A stretch of 64,000 nt of DNA from Polytrichum commune (taxonomy: Eukaryota > Streptophyta > Polytrichopsida > Polytrichales > Polytrichaceae). Position 1 is the stretch's first letter; each line of letters starts with the position of its first letter. Shown in pieces: positions 1 to 64,000 of the stretch. A model generated the notes under the pieces. The model was not told the DNA's origin. It searched no databases and worked only from the letters and a program-made list of their open reading frames with translations. The stretch lies in the NCBI GenBank assembly GCA_950295325.1, contig OX485804.1:42396429-42460428 (forward strand), in the 5' to 3' direction. The position numbers and the translations under genes are program-made.

Positions 1-699
1 ACATGTGCCACTAAATACCATAAATAATGCAGCATTAGTAGAAAACACAAGCCAAGCAACATGATTCTAAATGATTTTCCAAACAATCTACTTGTAGAAT
101 TTACATGAGTCTATCCATGAGGACAAGTCAATCTAACAAATTGGTTGATTGGACAACTTGTTTGGGACCATGTTCTCTATGTATTGTGGTTTGTCATAAA
201 TATTGTGGGCCGCGCATTTCAGCTTATTATTATACCAAAAACATTGGGATAATATTGTGGGAGCATAACATATACAAACACACAACATTTGAACATCAAA
301 GGTGCATGTTCTAGGTTGAAAACAACGAGGTTATCTTATGCATCTTCCAATATATCACATAATAATGGATGACCTTTTCAATCCCGTCATCCAAGAAAGA
401 AAGCAAATAAAAAGGAAACATTAATGTTTTTGCACAATGTTTGTTCACCGCCTCCTTCCCATGCTTGCATGGGTATGGGAGCGGGGGTGGTTTGGTGCCT
501 ATTTTTCATAGGTGAATTGTGTGGTTAGTGTTAGGTCTCTGTGTTCTATCCTAGTTTTAAGTTTGAGTGTTAATGAGTAGTTTAGTCGAGTGAGATCGGG
601 GCTTGTTTCTTTTCTAATTTCCTTTTGTTTAGATTAATGTGTGTTAGGTACTCTATAGCAATTAGTGAAAAGGATTCCATTATGGATTTTGGAGTCAAG
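1..699. other. No gene recognised; AT-rich flank and LINE 3' side
   Basis: I see no supported gene here. The short open frame at 105-314 has no recognisable motif and skewed composition. From about 560 on, the sequence leads into the 3' side of the minus-strand LINE described next, so part of this stretch may be its 3' untranslated region. A small hairpin-like GC-rich block lies near 448-500. Confidence 0.5.
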
Positions 700-2829
700 G
701 ATATGTGAGTCTTGGAGGATTAGTAGCTAAAAAAATCCGGAGGAGAATTCACCTAAAATAAAATATTTTAAGCCGGCTTTTGCGGAGAATTTAGAGTCTC
801 TTTTTGATATTGTGTGGATAGTGTCTTGTACTTCTATCGTGAGTACAGTGGGTATTAGTATTGTCCACCCTAGTTGGGATAAGAGTGGGTATAGTATGGC
901 GTATTTATTTAGTTTGCGGTGTGTAGCTTCGGTTGGGAATCCATCGTTGCAGTATGTGAATTAAAATATTAGTACTTTGAGGTTTGGGTTGGGTGTGAAG
1001 GGTAGTTTAGCTATAGGTGGGGCTCCTAAGAGGCATAGTATATTTGGTTGAAGTCGGTTTGGGCATCTACATCTGGTAGGTAACATGTGCACATGACTAG
1101 CCATGAGGGGATGGTGTTGTCACGTGTGCAGTCTTTAGTTTTGCATGCGTTAATTAGGGTAAAGCATCGGGTTGTGGGGTGGGCAAACAATGTGTTTGCT
1201 AGTGCGTGCATTGTTTTATTGTGTCGGTATGTCCTTAGGTTGTTTATGTGTTTATTTGTGCAACATGATAGTAGGTGGAGAGGCACGTGTCATTTTGGAG
1301 GGATGTGCATAGATTACATGTTAGAGATATGTCTAGTTTAAGGATGTGTTTTTTTGAGGTAGTTCCCTAGGTATAATCCATACCAAAATTGAAGGGTTTG
1401 TGTAATTTGCACATTGGTAATCAAAGGGGCATCCCATAATAGGTTTGACCATTGTATGTGTTAGAGAGCTATTTGTATAGGGTAGCATTTTTTTGCATGA
1501 GAGACGAACACACTTACGTACTCTTTATCTATGTGGTTGTTGAGCTTGCGAACTGAGCCATCATGTTGTATGGAGGTTGGGGGATAGATGGCCAATACGG
1601 TGTTTGATGGCCGATGAGGTGCACAAAGTTGTCCAAAATGCATGGTTGTTTCTCTCCTTGTTTGGCCAATTTATCATCCTCGTCATTTCCAGCGATGTTT
1701 GCACGAGCTCTAACTTTGTGGATGGTGGTATTGTGATGAAAGTTTTTTTAGTGTATTTACTATTTGAGTTATGAGGAGGTTGTTTGGGTGGTTGAATTGG
1801 GAGGATGGGTTTTTGATGAAGTTGAGGAGGAGATATGTGATATTTAAGCTATATGTGAATATGAATGTATCCATGGGGAACGTTTTGGTTTGCTCTATTG
1901 CGATTAAGAGTGCGTATAGTTTTGCCATGAGGATGTTGGGGTATCCAAATAGGCGAATAACAATTTTGACCTGTAAAGGTCCATTGAAAACTTTGGCTCT
2001 TGCAAAATTGTTGTTTTCTTCGCTATCCGGTGGTGTGAATAGGATTGGACATGTGGAAAGCATAGGGGGGAGGTTTGTTGTTATGGTCGGTAGCAGGGGG
2101 GGTGTTGGTGAATAGGATTGGTGGTGGGGCAGGGGTGTTTGGTTGCGTGCCATGCTTTGGGGTTTTTTATGGTTGTTTGTATGTGGGGTGGGTGTGGCGG
2201 GGCATGTGGTGCAAGAGGGGAGGAGTGTTTTGGGAAGTTTGTCGGAGGATGGTGGATATTCGTGGCGGAGTGGTTGTGTGGGAGAGTATTAGAATGGAGG
2301 TAAGCATTGGTTCTTTATTATTACAATAGTTGGGAAATATTAGTGTTGCGGTGTACTGTAAGGTGAGGGGTGAATTAATAAGTATAGGGGTGAAGTTTAG
2401 TTGTTAAAAGTGGGTTGACTATATTGCTTGTCCAATCATCGTGTATGATGGTAATGATTGTAGTGGGGTTGTGATTGGTGTGAGAGGTTAGTCGAGCCCA
2501 TTTGATGGTTTCTGGGATTAGGTTGAGGTTTTGTTATGTAGGCATAGCCATCTCCTTTCCATTGATTAAAGAAGGTTGGACCTAGTGAGCCAAAGATTAT
2601 ATCTCTTTCGTGTTGGGAGTGGTAATGTAAGAATTGTGGGGGACATATGATTGGGCCAAAGAAGTACGAGTGTGTGTGTGAGTTGGATGTTTTGTATGAG
2701 TTTATCTAGTATTGATGATGGGAGGATGCGGTGGTTATGGATGGAAGGGATGGTGGGTAGTTTACATTTAGGGAGTGGTTCAATGTATCCCTTAATTAGG
2801 AGGAGTATTTATCTGGAAAAATCTTGTAT

Positions 2830-2876
<47 letters not shown>

Positions 2877-3122
2877 TATAAGTTGAGTATCTTTCTCATA
2901 GCCATGGCAATATTTCAAGTGGTATAGCAATTTGGTAGTACCCCATGTTGTCATGTATTTGTGCAAGGGCAGAGTGTAGTTGCATCGTGGGTAATGTGGC
3001 GATGATTTTTTTGTTTGTAGGATAAGATCCGGGATGTCAAGATTGGGACAAACAATTCGTTTGTCGCATGATTGTTGAGTTTTTAGGCTATTGAGTAGTT
3101 CATTTTTTATGTCTTGTTTCAA
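700..3122 (-). mobile_element. Decayed LINE (non-LTR retrotransposon) fragment A
   Basis: Minus-strand pieces line up in LINE order with the better copy at 8.5-14.1 kb. From 5' to 3' of the element: post-RT segment (3122-2875), RT-thumb-like segment with 'KWARLTSHTN' (about 2,600-2,400), RNase H start with 'AKLYALLIAIEQ' (2153-1710), knuckle region ending 'CTRDNTIPSWLVMCTC' (1286-1026), and the C-terminal domain with 'FTYCNDGFP' (about 960-780). Frames are broken by stops and indels and the RT catalytic core is absent, so this is a dead 5'-truncated copy. The 3' limit is approximate. Confidence 0.7.
2832..2872. repeat. (GA)n microsatellite
   Basis: An uninterrupted GA dinucleotide run of about 20 repeats. 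It lies within LINE fragment A and must have expanded after that copy died, because it splits the post-RT segment. Confidence 0.95.
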
Positions 3123-3175
3123 AATAATAATAATAATAATAATGAGAATTAAAATAATAAGAATAATAAGAATTT
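3123..3175. repeat. (AAT)n-rich simple repeat
   Basis: AAT/ATA trinucleotide runs immediately beyond the recognisable 5' limit of LINE fragment A. Confidence 0.8.
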
Positions 3176-3287
3176 TGTGATGAGTAGCACGTTGTGTTTG
3201 TAGAGGATGTTCTTAGGATTTTAAAGTTGGTTTTGTGTGACCCATCTAGAATGTAGTGGGCAAACAACCTACATGGAAACTCACCCT

Positions 3288-3625
3288 TAAACCAACACTT
3301 CAAGTTATTGCACATACAAATGGTTATTTGCTTGATATAAAAAAATCATATTAGACTTTGGGCTAAAATTAAGTATAAAGAAAAAAAAGCTTGAATTGAA
3401 TATTTGATAGATATTCAAAGTCAAACCCACTAGCTTCCTTAAACCAATCCCTAGGCCTTGTGTATGGTAACCTTGCATATGATGAGGACCCCCACCTTCA
3501 TTGCCTAAAACCAACACAACATAGTTGGGTACTAGACCCAAGCCAAATTAAAGCCCAACATGGCGTTTATAGGTGTTGGTTTTGGGTGGAGTGTTAATTT
3601 GAGCATCTTCTACCTTAATTATTGT
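3288..3625. repeat. Dispersed repeat, copy 1 of a pair 46 kb apart
   Basis: Strongly similar, in the same orientation, to 49,046-49,327 plus 49,690-49,745. Shared blocks include the stretch around 'GATGAGGACCCCCACCTTC' and, at the right end, 'TATAGGTGTTGGTTTTGG'. This copy is contiguous, while the other carries about 360 bp of extra sequence between the blocks. No coding content was recognised, and the family is unknown. Confidence 0.75.
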
Positions 3626-5383
3626 TACCTAATAACTAGCATGAGTGGGCGCTATTGTTATAAATAAGAAGTCAATATCATGGTCATTATATTATAACTT
3701 ATCATATTCTTAAGGTGATTTCACCATAATATTATTTAGCCATGTGGTAAAGTTCCATTGACCATGGAATGAAGTATTTATATATTTATGCCCCCCTTGA
3801 ACAAAGTGGTAATAATTCAATTATTGTTCATACATTCATGTTGACATTGGGAAATTTGGGTGAAGTTATATTCGTGGTATTATTCATTGCAACACTATTC
3901 ATTAAAAATACTATTCATTAAAGTATGATTCATTAAAGTAATTTTTATTTAAAATATTAATCATATAAATATTATTTACTAAAAAATCAACACTATTCAA
4001 AATATTTATATTATTTATATTAGCATTCTTCATTATTCACTATCCATATCCTCATCAACTACATCCTATTATTTAATTTTCTTCCCATGAAGGTAAGCAC
4101 GGGTGGGGCACTTTATAGGATTTTTATGCACCACATGTGGCAAAGGGGTATTTGTTAAGGGGTTGTTTAATTCCTAGGCATGAGCTAAAGGTTCTGTATA
4201 AGTACTTAATTATTTGAAACAGCCTATTTATTTGCACCCTACCATTACTTATATTTCCCATGCCAATGCATATTATTGTAGTCTATTTTCCTTTTAGGTA
4301 ATAATTAATAATCCATGTCCATACATACCGTTACGTACATACACAAACTCTCTCCAAATTTACTATTACAAACATGGTTCCATACAAGCCATTGCATAAA
4401 ACTTGTGCTTGAGGATCACATTACCAAACATCATAACACTAACTAATGACATTTTACAATCCTAGAACAAAATAGTGATCCCCATGTACATGTTTACAAA
4501 TTAGACCTAATAAATTAGTTTAACTGTGAAGATTACATAATCAATACTTGCAAACGGCTAAAAATTGAAGCATAAATAAGAAAAATACTTGCAAATATAT
4601 AAAAAAAAACACATAATTATCACGCTTGCATATCCAACACAACCATATCAACAATTACAATATCATAGATCATAAGTCTTACAAAAGGTGCAAATGTATT
4701 CATCCAAAAAAAGAAGGGATTGTGTGTTAAAATCCCTAAGAACCTAAAATTTAACCCCTACATTAATCTTACGAAAAAAGTAATGGCTCACATTTTGTAC
4801 CTATCTACTTCACTTGTAATGGGTTTGTCTATTTTTAGTGATCCATCATTATACAAAATTCATCTATAATTTTTATTTCAAATGAATATAATCCTCCCTA
4901 TATTATGCCGCACTGAATGCCCCACCCGTGAAGGTAAGACAATGGAGACCCATGTTAGATGCTAGTATAAAATCGAAACTCAATCATATGGATGAATAAT
5001 GTTATGACTAGGGACAAGATTATTCTATGCACTGAATAATACTTGTTGCGGGTGTTATTTGGAAAAAAATCTTAATTGGACACCTACATTTGGTAGGTGT
5101 ATGATTAGGTGAGGATCAAAGTACATCTCTAAAGTTTATCAACTACTCCACACTCAACAATGAATGCAATTGAGAAGACCTATGTATTCAATTAAGAGAT
5201 CAACAAACATGCACTTTCCAATAACTAGAACTAAATCATGGGAGGTTCGATTTTTCAATCCAATTTTTGTTGGTGCTCCATTGTAGATTTGCTCATGTAG
5301 CAAAAAATTTTTGTTGTGAACTGAATCTTATTGGTAGATGTTGGAGAATATGTAAAATGTATTGAATAACACCCATGTATCTT
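3626..5383. other. AT-rich DNA, no gene seen
   Basis: About 1.8 kb of AT-rich sequence with only short spurious frames. At about 3,880-3,980 the motif ATTCATTAAA recurs in a small degenerate tandem array. No RNA gene or terminal repeats were recognised. Confidence 0.5.
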
Positions 5384-5543
5384 ATAGCCCACCCACACTT
5401 ATTGCTACGGGCCACTAATGAATGATTCCTACCAGCAGGGACCACTTTTAGAGTTGATTTGGCTAGTGAGAGCCACTGGATGTAATTAGTGCTAGTAGGA
5501 ACCATTCAATGGTGGCCCACACTAGTAAGTGTGGGTGGGCTAT
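5384..5543. mobile_element. Foldback MITE, about 160 bp
   Basis: The ends are inverted repeats: ATAGCCCACCCACACTTA on the left and its complement on the right. The inner arms also pair, through 'GGGCCACTAATGAATGATTCCTACC' type sequence, to about 50 bp per side. A related element lies at 48,634-48,927. No convincing target duplication is visible. Confidence 0.7.
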
Positions 5544-7929
5544 TTGTTACGTCCATCCGAGTCCTTTCACAACCATTGTTATGTTTTTTTCATAGAATGA
5601 GTTTCAAGTCATTTGGTGGTGTTTGTAATGATACACTTATGGTCCCTCAAGGCATGACCCAATAGAAGTAATGTCAATTTTCTTGTTATGATTAAAGTTT
5701 GTGAAAGAGAAAACTACAATCTGATGTTGTGTTTGCAGTGGATGAAATCTGAAGCGGAGAACACAGTCGATCTAATTAAGAGTTGTGAGTAAGTTTGTTT
5801 GTGAATGTGAGAGACCTAAGATTGATAAACCATGTGTGGAATGGTGAAATTTTAAGTTTCCTACTTTGAGAGGTGAGCAATAGTGAATTGATATTGAAAA
5901 GGGGTCAATGATTAGGAGAGAGTGGAAGTGTGGTAGAATTGAAAAGAGTGTTGATTCTTGTATAAGAGAAGGAGGGTTAGAATTGAATTAGTTTGTGAGT
6001 AGGTAAAGCTATTAACAAGTGCCAAATGCACATTTGAAACTTAAGAGCTGTCGTAAAACCACTGGCCAAAGGTGGTGATTGAGTGATTACTCAAAATTGA
6101 AGAATATAGTTAAACTATTGGCTCAGGAAGTCGATATTGCATATAGTGTGTCGAACTGTAGCAAAGATAAAGAGGCTCAAGTGACTAGAATAGAGAGTGT
6201 GTGGAGGGGTAATTCTATCAGTTCGGAAATCAAAGACCATTTTGAAATGAGATTGAGAGGGAGTTACCATGTGATAGAAATGAAGAGTTACCAAGGGTTA
6301 CATGGGAAAGTAGCCACTTTAATAAAACTAAGTCATGTGAAAGGCAAATAAAGAGGTAGGAAGAGAGAAGATCAAAGGTTAGTTTGAGAGAGAGAGACCA
6401 ATTGACTATTGTTTAAAAAAATGAAGGGTGGAGGACAATATGAGTCATGATATTCAATGTGTGCTTATAGTTAAGTTAAAGACTATAGTATTGTTTGTGA
6501 GTATGTAGAAGTTCGGTTTAGTGAACCCTTTTACTAATTGAAGATGATGAGAATAGAGTTATAATCATTTTGGAAATTGTGGAGATGATAGATTGTGAGT
6601 TAAAGTGTTAGGATAAACTATGGTTTATTAAGAAAACTTCGGCACGAGATGTCTTGAAGTGAAATAAGATTCTTAATCTAATTTAGGAACTATGATCCAT
6701 GAGAGTGAAGTGTAAGCTAACTAGCTTAAGTATGGTCTTGTGTGTTACATGGGTTGTGCGGGGCAACCAAGACAATAGATTGACATAGTTCTAGCTATTA
6801 ATTGCAAAGATGTAAGTGATAATTGAATACTAGAGGTAACAAATGAACAAATTGTCTTGCATTGGAATTGACATCAATCAATTAATGAAGGACCTTGTTA
6901 TGATTTGAAGGTGCATTGGTTAGTGGTTACAAAGACAATTGTTACGCTCAAAGAGATCATGGTTATCGAAAACTATTGTTACACTTACCGTGAAGAAACA
7001 TAAACTTATAGAGCACAACCAAAGACAAAACCGAATGAGATATTGGAAGAGGGGTCCCAAGAGGAACCTTTGAGAGAAAGAGAAGTGAAAGACATGCCAT
7101 TTGTGTTTTTAGAGTGAAATATGATTCCTTTTGTGTATTTAATGAATTGTAATGTACGAATGTTTGTAACAAACACCAGTCGAGCCTTCCTTGAGAATTT
7201 GTACCCTGGGCCATAGCAAAAACCTAATTACATTACCATATGACATTGAATATCATATTTAGTAAATCATGTTCAAAGAGTGGTGTAAAGCTATTAAGAA
7301 CCACGTTTATAGGTTTTCATACTAGGATGGGTGGGCCAAGCTAACCTCCCATAAGGTGAGCCAGGATTTGGGGCCGTGGGTCCCATGGGAAAACCCTAAT
7401 TCAAATCCTGATGTATATTTTTTAATTTGTTTTCAGAATGGCAAGAGGAGATCCAAGGAGTTTCATCAAACTTTTAAAATAGACTCCAACGCACAATGAG
7501 CTCACGACCTCTGAATTGAAATTCATCTCAAAGAAGGATTGTCCCCCATTTGAAAGACTTCACACATAAATCTAATCTAGCGTAAAACTTGAAAAAAAGA
7601 TAAAACGCAAAAGCGCATGAATGATGGCATAAACGATGTTTCAAAGTTCCAAAATGATCGACCATTGACGAGGCATATTGAGCAGCAGAAGCAGTATGGG
7701 CCATGACATTGATTCATTGGCATGCCTCATGAAAGAGGACAGTGATTATGGACTTGTTGTCTCAAATGCATGAGTGTTATCATCAGAATCAACCCTTATT
7801 TCCAAACCTTGTGCAAATCAAAGATCTATGCTTAAATACATATATACTCTTCCATATACATATATGCTTAAATGTTTCCATTGGAGACCCACAACTACTA
7901 TATAAAGTGTATCAATATGTTTGCTAACT
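5544..7929. other. Unassigned DNA; possibly decayed coding sequence
   Basis: No family was recognised. The stretch 5.7-6.7 kb is purine-rich on the plus strand and holds one 90-residue frame (6079-6351, 'LKNIVKLLAQEVDIAY...') that is lysine- and glutamate-rich and lacks any motif I know. It could be a relic of an old element ORF or chance. The rest holds only short frames. Confidence 0.35.
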
Positions 7930-8440
7930 CCATGTTGGTCCCCAACATAATTGGAGCCCCAAACCAAACACAGACACCCATATCACCATTTTCCAAACAC
8001 ATAGTCTAATCTATCGAATTCACATACTGCCATGACAGATTCCCCGATGAAAACCCTCACGCACAAGCACACCAAATACGACTCACTAATTAGCAACATA
8101 CAAAATAATGGATGGAAAACTAACCCCCTCATTACCATCACAACCGGAGCAAGAGGAGTTATATACAAACATTTCATAGATAAACTTACCAAACTAAAAA
8201 TCCCAAAGTCTAGCATTAAAACCCTCGTGAAAAGTATACACCAAAATGCCATCAAATACCTCACATACCTAGTTGTCAACAAAAGAAAACTAGACAACGA
8301 ACAAGCCCCCGTCCCCCCACCCTAATGAATTGGAATCCCTAGTACACCATCAGAGCCCACCTCCCATAAGAGGCATAACACCTTATGTTGCATCACGGAA
8401 CACCGTGATCAACATAAGGTCAACGGGCTCACATTCATAC
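7930..8440 (+). mobile_element. LINE 3'-end fragment B (plus strand)
   Basis: Encodes the same C-terminal LINE domain as copies A, C and D: 'IEFTYCHDRFPDEN' near 8,013-8,054. After a one-base frame change it continues as 'KYDSLISNIQNNGWKTNP' and 'IHQNAIKYLTYLV.NKRKLDNEQ' up to a stop at about 8,325. The following 3' UTR (to about 8,435, 'AACGGGCTCACATT') is matched in reverse by the 3' UTR of copy C. Everything upstream of this domain is missing. Confidence 0.75.
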
Positions 8441-8487
8441 CAAAGAAAAGAAAAAGAAAAATTACGCCCGTACATTGTACCGGCATC
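8436..8487. other. Junction between two tail-to-tail LINE 3' ends
   Basis: About 52 bp, including an A/G-rich run (AAAGAAAAGAAAAAGAAAAA), separates AACGGGCTCACATT at 8,422-8,435 from its exact reverse complement at 8,488-8,501. Outward from here both strands read into LINE 3' UTR and then the C-terminal domain, making an imperfect inverted repeat of about 1 kb. Confidence 0.7.
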
Positions 8488-8596
8488 AATGTGAGCCCGT
8501 TATCCAAATGCTTAACGCAGCGAACCGTGTTGTAGCATGGGGAGTTATGCCTCTTTTGGGAGGTGGGCTCTATTAGTTAAAAGGTTTGGTCTCATT

Positions 8597-9061
8597 TTAG
8601 GGTGGTGCGATAGTAGTTTGTTTATTATCAAGTTTCCTTTTGTTGAGTACAAGATAGGTAAGGTATTTAATGGCATTTTGATGTATGTTTTTCATGAGAG
8701 TTTTGATGTTAGTCTTTGGGATTTTGAGGTCAATTAGTTTTTCAATGGATTGTTCGTGTATAGCTCCTCTTACTCCTGCTGTAATAGTGATAAGGGGGTT
8801 TGTTTTCCAGCCGTTGTTTTGTATAGTATTAATTAGTGGGTCGTATTTTGCGTGTTTTTGTGTGAGGGCTTGTTCGGGGAATCTGTCATGGCAGTATGTG
8901 AATTCAATGAATTGTATTGTGTGTGTGTGTGTGTGTGTGTGTGTGAAGGTAGTAATGGAGTTGGAGTGTGGTTTGGGGCGCCTAGTATGCAGAGGATATC
9001 CAATCTTAATCTGGCTTGGCATTGGCAACTTGTTTGTGGGCATGTACATTCTATTAGCCAT
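8597..9061 (-). pseudogene. C-terminal 'EFTYC' domain of LINE copy C
   Basis: A continuous frame with 'IGYPLHTRRPKPHSNS', then a threonine-histidine run encoded by the GT microsatellite, then 'IEFTYCHDRFPEQALTQK', 'NGWKTNPLITITAGVRG' and 'IHQNAIKYLTYLVLNKRKL'. The same domain ends LINE copies A, B and D, so it is a fixed part of this LINE family, lying after the zinc knuckle. I do not know its function; the conserved acidic, Tyr and Cys residues are compatible with a nuclease-like fold, which is only a guess. The upstream RNase H part is in another frame in this copy. Confidence 0.65.
8919..8944. repeat. (GT)n microsatellite
   Basis: A run of about 13 GT repeats lying within the C-terminal LINE coding segment, where it encodes an alternating Thr-His tract on the minus strand. 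Confidence 0.95.
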
Positions 9062-9699
9062 TATGGGACAGTTTGTTCTTGGTTCATGTTATTGAGATTG
9101 CTTGCGTTTGTTAGAGTGCAGTATGGGGTGTGTTTGTTGGCTTGTAGTGTCTGAGTGATGAGGTGTACCGCTTTATTGTGGCAAGCTACTCTTAGGCCTT
9201 TTAGATACGGGTGCTCGCACATTGATAGTAAATGGGGCCATGTATCTTTGTCATTTTTGTGGCACAGTGTGTAGTTGGGGTTTTGGAATTTGAGGGGCCA
9301 AAAGATGTTTTTCCTATGGTTGCCCATGTATTGGGCATATCTAGATTTTAATGTTTGTGTGATTTGGGCATCCGTTACTTCTTTACTTTTCCAGAAATGA
9401 TTGGAGAGTTTTTGATTTATTTGTTTGTTGGTTAGCCATTTTTCTACGTATGGGAATTTGTTTTGGGCATTTGCTCCTTCGTAGCTGTCGTGTATTATGA
9501 ATTTGTGTACGTTTCTAATGGCTCCATCGTGTGTGGCTATTGGGTAGCTTGCTAGCCAATAGGGTGAAGCATGTGCTAGGTGTATGTGGGGTGTGATTGA
9601 TGGTTTTTCCTTAAGCGTTCCCTCATTGGCTAATGTGTCAGCTATTTCATTTCCCATGATGCCCGTACTTTGTGGATGTGGATTAAATGCGGGGTCCAT
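9061..9699 (-). pseudogene. RNase H C-terminal half and zinc knuckle of LINE copy C
   Basis: The frame opens with 'HPQSTGIMGNEIADTLANEG', the C-terminal catalytic box of LINE-type RNase H (H..G..GNExAD). About 120 residues later comes 'LCHKNDKDTWPHLLSMC' followed by 'CHNKAVH', a Cys/His pattern typical of the knuckle after RNase H in such elements. The N-terminal RNase H part continues upstream, to about 9,970, in other frames ('IYSDGLFIPPF..' type sequence). The product belongs to a dead retrotransposon. Confidence 0.75.
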
Positions 9700-10819
9700 T
9701 ATATTTGATGTATTATGGCTGCTATAAGGAGTTTATCTAGGTGGTGGTGTTGTGAAGTTGGATGTTGTATGTGGTTATTGATTAAATATATGTTGTTAAG
9801 GCTGTCTGTGAATATGTGTGTGTCAATTTGAGTTTTTTGTATGGTTTTGATGGCGATGAGTATAGCGTTTAGTTATGCCCTTAGGATATTTTGGTATCCC
9901 GGTAATCTTTCTGATATGTGGGTGTTATTGTTGGGGCTATATATTTCGGAGCCTGCCATGTTGCCTTCTATTTGTCCTTCGGAATTTTTAGAAGGGGGGA
10001 TAAATAACCCGTCTGTGTATATGCATTGTTGCGGGTGATATTTGAGAGGTTGTTGGTGGTAGTATTTGGTTGGTAGCGTTATTGGGGGGATGTTTTTGTT
10101 GTTATGGGGGTGTTATTTTTGGGTGTATTTTTCCATGTGTTTGAGAATTTAATGCGGTAGTTTGGTTTCGTTGTTTTAAATGAGGTATGTGTCTATGTGT
10201 GTGTTAGTGGTGTGTTTTAGTATGTGTGCTAGTTTGTGTGGAGTTTGTAAGTTGGGTGTTGGGTTTGCTTGGCTATGTATGCAAATTATTGATGTGAGCG
10301 ATGGTTCTATATAGTGGTAGTATTTTGGCCATTCCGGTGGGGGTTATATTGTATGGTATGTGGGGGGATGGTGACCATTGTGTGTATGTCAACATTTGCG
10401 GTTAGTGGGATTTGTTGTGATGTCTAGTCTTTGTGATTAACTATGAGGATGGTGATTGTATTCGTATCTTCCTTGGCTGCCATTCTGGCCCAGTGGATGG
10501 CTTCTATAATTGTGTTGTGAACTGTGGGGTATCCTAGGCCAATGCCTTGCCATTTGGAGGATTGTGCATGTCCCATGGAGCCAAATATGTTGTCCCGGTT
10601 GTGAGGTGAGTAGTATTGTGTGAGTTGTAGGGGGCATGTGAGTGGGGATGAATAGTACGAGTGTGTAATTTTAAAGGATTCTATTAGTATTTTAGTAATT
10701 GCCGGGTGTGGTGTGTGGTGTAGGTTCTTTGGTTGTATTTTTTTTTGGTTTTTTCTTGGGGAATATAGTTATGTATCTTTGTATAAGCCATAGTATTTTT
10801 GTTTCAAAGTTTTGGGGAG

Positions 10820-11066
10820 GGCTGGGGATTCGTGGCACTCAAGTAAAATCATCCGTGCGGATGAAAAAAACATAGGAATCATCTAAATGGCTATTTTTGG
10901 GCAATTTGATTCCGGAAATAGAGTCAAAGGCCCCGAATTAGTCTAGTGACGTCACATTCGAATGAATCGGCCCTCAACCCCATAGGGGGGCTTTTTTTTA
11001 TTGGAGCCACTTCATCCACGATATCTTGGATGGATGATTTTACTTGAGTGCCACGAATCCCCAGCC
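10820..11066. mobile_element. MULE-type MITE, 247 bp, with 9-bp TSD
   Basis: The inverted ends begin GGCTGGGGATTCGTGGCAC and pair for about 35 bp (through 'CAAGTAAAATCATCC'). Directly outside, TTTGGGGAG is repeated exactly at 10,811-10,819 and 11,067-11,075, a 9-bp TSD as expected for Mutator-like elements. It has no coding capacity. It is inserted in LINE copy C, so it is younger than that LINE. Confidence 0.9.
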
Positions 11067-12026
11067 TTTGGGGAGGGGGGTGTAGGGAGTTATTTAGGTG
11101 TGTGAGGTTATTGTGGGAGAACTGATTTCATAGCCATTGTAGACGTTCGGTAGTGACGGTGGCCATATATTTCCCTCTATGGTCGTATATGTTAGCTTTG
11201 GAGTTTTGTATTTGGATGGTTGGTTGGTTTGTTTGGATGTCTTTGTCATGATTGCACTCTTGTGTGGATAGTTCGAGGTTGGTGATTTTTGGGGTGTATA
11301 TATTTGTTGTCCTTTGATTGGGTGTGGTTGATGAGATTAGCGTATGTTTGGATGGTTTTTTGTTTTGTTTGTTTCTTGTGATATTGTGTTATGCATAGTA
11401 TGTTATGTTCCAGCAGTATACTATCCAGGTGTAGTAGTTATTCTTCTTTGCGCCATTGTTGTGTGGTCCCTTGTGGTAATTGCCATTGGCATAGGTACAT
11501 TCTTTGGATAGCTTGTACTCCCCATTTGGCTCTTTTGGTGTTGATTTTTTCATTGATTATGGTTTGGAATGTCTGTCCTAATGCTGCTTGTGGGGGACCG
11601 GGGGGGGGGTATCTAATGTATGTGCATTTTGTGGGGGTGTATGTTATGCCTGTTGAGGGTGGTTTATTTGTGTTGTGGGTGTTGGTGGGGTAGGGAATAC
11701 TATTGAGGCTTAATGAAGGGCTTCTTTGATAGTTTTAGGTATGTGCTTATATGTGGTTTGAAATTCTTTTGGTGTAAGTATGGCTTTAGTATTTGGGTTC
11801 TAGATTTGTGGTAGTGTGGTGATGCCATACATGTATAATTTGTCTAGATATTTTTGGGTTTGATTTTGGAATTTTCCATGAGATTGTCGTAATTTGTGTT
11901 GGTTCTCCATGTTTTTTGTAGTGGGGTTTTTGTAATGGGGAATGTGCGATTCGCTGTGGTGACGTGTATTTCATATTCTCTTTCTAGAAGAGATAGTATT
12001 TTGGCTATGGGTGATCGTATACACGA

Positions 12027-12245
12027 TTATTGTTTGAGTTTAGGGAGGTGAAGTGAGCCTCCGTATTTGGCCACTATATGCTTGGCTAGTCCTTGGTAGA
12101 TCATGCGTAATTGTCCTGGGTCATTAAGGGCATGTATTAATTGTTGTCCTATGCAACATATGTAGTCTGGTAGAAGTGAGGTTGCATTAATGCCAAAGTT
12201 TTCATGGGGGAGGTGGGTGAGGATGTTGGCAGTGCTTTTGGGCAT
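12027..12245 (-). pseudogene. Post-RT segment of LINE copy C
   Basis: Contains 'GINATSLLPDYICCIGQ' and 'ALNDPGQLRMIYQGLAKH', matching in position and pattern the 2796-3122 frame of LINE fragment A, which helps assign that fragment. It lies between RT and the RNase H region and is frame-separated from both. Confidence 0.55.
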
Positions 12246-12677
12246 ATTGTATATTTTTTTGGTTAGTTTACTGATGATCTTGTCTAGTTTCTTGATGTTT
12301 GGTTTGGAGAATGGAACGGCGTAGTAGGCATATGCGATTCGGGGTTTGATAACAATGTTTAAAATTTTAATTTTTTGTGTGAGGCTAGCCGGTGAGTTGA
12401 TTAGTAGTTGGCTTTGTTGTTTGACCTTCTTGAGTGTTGTTTCTTTTTGTATGTTCCATTTGAGTGATGGGGTTAGGTGTATTCTTAGGTATATGTATGG
12501 TTTATTTTGGGTGAGGGTAGGGAAGTTTTAAGAGTTGTAAGTGATATTTTGTGACTGGATGTATGCTTTAAAGGTAGTGGATTTGAATTTGGATTTGTTG
12601 GGACAACCCGTGATTATACATTTTGAGAGGTTAAAGTCCATGTGTGACCATTATGCATGTTTATGGAGTTTGGTTAT

Positions 12678-13470
12678 TTATGGTTGTATGTGTTGTATGT
12701 TGTCTATGATAATTGCTAGGTCATCTGCATGTGTTGTTGTAGTACATGTTGAGGGAAGTGTATTAAAGTGGTATCTCATGTCATCTTTTTTTAGCCATCT
12801 TAAGAGGGGTTTTAGAAAAATAATAAATAGATACGGGCTAAGGATGTCTCTTTGTATTGTTCCTTGGCTGATTTCAATGGGGGATGTTGTTCCAAAGTGA
12901 CTACCTGTGAAGGATATAGTAAAAAATTTGTATATATTTCCGACAATTTCTATTGCGTCCATGGGGTAGCCAAGGTCCTCCATGATGGCTAGAAATCTTG
13001 TATGATTTATAAATTCGAAAGCATTCCTAAAGTCAATGTATGTTAGGTATATGTCTTTTGTGGTAAGTCTTGCATTTTCCAAAGTTGCTATGATCATTTG
13101 GATTTGTCGTGATGTGTTATGTTGTGGACATAATCCTTCTTGGCTAAAGTATAATAATCTATGTTGTTTCCCATAACTTGTAAGAAATGTCGTTAAGGTG
13201 CTAGTATATAGTTTATAGATTGTGTTGGCTAATGCAATTGGTCTGTAATTGCTTAAGTGCGTCGGATCATCTTTCTTGTGTAGTAGAATGATTTTGCTAT
13301 GTTTCCAGTAGTATGGGTTTGATCTTTGTTTGTAGCAATGTTTAAAGAAGACGAAGATGAGGTCTTGCCATGGTAGTGGTAGTACTTTAATTATGTTGTT
13401 TGGGATGTTGTCGAGCCCGGGGGTTTTACCTTTGGTTAGTCATTTGATGTAGCCATCGTAGATTTCTTTG
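12678..13470 (-). pseudogene. Reverse transcriptase domain of LINE copy C
   Basis: The open part (13,097-12,678) reads 'YLTYIDFRNAFEFINH' (first catalytic Asp region), 'GTIQRDILSPYLFIIFL' (the fingers/palm 'QGxxxSP' box) and 'THADDLAIII' (the catalytic xADD box; the usual Y or F is His here). Upstream, in another frame to about 13,470, lie 'NYRPIALANTIYKLY' and 'FSQEGLCPQHNTSRQ', the earlier RT boxes. Frameshifts separate the two parts, so the enzyme cannot be made from this copy. Confidence 0.8.
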
Positions 13471-13613
13471 GTGAATTGTCCGCATATTTGTGCCGTTGGG
13501 GGGGCTCTTTTATCTAGTATAATGCCTTGATGTGTGTGCCAAGGGTATTTACGTACTACACACATGCATGTATTAGGGTGGTCCGTGACATCTTCGCATA
13601 AAGGTGTTTGTCT

Positions 13614-14093
13614 TTAGAAAGTTGTTTTCTGGGAGTGGTATATTCCTCTGGTGACCTCCTTGGGTGTGGTGCTGATATGGCCTAGTGGATTTCGTAAGCA
13701 GTTAAGCGTGCTATTGGTTGTGGGGTGGAATTTTTTTTTGTGGATTGTCTTAGGTTTGATATTTAGTAGTGCTCTGTATTTTGTGATGGTTGCTTTGTAG
13801 TTTAATGTAGTTTGTTTAGTGATGATTTTGTGGGCTTCGGTCTTGGCGGTTTTCTCGATGTTGGCTAGTTCTTCTATCCATGCACGCAATTCTGTGGGGT
13901 TAATAGGTGGAGGTGGGATGTGGGGGGTATGTTCACATTCATACCAATATTTAGATATGGGCGTATTTTTTCTTTCTTTTTCTTGGTCCCTAGCTTGCAT
14001 CATGTTGGATTGAAGGAGAACCGATTGTAGCAACCAAGCTATCACTCTAGTACTCGCATATGTTTGGCCGGATGGGCAAGACTTGAGCTCCAT
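13614..14093 (-). pseudogene. Pre-RT linker of LINE copy C
   Basis: A 159-residue frame rich in Lys and Thr ('ELRAWIEELANIEKTAKTEA', 'LNYKATITKYRALLN') that precedes RT, as the endonuclease-RT linker does in LINEs. Nothing resembling the endonuclease itself is found upstream, so the 5' truncation lies near 14.1 kb. Confidence 0.5.
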
Positions 14094-14269
14094 TGGTGTA
14101 GCATTCTTTAGTAGGCCAAGAACCCTTGCATTAAGATGAAATTTAAATCAAAATGGATGTAATCCTTGGGTGCTTTGGAATTTTTTTTGCTTTTGTGTGA
14201 ACAATGATTTTGCTTAAGATGAATGACTTGAAATGTTCAAATCTTGTTCGCACAAGAATCATAAAAAAT

Positions 14270-16600
14270 ATAACACTTACTGAGGGTGAGGGTGAACTAG
14301 GGGAGGAGAGGGTGAAAACATTGATTACTATTGTAGAGCCTAGAGGTTGTTATTGGGGTTATAGACTTTGCATTATTTTAGTGAGCTTAAATTACCAACC
14401 AACCTACAAGGGGTCAATTTTTTACTATTACCCCTAGACAAGTGTTAGGGAACCAAATCGTACAAGCTCGTAGTCTTAGTCTACTTAAGTAGTCAACCAC
14501 CAACTGAGGATTGGTATTTTACTGCACCTTTATGGTAGGACCTACATACTTTCAAGGCTTGATGAAAGGGTGGGCGCCATGTCATACCAAATTTGTCAGC
14601 CCCCAACATGGGAAACTGGAGCTCTTTCAAGGGAGCTCCTCCTATAGGACCACACTAAAGTAGATGTGCCTAATTCGGTTACTTCTTGGAGTGGTAACCT
14701 ATATTTGAATGGCATGCAGCCCAAGAACAAATATTAAAAAGACAAACTACGTGCTCAAAATATGATAGTAACAGTTATGGGCTCCATAGTCAACATAATT
14801 GGGGGGACCATGTGACCACTTAATGAGCATGAGAATCTCCACTTTAGTAATGAATTAGATATTCATGTGAAGTGCAAAAATTATGAGGAAAGTGCGGACT
14901 ACGGCCCCGACTTGGATTTGCCAACCATCTCGTAGTAATAGTGTGTTTCATGTCCTAGTCAGACAGAGTACCATTTTAGACTCATCTACCCTATGCAAAC
15001 AGCTACCTAAATGTTCACCTACTTCTGGAGTCAAAAAAGGTATTTCTCAGCTTGAATGCCCAGAATAGGTTATTCTCCTTGTAATCAGGCCTTGAGGTAG
15101 TGTATTCCCCTATAAGGCCTATATCATCGTTAGGCTTGGTTTGCCATGTAACCCAGTTTAGTAACCGCTCTTGCTACACCATGTGCCGTCGGGCCTCGAT
15201 GCCAAATTATCGTCAGCTCAGGTTAAAAGTACTAATTGGGAGAATGCACATGTATGCTCTTTACACTAAATATACAAATCACATGCACAATCTAGCCATA
15301 TTCTCAACGTTACTAAGAGCTGAAGTAGCTACTAAGTGACACTAAATTCATGACTACGGTGAATTCTATGTTCATTTACCATAGATTTCAAGAAAATTAA
15401 TGCGTGCTTGTGATTAGTGCGTGCCACATGCTTGTCAATGACTAATGCCAAGTGTTGATACTTTTAAGTGAGTAGTGCCAAGTATTGGGATGAACAATGC
15501 TTCCTATATCTTTTAGTGGCACTAATTCATAGTGATAAGGAAATTAATATCACCTTCGCTAATTTCCCACCCTCACTAATTCCCCATAATCACTAGTTGG
15601 TGTATTTAGTGCAGTAAACTTTAGTCCCAAGTAAACTTGCACTAGATTTCTAGAGTGAATGCTCACAACACCTACTGAGGGGGAGGGCGAGCTAGGGGAG
15701 GGGATAGCAAAACCAAGGATTGATATTTGGTTAGCAACCTTGGAGACTTTCCATGCTTGACTATGAATTTAGCATGACACTCTAAAGATGTGCACGTAAA
15801 AAACTGTAGCTTGTCAACATATAATCATCCGATCACATGGCCCACGAAACTCATGGTAGTTGTTGACTGATGTTATGACTGCTGTGGAGCCAAAATGTTG
15901 TTATGCCTACATTAGAGACCTCAAATTCTAGTGAGTTTTCATTGGGATCAATCAGTTTCCAACCCAAGGGGAGGTCAATTCTCACCATTTCTTCCTCGGA
16001 AGGTGTTAGAAAACCAAACCTAGAATAAATTTATATCTAAAGTTTTGTGACACCTTCCCAACTGCAAAAGGGGGAGGCTAACACACAAAAGACGGGTTCT
16101 TCTATGAAAATAGTTGACGTCCTAATTGGTTGTCATAAACGTTGATTTAGTCCTATAATATTCAATTAAAAGCATGGGAGGGGTTGGACCCCCCCCCCCC
16201 TCCTCTCGATCCCCTCACTAGATGTTGTGAACCAAAATCCTTAGGTCACTATGTGGGCCTTATGTGGTTTCTCTTCCTATAAGTTGGACACCTATATTTG
16301 AATGATTGTTTACACAACACATGTGGTTGTGGTTAACCATAAATAGGGCCACTTAATTCCTCTGAGCAAACTTCTTTTGTGATTTTCCTTGGTTTTCCTT
16401 TCATCTGTGACCTACGTTCATGCAATCTCTCACCAGTTTGTAGCAGGAACTTAGAGTCTACTGAAATATACAGGTTAGAGTTCCAGACCACCACGATCTA
16501 GATTCTGCACACACCATTCAAAGAAGTAAAGAATACATTGACAACAAGTCCACTACCAACTTATTAGTACAAAGTAAAGGTGGGGAATGTCGAGCCCCAA
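14270..16600. other. Dispersed repeat copies, no gene seen
   Basis: A repeat marked by 'GAGGGTGAACTAGGGGAGG' (14,285 on) and ending near 'GTGTTAGGGAACCAAATCG' (14,455) recurs at 15,655-16,025 and, more diverged, at 51,985-52,540. A second repeat, marked by 'GTCAACATAATTGGGGGGACC' type sequence at 14,775-14,935, recurs at 45,360-45,420, 45,620-45,690 and 58,480-58,600. A third, at 16,246-16,310 ('TATGTGGGCCTTATGTGG'), recurs at 44,909-44,985 and 45,193-45,270. A C-run lies at about 16,190-16,200. No coding content was recognised. Confidence 0.6.
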
Positions 16601-18110
16601 TTGTTCAATTGGATTTTTCTTGCTTATATCCACTGGCCCACATTCCAAAGTTGATCTCGTAACCAGTTTTGACTTGTGTCACTCTCGTCACAGTCTACCA
16701 CTCTAGATGTTTCTTGTTCTTGGAAGTTAGTATGCAGAGGCTACTTGCTGGTGGTATGTATGTACACTACATGTTCTGTAGATATAGTATCATATATGAG
16801 AGTATGCAATATTGAAGTATGGCTAGCTGCAGGCAGGTTACATATGATTACGCTGATGGTGATAATGATGATGATGATGATGTTGTTGTTTGTGCATGTG
16901 ATGATTCGGCCCACGTCAACGCAATGTGCCATTCGATGAGCCCATGTTTTTTATAAACTAAGTTGTCACCACCAAACCACTGTTGGATTTCAATGCGACA
17001 AAATGTTTGGCAGCCAGCCGCTGACATTTGCTTCGGTTGTATGGAAGAATACTGCCTAAAAGAGCACACAATCAGATTCGGCGCAAAGTCAAGTGGACGA
17101 TTCCGCCACCTCACAGTCAGTCTCTCGCACATCAGTTGCAGCACACCAAATGGCAGTCCCTAGCTAGTCCTGCCCCAAGAAACCATGAGATTCCACCTGT
17201 GCCGCAGGGACATCCACCATCGTAAGTTATTAATCTTCACCCTTTTTTGTCATTTCGCGGTCATCTGAGAAGAGTCGAGGTGGGTGTCGATGAGGCGAAA
17301 GGGTTACTTATTAAGTTAATAAGTTAAGTTGCTGCTGCTGCTGCTGCTGCATCATTCAATCTGTCATGCATCGCAGACGAACGATCATGCTTCCTGTATA
17401 ACGAACGATCGTGCTTCCTGTACGTATAAGGAACGGATCAGCCCGTACGATTGGCCCCGGAAACCAACACGAAAGTGGAGGGAGGGAGGCTAGCTAGCGA
17501 ATGACCTAGAAGAATGGCTTTGGGCCTGAGATTAGGGGAGATTTTTGAGCTCTGTAGCGCCCTGCCTCCTACAAGTATGGGTGGATTTGGGATGGCCAAA
17601 TAAGCTGCCGACTCACACTTGGCCATCTGGCTTCAGTGGCCTCTGACAAAGTACTTTCTTGGCTGGCCTTCTAAATAAACAAATAAGCTGGCACATCTGG
17701 GTTGCCCCAATATTAGTAGCCCTGCCCAAAAGATCTGTCCACCTCATAAATAGTAGTAGGGCAACTTAGAGCTCCTCTTCAACTTTTCAACTTGAAAGCA
17801 CAAAGTCGAAGCTTAGGTTAAGTCGAGTGAGGAGTCTAGGTGCAGTGGTGCAAACCCTGCAACTTCTCGAGCTTAATAAGTGATACCCCACCTGCCCACA
17901 CCTAAGGCAGATGAGGCTAATGTGGACACCTCCAGCTCTGTGGATTCATCCAGCTGATGGGATCGAGCAGTAGAAGCGCGAGCATGTTTGCAAAGAATTC
18001 GAAATCGCTGAAATAGGAGCTGAGGAAGGTGTCGATCCGGGCTCTAGCTAGAATTAAGACATTCTCTACTTCTCATGTGATGTCATAGGAAGGGGGGGGT
18101 TCTTTTATCA
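16600..18110. other. Less AT-rich, low-repeat stretch; unassigned
   Basis: This stretch is richer in GC than its neighbours and has simple repeats, GAT at about 16,860-16,885 and CTG at about 17,330-17,350. Short frames exist on both strands (for example 16,963-17,225) but none has a recognisable domain. A GTAAGT-like donor occurs at about 17,222. It could be an unrecognised single-copy gene segment or a non-coding transcript; I cannot support a gene. Confidence 0.3.
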
Positions 18111-21100
18111 TTCAATGTTGTGTAAGTGGGCAACATCATTAGCAGACTCTACATGGGTCATTTGCCAATGAAAACCAAGTTTAAATGCCAATATTGTTGT
18201 GTTATATTCTCTAAAGGTGGTCATATGTACAATAAAATGTGGCTAAATACCGGCAATACAAGATGGTCGGCATCTCATAGCCGCATGCCGCCTCCTAATT
18301 TGCCCACCTCAGGCACAAAAATCAAGTGTGTCATAGCTCAATGAATAACACTCCTCATTATGGAGGATGGTGGGTGTAGTTTGACTTATGTGAAGGAGAC
18401 TGACCCAAATATCATCAAGGTGGCCGCTAAATCATCATGTATTACTCACCTACCAAATTAAAGCGGTTGTACCGATGATTAAGAGCCAAAAATAGGTGTC
18501 CGATTAAGGAAGCTAATTGAATTACCCTCATCTACCATACTGGTGGGTGTGGCCAATGAACGGTCAAAATCCGTTCACTAGCATCAATAAGTGAAATGAA
18601 TATTAAAATCCGCGAAGCTAAAAAGGCTAATGGGATTGAAAGTACATCAAGATGGTTTCAAACCAACTAATTCTCTAGAGTGGAGGAGTGCGGTAGCCTC
18701 TATGAGATACGCTAAAGTCAACTTGGTGGTCTAATTGAAAGAAAGACTTGAGGCTCCTTGGAACCACGTTTTCAAATAGTGATGGAAATCTATATCTAAT
18801 GGGGTCATATAGGGGACATTCCAACAATAAATGTTACTTGTTTCAAACTGCATTTTAGGTGCAGAAGTTTCATAATCTAGTATCTCTAGAGATAGGGATA
18901 GTTGTCCACTGTCTAGTTTCAAATGCAAGTCTATAGTGTTGTAGGTGTTAATGGATTTTCGCACTCCTTCCTTGCTCCATTAACTAATTCGCCGCTAGTC
19001 ACGTCCAAGCCTTGCATAAACACCTCCCAAGCTAGTTCCTCATCCCTAGACATCTCCTTTGACGCACAATCCCCTACAACTTCCATTTAAGGCTTGAAAC
19101 ATGCCCTGGACACTACCTACCAGCTCACGTTTTTGGCCTGATCAGCCAACTTACAAAGGTCGTTTCCACAATATAAGCTTGGATCTGCCATCTCTAACCT
19201 CCTACCAACCTACAGTATCGTTTTCGGGCCATTCTGACCACTTTCATATTTTCGACCAGCTCACGTTTTTAGTCAGATCCGGCAACTTCTGGAGATGGTT
19301 TTCGCAAACCAAGTCCGGATCTGACCTCTCTAACCTTCTACCAACTTATGGTACATTTTTTAGGTCATTCTAACTACTTGCTCTAGACGTCCTCCCATAA
19401 GCGTCACATCCGTGCATACCCACCCTTTGTACTTTTGAATGCATTCTTTGGTACTACATCACAAGTTGTCCGATGCACATTTTCAATAACACATTCAATC
19501 CATTTGTCTTGTAAACACTAAGACTATGTTAGCTTCCAAGACGGGTAGAACACCAACAATGAATCTACTCTTCAAATCCCTCCTTCAACACTTTATTGCT
19601 TGTTTTTCCAGGACTGTGGTTCTATTCGGACTGCAATACACTTCCAGATTGCCTCACATCCAGATCTAGAAACTCACAAACATACATATCTTCTCTAAGG
19701 GTCTAAGTCCTCTCCGCATATGTGTACTAAGAGAGCCAAAAGGCTCTAGGACCATCCTTATATACTTCAAAACAACTATCACTAGGTGGATCAACTTGGT
19801 AGGTTGCCATCCTGTCAAAACACTGCAACTAGCTGTCCTGACGCGTTCCTGCCCTTTGTCCAGTTCATGACCAGCTGGCACACTGGGGTCATAAAAAACA
19901 ATCAACTAGTAAAAGACTCCCAATGCCATTTTAATAACTTTGGACCTACAAGTCATTTTTTGATCACCTAAGTTACTAACCCCAAACACTTACTACTACT
20001 GAATAGACCATTTAGTAGTAAAATACTAAAAACCAACTAGTGGACGTTTTAACAATTTATTGCATCAAGGGCAAATTTGACGTCAACTAGTAAACTAGCA
20101 TTTTTTTTGCCCTTTTGACAATTTGTGACCAACTAGTCAATTTTTGACAACTTAAAACACAGTGCTAAATTCTACCTTAACAGTAGGCAACAATTATTTT
20201 GCATTGTGATGGAGTCGATGGTTGCTTCAGATACAATCCACATTCGTATGTAAGGAGATCCTTGAGGTGGAGGTAATCTAGTTTCTTCCCAAAGAGATGG
20301 AAAGAATTCCACTCTTTAGCAAGAAAAGCCTCCATGATCAAATGTGGTTATTGATGTGGTTGGGTGGTCATGGGTTTCCCAATGAGATAAAACCCCATGA
20401 TGTCTACCACGTGGTTGTTGATTTGTGCCAAGTGTTAAATCCTTGTCTGGCCAAGTTTACTAAGGTGGTTGTGCACAGGAGGCACACAGAGTGCAGAGGG
20501 AGGCGAACGCTCCAAGTGGAGCGCCAATGAAGAAACCAAGCGGAAGAACAATGACCAACGGGTTTGCTACGGCAAACGAGGTCCTTCATCAAGCGATACT
20601 GAAATCCCTATTATAAACATTTCTTTCAAAGCATTTACAAAAATGATTATGACCACTGAGATTTGAAAAAGACTTATAGATAGAATGAGAAGAATACTTA
20701 CATGTTGATCTCGAGAAGGATCTGATGATGGCAAAGCTCATTCATCAAGCCCTATTCCAAATATTTCTTTCAAGATGATTTTTTTGTCCATCAATTTTAT
20801 GCTCATACCATAGCGGCTGCCTTCCTTATCTTTCATGGTTGTTTCTTCAAAGGAAATCCTAGAATAGGGGTTTCCGTTCCAAAACCCCTATTCTACTATT
20901 TCCTTTCCAAAAACATCCATACAAGGAAATAAGGAAAGTTGTGAAATATGTTCATACCTTAGCGGCTGCCCCTCTTATCTTTCATGGTTGATGCCATAGT
21001 CAATGTCCTCATTTTTTCCTATGTTTATTCTTGAAAGAAAATATTGGAATAGGGATTTCGGTACCTATTCCACAACTTTTTTTCAAGTATTTAAATTTTT

Positions 21101-23168
21101 TTCTTCAGTAATTTCATGTCTATATCACAACTGTGGCCTTTATTTTTTGTATGGCTATTTCTTGAAAGTAAGTCATGAAATAGGGGTTTCGGTACTGAAA
21201 ATCCTATTCCATGCTTTTCTTTTAGAAAAAGTACTCCAAATTTCTCAATTTCAAGTAGAGGGATGTAGTGTGGTTTTCGGTTACAAACAAACTCAGGGAA
21301 GACTTAAAATGTGATTTTTGTGTCATCTAGGTGTCTCAAATAAGGTTTATTAGGGAGATCATAGAGTTATTTCACTTCATTTTGGATTAGGATTGACAAT
21401 TGGTTTATGGATAAGGGATAAAAACTCTAAAAAACTCTCCATGCCAGTACATGCAAATGTGACAGTCTCTCACCTCACTCTAATTCCACGGACAATAGTT
21501 TGGCAGTGGATTCATTTCAATTGGACCGGTGCGGTGCACAGGCACAGGCACAGTCATTGACAATAGTCTTGCATCAATATCACATGAGAGTCTTCCTTGT
21601 TAAAGCCAAGGGCACTTTGACATGAGCCATCTTCTTGAGTTCCATTACATCCAAAACATAGTTTTCTTATTATTTCCAATAAAGTCTTGGTTCATTATTT
21701 CTTACTTTTAGGACATGGCTATGGACTGGAAAAATTTGAAATCAATCCCTGTAATCTTCATAACTTATAAGCTCGGTATTACCGTCCCGTTTGATGGTGA
21801 AAACTCGATCATGAACTTCTCTACCCTTTCAACTCCTTTTTGGTCGATGGTTCGCAGTCTATAGCCTTTATGTTGCGACTGTTCCTTTCCCACTACAGTT
21901 TTCATCTCTTCAATATCCCCTGTATAAATTATAATGATTTCCACTTCCACAACACTCATACAACTTGTTATTCATCTCATATTATCACAACCATATCTCA
22001 GAGTAATTCCCTGGTCAAAGTTGCAAGAGATATTCTGATAGCTTCTCAAATTTCTACGGGAGATTTTGTTAATTATAACCACAAATAGGGCCCCTTTATA
22101 AAGTAATCAAATGAGGAATTCTCAGTGTCTTCCAATCATATGCGAATGAAATCACCAAGCTATACTCTTGAGTTACTACCGTAAAATATGAACAGAGCCA
22201 ACACAAATGACTTCCTCACACCAACACTCTCTCCAAAGAACTCATACATCAATTTTGAGAATATAGCCTGGTCTAGCCCCATTTAATATTTCATCCAACC
22301 TCAAGACTATAGTCTTAACTTATATGACTGATACAAGGTGCGAAGTAAAATGAGACTGGGAATACACAAAAGCTTTACAATCCAGTACACACTTCTTGGC
22401 AATTGTTTACTTAGTTATCAACAAGCAATAGCTGGTAAAGATAAGACAATTGCCATGCACTTCACAAATGCACAGAATCTAGACGCTTTACTTCTCCTAA
22501 CTTTAGAGATTTCTTGTCCGAGTCCAATGAGTTCTATCTCTCTCCTAGAGATAAGTGATTTTTTGTTTTTTCTTGCTCCCTCTTTATACAAGAGGAAAGC
22601 TCCAGGGTCATTTCAACCCTTGCCATCAGACTATAGCTTTTCAGATCTTGCTTTTTGGAATCTGCAGTCTATGGCCTATTCACACTTACAATGTTCTGGA
22701 ATTATAATTCATATCAAAACATATTCACACTCAAATTCTAATTATTTAAAACAAAACAAATTTTTGCTACTACAAGGGGTTAGCAACTCCCCTCACTTTC
22801 TACCATGTTTATTTCTGAACTGAAAGTTTTGGAATGGGAATTTCGGTGCCGAAATCTTTATTCTAAAATTTACTTGAAAATAAATATTGTCTTTACTAAA
22901 CTACTTTTATGTTTTTATGTTTTTATGTGTGTTTTATGTTATATCGAAATGTTGATGGTTATGTTAATTATACGGTCATGTAGGTGGCCTTCATTCGTTT
23001 TTGTATTGAACTTTAAATGTCAAGTATATTTCATTTTATAGTCTAGTTTATTTATTTATTTGAAGTTGCTTATAATGTGCATTTGATGTTTTGTTGTAGA
23101 GTGGATGATTATTTGTTGCTTGATCATTTTCACTTATTATAAGCTTATATTTGGTTGTTCATATATAG
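18111..23168. other. Unassigned DNA with local tandem duplications
   Basis: No gene was supported. A tandem pair lies at 19,122-19,257 and 19,258-19,392, both beginning ACCAGCTCACGTTTTT. A short phrase built on 'AATAGGGGTTTC(G/C)GT' recurs at about 20,870, 21,050, 21,185 and 22,830, and 'AGCGGCTGCC...TTATCTTTCATGG' occurs twice (20,813 and 20,963). The 161-residue frame at 22,338-22,823 has no recognisable motif. The missing left end and transposase of the older MULE would be expected here, but I could not find them. Confidence 0.45.
19122..19392. repeat. Tandem duplication, about 135 bp x 2
   Basis: Two diverged head-to-tail copies. Each starts with ACCAGCTCACGTTTTT and includes 'CTCTAACCT(C/T)CTACCAAC' and 'GG(G/T)CATTCT'. 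No function is apparent. Confidence 0.75.
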
Positions 23169-25770
23169 GATAACGTTTTGGCGGACACCGACATTGAAAA
23201 AGTATCAAAAAATAAATTGGAGAAAATAAATTTCAACTCTGTTATCAATGGCTTGCGAATTTAACCTCTTTCTAAATGTCGTTTACCTATTCCTATATGC
23301 CGCTTACAGCCATTGCCTTTGGTTAGGCCAATTCTAAAATTTGATGTTCAGTTGTTGGAGAATGAATTTCTCAATGAAAATAGAGAAGTTGATTGTGTCT
23401 TGTGTGATTCTATCGTTAACGATCGTGAGAGAATTTATGTGTAACAGAAGACAAATATAGTTATTAGGATCTAATACGGCAACAAGTGAATTATGTTTTT
23501 AAGCAGTCACTTTTCCGAGATGAAAATTTGAAGATTTTTAAAGGTAAATTTTTTTGGGTATAAGAGGATATCCACCGAGTTATAACATGGAGACAACACA
23601 TAAATAAAGTTCATGCTTATGAGGAAGAATGACATTATAGTGTGGATAGTATATGCCTTAATGCGATAGATGCGATTGGCGTTCTTTTGGATGCCATGAA
23701 TGACGTCAATAAGTAAGGCCTTAAGACCATTAATTTGAATTATTTTTTTGGTCAAATGATTTTTTTTTGTCAAATGAAATCTTATATTTACAAATTTATT
23801 TTGTTGAGTGTCAGATCCACAGATAATGATTACATGAAGACCAATTTGGTTCATAAAATCCATCGCATTCGAAGGTTTGCGTCTTTGAAGCTACAGAATT
23901 TTTAAAATCTTTTGTTATATGAGGATTATGCTAAGTGCGAGAAGAACCCCCATTGATTACATGGTATCCTCTTACTGCAGCATTTTTTGCAGCTTTCATC
24001 CCTAGGGAGTGCACTGTTCAAGTACTGTATTTATACACGTGGGTGCACAAAAGGGGTATTATTTAAAACAAGCATGTACAAAATGTACGTACATAAGACA
24101 TATTGTTATTAAGCAAGAAGTAGATATACATGAGGCTATAGAAAAATATATGTAAAGTACGCATTTACGCGTTTACGCGTTCAAGTCAGACCTGGACCAA
24201 GAATCATGTGTTTTTTCATCCACTAAGTAACGACTTTATAACTAAAAATCCATGATTTGATATTATACATATAATAGGGCCATATTTTTGAATTTCCAAA
24301 CATTTGTACACATGTTATATATAATTTTTGTATTTGTTTTTGGACCCTTGTGTACGTATGGAAATGTATTTTGAAGCAATGAGAGTATTTGTAAGTATAT
24401 TGCTTGATTTTAGCAAAAATAAAATGTATACAGGGGTATTTTAATAAGGGACATGCACGCACGTGATGTTTGGTTTTAATGAATAGTGCACTCCCTGAGC
24501 TTTCATCTATAAGGTGAGTCTTTAACATCTCAATCTCTATATCAATTTCATGTTTTTACATTAAGTTGTATTATTTTTTTTAACTAAAATATTTCAATGT
24601 TATTTTCAACGTAATGTTGTGGTAGTATCAAAAGAGGCATGTCGTGAATACATGGACAACACTCCACTGGCCGAATGATCTCCTAGGCTTGAATTTAAGG
24701 CTATAGCAAATGTGGTGAGGAAAACAGTGAGGGCATATAGGTCAAAGGAGTTTGATAACTCCTTGCAGTTGCAGATCTCACAAATGACGTTGATTTTGTA
24801 AAAGAGGTAAGTCTTTATATTATTCGTTTGATTTTTGAAATATGTTTTATTACGTTGCATACTTTATATTCAATATTTTTTTCATTGTTTTAAGGTAAAT
24901 GAACATTAGAGTTCTAATCTAGATCAGAAATGACCTTGGAGGAATTGCAAAAAATTGCAACAACCCCGGTGGACGGCAAGTATAAAGTGAAATGATTGAA
25001 GTGGTGGAATCAAATCTGATAACACGCGAGGCTTTATTTTTTTTGCCTCCCAATTTTATAGACAATGACCTTGATTTATGGTTGGTGAAAGCATCATTTT
25101 GGGCTTAGGTTTTATTATGAAATGTAATTGTAAATGCATTTATGCTTATAAAAGCATTATAATTCTTATATGGCGTTTGTATTTGTCAAGATAGTTATTT
25201 GATATACCGCTTTATAATTCTTATATAACGTTTGTTTTTGTTAAAATAGTTATTTGACATACCGCTTTATGTATGAATTTTAATTTTTAGTTGAAGAAGG
25301 GTGCCATCAATGTGTTTCATGGCATTCTACCACAATTGGGTGATGTGGTTTGGGACAACGTCCACTAAATTAGATATTAAATTAAAAAATGGCGTTGTCT
25401 TCTTTGGAACAAAGCGTATACTCTAATATTATGCGGTTCAACACCATTTGCAAAATCCATAATATTGATGAAGTAACATAAAGGCAAATTGGCAATGAAA
25501 CGTGTGATATATAGGTATTATGCTATACTTGACTATTTTGAAATAATAAAGTTTAGTTCCATTGGTGATATCGAACTAAATTTGTTTATTGAATTTGTGT
25601 AGGTACCTAACAAGGGAGCTTGAATCCCGGAAAACACTTCCATTGCAAGCATTGCCTTCATTCTTGAACTCATGGGTTGACAAGTCAAGTGACCAATGCA
25701 TATTTTCAGCCTTACAGTTGATATTGTGGACTCATGATTTATTGGTTCATTGTGCATGGTTTATTGAATG
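23169..25770 (+). pseudogene. 5' part of older ParB/methyltransferase-like MULE gene
   Basis: Conceptual pieces match, in order, the gene at 32.2-38.6 kb. Examples: 'CRLPIPICRLQPLPLVRP' against 'SRLRVPLCRMVPMPIVRP'; 'VDSICLNAIDAIGVLLDAMN' against 'VDSIILAPELDDIPSLLTAM'; 'NLLLYEDYAKCEKNP..ITWYPLT' against 'QLDPRSYKRCEEKSVETWYSLT'; and 'DLDLWLVKASFWA' against 'FALDDWLSKATYWA'. Intron positions are conserved: acceptor before 23,169, donors after 'NDVNK' (about 23,715) and 'AFIYK' (about 24,513). It has many stops and frame changes and a 497-bp MITE at 24,001-24,497. It continues at 39,154 beyond the inserted LTR. Confidence 0.85.
24001..24497. mobile_element. MITE, 497 bp, with 10-bp TSD
   Basis: The inverted ends are CCTAGGGAGTGCACTGTTCA on the left and the complement of CAGGGAGTGCACTATTCA on the right. 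AGCTTTCATC is repeated exactly at 23,991-24,000 and 24,498-24,507. It is non-coding. Removing it joins 'TWYPLTAAFFAAF' to 'IYK' and the following intron donor, matching the exon in the younger gene copy. The 9-10-bp TSD suggests Mutator-type movement. Confidence 0.88.
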
Positions 25771-26884
25771 TCTAATGTAAGACCATGAAGCACAACCTCT
25801 GGAAGTTGGCTCCGACTTATGGTCCTACGGTAAATCAACCTAATTTCTCTTACGGTGGAAGCCCAATTTTACTACAGTAATTTTCCGGAGTAAGCGGTTT
25901 TGACTTTTAACCTTGATCAACCTTAAATCATTAACCACCTTAATTGATCACGTTTAATTGGTTGATTTAGTCCTTTTACTTTTCCACTAATATTTTATCT
26001 TGTACCCTTCATTAACTATTTTATTAGATTTTAGATTTTAGATTTTTATTCTTTCTACTTTGTCTTATTTTTGCCCTTATTCGGTTATGGAACTATATAC
26101 ATAAGACTAACTTCTCGAACTTCTCGAACTAGCACATTGGAAGGTGGACAACACACAAGCAAGGCAATTCACAACTATGACAAGAATGGGTCTTTATTAG
26201 GAATTCTCTTTTCGCCAATGTGCAAAAATGCACAGTTTATACACTGCCTAACACTCTAACCCACAGCCACCGGTGCAGGGACTACAACACATCAAAATAG
26301 CAACGCGAGTGACCCTAAAGCCACCTGCTTCTCCTCTGAACGCGACAACGCAACTTCACGTCTTCACCTCCTGACCCGACCGAAGTGCTCCCCTGCTGGA
26401 ATGAAGGCCACCGGCAAGGAGGGAAGCAACCCCAAAGTTTTGAAAACGAAATTGCCCACAATGGAAGATACTACTGCGGCTTTTCCCTGAGCTCCCTTCT
26501 CATTCGACGATTTGTTGACGCCGCTGCTCACGGTTCCGATTTCACTGGCTAACAACCGCCTTCAGCTTAATTCCTTTAATTTTCCTTCTAATCCGGGCCG
26601 AGGCCTTTAAGGCAGCCGTCTTTGGCAGACCACCTCACTAAACCCATGGCCGCTTTGGGCGCCACCCTGAACTCACCTTCTTAATGAACAGTTTTTAACC
26701 TTGTCCCTTGCAAATTCAAATTACCCTAGCCAACTGGTCCAAGTTCTAACAACTGAATTCAACCAATTGATGTCGACTTAATTGGGACTGAAGATGAACA
26801 AATCCAGGTACATAGATGATAAGAATGGAAGGGAAGATCACACAAATAAATTAATTTAAAATTCAATGAGAATTGAAAAGCGGA

Positions 26885-26893
26885 TAAGATAAG
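26885..26893. repeat. Left target-site duplication of the young MULE
   Basis: TAAGATAAG, identical to 38,788-38,796. Exactly 9 bp, as for Mutator-like elements. Confidence 0.92.
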
Positions 26894-26978
26894 GGAGGGA
26901 AGCTATCTTATGAGCGATGAGCAGTGAGCGGTGAGCGGTGAGCAGTAACACATGAGCAATGAGCAGTAACATATGAGC
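26894..26978. repeat. Left terminal inverted repeat with TGAGCRR subrepeats
   Basis: After GGAGGGAAGCTATCTTA come serial TGAGC-type units (TGAGCGA, TGAGCAG, TGAGCGG, TGAGCGG, TGAGCAG, then spaced ATGAGCAA). The outer 60 or so bases pair with 38,720-38,787. Such iterated subterminal motifs are candidate transposase binding sites (inference). Confidence 0.88.
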
Positions 26979-27106
26979 AATGATTCCAAACTTAGTAAAG
27001 ACACACGGGTTTAGGGTACACAACCAAAATTTTGACAAATTAATTGCATATTTTCAATTGTAAATTGCCAATATTTTAAATGAAGCACAAGTGAAAGGGC
27101 CCTATT

Positions 27107-27300
27107 TCCATGGATCATTTAAAACACTTTCAATTCATTGTTGATTTTTATTATAATAATCCAAACCAATACATGTCATTTATTGACATCCTTATACATG
27201 TAGTTACAACCAACACTTGCACAACTACTCACATTCCACAACACCAGCAAGTTCAAGTAGGTGCATAACCTCATTATACGTACATGTAGGTGCCATAATT
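27107..27300 (-). pseudogene. Duplicated 3' end of the MULE transposase gene
   Basis: A diverged direct copy of 27,660-27,842. Its minus strand still encodes 'TYNEVMHLLELAGVVECE' followed by a stop (about 27,290 to 27,225), against 'TYNEVMRLLELAGIVECE' at the end of the real gene. The shared 3' flank includes 'CATTGTTGATTTTTATTATA'. It is a terminal fragment only and not a separate gene. Confidence 0.8.
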
Positions 27301-27399
27301 GTGAGCCACTCAAACTGCTCACGGGTTGAATTAAGGCCCATAATCTACAAATGAAAGGAAATTAGATATTAGAAATAGTCAATATGTAGGTAACTACTA

Positions 27400-27605
27400 G
27401 GTTTTGAGACATCCGCCTGTGGATGCGAGTTGTGTAAGAGACTGGTATTAGGTCTGTATCAACCCGGGTTCGAATCCGGTTGGTTACATTGACTGGTGCT
27501 ATCCCAAATTGAGCTAGTGATAAAGTAGGAATGATCTATAGGCGGATACCAAGAAGACGTTACTACGCGGATGTACGTAGAATCTTCTCAATTATTTTTT
27601 ATTTT
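27400..27605 (+). mobile_element. tRNA-derived SINE, probable
   Basis: Lies between the two copies of the transposase 3' end. It has a pol III B box, GGTTCGAATCC, at 27,467-27,477 and an A-box-like 'GGATGCGAGTTGTGTAAGAG' about 45 bp upstream. The 3' side ends in a T/A-rich stretch (TTATTTTTTATTTTTAG). The tRNA-like part does not fold into a convincing mature tRNA, so a SINE is preferred. No clear target duplication was seen. Confidence 0.6.
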
Positions 27606-27779
27606 TAGAAACTTGTTATTATTTATCCATGTCAATCAATCAAACCGCTCACGGTTGGGTCGTACTGAATCATTTGAAATACTTCCAGCCCATTGTTGAT
27701 TTTTATTATAAAAATCCAAACCAAAACATGTCATATTTTGACATTCAAATATATGGTACTTAATAGACCATTTGCAATA

Positions 27780-30700
27780 CTACTCACACTCTACGATACC
27801 AGCAAGTTCAAGTAGTCGCATGACCTCGTTATAGGTATATGTAGGTGCATGAATGAACTTATCACTCTCGTAATCCACCTTGCACAAAAATCTAAACACA
27901 TAATAAAGATGTTTACAATACACCCATTTTCCTTTCTTTCCCAATGCATGAGAGGACATTTTCGTGAAATCCGGGCATGTGCAATGCGGGATGTCGCCAA
28001 TTGTGACATGGTAGGTGATATCCTGCTTGGAGACAATGTTGATCATCACTCCAAAGCCCGGATAAGGAATGGCAGTGACCCCAACCACATAGTAACCCTC
28101 CATGAGTCCGGCGCTCTCCCATTTGTTTTTGTGATCCGCTAGCGGTGCTGTTGGATTACGACGCACTGTCTTCCCAAACCTGAATGTAGGGTGGGCGTCC
28201 GGGTTTGGTGGCATAGAAAAATGCGAGCGAGGGATGGGAAGAGTTGCGATTGTTGAAAGCCTACGACGAGGGGACAATGCCTCCCTCTGCTGTAGTTGAA
28301 ATCCAGCATCTTCAAGTGCCAAAACCTCCTCTCGCGATAGATTGGTACCTATCTTCACCGCCCACGTGTTGGGTACTATAGGCCAGTCCAACACATATTT
28401 CTTCTTACTGCCACTCACACAACGTTTGATGTCGTCAGGGCAAAACCAAAATTCATACTCCACATTGTTGGGAGAGCGAAATTCCTTCCTGAGCCCTTTG
28501 TATGTTGGAGCAGGTGTGCCATGTTTCCCAGTCCCGACTTTGGCATTGCACATAGTCCCTGTGATGGCCTGTAGTGCCCAACATCGTTTGGCTGAGTTGG
28601 GTGGTAATCTTGCAATGTGCCAGTTGGAAGCAAGACAATCAGTCTCTAACACGGATGTAGTATGAGCCACACCATGAATTGCAGAACTTAACGATTCCTC
28701 TATGCGTTGACGAGTTGCTCGGGTGTTCAGACAGGGAATGGAATAGTTCACTTTGTCGGGTCGATGAGAGTCACAATCAGCACCCGGTGGTAGGTTGAGT
28801 TTGCGTTTGGTGGAACCAAAGAGCTCTGACCCTTCCAATGCACAATCTCTAGTGTTGACGTCTTCTGCCCCTGGATAAGACTTCATGGCATCGGCCAACA
28901 TTTTTGGATCTCCACACCTTGCAGCCGCTTTGAGTTTCAAGGATGCCGAATCAGGACCTTTACCATCAGACCCCCCTTTCAACCATGTCCGGTAATTTGC
29001 AATTTGCATGAAAACACGGATCATGTCGTCCACTGTAGCTTCATATAAACAAGTCATCTTGTTGTCGGACTGTTGGAGCCATTTGTTGTGTACAGTCTCT
29101 GCAAGGTTGCATGTTGGCATTTCCGCACGCTCTTCTATTGTCATATCCTATGAACAACACACAAATACAAGGATAAGACAAACATAAGATAGATTATATA
29201 TTTAGGTTTGGGTCGTTCAACCCAAAATGGCTGCCATGTTTGGGTCGAACGACCCAAACTGCCTACAAGGTTTGGGTCGAACGACCCAAACTGCCTACAA
29301 GGTTTGGGTCGAACGACCTAAACTGTTTGCGTAGTTTGGGTCGTTCGACCCAAAATGGCTGCCACGTTTGGGTCGAACGACCCAAACTGCCTGCCACATT
29401 TGGGTCGTTCGACCCAAACTATTTGTTGTTTGTTGTGTACAGTCTCTGCAAGGTTGCATGTTGGCATTCCCGTACGCTCTTCTATTGTCATATCCTATGA
29501 ACAATACAAAAAGACAAAGATAAGAAAAACATAAGATATATTACATTGAATAATGAAGTTTGATATGTACTTACAAGTAGCATATGGCCACCCCATTGTC
29601 TGTAACGAAAGTGCCAAAATCCCAACCACTCTGAAAGGCCAAGGATGCCTTCCTCGGAGGCAGCTCCAGATGACAACCACCAAGAACGAATCACATGGTA
29701 CTTGGTCTCAGCGTCGTCCATTGTTTTCGCGTCTTTGTAATCCTTGCATATTTGTTTGTGTTGAAATTGCAAGGATGGTTTGATATATTTTTGGGTCACC
29801 TTATCCAAGCTTGCGGACCAATGGAAAAGACATGTACGCTCACGTGCAACCATGGGTAGACTTGGATCACCATCCCCGTAAATCGCCCTCACCGCATTCC
29901 AATTAGCTTGAGCACTATCAGCCATAAACCCTTTGAAGTTTACGTATGGTACACCGTTTTCTGCCATGACAGCATTCAAATTTTCCCAAAAAAGAATTTG
30001 TGCTGCACCATCTTCAGATTGCATGTCACAACACGCAATAGTCAACACTTTACAATATCGACTGTCGTACACATGGCAAGCCATGGTCGTCCAGTCCTTC
30101 AAACGTTTGACATGGTCAAACATAATCCATGAATTCTCCATATCCCCACCGACTTGCATCCTCTTCACAAGCTCCACACCACTACCTGGAAGGTCTACAG
30201 ACATCTTGAAAACAAACACTTTGTCCTTTGACTGCCCTGGGAACCGACTACCATGGACGAATTTGAAAGCAGAGTGGTCTTTGAGCGCCATAATACTATC
30301 CATAGTTCCCATTCCACTACGCAAAAAACGCTTTGATCCAGATACAAAGTTACGACAATTTGGAGAGGCAAGAGTGCTGAATTTGTCCATGACGACCTCT
30401 AGGGATGAACCAACCAAGTGATGGCCTTCGACATTTGCGGGAGATTTGAGAAGGTAATCGGCCAAGAATTGTTTGCTCGCCGCCATAACTATGGCTGAAT
30501 TTTTTGCTGTGGGTGTTTTCAATACTTCATTTGCAACGCATTGGTATGCCATGTCCAATGATTCACGGCATGTGCCATTGGCCACAGGGTGATCATGTAC
30601 ACCAAGATGAATGCAAGCCCTGGACATTCCAACGGATGTGGAGTGGATGTATATGATTCGAGCATTACACAAAGCAATGCACACAGGTGTGGACCGACAT

Positions 30701-31710
30701 ACCTTATACTCGACAGTGGACTTAGTAGGGGGAACAACACCCACAACAAATGGGATAGGAGTTGAACCGGCCCATTCCGTGTTGTTCCGGAGGCCCCCAT
30801 TGCGATTCATGTAATCACAGTAGTCATTATGACATTGGAGATGACCAGCACAAGTAGAGCGCCGGAAGGACAGTCCAAAGTCATTTTGGATATTTGTGGT
30901 TTTGGTGGTGCACCAAGGATGACCGTCGCACATTTTGTCCATGCCGTCCATTGAGCGACCATACGTACTTGGAGCTTTGAGTGCCACAGGATGCAAGAGA
31001 AACAAAACATCACCATTAAAAGAAGATGGTAAGTACTTGACTTCACGAACATCTATACTGTCAAAATCAATGGATGCAAGATCGGACTTTGATCTTTTTC
31101 TTGACTTTGTCAGCTTCAAGGCATCAACCATAGTCAACCCTGTAGATGAAGGTGAAGGGTGTAGTGGAGGACGTTGAGAAGGTGAGATTTGGGGAACCAC
31201 CTTGTTGTACATAAGACCGCAAGGGGATTTGGCTACATGTATAGGAAGTTGGGAAGGAGTAGAATGAACACTTCTAAATGGAAATGGCGATGTGTTTGAA
31301 AGATCAACAGATGCACAAATGTCATCTTCTGAATCTGATAGCACAAACACACTATCATCAAGGGGTTCCACCTTAACAGGTGCGATAGAGGGAATTTGAA
31401 CTGTGGATGTACCGGATTCGTTTGTCAAAATGACAGTTGAAGCTTGCATCTGAGACTCAGAAAGTCCTATCACCCTAAATGAACCAGGTCCTAAGATCCA
31501 CATAAAACCAACATCAGTTCTATTTTTTGGAACCAAAATCGTTTCATACACCTCTCCATCTGCAGAGTACATCTCATGCTCTAAATACACGGTTCCTATC
31601 TGGAGGTTGAATCTTAAACTAAGTAAATCCTCTGAAACACTCACATGACCATCATCTTGGAGTGGCAAGATGAAGGGAACAAAAGATCCATGAGCTCTAA
31701 TGGTAGCCAT
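27780..31710 (-). CDS. MULE transposase (two exons)
   Basis: Exon 1 is 31,710-29,575 and exon 2 is 29,147-27,780. The donor CTT|GTAAGT and acceptor TTCATAG|GAT join in phase 0, giving 712 + 455 = 1,167 residues with no internal stop. Residues 260-375 hold a Cys/His-rich segment (C261, C267, C287, C293, C298, then 'CIHLGVHDHP') resembling WRKY/GCM-type zinc domains of MULE transposases. The DDE core is plausible at D549 ('VYDS'), D598 ('FMADSAQANW') and E729 ('CNLAETVHNKW'), with the MULE CxxH box at C627-H630 ('CLFHW'). A SWIM zinc finger lies at about 1,101-1,125 ('CTCPDF', then 'WVYCKH'). The start is the first ATG of the long frame, facing the divergent second gene. Its role would be cutting and joining element ends in the nucleus. 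Activity is not shown. Confidence 0.9.
29082..29546. repeat. Duplicated splice-acceptor segment flanking palindrome array
   Basis: About 117 bp at 29,082-29,199 (intron end plus first codons of transposase exon 2) is repeated with few differences at 29,429-29,546. The palindrome array lies between the copies. The second copy keeps TTCATAG|GATATGACAATAG and so is a decoy acceptor met first by the minus-strand transcript. Splicing there would give about 20 native codons ('TIEER.GMPTCNLAETVHNK') and then run into the array. Confidence 0.85.
29206..29419. repeat. Palindrome array P1: seven units, exact 32-bp period
   Basis: Units start at 29,206, 29,238, 29,270, 29,302, 29,334, 29,366 and 29,398. 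Each is a near-perfect 22-bp palindrome with core TTGGGTCGWWCGACCCAA, separated by about 10 bp of variable linker. The core holds two CpGs in otherwise AT-rich DNA. The centre alternates between AA and TT. It lies in the transposase intron. A looser array of the same motif is at 34,291-34,486. The symmetry suggests binding by a dimeric protein (inference). Confidence 0.93.
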
Positions 31711-32225
31711 AAAAAATCAAAAGAACATATGAACAACACATCACAAAAATATGGGGTGAATGTTGGTTTTGTATAGAGTTGTGTGAGGAAATGAATGAAA
31801 ATGAAAACGTGTGATACAATAATGGATGGAGATGAAAGCGTGTGATACATAGCATCTAATAATACAGAAGTGGACATAACACAATAATAGTCAGAGAATA
31901 TTTACGAGCAAGATATACACAAAATGGCGTCAAATACTAAAAGTATTGGTAGAAAACAAAAATATATATGTGTGGACTGACGTAGATGTAGAAAGAATTA
32001 AAATTGGTTGGAAAAATAAATTATTATGAATAGAACAAAGTAGGTGTCAGAAAATTTTGGCGGATATAACAAAAATAAACACATAATGACAAACGCGTTG
32101 AAATATCTCGCTCATTGAACGCCAATTACAACATGTGATCGTAATATACGCCGGATTTTGTGAGATAGATACATTGGAAGAATAAATGATAGTACCTGAT
32201 AGAAAACATATCATAGACACCAACG
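31711..32225. promoter_or_regulatory. Divergent promoter region of the MULE's two genes
   Basis: This 515-bp AT-rich interval separates the start codons of the transposase (minus) and the second gene (plus). It must contain the 5' leaders and probably the promoters of both, unless the second gene uses the internal TATA site near 34.13 kb. I cannot pick out a convincing TATA box on either strand. Co-regulation of the two genes is an inference from the geometry. Confidence 0.55.
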
Positions 32226-32757
32226 ATGGTGGACGATGTAGAAAGAACACCCGTGAGGCTGAAGAGAAGACGTAGGAAAGCTTTGTATTTCACTTCCGAG
32301 AAAAAGAGGTTCAGACTGAGTGTGGGAAAGAAGAATGCAAATAAGGAAGGGAAAAAAAACTTGTTGAGTACGGTAGAAGAAACTATGAAGACACTGGATT
32401 TTGATGCGATGGAGGATGATGAAGGTGCAAAGAGCAAAGAAGATATAGATGATCGTATATCAGAGTCCGAATTGAAGACGGGTTCAAAGAAGACGACAAA
32501 CAAAAAGGTAAGTCAGTTCAATGTTCACATAATTTGATAGTGCATAAGTTGTAAGTTAGGACGGAGAACCTTGTACGTTCACTCACATATCATGTAGTAG
32601 CAATTTATAGAAGTTATAAATTAGAGAGGAAAAAACCTATACGTTAATGCACATGGTATATAACAGAAATTTAGGAAGGCTAGAAGTCAGGAGGAGAACA
32701 TTCAGGGTTTATAAGAGCAACATAGGAGGCAAGAAGTTTGGAGGTAAAACCCTATCC

Positions 32758-33412
32758 GTTAACGCACAAGGTTTATAAGAGCAACTTAGGGAGGCCAAAA
32801 GTTGGGAGCTAAAACCCTGTGCGTTAACGCAGAAGATTTGTAATAGCAACTTAGGAAGGCCAAAAGTTGGGAGGAGAAACCCTGTGCGTTAACGCACAGG
32901 GTTTGTAAGAGCAACTTAGGAGGCAAAAAGTTGGGAGGAAAAACCATGTACGTTAACGCAGAGGGTTTGTAAGAGCAACTTAGGAGGCAAAAAGTTGGGA
33001 GGAAAAACCATGTACGTTAACGCACAGGGTTTGTAAGAGCAACTTAGGAGGCAAAAAGTTGGGAGGAAAAACCATGTGCGTTAACGCACATGGTTTGCAA
33101 GAGCAACTTAGGAGGCAAAAAGTTGGGAGGAGAAACCATGTGCGTTAACGCACAGGGTTTGCAAGAGCAACTTAGGAGGCAAAAAGTTGGGAGGAGAAAC
33201 CATGTGCGTTAACGCACAGGGTTTGCAAGAGCAACTTAGGAGGCAAAAAGTTGGGAGGAGAAACCATGTGCGTTAACGCACATGGTTTGCAAGAGCAACT
33301 TAGGAGGCAAAAAGTTGGGAGGAGAAACCATGTGCGTTAACGCACAGGGTTTGCAAAAACAACTTAGGAGGCAAAAAGTTGGGAGGAGAAACCCTGTGCA
33401 TTAACGCACAGG
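32758..33412. repeat. Palindrome array P2: eleven units, 64-bp period
   Basis: The centre GTTAAC (one unit ATTAAC) begins at 32,758, 32,823, 32,888, 32,952, 33,016, 33,080, 33,144, 33,208, 33,272, 33,336 and 33,400. The first two steps are 65 bp and the rest exactly 64. Each core is TGTGCGTTAACGCACA or close to it, extended by CC(C/A)/(G/T)GG to about 22 bp. The linker is uniform ('GAGCAACTTAGGAGGCAAAA'). The array lies in intron 1 of the second MULE gene. Isolated units also occur at about 32,643, 33,908, 33,968, 34,037 and 34,536. Confidence 0.93.
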
Positions 33413-33947
33413 GTTTGTAAGAGCAACTTAGGAAGGCCAAAAGTTGGGAGGTAAAATGACTAGGAGAGCCTAAAAGTAAACAAATATTTATTGTATGAAT
33501 TTAAATCGATCTTCAGAGCGTAGGAACAAAAAAACCATTCAAAACGGGGTTAGAATGCAAGAAATGAGAAATATGTCTACTCAAGTATTCATGCAATACG
33601 TTATAGGAGCTAGAAAATGACACAAAATAGCATAATTTTTTTTTTACCCCGAAACCCAAAATCTACGAGGTCGCCCAAAACAAGGAAATAGATAGAAGAA
33701 TGAGAAAAGAAAATGATTTCAAACCAAAACAAAATATAAGAAGATTTTGTAGCTACGGAGATTTAAATAATATAGCATATTTTTTATTTATTTTTTGGAC
33801 CCGATTAGCATTTTTTCCAGATTTTACAAGTTTTGGCAAATCTACCAATTCCAGACAAATTTTCAAAAAATTTTTTTTTAGCAAATTCAAGTCTCGGCCC
33901 TGTGCGATTAACGCACAGGCCTTATGCGCTAACGCACAGTGGCCTCA

Positions 33948-34067
33948 AAGTTGCCAGCGCAGACCCTGTGCGTTAACGCACGGGGTCTACTTGCCTAGCT
34001 AAAGGCTTCACAAAGTTGGGCAAGTAGACCCTGTGCGTTAACGCATAGGGTCTGCGCTGGCAACTTT
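33948..34067. repeat. 120-bp inverted repeat with a P2 palindrome in each arm
   Basis: The arms AAAGTTGCCAGCGCAGACCC and its complement flank two copies of the GTTAACGC palindrome, with a short centre near 'TAGCTAAAGGCTTC'. This is a palindrome of palindromes within intron 1 of the second gene, just upstream of a possible TATA box. Confidence 0.85.
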
Positions 34068-34124
34068 CTAGCAGCTATGCGGGGCACGAAGAGCCACGCT
34101 AAATATGGACGCAGGGACGAGTAG

Positions 34125-34131
34125 TATAAAT
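34125..34131 (+). promoter_or_regulatory. Possible internal TATA box in intron 1
   Basis: TATAAAT follows GAGTAG, with a pyrimidine-rich 'TCAGTCTTTTTTCTCTC' about 30 bp downstream, as at a plant transcription start. A transcript from here could splice at about 34,224 ('ACAAG|GTTTG') or run into exon 2, where ATG 34,773 is available. The alternative is chance. Confidence 0.35.
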
Positions 34132-34290
34132 TGCCACACCTTCAAAGCATTCAGTCTTTTTTCTCTCATCTATCGGACCAGAGCTCGTCGCTGCAAGCTC
34201 TCTCATCTACAGGTGCAGTACAAGGTTTGTTTGTACTTTCGTGATGACTGGGTAATTGCGCATAATTAGGCGTAAATTACTATCGGCCTG

Positions 34291-34486
34291 GTTTGGGTCG
34301 AGCGACCCAAACTGTCGGCCTAGTTTCGCCCTAGTTTGGGTCGAGCGACCCAAACTGTCCGTCTGGTTTAGGGTCGGTCGACCCAAACTGTCCGTCTAGT
34401 TTGGGTCGCTCGACCCAAACTGGCTGTAGGCGGTTTGGGTCGCTCGATCGAAACCGCGTGGACAGTTTCGGTCGTTCGACCCAAAC
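34291..34486. repeat. Palindrome array P1, second cluster (six units)
   Basis: Units start at 34,291, 34,334, 34,366, 34,399, 34,433 and 34,465. They share the TTTGGGTCG/CGACCCAAA arms of the transposase-intron array but have centres AG, GG, CT or TT and looser spacing (32-43 bp). They lie upstream of exon 2 of the second gene, so both genes carry the same motif in non-coding DNA. Confidence 0.9.
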
Positions 34487-37400
34487 CTCGCGCCCAAGTT
34501 TTGTAGACCTGTAGTTGGACACACAGACCCTGTGCGTTAACGCACAGGGTCTGCCCTTGTAGTTTTGGGGTGAGCGGCCACCCTTATCGTACAATATTTA
34601 AAGGTGCAAATGGTAGTGTCTAGAATCATTTTTGTTATTCTTCCTTGTGTTCGTCGTATTCTGTTGTTATTGTTGTTGCTATTGCTGTTGTTTTTGTAAT
34701 GTTATTGTTAATGTGTTTCTACTGGTTTTGAAATATTTATGAAACTTATTTCATTTGTTTTAGGACCAACCAATGGATTTGGAGAGAACGACTGTTATTT
34801 CTACTGGTGATGATTCTACAATGCATTCAACTCAAGATCGTCCATCTCAACAAGTTCATGTTCATCAGGACATATCGTCAAATCTTCATAATAAGAAAAA
34901 GAAAAAAATAAATGAATCTCTCGATAATTTTGACTCGGATGAAGATAATGATGGTGACAATAAAACCTATCAATAGAAAGTCTGGGAGCTTACGGACAAG
35001 CGAAAGGTTAATTCCACTTCAACAATTTCTTCAATCCGTGCTGGACCGAAATCTCGTTTGCGTGTACCTTTGTGTCGCATGGTTCCAATGCCTATTGTGC
35101 GTCCTGCTTTGAGAGGCGACATCACTAAATTGGAGGCTGACTTTTTCAATGGTTATCGTGATGGTGACCGTGTGTTTTATCTATCGGCTACCGACTGTAA
35201 GGGAAATTTTCAATTTGTAGATGACGAGGTTCGTGCATCTTGGAGCCCAAATTGGCCTCAAGCTAATGCGGTGTTTGAAACTGAGTTAAATGCCGATCCT
35301 TCATTTACATCATACAAGAACAAGATGTTCTTCATATGGGATGGTAATCACAGATTTTTTGCTTGGAAAAGTTATATTGACCGCTTGCATACCGAAGATT
35401 ACGAGCGTCATGTCGTTGTGGATTCCATCATTTTGGCGCCCGAGCTTGATGACATTCCAAGTTTGTTGACTGCTATGCACGACATCAACAAGTAATGTTT
35501 TTACTTCTTTATTTTCATTTATTTCTGGTTTGTATTTTATTATTTGAATTATATCATCCTAAATCCATGAATTCAATATTTTTTCAAGTCAACAGAAAAC
35601 TCTCACGTTTCTACCAATTTGGTGCATACTTTGTATCGGATGCAAAGTATTGGCACCATGCCTTTGACTTCTTTTAAAAAACAACTGGATCCTAGAAGTT
35701 ATAAGCGATGTGAGGAGAAGTCCGTTGAAACTTGGTATTCTTTGACGCGGCCAATTTTTCTTGATTATATGTACAGTGTAAGTTTTTCTAGCATTTCCTA
35801 CTATGTGTTTAATGTTTATTTATCTTTCATTTAGATCACATCTATATGTACTTATTAATTTTGGATTTTGTTTGATTTTTCAGCAAGAACTTGCCGAGGC
35901 TAGCGATATTGCTCTCAACCTTTACAATGAAACCCATCCTCTTGAACGAACTTCAGAAGGAGTTTCTAAAGCAATGTCCGCAGTTGTCAACAAAAAAACG
36001 TGCAATGTTGTCTTCTAGTTTTACAAAACAACTAGCAATTGCTGACATCAATCTCACCCCTGCTTTTCTTGAAGAAATTAAGCACCATTGGGGTTCATTT
36101 TCGGTGCCTGAAATGTTACAAGAGAAACTTCATCGTGTTGCTGTTAGTAATGTGGATCCAGATGTCAAAGTCGGATGGCTCAAGCTTTGGAATGGCAATA
36201 GATTTGACAAAAATGCATTGCATTTCCCGAAATCACCCCTCTCTGATTTTGCACTTGATGATTGGTTATCAAAGGCTACATATTGGGCACAGTTAGAGAA
36301 AAAAGCTATTGAAGAGCTTCAAAGTATTCTTTCATCTCCTCTTCAATTGCCTGCAGATGTGCCTACTCTCTCCGAATATATCCAAACCTGGAAGTTTGCG
36401 GCTTTCAATTCAATATTCTATCGTGAATTCAAAAGCGGAAAAGTAAAAAAACACAACGTTTGGGATGAGCAACCGAATATTGATCTTGCTATGAAGCGTG
36501 TTCTATAGAGGTACAACTTATTCTTTATTATTTCTTGATATTTTTTCATTACATTTTACTTTTCATTCAATATTTGGCTCATAATATTTTTGTGTGTAGG
36601 TATTTCCGATATGTTTTGATTCCGCACAAATGCGTTATAGGAGAACCTCGTTTTTTTCCAAATTGGCGTGACACTGGTGCGGAAGACTCATGCATGTTCA
36701 CTACTGAGATTTGTTTGGATTGGTCGCTCCCACACTATGAGGATTGTGGTTGGTATCTTGATTGTCCTAAGGATGCATGTCCGTCAAGTGAGAAGACAAT
36801 CCGTCAGATAAATGATGCCAAAAATGTAGATCCTCGTGATACTGCAATTTTGCAAGCACAAATTGTGCAGCTTAAACTTAGAGAGCCAGAACCAAAAGAG
36901 ACAAAACGTCGTAAGAGAAAACATGTTCCTGAAACCAAAATACAAGGTCAATCGGAAATTTCACAACATGAAGAATTGCTTGTTCTTTCCAATGATTTGG
37001 ATAAGAATACACTTGGAGGCGAAAGTTCAAAATCCGGGTGCGATGTATTGAAATTTCATTACTCTAGCACCTATGACGCTATTCATCGTGCGCCAACGAA
37101 TGTTTTGATAAAAGAGTTATTCATACTGAAGAACTTTCTTACGCTCTCTTTTGCTCGATCTACTGCTGTCAAGAACAAGTCTGAAGGGGTTGAAGTAAGC
37201 CCTCCTGAGTGGATCCAATGGCGGGCATTTCTTGAAAATGTAAGTAATCTTCATTTTGTATTTTCTGTAATGTTCTTACTTTCATTTGGATTTTATTTTG
37301 TGTCTTATATTGTGATATGTTGTGGTATTTCAATTCAAAGACAATCGCGAATTTCATGTCATGGGAAGTCCGACTCCATTTGCCGTTGACTTGGTTTTTC

Positions 37401-38719
37401 TGCAATTTCCGGACGGTTTTGACTTCAACCTCTCCAATAGACCTGCTGAAATTCCTCTTTGGAATAAATATGACAAGAACTGGATGGTTGCAACAATGTC
37501 CTTGTGCAAGTCCATCTTGTCTGATGATGGCGTCCTCATAGTATTTTCTGCTATCGATATGCAAACCAAGAAGGTTTTTAATTCAACCTTACACAACGGC
37601 AACATGAAAGTTCTTAGGACTTTTATTTGCCTCAATTCGTACATGGTGTTCAAGGATCCGGAGTCTCCAACCTACACCGTAAGTATAACACATCACAATT
37701 GTTTCTATTTAATTATTTTGGTGTTATTTGCATTGTATATAGTTTTAATACAATTTACATTTTTTTTGTAGACTCCGGCATTTATGGCTCATGTCTTGGT
37801 AAGGGATTTTACTACCAAAAAATCCACGAGACAACCAAACTCCACTTTTTTCGGCACTGGATTGAAAAGCAAAAACTTGCTTTTCAATTTTGTGGATGAA
37901 AAAAACACGCTTCTTCAAAAATCGGGAAGACCTTGGAGGGGGCCATATCAAAAATCGCCGCGTTTTTTTCAAGATCTTATTGAATTGTTTACACCATCGA
38001 ATGGACGCGTTGTTGATTTGACATGTTCCACTGGAGCATCTATCCTAGCAACACGCGCATGTGGCAGACATCTTCTTGCATTTGAGGGTGATAATGACAT
38101 GTTTGAGCACATATTAAAACCGCTTTTGGAAAAGGTTTTGAAAGAGGGGTCATCTAAGGAGAATATACAAGATCTCACAAAAGAAGATAATGACCTCTCG
38201 GATGAGGAGATGCTTGAATTTGAGTGTGAGTAAGTTTTGATACAAATTTTTTTTATTCAATTCATTCGTTTCATTCAATTCATTGGTTCATTTTTATTTC
38301 TTCACATTATTTACATGTTTCATCGATTTGATTTCAGGAATACGATTGGAAAGAGGACATGTCTCCCGTTTTGGGCACATAGACAATTCCTACGAAGTCC
38401 AAGTCGTAGCCCGCGTCTCCCATCATATGCCGAGAATGTTGCAATTGCAATGTTGAATCTCGAAGATTCGGATCCAAATGAAGAATCTTGCTATAGTTCC
38501 AAAATCAATTCGCAATGCAAAGGTGCTCGAATATATATAGATGACGAGGCAAAAGATAGTTTCATGTCTAGTGCTACTACTTATGAATAAATTTTTGGAC
38601 TTCATGTTGTTTATCCTTCTCAACCCTCTTATTACTAAACCCTAAAATCATCATTTTTAAGGCCACAATTCCACGGTTATAGGATATTGGTGGCCCTATT
38701 ACCAAAATTTTCATCTTCC

Positions 38720-38787
38720 TCACTGCTCATAAGTTACCGCTCATCGCTCACCGCTCATTGCTCACCGCTCATAAGATAGCACTCCCC
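38720..38787. repeat. Right terminal inverted repeat of the young MULE
   Basis: Read inward on the minus strand, GGGGAGTGCTATCTTATGAGC is followed by TGAGC-type units and GTAAC, matching the left end with scattered differences. TAAGATAAG follows directly at 38,788-38,796. Confidence 0.9.
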
Positions 38788-38796
38788 TAAGATAAG
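38788..38796. repeat. Right target-site duplication of the young MULE
   Basis: TAAGATAAG, an exact match to 26,885-26,893. Confidence 0.92.
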
Positions 38797-39153
38797 GGAC
38801 GCGAGCCTTAGAAAAGTAACTGACAAAGGTGAATGGGCAACAACCATTTGAAGGTAGGCAGGGAAGAAGATGAGTTGGCTCAGGGAAAATTAAAACAAAA
38901 TAAAATTGAGGACAAGGGGAGGGGAAAAAGAAGGGAATTAAGAGGGAAGGAGAAGGCAACAACAAAAGGGAAAAAATAAAAGAATAAATTCCAGAATTTT
39001 TTGGAAGGAACGATAAGAATAAATGAATTAGCGATATTAGGGCCCGATTAGTCTATTTTTGAACATTTTGGCCACAAAAGTGCAAATTTCCACTAGACTA
39101 AGGAAATTTTAGAATTTTTTTGAAAGAGAAGCATTTTGAGCGCTTACATCTAA

Positions 39154-41030
39154 CAAATTTCTATCCCGCCGAAGAAGAAAGTTTTAGGTTGTCAATGGAA
39201 CCATCATAACCAATGAAATAAGAGCCTCATGAAGAGCAACAACATGTTGGGAGAGGAGGTAAACATAAACGGAAAGCGCATACTACCAGCGAAAGTGGTT
39301 GTACCTTCGCTGCCGCCGCCACCGCCACCATTTACACCAATACCACAAAATAATAAACTCAATATATGTTGATTTGCACCTTGATGATATTGCATTAACT
39401 CTTAGTCCACCCCAAGTTGTTATTGCTTCAATACCTTCAAATTATGTTTTTCAATCTGAACATGTTGTTGTTAAAGCTTCTGATGGATCTAATATACACA
39501 AGGTTTCTACGTTTGTGAAGAACAAGTCCATCTCCAATATGTTGGAGAATGGTGCAATCGACAACCCAATATTGATGTCTGTGTTTGAATTTGTCAAAAA
39601 TGTTAGTGAGCTTGAACAATATTATTTAATTTTTTTATGTTTTTGCAAATTTTTGTGCTTGAAAATAATTCTTTATTGTTTACGGAATTCTAATGTATTT
39701 CATTTTTATTTATAGGTTGGCCATGCTTGTAAGACTCGTGTTTCGTCCGAAATTTGTAAATTTGATGAATTTGATCTTATCATTGCGGATTTGCCAGAGG
39801 ATCTACTTGTTCTGAATGTGTCTTTTCTTCCATATTTAATTTCATCTTAGAATGCACACAACTCAAAGGACATAAAAACATTGTTTGAATTTGCAGATGG
39901 TTTTTTTTCACAGATGATGCTCCATTGTTATTATTTCTTTTAGAATTCAAAACTATTAGGGATGATGTTAGGGCATTTGCTGCTTCATATGAATTTGCAT
40001 TGGCAAAGGATTGGTGGGCAATAAATGAATTGTCATTATGTCTGCCAACATGTACAAAACTTACGGTACACTCTTATCTTTAATTTTTAAGTATTTTTTT
40101 CGAATATGTGTGGATTATATTTGTTGTTTGATACCATGACAAATAATCGTTTTCTAAAAATGAGGATACAACATTGTATATAGACTCGACGGTTTCGGCT
40201 CATGATGTTCTTTCGATTGGAGCACCGTTCACAATTTGTTTTCAACAAAATAAGTGGTCTATCTCCAATGGAAGTGGAGGCCCTAGATATTTTTGTCAAT
40301 CGTACTACGCCTAAGACTTAATTGATGCACGAAAATATCTCATGGAAGGAATACGTGAGAAAGATCCAAAGTCTTTGCAATTTCTTATTGAAGCATTGAC
40401 TAAACCAGGAGATGTTGTCCTTGATGTTTATGCATCTACAAGTTGGAAACAAATTATTTTTTGTTTTTTTGTAAGTTTTAGAATTTAAATCTTTTATACA
40501 TGACAAATATGTTATGATGTGCACGATTGTATTTATTGCAGGTGCATCTATTCATGCTTGCCGTCACAGCATTCGAAAAACACTTGGCAATTTTTGACGC
40601 AATATTAGCCCCTTTATGTGATTCATTGCCACCTCCTATTGTCCATGGCTCGCAATCAATTAATATGGCATGCAAAGATGATGACGAGCCTATTCGGAAA
40701 GTTCCAAGGAAATCTTGCTTGAATACATAAGTTTGTTGGTTTGAATGATTTTAAAATTTTGGTTTTTCTTGTGGATTACTTAGTCTTCCACCAATTGTTT
40801 CGAACATTTTTTAATATTGTATGTAGAAAAATGAAGGATGCGATGTCCCCCCCTCATCAATTGATTCTCCCTGTGTATGCCGAGTCTAAGGCAATACGGT
40901 TAGCAACCGTCATTACACCTCCAAGGCAAAGTAAATCTAAACATTATGATCTTCGTATCTTGGCATTCATGGATATAAAGGCAGAGGAATGTAATGTTCG
41001 TGTTTGTAATAATAAAGAGAATAATAAATA
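39154..41030 (+). pseudogene. 3' part of older ParB/methyltransferase-like MULE gene
   Basis: Continues the pseudogene at 23.2-25.8 kb beyond the LTR. Matches to the young gene, in order: a basic stretch 'GGKHKRKAHTTSE' (against 'KRRKRKHVPETK'); 'CKFDEFDLIIADLPEDLL' (against 'FAVDLVFLQFPDGFDF'); 'WWAINELSLCLPTCTKLT' before a GT donor at about 40,063 (against 'FICLNSYMVFKDPESPTYT'); 'SLQFLIEALTKPGDVVLDV' (against 'FFQDLIELFTPSNGRVVDL'); and a last exon with 'VYAESKAIRLATV' near 40,880 (against 'SYAENVAIAMLNL'). Stops and frame shifts are frequent. Its motif IV-like site keeps an acidic residue (ADLP), unlike the young copy (LQFP). Confidence 0.8.
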
Positions 41031-41371
41031 ATAGAATAGAATATAGGTGCATAAAGAGGTCTTGCACATGACTTGGTATATACGTGCACATGTTTTTTTT
41101 GTGGCAATTATCTAGTTTTTATAAAATAACCACTAAGAGTGGACATTGATTTGTGTGACCATTGTCTAAAATCCCTAAACCCTAATGATTTCCACAACAT
41201 CATTGTTTTATAGCTTCCATCATTGTTTCAAATGTTCATATGAATTGGAGCAATCAATTGGCAAGTTAGTTTTCGGCATGTAACATGTGTTGATGTTTGA
41301 GCTACAAGTATGTGGTAATAGGATACCAAACCCTCGGTGATGGGTATGTTTCTTGAATTTTTCTCACCCTA

Positions 41372-41417
41372 ATCCGCTCATTAGTTACTGCTCACCGCTC
41401 ATATGATAGCGTTCCCC
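41372..41417. repeat. Right terminal repeat of the older MULE
   Basis: Read on the minus strand: GGGGAACGCTATCATATGAGC, then GGTGAGCAGTAAC. This matches the ends of the young MULE. It lies about 390 bp beyond the last exon of the older gene, where the right end of that element is expected. No matching left end was found in the window. Confidence 0.8.
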
Positions 41418-44400
41418 TTTTCAAATGATTTACTATCATTTGGAACATCATGTAGTACAATAAAGGATGTCCAACGAAATCCTTCCAATTTATTACATTT
41501 GGTGTATAAAAATTAAACAACAAGGAGCTTGATTATTATTCAAAGAATGTCCTTATATTTTGCCATGGATAAGTTGTAAGGGATGTTCTCTCACATGTAG
41601 AAATATGGCCTAGAAATGCGAGAAGTTACATGAATATAGGGGCTATCTAGGATTTTGGAATGTCCACACCTTGTGTATGTTGTAGTCCCTCAACAGGGTC
41701 CACTTTCATTTTACACTAAGTTGGAGGGCCCATCACTTGCAAAATTGGAATTTATTTCCCACGATGTGGCCTTTGGTGGTAAGTAAACATGATAAAAATC
41801 ATTGTTATTTAAACTTTGAGTCTCTTGAAAGATCCAATAGATAAAAGAAAGTAAATCATAGAGCATATCCCTATGACGTGCATGGTTGGTTTATAAGGTG
41901 GATCAACCTGTAACATATTCCCAACATTTCAACATACATAGAGAATCTAAAACAAGTAAAGTTGGCTCGAGCATATTTGAAAAAGAAAAAGAAAAATCCA
42001 AATAAGGAATGTAGGCATTGAGCTCAAAGGTTTTGGAGTCCAAAGGGATATCTATTTTCTACTAAGGTTCTATTTATAGAAACACATGAAGGATCTTCTT
42101 CCGGAATTGTACATTTCATACCTTAAAATGTACACAAGCCCGGTTGGATATTACCACTTGGAAATAAGGCATCCATATGTATATAATAATGTGATGGCTT
42201 GAGGAGATACCTTACACAATATGCCAACATGATCCATCCGATCTATTATTATTAGTTGGGTGATGACTTTTCTCGAAAAACTCCCCACAATGAAGCTATC
42301 TGCAAAGTCCTTCAAAAATGCACCAAACGAAGAGTTTCATGTTGAGTCATTGGAGGATTTTTTTTTTAATTAAAAGCTCATTCGAGCATAAAATCTTAGA
42401 GCCCGGATAGTGAAAATTGGCCTGATGACTTTCTTTCCTAGAGGAATATATTTTACGACCAAGCTTTGAGAGAGAACTTGGAGGAGTTGGGCCCATGTAG
42501 GACTCAACAAGTCTACATGCTCTGCATTGGCTTGCCATTGCAAGTCAATTGGCAGTTCAATTAGGCAACCTAAAATCCATGACTTTTTGAATAAACTTGC
42601 ACTCTGATGATCTAGGAAACTCATCAAAAGATTCCATGTGACAAATTCTACATAGTTTTGATGTCTCTATCCCTTTGGACATAGCCAACAAGTTTTGATC
42701 TAAACTATTGGTTATGGACTACATTATGCTATGCAATAATACTCTAGTGCATGATCGCAATATGTGTAGTTTTGCACAGAATATTGTATGCACACACATA
42801 ACCCACCTTAGCATCTTTGTAGGAGTGAGGCTAGCTCATCACCAGGGACGGAATTTTTTCTGTAATTGTTTTTCCAAAATCACACCACCACTTCAAAAAA
42901 ACATATTGGAATCTGTAAAAACGATGGAGACAGCACGCCATTGCCCTTTGTTTGTTACGCCTAGCTAGGTCAACGAATCCATTTTTCCAGAATTTCAGTC
43001 ATGCCTCCAAGAATTTGCACGATTTCAGTTGACAGATGCGGGTGCACTGCCTGGGTCCAAATGCATGAAGACAAGAACCCGACAATGTATGCAGACAGGT
43101 CTACGACTCACACGCGGAGATTGAGAAGTTGGAACCTAATTTATGGAGCCAAGGTCGACATGGTTTCCTGTCAATCTAGTTACGGAGTCCCAGATCTGGG
43201 GGCTTCAAGTTCCCAGCCTCCTCATCAGGGTGTTTGCAATTGAGGGATTTATTTAAAGATTGGTTTGAACTTTGAAATTTCAAGCTCCCCAAAATCAGCT
43301 GGAAGGGATCGGAGAAACACTGATGAGTAGGGAGCATTGATGTGTCTCCTTGCAGGTGCCAAACTCCTGCACCCAAATTATGACGTGCGCATGGACTCAG
43401 CCGTATTTAGCTCCAACTCTGGACTCTGGAGTCTAGAAGCACCACCTGCATGCAGGCCCTCCCCTGTTCATGGGTCATCATCTCAGCTTCTTGGCTCAGT
43501 GGTTATATACCTGCAGACAGGCGGCCAGAGTGCCAACAATCTCTGCTGCATGCGAGCCCTCAAGCAGCGAGATCAAACACAACACAAAACAAAAACACAA
43601 CGTCATGTTATCATTGACCTGATTTTTATGTTCCCCGTGTTCAATTCTGGGTCAGAAGTTGGGGGTATCATGAATATCTGTCTGCAGTTTAAATCCCGGT
43701 CGCAACCCAGGGAGGGAGGGAGGAGGAAGGGATAAGGGCATGTTTTACACTAGTGACCAGTGACCATCACTTTCCTAATTTCTCTCATTGCTTAAAAAAT
43801 GAGTGGTGCGGTCGCACTTCATTTTGCACAAGATCACCATTGACCAAAATATAAGAGTGAGCATGTCGGGATCGAGGAGAAAGTGACATGTCTAGAAATG
43901 GATGACGTAGGAATGTGACCTGGATTTTGTGGTAGTAGCATCCAAATAGGTTGTCTAATCAGAAAATGAAGGCGATCATGTCAATAAAGAGTTTATGGGT
44001 AGTTGTATATTTTAATTTTATTTATAAAAAAAAACTCGTTATAAACACCGTGTCCTGGTCTTGGTCCACTTCACACTACATCCCATGCCATGGCTTTTCT
44101 GTAAAGTGATGTGGATATCTGTTGGTCATGCACATCACATGCAAATGGTTGCAAAAACTCATAGCGCGTCATGGACGTCAATCAGCAACACCATTAAATT
44201 GAGATTGAAACGACAATGCATGTATGTGATTTTACAATTGCACATCAATCGAGTGAGACGATTCTGATCAATTCAACCAACATCAGTCAAAATTGCTTGT
44301 GGAGATCCGCTGTGTAACTTATTGATCGCCAGATTTTGAGGATCGACTGAGGTTGAGTTTAATCCCAATGGGGGTTTGATCAGTTGGTCTCATCATCACG

Positions 44401-47382
44401 AGTATGGCTCTTCACATTGTTCAGAGACAAATCCAAACCCACCAACCGAACCAGCAGAAGAACACCAACTATATGATTTGATAATAGTAAAATGAATGCA
44501 TCATGTCAACCGACCATATTCAATTCACTGTAGGGGGAATGGCTGCCATGGTCTGGTATCGAGTTGCTATAAAGTGAAGCCATAAACAACAAATCTCATC
44601 AGAATGCGTTAAAGTGGGCGTCTGCAAGGCACTCAGTTGGTCGCATGTATTTAAATCCTCCTAGCAAACGCAAGAGGTTATGTACTCTATTTTAAGCAGA
44701 ATTACTCCATTGGGTCATCCTGCTGTTGCGGGATTATTGCAGAATCAGGATGAGGCGGCCATGACTCCAGGAGGCCTGCAGGCCCTGAAGAAGGGACTTG
44801 AAATTACCCTAAATTAATCACGACTCTCATCATTAGTAGGTGTGGTTGGCAGAGAAGACACACCATCTTCTTAAATACATTATTGTAGCCACAGTAATGC
44901 GTAACTTAAGGTAAGTGCGCCTTATGTGGTTGCTTTTCTTATTTGGACACCTATATCTGAGTGGTAGGTATACTAATTAGAATGTAGTTAAATAACAAAC
45001 ATCATAAACACATCATGTGTTACACTGAGGGGTTGATCACGCCGGTCACTTTTAGCACCATCCGTTGGCATCTCCGATTGTAATAGTGTGAAACGTGGTG
45101 GGCTAGCATCTATTTCTCAACACAATTTCCAACAATTTCACGGCTGGAAGCGGACGGAAACGTTGGTGTGATCGGGGCAAGAGATTGGACTAAGGTAAGT
45201 ATGTGGGTCTCATGTGGCTATCTTTCATTTTTAAACACCTATATTCAACTAGTATACGAGAAGGTTTGTAGTTAAGTATGGACACCAAAAAGACGTTATG
45301 TATTACAACAAGATTGGATCAGGTATGTGTTCAATGTATAGACACCATTCTAAGTTCAGTTGTTAACATAATTGGGATGACTTGTATGATCACTTACAAA
45401 GAAAGAGAATCTTCAATATGACTTCCTGTGAGTTTTGCGTCTTGGCTTCGGTTTTGGAACTTTCATAAAGATAGTATTCACGATTTGCAATTGCTAAGCA
45501 AATGAGACAAGTCCACATCTGATCCAACATCCAAAATTGTTTGTGGAGTTGAAAGTGCTCACTTTAGGACCACCTACTTTATGTGTTCCAGATCAATAGA
45601 AACCATTGTGGGTTCAACAATTAACACCATTGGAGGGCCAAAGCGATCACTTCAAGAGAAAAAGATCTTCAATTTGAGCTCCTATAGCTTTTGCATCCCA
45701 TCTCTGATTCTCATGCTTGAAATGATAGTGTGGATGGTTTGTAGTCTCTAACCATGTGAAGATCCAACCACACATTATACATGAGTTTGACAACCATAAG
45801 GCTCAATGGGATTGTGTAGCAACCCATGAAGGTCCAGCCATGCAAAGCTCAAGCTCAAGCCTGCAAGTTTGGTGGGCCGAGGTGTAACAAATCCAACCCT
45901 TATAGGTGCTGAAAATGGGTGGAACTCTATCTTGGATTGATTTTCAAGTTCAAGCCCAAACTTGAACTTCCAATCATTGGACTTGGCAATTCTACGCGTT
46001 TAAGTTTGGTGTTGGACTTAAAAATCAATCCAAGAAACCGGGGACCAACCTTGAGACCAAGCTTCGTTGTCTTGGATATTGTTTCACAACATCTACCAAG
46101 TGGGGGGGGGGTGGGGTGGGGTGGTAATACTTTTGCTCCTTGTAAGCATGTTGTTAGTTCATCTTAGTTCCACCTCACTACACTACTTCAAAGTCTTTGA
46201 CCCTGAGCTAGGGATTCATTTAGCTTAAATTAGTATCCCTTGGGCTCTACATAATAATTAGCATTTCACCCCCCCATGAGTAGGTGTTGTGGATGTTTCG
46301 CTTACCATCGTAGGTGCATGTGAGGGTTTCTATACTTTCAGCTTGTTGACAACTCACAAAATCAAGACGCCATGAAACTCGCAAGGTTGAGCTTTCAAGT
46401 TGTCACGTGTGACAACCATTTTTTTTTTATCTTCAAAATTTTCAAGAAAGCCAAAATGATGATCATTGTTGGAGAACTGAAGCCACATATGAATGATATT
46501 GCATATTTTGCATTCCGTATCCAGCCACGTTCATCCAAAAGCAAAGAATTCATTTGAGTTGTATGATTTGTTTGACGATTTCGGTCACAAAGAACACAGT
46601 ACCTAGTTTCTATGTTTATATTTTGTCATGTGACCATTTCCACCTAAAAAAGTAGGGTCGGTGGCACCCCCGTGAGACAATTCCCAATCCGATCCAACGG
46701 CTGCGAAATGGTTTGGGGAGGTTTGGAGTGGCCACAACAGGCCCACAGACCCCATTAATAATGGTGGAAGCTAGAACGGTGGAGACGGAGGCGGCGCATT
46801 GCTGGGATGAATATGAGACTGGCAAGTGGATTCCGTTGAACCATTTTGTCTCTCGTTCGGGGCCGGTTTAATAATTGTCAGTTACCCCATGCATGAGCAT
46901 GGATAGGGAAAATCCTGGGGCCCTAGCCTGCCTGCCTTTACATATAACTTATACAATGTGGTGGGATGATTGGAAATTTTGACATGCTTTTCCCCCTCCG
47001 TACGTGAGCCTAAAAATGGGAACCACTTGCAAAAAAGCCAGATTCGTTTCAAATGTTGCACGTCTTTTCATTTCCGGATGCAAGATCTAGGAGGGAGCAC
47101 CGTACCTTGTACATTCGAAACCATTAAAGAAAAAGCGTTGGTTGCGAGCTCGCTCATCACCTGATGATGAGACCGCAACTTTAGGGCAGGCGAAGGAACA
47201 TAAGAAGCTCACAATTCTTACCGTATTCTATGCCCACCATGCAGCCAACAAGTTAACACACCCCACTCCCCTTCACTCCACTCCACTCCACTACTGTAAT
47301 GGATTTCGTAGGGCATTTACGTACGCTAGGAGTGGGTGGGGATCGAGTTGCGGCTATGGTACACTTAGAGTCCAAAATATCC
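41418..47382. other. Unassigned DNA with dispersed repeats
   Basis: No gene supported. The stretch 42.9-43.74 kb is less AT-rich and has short frames without motifs. The segment 43,737-43,985 is a direct repeat of 59,770-60,030. Around 45.30-45.45 and 45.57-45.70 kb lies a diverged tandem copy of about 265-bp period, which also contains the 'GTTAACATAATTGGGATGAC' family shared with 14.8 and 58.5 kb. Short G- and T-rich runs occur at about 46,105-46,125 and 46,420. Confidence 0.45.
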
Positions 47383-47566
47383 ACGTAACCGGTTGGCCGC
47401 TTTGTTTCGCTGAGGTGGCACTACACGATTGGCTCTGAGCACACAGGTTTGTAGACGACAACCTCGACATCCCAGCCGGTTATGATCATCTAAATCGGTT
47501 ATGGTGACAGGTGACCCACTGTTTAGGTCACCTGCGCGGCTCAACAAAGCGGCCAACCGGTTACGT
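47383..47566. mobile_element. Inverted-repeat element with AACCGGTT ends
   Basis: The arms start ACGTAACCGGTTGGCCGC and pair for about 35 bp, through 'TTTGTT' and a diverged CACCTG/GAGGTG part. The 110-bp interior has further CGGTTATG motifs. It abuts the 84-bp perfect palindrome described next, with which it shares the AACCGGTTA motif. The two could be parts of one foldback element. Confidence 0.65.
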
Positions 47567-47649
47567 TAGGTAATCGTTTTATTGGAACCGGTTATCGGTG
47601 CAGAACCGGTTCTACACCGATAACCGGTTCCAATAAAACGATTACCTAA
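47566..47649. repeat. Perfect 84-bp palindrome (35-bp arms, 14-base loop)
   Basis: The left arm 47,566-47,600 and right arm 47,615-47,649 are exact reverse complements (outer end TTAGGTAATCGTTTTATTGG). The 14-base centre contains AGAACCGGTTCT, itself a palindrome. No mismatches were seen, which suggests recent origin or gene conversion between the arms. Confidence 0.93.
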
Positions 47650-47718
47650 TACATTCACGGGTCAAGTGAAATGACAATGGGTGCCGTGGCGTTGGAATGT
47701 TATAGTTGTGGTTGGAGC

Positions 47719-47950
47719 TTAGGGCCGTTTCACACTATGGTCGTCCAAGTCGAGAGGCCGTGGGATTGAGTGGCCAAAATCTGTTGAGAGTCCAAAGAAA
47801 TGGGTTGGAAATAGCCAATAAAGTACAGGAATTGGAGTCTTCGGTTGGGCATAGTGTGAAGCCTCCAAAGGCCAAGTCCAAACTCCAAACTCCTATCATT
47901 TGTCCGGAGCATCCCACTTTATTCCTTGCCCAGAATAAAGTTTGATAAGC
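47719..47950. mobile_element. MITE fragment with AGGGCCGTTTCACACTATGG end
   Basis: The left end and interior ('GTCCAAGTCGAGAGGCCGTGG', 'AAATGGGTTGGAAATAGCC') match, in reverse, the right half of the element at 52,584-53,092. A second 'GGGCATAGTGTGAAG' occurs inside at about 47,848. The right end is unclear, so this is probably an incomplete copy. Confidence 0.55.
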
Positions 47951-48633
47951 CAAGGTAAAAGAATGTTGGCCTTCACATGTGCCTAACTTTGAGGAGCTAG
48001 GTTTCGAGGTTGGTCTCTCTTTTATTGAGTAGAATCATCCGTTTTCAACTCCGGTCAAAATTGGAGGTTTAAGCCTTGCAAAATTGTCATCTTAACCCTA
48101 ATGTTCCATATGGATTTTTTTTCCATTCAAATGATAAATTTTTGGAAAGGTGGACCATGGAAGAGGATGCAATGAAATATTTTGGTGTATTTATGTAAAT
48201 TAGTAAGCGGAATATGTATCTGCTTGGGAGACAAGAAAATTGGATCCTAAATTTCTTCTAGAAAAAAAAAGGTTATACTATCCAGTTTTCACTTTCTAAA
48301 ACAACCAAATTTGTAAGAAAGCTTTTCTAGAAAACACGCATGTAATTTAAACATGGCTTGGACCCTATACAGTGTCAAAATTTAGGTCTCATTTAGTATA
48401 TTATTTGGTCTCATCATAGTCCTGCATATGTTCATAACACATATATTATAGTTACAATTGTAGCTATGCCATCTTGATATATGAGAAACTTATTCAATTC
48501 TGAACTCATGATTGCTTACATGGAGTTCACCAAGTTATTTGAGAACCCCAACGGTAAGGGTATGATCTTTATATCTCTATATATTCACAAGATTGCTTTA
48601 CAAAGTTTATGCAGTTAAACTTTGGAACCTTAC

Positions 48634-48927
48634 ACCATGTCCACATTTACTAGTGGGTGAAGCCATTGAATGGTTCCTACCAGCAAAGCCCACTTTAATC
48701 TATCTTTTTTTTTAAAAAAAATTGAAAAAAATCAATGATGCTCATTGGTTGTAATGTAGTGAGAATTCAAGCATTCACAAGTAAAGCGCACTAAGTATAT
48801 CAAGTGAGAAAGGTAGGGTGCTAATTTTCCAGAGGAAGGGGCAAGCTACACTCACATTTAGTAAACTTGCCAGGAAATGGAGTTTGTATATTCATTGGCT
48901 ACCCACACCAATAAGTGTGGGCATGGT
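48634..48927. mobile_element. Foldback MITE related to 5,384-5,543
   Basis: The ends ACCATGTCCACATTTACTAG and the complement of ACCATGCCCACACTTATTGG pair for about 40 bp. It shares 'CATTGAATGGTTCCTACCAGCA' type sequence with the element at 5.4 kb. The interior is AT-rich and non-coding. Confidence 0.6.
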
Positions 48928-49045
48928 ATTAGTTTGTAACAAATGAACAATGTGCTTTACTATGAGAAACAAGGCTTGAGCCTTTAGGGGTTAAGAAGAT
49001 GAGCAAACCCACTGAGATTGTCTATTGGTAAGGTAGAGAGTGCTT

Positions 49046-49745
49046 AAACTAACACTTCAAGCTATTGCACATACATATGGCTATGTGGTTGATATATAAA
49101 ATATATATTCATATTAGCCTTTGGGCTAAACATAGGTATCAAGAATGAAAAGAAAAAAATAGTCTCAATTTAATATTTGATGAATATTCAAAGTCTACTA
49201 GCTTCCTTAAACCAATTCATAGGCCCCGTGTATGACAACCTTGCATATGATGAGGACCCCCACCTTCATTGCCTAGAACCAACACAACATAGTTGGGTAT
49301 TAGACCCAAACTACATCAAAGCCCAAGTAGTATTGGTATGCAAAGCCACACGGCTACCGCCACGATCCCACTGGTTCGCTTGCAAAACCATCATCTTGCA
49401 TCTCAGGAACTAACCCCCTTGCATCCCGGGAAATGACCCTTTTGTGCTTTGTGGGCCTACCTCCTTGGCGTTGTGAATAGAATGGCTAGAATAGGCATTG
49501 ACAAGCCACCCTAATCCCACCTTGAAACAACCCGAGATAGAGGGAAGGCCGTTACCTACTGTACATGAAGGTAGTGGAGGCCGCTATGAGGTGGCATCAC
49601 TAATGACACCTAAAACCGTCACTCCGTGGGCCCAGACACTCCTACACCTCTAGGTACGGTTCAAGGTTGTAGAGTGTTGGCAATTGGGAGGCATTTATAG
49701 GTGTTGGTTTTGGATGGGGTGTTGGTTTTAGCACCCTCTACCTTA
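49046..49745. repeat. Dispersed repeat, copy 2 (with about 360 bp extra)
   Basis: Blocks 49,046-49,327 and 49,690-49,745 match 3,288-3,625. The intervening sequence (about 49,330-49,685) is less AT-rich and non-coding. It is either an insertion here or a deletion in copy 1; no target duplication was identified. Confidence 0.7.
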
Positions 49746-50207
49746 CATAACTTTAGAACATCAATTCCATTAGTCCATGCCTTTCAAATTAGGCAAGCTG
49801 TTAAGTTCCATTTTGGGCAATCTTTGGGTAGCCTTATTGGGTCCATTCTACCATTCTTTTCATTCTCTAAGGAGACATGCCTTAAGTGGTTAATTTTTTT
49901 CCCAATTAGGCCACTTCTCCTAGGATGCTAAACTCACAATTGGTATGAGATGATTAGCAAATTCAAATTGAGGCAGTAAACATTCTCCTCAAAAATTTGG
50001 AGCTCATATGGATATCTTATTGATTAAGGTAGATGGGTCTCAAATGTCTACTTTTTCCCAACTAGCCCACTTCTCCTAGGATATGAAACACGCAATCAAC
50101 ATGAGATGGTTGGTAGATCCAAATTGAGGCCATAGCCATTTTCCTCATATTTTTAGGGCTTCAAAGAAGTTTATGTGAAAATTAATCTCCTTCAAGCCAA
50201 ACAACTA

Positions 50208-50720
50208 CACTAAATACTATATTTAGTGTCATAAGGTATTTTATACCATTATGGCAACTTTTCTAACGACACTTCTTATGAATAAGTTTACATAATAATA
50301 ATAACAAATTTGACTTGAATTGAATTTGACTTGAATTTGACTTGAATTTGAGCCCATTGGCCCTACCCTACTCAAGAATCCTCTTGGTGCAAGGTGGGGT
50401 TTAGTGCCTACCTTGCGGTGGGTGGGCTCTTGACTTCCAACCTACATAGCTAGTTTATTTTGTCAAGTAGAGAGAAGATATCACAGCAAGAATCAAACTG
50501 CCAACCACTCCATTCGGAAATGAGTACCTCTCCACTATCACATGGTAGTTTAGGGTCATCTCGGACCAATAAGTTTACACTATCGTCATCCCAACTTACT
50601 TCAGGTCATCCACTTTTGATATATTATGCATCCTAACATTTTTGTAATGAATGTATTTTCATGAATGGTTGAAATTTGGATTGAAATCACTTAGTAAGTG
50701 ACACCTTTGTACCTTTGTAC
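50208..50720. other. Dispersed repeat with embedded LINE tail
   Basis: 'ATATTTAGTGTCATAAGGTATTTTAT' type sequence at 50,208-50,295 and 'TTTTTGTAATGAATGTATTTTCATG' at 50,640 match 54,270-54,450, and in reverse 57,400-57,630. Inside, 50,340-50,430 ('TTGAGCCCATTGGCCCTACC', 'CCTACCTTGCGGTGGGTGGG') matches the 3' tail of LINE copy D at 54,640-54,722, so it is a tiny LINE 3' fragment. Confidence 0.6.
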
Positions 50721-50869
50721 CTTTGTATCTATAATATCCAAAAGAATTTAACAAGGGATTAAAAATAATATTAGGTTTACATTTAGTGTTGGTGACACTC
50801 GATACAATAATTAGTTGTAGTAATCCCCGCTTTTGGGGGTGGATAGCATTTGCCATCAGTGTCCAAGGA

Positions 50870-51045
50870 GGTTTTTGGGCATAATTGGTCGAGATTCTAG
50901 TGTTTCCAAGTCCAACTGGTAACATGTTGACATCTTTCGGTTTTTCCCTATTAATTTGAGGTACATCAATCTCTAGTAGATTCCTCTAAAATCATCAGTA
51001 AGTTTCCCGAAGTCTTGAATTTGAACTGGTTATTTCTCAAACTCA
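50870..51045. repeat. Dispersed repeat, inverted relative to 59,405-59,580
   Basis: About 170 bp, including 'CCAACTGGTAACATGTTGAC' and 'GAACTGGTTATTTCTCAAAC', is the diverged reverse complement of 59,405-59,580. It is non-coding. Confidence 0.7.
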
Positions 51046-52583
51046 GTCGGTTCATTCGTAACTACATTGTTTTGTCTAATTAGTGTGGGATGCACTAATT
51101 TCCAATTACCCACACTATTTATTTTCATAATTTGAAGTTGCCCACTATAAATTTTAGTTTCAAATCTAATATGGGATTTTTTTGTCTTCATATTTAGATG
51201 GATATTCAAATTTTCATCCAATTATATTTTGCAACTGTCCACTCATTTAAACAAATATAGGTGGATGAAGTGCTTTGGATGATAGTACAATTTTCATCCA
51301 AAATGATGTAAACTAGGGCATGCACTATAGATTGAATGTGCACCACACTAATTCCCAACCCACATGAATGTCCCACCAAACCTAATTAGAGAAAACAACG
51401 TAGTGGTTGGTTCTTCCCATTTATTGTGGGGCATTTTACCTTATATTACATTCTAATTTTGGTCTTGAATAAACAATAACGTCATAGCTAGAAGAGGATC
51501 TCTAGTCTTCTAATAAAAACATTGAGTTAAAAGCAAGGTTGTTGTTCTTTGGCCATATGTCATTCGATGACACCCCCATTAGACATGCCCACACATTTGT
51601 CAACAAGTGGCATTTCCAACTTGGAGGTTAAGAATATGTTCGGCCCGGGTGCAAGAAAACGACAAATGGACATGATTCGACATGGCCCACGTGTAGGAAA
51701 GGAAACTAAATATATGTTACAAACAAATTTAACAAACCCAATTTAAAGGGAAAAATGGAAGAAAAAGAGGGTTGAAAAATTTGCAATGTAGTCCGACACA
51801 ACTATGTATTTTAGACTAGTATATGGCAAGGTTGCTCATGATGCCTTCCTTGAGAATATCGAAGGCTAAGTTACCTTATTTAAGCACTTTAAATGATTGT
51901 ATTATTTTAGGCAGAATATTGATGTTATATAACATGGAAAAATGGGACATAGTAATTATCATTATATACTACCCTGAAATCCAAGTGAAAATCCACAACA
52001 CCTACCAAAGGGGAGGGCAAATTTGGGAGGGGAGGGTGAAAATGTTGATTACTCACTGTAGAAGTTGGGATTGATTTGTTTGCTAAACTAACTTCTAAAT
52101 CAAGGTCAAATACTTCAAATCACAGCATAACTTCCACAATATCACTCCTTAATGTCACCCCTACCTTATATCATGAAACTCTAGGCAGTGGATGTTCTCA
52201 ATGTAATCTCTCTCCTTGTTATCACATTGCCCTCCCATATACCATAGGTTTTGACATTAAAGTAATCCACCAAAGCATTCAAACCACGCGCTTGCATGCA
52301 CCATGAGGTCATTATTGTCATTGTTGTAGTGTCGACTTTGTGTTATTCCATAATGTCACATGCTACACTGATTCTCTATTATCATGCATCCTTAACATCA
52401 TGTCCACTTTGGTTGTCACATGCATGATATAATGAACGTTAGAGTATGGTCTAGTGAACCTAAATTGGGATGAATCAACAACCAACGTACATGGGATCAA
52501 GTTTTAATGTTACACCCTCGGTAGGTGTTAGGAAACCAAATTGTTAAATGCCTATGAGTTTGCTCACTATGTATAGATGTACT
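51046..52583. other. Unassigned DNA, no gene seen
   Basis: Only short motif-free frames. The segment 51,985-52,540 is a diverged copy of the repeat at 14,270-14,455 and 15,655-16,025 (shared 'GGGGAGGGCAAATTTGGGAGG' region and terminal 'GTAGGTGTTAGGAAACCAAA'). Confidence 0.5.
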
Positions 52584-53092
52584 AACGGCCACTTCACACT
52601 ATGGCCGAAGGTCGAGAGGCCATCGATTTCCACCAATCAGATTGCAAGAAACCAAGAATTCAGCCTCTTGACTCTTCACACTAGAGGCCAAAGTCCAAAG
52701 ACCGTCGCTCTCCAAAATGCCTACATGGCAGTACTTTTTGACCAAGGCGACGGACTCTCAAAGAAAGTTTGGGTCGGACAGGAATGGAAACCCAAACTAT
52801 GGTCGAGAGGCCATCAATTTTTTTTCATAAAGAAGAATTAGAAACTACAAGATGTTGGCCGTTAGATTGGAGGGGTTGTTTTGGGCAGGTAATAAAATGG
52901 GATGCTCCTTCTTTAGGTATGGGTTTGGACTTTGGGCTTGGCCTTTGGATACTTCACACTATGCCTAGATGAAGGCTCCAATGCCTATATTTTATTGGCT
53001 ATTTGTAGCCCATTTGTTTGGACTCTCAACAAAGTCTAGACATTCAATCCCACAACCTCTCAACTTGGACGACCATAGTGTGAAGCGGCCCT
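52584..53092. mobile_element. MITE, about 510 bp, TTCACACTATGG ends
   Basis: The inverted ends are AACGGCCACTTCACACTATGG type on the left and the complement of AGGGCCGCTTCACACTATGG type on the right. The interior has extra inverted copies of TTCACACTA and GTCGAGAGGCC. No coding capacity. The GGGCCG start is reminiscent of hAT-type MITEs, but no 8-bp TSD could be confirmed. Confidence 0.65.
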
Positions 53093-53883
53093 CACATTAT
53101 TTTGAAATTCCATAAAAACATTCTATGTAAAAATCATTGTTGGTCACCCCAACTCAATTGCCACTCTTCAATAATAAGGGCAGATGAAATTAACATGGCC
53201 TACAATTTACATTGAAGTGAGTTGCGTGTGGGAATTTCAAATTCATGTGTTATTATTAAGTGTGGACTCCACATTAAACTTCGAACTACATGTGTTGGAT
53301 ATTTAAACCCAACTTCCAAGTTGGGCCAGTCAGGTGATACAAGGGTGAAAGTAAAATAATCCATTTTTAGAAATTAGAAGTCCATTCATCCTTTGTCATC
53401 CATTTTCATGAAAGTATTTCTATGCCCATGTCTGAATGTGAAGAATGTTTCGTGAAATATTGTCAGTCCCACATAACACTGTTATGGATATGAACAATGT
53501 TATGCGTGATGTGAGGGAGTTTGATTATTAGGCGTTGAAGGTCATCCCACAAACTCATAAAACTCTCAATCCTTGGTGAAAAGAACGACGCTCATGTGTG
53601 CAAGTCTTCTTAAATAGGTATCCTATTGAATCTTTCAACGAATACCACCAATAGGAGATGCACCTCAACGATGTTTTTAGCTTGACATTACAATTTATTA
53701 ACATTTTTTCAACATCATGTGGCGATTGGCGATTTTAATAGAGGGAATCTTTCCAATGAGGGCAAATGCCATTGAATTAGCCACATTGCAAACATAGTCT
53801 TATTAGATGGGCCATGTTGCTATGTAGGTTGGGAAGGGAATTTACCCTTGTCGTTTGCCAATGCACACTTTTTGGTTTGCACT

Positions 53884-54240
53884 TAGGGCCGGTTCACACG
53901 GGTCTTGAATGCAATCTCTTGAGGTCAATCAGTGCAATCTCAACCGTTGAGATCATGGAAGTTGGGACTTATCACTTCACACAGGGTCCCAAGTCCTAGG
54001 TCCCAAATATGACATGGATGCCTACATGGCAACACTTGTTGAAGGTGAGGCTCGGGACGTGTGTTGAGAGTTGGGTCGAGCAAAAAGCTACACCCAAGTC
54101 CCGCATATACTTTTGCATAAAATAACCAAGGTCCAACTTTAATGATAATTAACCGTATTTTAAAGTTGGGACTTTTGCCTCCATGTTGGTACTTGCTAAC
54201 ATGAGTGGGAGACTTGGAACCCCATGTGAACCGGTCCTCA
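53884..54240. mobile_element. MITE, about 357 bp, GGCCGGTTCACA ends
   Basis: Left TAGGGCCGGTTCACACGGG pairs with the complement of right GAGGACCGGTTCACATGGGG. The interior is non-coding and carries 'GTCCCAAGTCCTAGGTCCC'. Possibly hAT-like from the end sequence. No clear target duplication. Confidence 0.6.
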
Positions 54241-54259
54241 AAGTGCATTTGTCATGGTG

Positions 54260-54480
54260 GGAGAGAGCTACACAATCTAATATTGTATTTAGTGTCACAT
54301 GGTATTTTATTTCACCGTGGAAACTTTCTAATGAAATTTCTATTAATAAGTTTACAAGTACGGTCATCCTGACTTACATTTTGTAATAAATTACTACTTA
54401 CAAAGTTTTATATATTTTGCATCCTAACTTTTTTGTAATGAAGTGTTATCATGGATGTGGAAATCTGGATGAAAAAACAT
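54260..54480. repeat. Dispersed repeat shared with 50.2-50.7 kb
   Basis: Shares 'GTATTTAGTGTCACATGGTATTTTAT', 'AATAAGTTTACA' and 'TTTTTGTAATGAAGTG' blocks in the same order with 50,208-50,670, and inverted with 57.4-57.63 kb. It lies next to LINE copy D, as the other copy lies around a LINE tail. Confidence 0.6.
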
Positions 54481-54639
54481 TGTCTTCTATAATATGTATA
54501 CTTCTACTAGAGAATTTAAGTATTTATTTATTGGCTTTGTAAATCAATATATATTTCAAATGTTTATGAGTTTTTTCTTTTCACAAAATTCAAAGTTAGT
54601 AGAAAAGAAAAGAAAAACCAACGTCGGGTAGTCCGACAT

Positions 54640-55680
54640 AGATTTGAGCCCGTTGGCCCTCCCCTGCTCAAAAATCCCCCTAGTGCAAGGTGGGTTTTAT
54701 TACCTACCTTGCAGTGGGTGGGTGTTTGTTTGTGTGTGTGTGTATACATATAATACATTATCGTGATACCCGTTTACTAGGGGGGGGGGGAATATTGGTT
54801 CTTGTTCATTGTCAAGTTTTCTCTTATTTATTACTAGGTATGTGAGATATTTGATGGCTATTTGGTGGATGGTTTTCATTTTTTTATAATTAGTGATGTG
54901 GGGATGTAGGTTCTCAAGGACTTCTATGCTTCTTGTGTGAATGGCTCCCTTTACTTCTGTGGTGATAACTATGAGGGGTCTAATATTCGAGCCTTGTTCT
55001 CTTATTGCGTCTACTAACGGGTTGTATTTGTCTTCTTTTGTTTGTATGGCTTGGTCAAGGAATCCATCATGCATAAAGGAGAATTCAATGTAGGTATTAG
55101 TGAACCACTTTGTCCATATGCAATGCCTTGTATGTAAACGATATCCGGTCTTAGTTTTGCGAGGCATTCACATTGTGTAGTGCTGCATGTGCAACTTAGT
55201 ATCCATGGCGGGATGGTGTTGTCTTGGTGGTTGCCATGTTGGTTACCAACATTAATGAGTGTGAGGTGTCTAGTGTATACATTTGATTTTAGTAGGTTGT
55301 TGAGTTGATGGGTAGCAACATTGTGTCTTGCAATTCTTAGGCCTTAACGAAATTTATTGTTGCATAGAGAGAGTAAGTGCAGCCAAGTATCTCTGTTGTT
55401 CATTTGGCATAATGTGCAGTTGGGGTTGGTGTGTGTGTGTGGCCATAAGACATTTTTTCTATGATTGTCCATGTATTGGGCGAATCAAACCTTGAGGAGT
55501 TGTGTGATTTGTGTGTCCGTAGTTTGTGGGGTGTTCCAGAAGTGGTTAGATGGTTTGTGATGAGCTTCCTCATTGGAGAGCCATTTTTTTACAAATGTGA
55601 ATTTTATGGCTCTTTCTTTTGCGAACCTATTGTATTATGTTTTTATGAATGTTTGTAAGTTCCTTATTATGCATGTTAGG
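54640..55680 (-). mobile_element. 5'-truncated LINE, copy D
   Basis: The minus-strand frame 55,167-54,700 reads 'GYRLHTRHCIWTKW', 'IEFSFMHDGFLDQAIQTKEDKY', 'RPLIVITTEVKGAIHTRSIE' and 'IHQIAIKYLTYLVINKRKLDNEQ', the same C-terminal domain as copies A-C, with the EFTYC motif changed to EFSFM. Upstream (to about 55,680) are remnants of the knuckle and RNase H C-terminal region ('YMDNHRKNVLWP' type sequence). The 3' UTR includes 'CCAACGGGCTCAAATC', like AACGGGCTCACATT of copies B and C. It has no RT and is dead. Confidence 0.75.
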
Positions 55681-55903
55681 TTGGTGCTTGAGGGAGGTCA
55701 AAGTTAATATATAGTTCTGAATCACTTTCACTTGAACATATGCATGAATTAGGATTTGCCCACATTATCATGCTTGCACCCCTAGTATAAACTCACATGA
55801 CCATACCATTGTCCATACGTTGCCTGAAATTTAATACCAAATTGAACAGTCTTTGGGCCAAAGTCAAACACCTCTTCATTTCACAAAAACAAGGAGTTCC
55901 AAC

Positions 55904-56195
55904 GGATCTGCCTAAAAACCCCCATCGAGCGTGGCTCCGAGGCTAGGTTCGGGAGGGGGTGGCAGGGTTGGGGTAAAACTTGCCCCCTATTTTTTTAATT
56001 GGGTGGGGCCTTACTTAATCTCACAGGGGGCTTCCTAGAGTAATTTGGGGCCGCAAGACCCAAATTTAGCAAAAAAAAAACCAAAGAAAAATCCCCAAGG
56101 GGCCAAAACGGGGAGGGCCTGAAAAATGAACCCCACCGAACCTAGCCTCCAAGCATGACAGCTGCAACGCTCGTCGGGGGTATTTAGGGAGCCCC
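55904..56195. mobile_element. MULE-type MITE, 292 bp, with 9-bp TSD
   Basis: AGTTCCAAC is repeated exactly at 55,895-55,903 and 56,196-56,204. The inverted ends (GGATCTGCCTAAAAACCCCC and GGGGCTCCCTAAATACCCCC) extend inward through 'GAGCG' and GAGGCTAGGTTCGG. GC-rich with an internal A/T stretch; non-coding. Confidence 0.9.
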
Positions 56196-56636
56196 AGTTC
56201 CAACTCCACTTGAAAACTTCTTAAACATTATAAATGTTCACAATGGACCAACACTAGCTACCAAACCATGTCAAGTTTCTGAGAGTCTACCTAATTAAAA
56301 ATAATTCTATTGTGGGACCAGTTTCAACTTGTCAAATTCTCGATATTTTGGGTTAAATTCTGATGTATAAGTTACTACTAGCTTCGCTTGACGTGTACGA
56401 TTGCAGTTTTGGACTTGAGGTCAATGGCGGCAGGAACAGGGCTACAGACTATACTACTATATGTTATAGAATGCTTGTCTTAAAAGGAGGAACAAGTTTT
56501 AACCCCGAAGTCCCTGAAAGACCCAAATTGACCAATTTTTTTATGGTATTTTGTTTCAAATGAGACTTTTGACTTATTTAAATGGAGGTGAAATTTATGT
56601 CAGAATTAATGAATTTCATTTTGCATCCAACATTCC

Positions 56637-56791
56637 ATAACATTATTTAGATTCATAACAATGTTATATGGGACTAACAATATTCCACAAAATATTCCCT
56701 CATTCAAACTGAATGTGGAGAATATCCAAAAATATTCCATGGAATATTGTTAGTCCCACATAACACTGTTATGAATATGAATAATGTTATG
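56637..56791. mobile_element. Foldback MITE, about 155 bp
   Basis: The arms ATAACATTATT...ATGGGACTAACAATATTCC and their complement pair over about 60 bp around a short centre. A half-copy with 'GTCAGTCCCACATAACACTG' lies at 53,460-53,510. Confidence 0.75.
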
Positions 56792-59404
56792 TCCAAATTT
56801 CATTGGATTTGGGCTAAACCTCAGCCTTGTGGAATGTTTTAAAGTCATCCAATGGCCCAAATTCCATAGGATTTGGACTGAACCTCATGATACATTAGGA
56901 CATGTGTCAGATAGGAAAACAACACTCCTATTTACTTGGAAACCTATAAAAAATTGCAAGGATTTAGTTTATTATATGTTTCAAATATCTCACGTTGGGA
57001 TTGGTAATTGGAGTTTTTGAAGTTACTTAAAAGAATATTATGTAAGATTGGACGGAAAACAGGGTGCTACACATTGCAAGGGATCTCCCAAAAATTTAGT
57101 TGGAAATCTTATGCAAAAAGTTTCATCCCAATCGGGTCTCATCTTGTCATCCATTTGATGATGTTAGTAGGGTTGAAGTTTGTTTTCAATCATCTACCCT
57201 GCCCATTTTACCTTCACATATGTACTACAGTAAAGATGATATTTTGTGTCACCAATTCCAATTGTCTTCCTCAATAGCAATTGTCAACTGCGGTATAGTG
57301 TTACCAACACTAAATGTTAACCCAACATTATTTGTCATTCCTTGTAATGTTTTTTTGAGGATTATAGATTTACAGTGTTGCAATTACTGTCACTCACCAA
57401 GTGATTTTTCATCCAAATTTAATCACCCATGACAATATTTCATCACAAGTTGCTGACAAGAAAAGGCAAGGTTTTGGCCAATGGATGAACTCATCCATCA
57501 TCCATGACAGTATTTGTTCACTTAATCATAAGAAGTGTCATCCCAAAAGTTACCATAGTGACATTAAATACCATATGACACTAAATATCATATTTAGTGT
57601 AGTTTCTCATTCACATTGTCATGTGGACGGTTGATATTTTTTTTGGATAGTTCATTTAAAGGTTGATATCATATTCGTACATTTGGATGTTCAAAAACAC
57701 CTACAGATTGAGTCCTAAATCATTTCTCTTAGAAACAATGATGTGAGGCCAATTTTGAAAATAATGGTGCTTAGGGATTTAGGGGTTAAGTTACTCCCTG
57801 ATTGGATGCTTGTGGGGTAGGTTTTCTGAAAACATGTAATACTCCTACACAAATTATTCTCGCATACGTCTTAATATGTTTGCATATCCAACTTTCTACA
57901 AGTTGACTACATCAACCCAACTTAAGGGCCACAAATTCGTGGTGTTTACGGTAACCCATCCATTGGGAAGGTGAATTGCAGCGAACCATTTTATAGCGTG
58001 AAAATTGAAAACTATTTTGTAGTTTTGAAAAAACTTTGATAAATGTAGCAGCGGCATTGAATCAACGACATCAAATTCCCTACTAGCTTTTGAAAATTAA
58101 TAATTTCATTAACACCAAAATATAGAGAGTTCCTTAAAAAGAAACTATACAACAATGATGCATGACGTTGAGCAACATACTAGGCAAGAGGTCACTCTAA
58201 CCCTAACCATGTCCATTTTGCATTGGTAACCCTAATTCTCATTAAGTTCCCAATGGTAAGTGAAGTTCCCAAGTGAAAATGGATGTATTTTAGATGTACA
58301 TAACATAGATGAAAGGAATTTTAGCATCAACTACCTCTTCAATATGACAAAACGGAGGTTTTAAATGTCGCATTATCGAGTGTCGTAGTCGTATAAGAGA
58401 AGGAGTTTTGAACTAAAAAATTTGGTCGCGCAAAAATGTGTCGTAATATCGAGGGTGTCATATCAACGAGGTTAGACAGTAGTCAACATGATTGGGAGAA
58501 CCTATAGGACTAGTTAACAAGCACAAGAATCTTCACGTCAAGAATGGATTCAAGTATGAGAACATGGCCTATGGCTCAATTTGGATCTGCTAACCATCTC
58601 GTGAGAAACGTAACCATTCATGAAGACCCATCCACCTTTGGTGCTTCGAAACGTCTCCAGACTCCTGACCGCTTGTGATGGCTAATGAATGGGCCATGAT
58701 CTGCCATATCCCCTGGCTCGCATGATTGGTGCAGTTGCTAATTCCTTCAATCCGCTGACCCCAAACGCATTAAACGCTTACGAACAAACTTACATGCTAG
58801 TAGCTAGTGCAGCAGCAACAAATTGTGTCAGTGCTTGTGGACTCTGGAAGTTGTCTCCACTGCAGCTCCCACTGCAGCTCAGACAGACACTCGAAACTGC
58901 CTGCAGGCGGCCGGCCAGGAATTAAAGAACCTTCGGGAGAACTGCTGCGTTTACAGCAGCGTTAAAAGATCTTGCTTGCCTTTTCGGCAGCGTCGTCAGT
59001 GTGCATGCCAGTGGTACCATAAGTATAATGTCGTGCCCACCAGCACAAACAGCACCCTTGAGGCGGAACAATTTAGACGCCGCGATCATGGCGGAGCCTG
59101 ATCGATCAAGAACTGTAGAGACTTGAGCAAACTCTTCGGTGCGCTAATGACTCGACTCCAGAAGCGGACTCGGCTTGGTCGATGGGCGTGATCGATTGGA
59201 GTGTCAGCTGACTCGTCGCAACTTGCATATATACCACTATTGTGCAGGTGTATGATGATGGCTCCCATTGTCTTCAATGATATGTGTGTGCACACTGCCA
59301 TTAGGTTGCCTTTGCGAATATCCGGTTGCCTCTTTTAATTTACCTGTGCAAATTGCCCTGGATCTATGATCGGGGAGGGGAGAACCGGCAGTTAGTTACA
59401 GATG
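56792..59404. other. Unassigned DNA with dispersed repeats; no gene supported
   Basis: 'CCAAATTTCATTGGATTTGG' recurs about 60 bp on in diverged form. 57.40-57.63 kb is a reverse copy of the 50.2/54.3-kb repeat. 58,480-58,600 belongs to the family seen at 14.8 and 45.4 kb. The stretch 58.65-59.35 kb is relatively GC-rich, with short overlapping frames (58,689-58,925, 58,823-59,101) lacking known motifs. It might be a fragment of a single-copy gene or an element. Confidence 0.4.
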
Positions 59405-60030
59405 AACCAGTTGAGTTTGAGAAATAACCAGTTGAAGTTCAAGACTTCAGGAGAATTACCAATAACTTTAGAGGAATCTATGGAATATACCTCAAATTAG
59501 TATAGAAAACCCGAAGAATGTCAACACGTAACCAGTTGGACTTGCAAACACGAGGATTTCAACCCGATTATGCCCACAAATCTCCCTGATCACTGCCCTG
59601 GATCAAAACCAGATCACAAACACTCATAGCTTCGTTTCGCAATCCATACAGCAGCCACAGTAGAAAGAGATTTCATGCCTTTTGTATTCAAAATACCAGT
59701 ATTCAAAATAGTTATGTGGTTTGTTGATGAATCAGCCTAGGGAAACCTAATTGCACATGTAATTTGGGTTCACTTGGCGAAAAGCATGTTTGCACTAGTG
59801 ACTAATGACTTGTGATCATGGTCATCGTTTTTTATATGCCCTCATTGATCGAGAAATGAGTGATGGTGATCCTTTGTTCTACACAAAATCATCAAAATTA
59901 AGAGTGACCATGTGAGAAAAGGGATGAGAAAGTGACATGGAATCTTGCATGTTCATTATTGGATAATGTTTGGTGGTCACTTGAATTTTACAACAAGAGA
60001 ATCTAAATAGGTTGTTTCAACCAAGGATTT
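59405..60030. repeat. Two dispersed repeats
   Basis: 59,405-59,580 is the reverse complement (diverged) of 50,870-51,045. 59,770-60,030 is a diverged direct copy of 43,737-43,985, sharing 'CACTAGTGAC', 'AAATGAGTG' and 'GAGAAAGTGACATG' in order. Confidence 0.65.
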
Positions 60031-62180
60031 AACGACCACATCTGTCACATCATGTGACGGTTACATAATGCCAAACCCAAAAACGTCACATCGGATGCAA
60101 AACAATTTACTTTGGGATAAATTGTCGACTGTTGACGAGCAATCAACATGCCAAGTTGATTGCTCGCCAATAGTCAACTTCTAAACTAGACGACTACTCA
60201 TTAGCAATCGTCCATGAAGTCGACCATTGAAAAACAACCAACACACTAGGACGACCATTCTTCACCAATCATCTAATTTAGAAGCCGACTGCATTCAACA
60301 AACCACATGATTGCTCGTGAGAAGTGGACTTCACAAGTCAATGAGCTAGGTGACTGCTACATGAGAGTTAGCAGATTTGACACCTTCATTTTGGTATAGG
60401 AGAAAACTGTACAACGCACTTCGACTAGTCTCTTTATGAATTTAACATTTATAGTGACAAAAGAATTTATGGAGGGAGAGGAATATTATTGCTTGATGAA
60501 GCAATTCACGACATTGAGTATTGGCGCAACAAGTTTCTTTTCAACATTATGCGTGGCATAGCCGTCCCAATTCAGTGGCGGCTCAACATGCTTGATTAAA
60601 TTAACTAGGGATCATGGAACTTGAGTGCTTCCGGGACAAGCTCACCAATAACAAAGATTTGGCTCCAGTTAGATGGGCATAAGGTCGAACTTCAACGACG
60701 TACTAACTAATGGATTTGTCCTTCAGAGAGACTTTTGCCATGAACCTATGTGCAATGTGGTAGTGAAATATCATTTTTAGTTTGCCAATTTAATCTGAGC
60801 AAACCCTTTATAGTTGCAGAGGTAGCTTGTGCATATGATCGCATTATGGCGCAATATGTGCACCCACATGTGAAATGAATTTCATTCACTAAATATATGG
60901 TGTTTGTGTTATACCATTGAGTTCACTACAAGTTTGTCTTGGCAATACCCGTTGTATTTATGGGTGCATGTATGTACGGATGTATGGATGTATGTATGCT
61001 TCGTTTAAATTTACTTATGTAATGCGTAGGCCTAATGTTTGATTAAAATTGATCACCTAGGAATGGCTCAATAATTCAATTCATGTACTTGTGCATCATA
61101 GACAACCTTCAATATTAATGCAATCCACATTAACATCTAGGTCCAAATTTACTTGTAGATAGGAGTATTGTACATAAAATGTGAGTAAAGCATGTGAAAC
61201 ATATTTTATTTATCATCAAAACATACACAATCTAAAGTATTCTTAAATCTAATCCAACCCAATGCACACTGTAAGATAGTTGACATTCCCACAAATAATA
61301 ACTCATGGGGATTCATCACAGTCCTCTTGAGGCATGAAATTTCCAGTCCTTCATGACCCCCCTACCGCTATCCTCGGGAGAGGCGCTTGGTAATCACTAT
61401 CACCTTTAAGTCTTCCATGAGTGTTTCCCTTTGTTTTTATCTTATCCAAAATCTAAACTATAGTACCACATGCGCAACCCTACACCCCCAAGAACCTCAA
61501 AATAAATAATAACCACAATCCCAAACTAGCATCCCACTAAAAATCATGTCTAAGAAAGTTATATATTAGCTACAGAGTCCTCCTATCTACAAGTATGCAG
61601 TATTTCTAGGATCAAAATAGGTGTACATGGCAAGTCAATGTTCCCATATTTTTGCTAGAGAGTCTCAATGATAAAGAACAAGTTGGGAGTGAATTTTGAT
61701 GTTCCCCACAATGTTTGTGGGAAATATCGAAATCCACTCCCACCTTGCTCTTTTATCACTAAATGAAAGTGTGAAATTTCCATCATCTCCCTTAAAAATA
61801 TGCAAAATAACATAGTTGAAACAAATTATGGGGAGGGGGGGGGGGGGGAAGATGCGGATTCGAATCTTGCTACCCGCACTTGCATTTTTGTAGCATTACA
61901 CTACCATTTTTGCACAAAAATTCTATTTCAAGCATCTTGAAGTAAAGAAACAATCAAGTCCCTTGAGTTTCTACTCAACTCTAAAACATTGAAAATTTGG
62001 TCCAAACTGCATTCATGCAATGTAAATTTGTAACACTAAAATATTACTACTATGTAACACTAAAACATTGACAATGACAAACGGCAAATTACCCATGCAC
62101 GGCTCCCAAGACAATAACTTTTGCCAAGCTTGGCACGACCATAATTACCTCGCGCATTCAAGACTAATGATGGAAACTAT
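60031..62180. other. AT-rich DNA, no gene seen
   Basis: No supported frame or RNA. A G-run of about 18 bases lies at 61,830-61,848. Directly after it 'GGATTCGAATCTTGC' resembles a pol III B box, but no A box or tRNA fold accompanies it. Confidence 0.5.
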
Positions 62181-63060
62181 GTTAGGGACAACCGTCACCC
62201 CGGGCTAGATCACATCTCCATTCAGCTGAGCCCCGCCCCTCCCACGCCTCCTTCATTGCTTGCGTGGGAGCTCTTCCCCGTTGGGAACCAATGTGACAAT
62301 ACCCGGTCACTTAAGCTTCTTTGGCATGTGAAGGAACTCCATCAATTACCTTGGGAATAACGAAAGTGATGTCAACTTGAATATTTGTAATTTTGACCGG
62401 GTGTTGTCACATTGGTTCCCGATGGGGAAAAGTTTTCACGTAGGTTCGGGCAAGAAGACTAGGCAATGAAGGCTGGGGCAAACCAACCCGTACACTGGTT
62501 CCTTGGAGGCAAGGGTTTAAGGTAGAAATACCATAACCCATTAACCACCCTCTAGCTATGCACTAGACCGCGGTCATAATGGTGAAGTGCCATTTCTAAA
62601 ACGGATCATGGCTCGGCGGCAACTTCGATGCGTGTACACTTAGTGTAGCCAATGGGAGTCAAGTGTTAATGCACTCATGAGATAACCGATTTAGGCGATG
62701 TTATGTATGGAAATGCAGATTACCGTGCTCGGTGTAGGGAGAATCTAGTGAACAAATAGGGGGTTGGACAACTTTCCACTTTGAAAAATTGTAACATATT
62801 TTGTATAGGGCAGAAAAATATGAAACAACTTTGCATTCTTCATGAATCCTTCTTGTCTATCTTGGAAAATTATCTCATGATTGCCAGACCAGATCTTCAA
62901 TGCGAATCACCTTATTTTCACGGGTTATGGTATTTTTACCTTAGGCATCCAACAAAAAATGAATATATGAGTTGATTCGTCCAAATCGGGCAATAAAGGA
63001 AGCATGGGAGGGGCGGGGCCCAGCGGAATGAAGATGTGATCTAGCCCGGGGCCCCCTAAG
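62181..63060. mobile_element. Inverted-repeat element, about 0.87 kb
   Basis: 62,198-62,256 (CCCCGGGCTAGATCACATCT, then GCCCCGCCCCTCCC) pairs with 62,998-63,051 on the other strand. Inside the left half a second inverted pair occurs: 62,275-62,311 with 62,395-62,429 ('GGGAACCAATGTGACAA'). The interior has only a 64-residue motif-free frame (62,781-62,975). The termini and target duplication are unresolved. Confidence 0.6.
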
Positions 63061-63404
63061 GATAGCCATTAACTTTATTCCACTGCTCAAGCCTCTTCTC
63101 CTGAGGCTTCTTGCAAATTTGGATCCAAGAAGTGTCGGGATTCACACCTTTTACCACCTGCCAACAGTGCATGAATCTATGGTGATGGGTCGCCATGCCC
63201 ACCAAACGAACAAAGAGTGGGCATTGAAGAATAATATGTCGTTAAATATTTGTCAAGAAAGAAACCTTTATGAGAGGGAGGTTGGTTGGTCCATCATAAA
63301 GAATTTTAAAGGCAAGGAGGTTCAATCCCCACCAGAGTTCGGGAAGTTTTTGAAGCCTTAGTGCTAATTGCCGGTAGTTGCTCCGAAGGGTCGGATTTTT
63401 TCCA

Positions 63405-64000
63405 ATTTACATCGGCAAGAGCCGGTCTTTTGTAAAATCAATCGGCCAATTGCCTATATTTTCATATTTTCATTGGCCAATATCCGATTAAATGGAATTC
63501 ATATCGGCACTAATTGTTTAAAAAATGTATGAAAAGTTATTAGAAATCATTTCTTAGTACAAAATCTTGAATAAGTGAAAAGAAAGGCATGTTCAAAACT
63601 TTAAATTTGAAGAGTTAATATCCTTGGCAGGAATTGAACCTAGCAATGCCTTCACCGCTTGAAGGCCAAGGGTCCCCCAATTCTTCATAGAAGCAATTGG
63701 ATTTGGTCATGGAAAGGTTGCTTAATTCAAAAAGTTTAAGGTTTAGGGTACTTCCTCAAGTGCATCATCAGATGCCCCAGACAAATAGCGCTTTGGATGC
63801 TTCCGGCTGAAATCCAGTAACTCACAAGAAGAATCGGCTACATTTCCGGGACATTTTCTGGTCCATCGGCTAATTGCCAGAGGATTGAAATTACAATCGG
63901 ATTGCCATCCGATGGTTGGAAATTTGGACCGGCCATGAGGGGAAATCCATCGGCTGATAATGAACTAGCCGTCGGTTTTCCCCGACCATTGATCCCCACA
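63405..64000. other. Region with recurrent ATCGGC motif
   Basis: ATCGGC occurs about six times, often as ATCGG(C/T)(C/T)AATTGCC, among CCGAT-type complements. The pattern suggests part of a longer repeat running off the window. No coding frame was supported, and the 63,119-63,361 frame just before it lacks known motifs. Confidence 0.4.
63618..63680 (-). other. tRNA-like/SINE-like fragment
   Basis: On the minus strand GGTTCAATTCC (63,640-63,630) matches a pol III B box with one change. It is preceded by 'CTTGGCCTTCAAGCGGTGAAGGC', which is A-box-like, and closed by CCAAGG pairing with CCTTGG. The interbox distance is too short for an intact tRNA, so it is a SINE-like or decayed tRNA fragment. 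Confidence 0.3.

What the first reader, a model, noticed from the sequence alone, without database searches (positions are those of the whole stretch)
26894..38787. MULE transposon carrying a ParB-like/methyltransferase-like second gene
Seen: inverted ends, an exact 9-bp TSD, a two-exon MULE transposase, and a divergent eight-exon gene inside the same bounds. The second gene combines 'WDGNHRFFAW' (ParB box II-like) with a permuted methyltransferase-like domain ending in 'VVDLTCSTGASILA'. Known: some plant MULEs, such as Arabidopsis VANDAL elements, carry extra genes, one of which (VANC) counters silencing, but those proteins are not known to me as ParB/methyltransferase fusions. Inference: a MULE lineage that acquired a prokaryote-like DNA-binding/modifying module, possibly to alter the epigenetic state of its own DNA.
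Basis: partly seen in the sequence, partly recalled or inferred. Interest (0 to 1): 0.92.

Follow-up and report, generated by a model that had tools for sequence, protein, structure and literature searches.

The report
Transposon with ParB/methylase-like self-targeting gene
A land plant's jumping gene carries a second, selectively conserved gene that looks like a bacterial DNA-binding and DNA-methylating protein, along with many copies of short palindromes that the protein may recognise, perhaps to keep the element from being silenced.

Summary
The element is real: window 26895-38787 (11,893 bp), with a 10-bp target duplication, not 9. Ten further copies share both ends, each with its own perfect 10-bp duplication.

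Gene 2 is broken in this copy (two stops, a 1-nt insertion, two lost splice acceptors). It is intact in 3 of the 10 others; dN/dS is 0.12-0.16 between copy groups.

Its C-terminus is a permuted N6/N4-type methyltransferase (PHROG_67 E=1e-8; PF01555 E=1e-4, sub-threshold). The catalytic motif reads QFPD, not DPPY, in 10 of 11 copies.

New here: TGTGCGTTAACGCACA and GGGTCGNNCGACCC occur in 11 of 11 copies, in the window only within introns. Of two diverged relatives, one has a different palindrome and one has none. Arrays and ParB-like exons differ more than the transposase and methylase ends.

ParB-methyltransferase accessory genes are already published for algal transposons (PMC12477816), so this is a new variant, in a MULE-like element of a land plant. 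Likeliest role: a VANC-like self-addressed anti-silencing factor (inferred).

The parts
26885..26894 (.). left target site duplication TAAGATAAGG
   Evidence: identical to 38788-38797; 11 of 11 copies have perfect 10-bp TSDs
26895..26963 (+). left terminal inverted repeat with TGAGCGG-type repeats
   Evidence: aligns to the reverse complement of the right end; terminus shared by 10 copies
27780..29147 (-). transposase exon 2 (CNLAETVHNKW motif, SWIM-like CxC..CxH)
   Evidence: ORF; SWIM E=0.068-0.095, below cut-off; motif reading by eye
29148..29574 (-). transposase intron with GGGTCGNNCGACCC palindrome array (29210-29415)
   Evidence: 7 of the 12 sites with up to 1 mismatch in the window lie here
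29575..31710 (-). transposase exon 1 (DDE/C2H-like motifs by eye)
   Evidence: 712 aa open; a 489-aa part is 85-100% identical in 87 scored places of the genome; exon bounds
32226..32507 (+). gene 2 exon 1 (basic N-terminus)
   Evidence: open in 10 of 11 copies; donor GTAAGT
32703..33456 (+). 64-bp tandem array in gene-2 intron 1 carrying the TGTGCGTTAACGCACA palindrome
   Evidence: 15 sites in the window against 0.03 expected
33896..34560 (+). further TGTGCGTTAACGCACA and GGGTCGNNCGACCC palindromes, gene-2 intron 1
   Evidence: none of the window's 27 palindrome sites lies in coding sequence
34764..35491 (+). gene 2 exon 2, ParB-like region (FIWDGNHRFFAW); TAG at 34974-34976, seen in this copy and not in the 10 others
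35588..35777 (+). gene 2 exon 3 (acceptor lost in this copy)
35884..36510 (+). gene 2 exon 4 (1-nt insertion and TAG in this copy)
36600..37239 (+). gene 2 exon 5
37334..37678 (+). gene 2 exon 6, methyltransferase motif IV region (VDLVFLQFPDG); acceptor lost in this copy
   Evidence: PF01555 match spans exons 6-7; motif in copies
37772..38229 (+). gene 2 exon 7, methyltransferase motif I (VVDLTCSTGAS)
   Evidence: PHROG_67 E=1e-8, PF01555 E=1e-4
38338..38590 (+). gene 2 exon 8
38719..38787 (-). right terminal inverted repeat
38788..38797 (.). right target site duplication TAAGATAAGG

Best explanation
Gene 2 encodes a self-addressed DNA-binding factor of the transposon. Its ParB-like part recognises short palindromes arrayed in the introns of the element's own two genes. 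Its methyltransferase-like C-terminus, catalytically degenerate in this subfamily, serves as a DNA- or SAM-binding or protein-contact module. Bound to its own arrays it keeps the element expressible, by countering or excluding host silencing, as Arabidopsis VANC does for VANDAL elements. Shown: the element, the gene, its constraint, the arrays and their place in the window, and family specificity in a very small sample. Inferred: binding, anti-silencing and loss of catalysis.
For: Constraint on gene 2: dN/dS 0.12-0.16 in the four comparisons between copy groups and 0.26-0.41 in the five within groups; L041 against L053 has introns at 12.5% and exons at 6.2%. Linkage: 62 of 87 transposase places. 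In the window all 27 palindrome sites are intronic; both palindromes occur in 11 of 11 full-length copies. TGTGCGTTAACGCACA has 694 exact sites genome-wide against 0 for the reversed control. Of 30 close ParB-exon loci (the window's own included), 30 carry it and 0 carry GGTTTCGGNNCCGAAACC; the diverged relative L059 (43-46% ParB identity) has 0 of the former and 14 of the latter. L041 against L053: array region 5-16%, ParB-like exons 2-3 mostly 7-13%, transposase exons 1-3%, methylase end 0.5-3%; dS 0.50 in the ParB-like part, 0.037 in the transposase, 0.056 in the methylase. VANC motifs form tandem repeats in introns and noncoding parts of their own elements (PMC5735166 passages).
Against: No binding, expression or methylation data. 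ParB homology has no profile support. The second diverged relative (L060, 2 kb upstream of a 49% identical exon) has GT-rich repeats and no palindrome array. GGGTCGNNCGACCC has 10,102 sites genome-wide; 82 of the 100 listed lie in three clusters without a listed ParB-like exon (my reading), and it also sits in another transposon, so it is not private to this family. Arrays diverge (6-18%) also between L053 and L057, whose ParB-like exons 2-3 differ by 2-7%, and the left 0.9 kb of L041 and L053 differs by 5-7%, so the block pattern is not clean and array turnover alone may explain part of it.
Confidence: 0.42

Rival explanations
1. Active DNA methyltransferase: gene 2 writes N4-methylcytosine or N6-methyladenine on the element's own DNA to change its epigenetic state.
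For: Permuted N6/N4 methyltransferase by PHROG_67 and PF01555. Two chromosomal places exceed the PF01555 cut-off (C4:44111740 32.2 bits, C1:9662150 30.6 bits), and a third with the same 577-aa frame (C5:16865322, 25.5 bits, below cut-off) lies 8.4 kb from a transposase. The idea was proposed for algal transposons (PMC12477816). A captured bacterial N4C methyltransferase deposits 4mC at transposons in bdelloids (PMC8885841 passages).
Against: Motif IV reads QFPD, not DPPY, in 10 of 11 copies and has a stop in the eleventh; motif I is TCSTG rather than FxGxG (by eye). No PDB methyltransferase found by sequence.
Confidence: 0.2
2. Transposition co-factor: gene 2 binds element DNA to help the transposase, like an accessory MURB-type protein, with arrays as architectural sites.
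For: The divergent two-gene layout recurs (62 of 87 transposase places), also in copies with perfect TSDs.
Against: In the window the arrays are intronic rather than terminal; the terminal repeats carry a different 7-bp repeat.
Confidence: 0.2
3. Passenger gene: a captured sequence with no role for the element.
For: Gene 2 is defective in the window and in 7 of the 10 other copies.
Against: dN/dS 0.12-0.16 between copy groups, and intact 1,173-aa frames in 3 of 10 copies.
Confidence: 0.06
4. Sequence-specific binding by gene 2, but as a repressor limiting its own element or rival families that share the GGGTCGNNCGACCC palindrome.
For: That palindrome is shared with at least one other transposon.
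Against: No direct evidence; of 50 listed exact sites of the other palindrome, 43 lie within 6 kb of a ParB-like exon of this family and 7 in one stretched copy (my reading).
Confidence: 0.1

Closest known systems
ParB-like/DNA methyltransferase accessory protein of transposon Sola1-1_Ec32 (Ectocarpus; passages of PMC12477816) and the green and red algal examples it cites
   Same: Gene on the strand opposite the transposase; similar length (1,104 aa there, 1,173 here); ParB-like plus N4/N6 methyltransferase domains described
   Different: Other superfamily (Sola1, 21.5 kb) in a brown alga; no arrays mentioned in the passages I saw; here a MULE-like element with 10-bp TSD in a land plant, and a degenerate motif IV. 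Sequences could not be compared.
VANDAL elements with VANC (Arabidopsis; passages of PMC5735166; abstract of PMC10398659)
   Same: Mutator-like element with extra genes; family-specific short motifs in tandem arrays in introns and noncoding regions; dynamic repeats
   Different: VANC motifs are not palindromic and lie in the same orientation; no ParB/methyltransferase architecture in what I saw; homology not tested here
Phage ParB-N6_N4 methyltransferase fusions (L063, L064, L067, L069, L071)
   Same: Domain order: ParB N-terminus, methyltransferase after it
   Different: 359-437 aa; profiles built from them do not detect the plant protein
Bdelloid rotifer N4CMT (PMC8885841 passages)
   Same: PF01555-type permuted methyltransferase captured by a eukaryote and tied to transposons
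   Different: Reported as a host gene with chromodomain, active and linked to silencing of transposons; not transposon-borne

Membership tests
MULE (Mutator-like) DNA transposons | 8-11 bp target site duplication and terminal inverted repeats (range recalled) | tested here: met
   10-bp TSD in 11 of 11 copies; TIRs of about 69 nt
MULE (Mutator-like) DNA transposons | PF10551 MULE transposase domain | tested here: not met
   No PF10551 match for exon 1 or the spliced 1,167 aa; not among the 142 listed PF10551 places, a capped list; hhalign against seven PF10551 members not significant, profile close to a single sequence
MULE (Mutator-like) DNA transposons | DDE triad with C2H motif and SWIM finger | tested here: inconclusive
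   Motifs read by eye from recall; SWIM E=0.068-0.095, below cut-off
ParB/Srx superfamily | PF02195 profile match | tested here: not met
   No hit for the protein or for any chromosomal place; no ParB family in PHROGs, NCBIfam or PDB sequences
ParB/Srx superfamily | Box II G-x-x-R-type motif in beta-alpha context | tested here: inconclusive
   DGN invariant in 16 aligned sequences; hhalign against phage ParB picks exactly this stretch, but Prob 0.8%, E=0.069
ParB/Srx superfamily | Predicted or solved fold | not testable with these tools
N6_N4 DNA methyltransferases, permuted beta type (PF01555) | Profile match over the domain with motif IV before motif I | tested here: met
   PHROG_67 E=1e-8; PF01555 E=1e-4, 22 bits against a cut-off of 26.7, residues 49-228 of the spliced C-terminus. 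Against: phage-derived HMM misses it, no PDB hit
N6_N4 DNA methyltransferases, permuted beta type (PF01555) | Catalytic [DNS]PP[YFW] motif | tested here: not met
   QFPD in the aligned place (alignment by eye) in 10 of 11 copies, a stop in one
Transposon-borne ParB-methyltransferase accessory genes (algae) | Divergent gene inside the element bounds, conserved across copies | tested here: met
Transposon-borne ParB-methyltransferase accessory genes (algae) | Sequence homology to the published algal proteins | not tested
   No algal protein was on hand
VANC anti-silencing proteins | Homology to VANC | not tested
   No VANC sequence on hand
VANC anti-silencing proteins | Family-specific short motif arrayed in the element's noncoding DNA | tested here: inconclusive
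   Arrays noncoding in the window; family specificity rests on 30 close loci against two diverged stretches, one with another palindrome and one with none
VANC anti-silencing proteins | Anti-silencing activity | not testable with these tools
   needs plants

The most novel reading that the evidence does not exclude
A eukaryotic transposon uses a ParB/parS-like system as an epigenetic shield. Palindromic 14-16-bp sites arrayed in the element's introns load an element-encoded ParB-like protein carrying a catalytically dead methyltransferase domain. The protein coats the element and keeps host methylation or silencing off. Recognition domain and arrays are exchanged between elements, so that families diversify their self-address.
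Probability: 0.17. Interest if true: 0.9.

Novelty: new variant of a known kind. Interest (0 to 1): 0.68.

Why it matters
Transposon-borne ParB-methyltransferase genes have been noted in algae; the passages I saw name no target sequence. Here the same element carries a candidate address, palindrome arrays in its own introns, and the ParB-like segment is more diverged than the transposase and methylase ends. That makes binding and anti-silencing testable by gel shift. A second, independent VANC-like solution outside flowering plants would suggest that sequence-addressed self-protection is a recurring transposon strategy. Intact copies, perfect TSDs and close pairs (L051 and L053, dS 0.011) suggest recent activity.

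Tried and rejected
ParB homology: Pfam, PHROGs, NCBIfam, a PDB profile search, phage and plasmid tblastn, an IMG/VR scan, one Spo0J comparison, an HMM of 11 phage ParB N-termini and PF02195 on the own genome gave nothing significant on the chromosomes. In one search neither plant protein reached E=10 with the ParB HMM or the five-sequence methyltransferase HMM, while 9 and 36 of 200 shuffles did; for the methylase this disagrees with PHROG_67 and PF01555, and I trust the larger library models more. Phage tblastn of the whole protein: best E=0.02, to DNA methylases at motif I. PDB search of the methylase part: one unrelated match at E=4.2, none; NCBIfam: two methyltransferase families at E=0.055-0.059. 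MULE test by hhalign against seven PF10551 members of the same genome: not significant. Methylation decay of the window copy: 13 of 21 private changes are C>T/G>A, but six sister copies show the same (56-82%), so nothing special. Pal3 genome-wide count: search did not complete. Viral relatives of the methylase part: none. Transposase dN/dS: 0.20-0.58 in five pairs and 1.42 in one close pair with 18 changes.

Dropped before counts: three of 118 PF01555 hits, on small contigs C10 and C12 (115 used); 38 rows taken as already (262 ParB places used), coordinates typed by hand. One search counted 30 ParB loci (the window's own included), 8 loci of other PF10551 transposases and 2 diverged stretches. 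One search aligned six of the ten copies plus the window. One search compared nine pairs, six pairs.
Full report
OBSERVATION. The element is 26895-38787. Ten other copies in the same genome (two fetched stretches each) match it over nearly the whole length (output partly cut) and share both termini. The transposase (minus strand, two exons, 1,167 aa) and gene 2 (plus strand, eight exons, 1,173 aa in intact copies) diverge from a common upstream region. In the window, gene 2 is broken at five places relative to its sisters: two stops, a 1-nt insertion and two splice acceptors. Of the ten other copies, three (L041, L051, L053) have one open frame over exons 2-8 ending in the final stop, GT/AG at the six junctions between exons 2 and 8, and an open exon 1. 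The other seven each have a defect; the mildest are L039 (one nucleotide short, reading past the final stop) and L049 (one GG acceptor). Transposase exon 1 is open in L051 and L053 and has one stop in L041.

HOST. The genome has 408 Mb in 64 contigs; seven large ones, 42-78 Mb, bear all the listed family hits. The NAC domain PF02365 gives 28 exon matches that I read as 14 genes, and no match in 14 control prokaryotes. I infer a land plant; the low number suggests a bryophyte. A moss of the Polytrichales (seven chromosomes, recalled) is a guess I did not test.

COPY NUMBER AND LINKAGE. A query from a diverged copy gives another 150, of which I took 112 as new. The transposase query gives 87 scored places at 85-100% identity, of 2,454 candidates. 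Of these 87, 62 have a ParB-like exon on the opposite strand 1.9-6.2 kb away; eight of the other 25 have a PF01555 hit in divergent orientation 6.6-9.0 kb away, all eight below the family cut-off; 17 have neither in my lists. Of 115 chromosomal PF01555 hits (E up to 10, most of them weak), 44 lie downstream of a ParB-like exon on the same strand within 12 kb, against 2 in the mirrored control. One transposase 85% identical to the window's has a ParB-like exon only 49% identical (C4:43307975 and C4:43301918).

SELECTION AND MOSAICISM. Between L041 and L053, gene 2 has dN 0.028 and dS 0.226 (ratio 0.12; 63.5 against 122.5 changes); introns differ by 12.5% and exons by 6.2%. Four comparisons between groups give 0.12-0.16, five within groups 0.26-0.41. 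The methylase part has dN 0.011 and dS 0.056 for L041-L053 (ratio 0.20) and a ratio of 0.42 for L041-L057. In 300-bp windows of L041 against L053, transposase exons differ by 1-3%, the array-bearing transposase intron window by 9%, the intron-1 array region by 5-16%, ParB-like exons 2-3 mostly by 7-13%, exons 4-5 by 3-11%, the last 1.4 kb by 0.5-3%, and the leftmost 0.9 kb by 5-7%. dS is 0.037 in the transposase and 0.50 in the ParB-like part. I read this as exchange of the middle segment between elements. Against strict co-exchange: L053 and L057 differ by 6-18% in the array region but by 2-7% in ParB-like exons 2-3.

PROTEIN. Exons 6-7 match PHROG_67 (DNA methyltransferase, E=1e-8) and PF01555 (E=1e-4, 22 bits against a cut-off of 26.7), across the splice junction and with motif IV before motif I, the permuted order. 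Two other chromosomal places exceed the PF01555 cut-off. The place of DPPY reads QFPD in 10 of 11 copies and has a stop in one; the SAM motif reads TCSTG (motif alignment by eye). Against: a five-sequence phage HMM misses the protein and PDB sequence searches give no methyltransferase. The ParB-like exon has FIWDGNHRFFAWK, with DGN invariant in 16 aligned sequences, and strand-helix order as in ParB N-domains by eye. No profile supports it. A profile comparison with phage ParB picks exactly this stretch, but at E=0.069 and 0.8% probability. I hold it as likely (about 0.8) but unproven; the published algal parallel raises that prior.

ARRAYS. TGTGCGTTAACGCACA (up to 2 mismatches) occurs 15 times and GGGTCGNNCGACCC (up to 1 mismatch) 12 times in the window, against 0.03 expected for each. 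All 27 sites lie in introns, the first palindrome only in gene-2 intron 1, the second in both genes; all 11 copies contain both, their place inside the other copies not tabulated. Genome-wide the first has 694 exact sites against 0 for the reversed control. Of the 50 listed there, by my reading against lie within 6 kb of a ParB-like exon of this family and 7 in a stretched copy at C1:438-482 kb. The second has 10,102 sites against 7; 82 of the 100 listed lie in three clusters outside this family as listed, and one array of it lies in the transposon that L053 hit. The diverged relative L059 has neither, but 14 sites of GGTTTCGGNNCCGAAACC (up to 2 mismatches), which 0 of 30 close loci have; relative L060 has GT-rich repeats and no such palindrome. 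Family-specific arrays therefore rest on a very small sample.

MECHANISM. The anatomy resembles what the VANC papers report for VANDAL elements: an extra gene, with short motifs in tandem arrays in introns and noncoding parts (PMC5735166, passages; PMC10398659, abstract). I infer that gene 2 binds the palindromes and keeps its element expressible. Because motif IV is degenerate, I favour a non-catalytic role over base methylation. Shown: gene, constraint, arrays, linkage. Inferred: binding, effect on silencing, lost catalysis.

KNOWN OR NEW. The Ectocarpus transposon paper (PMC12477816, passages) describes an opposite-strand 1,104-aa ParB-like plus methyltransferase protein in a Sola1 element and cites green and red algal cases (Iyer 2011 and Petroll 2025, seen only as references). 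A survey of Mutator elements (PMC6446971, passages) does not contain the words ParB or methyltransferase. My ten searches of the open-access library, judged from listings, showed no paper with such a gene in a Mutator-like element or a moss. So: a new variant of a known kind.

Noticed in passing
G000 small contigs C10:4592-15353, C12:29034-30278, C23:8829-9982: All four PF02195 (ParB) hits and the three strongest PF01555 hits of the assembly lie on small contigs; C10 has both domains in a 722-aa frame and C12 both in a 501-aa frame, looking like bacterial or phage contaminants.
   Followed up: no
G000:C1:616-626 kb, 1180-1191 kb, 2115-2126 kb: Three clusters of about 10 kb with similar layout, rich in GGGTCGNNCGACCC (82 of the 100 listed sites) and without a listed ParB-like exon: perhaps another abundant element family with the same palindrome.
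   Followed up: partly
L053/L054 flanks (C1:63978325-63994324): Copy L053 sits beside a 433-aa open frame without Pfam match on the left and a roughly 78-bp array of the shared palindrome on the right; it seems inserted in another element.
   Followed up: partly
L060 (C4:43302560-43304559): Upstream of a 49% identical ParB-like exon whose transposase is 85% identical lies a GT/GA-rich repeat stretch instead of palindromes.
   Followed up: partly
window 27111-27293 and 27666-27848: A 184-bp direct duplication (81%) near the left end flanks a roughly 360-bp segment, 86% like a stretch outside the L039 element: probably a nested dispersed repeat.
   Followed up: no
window 29093-29157 and 29430-29505: The start of transposase exon 2 with its acceptor is duplicated inside the intron, beside the palindrome array (read by eye).
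   Followed up: no
window 12681-13439, minus strand: Open frame that looks like a LINE reverse transcriptase by eye.
   Followed up: no
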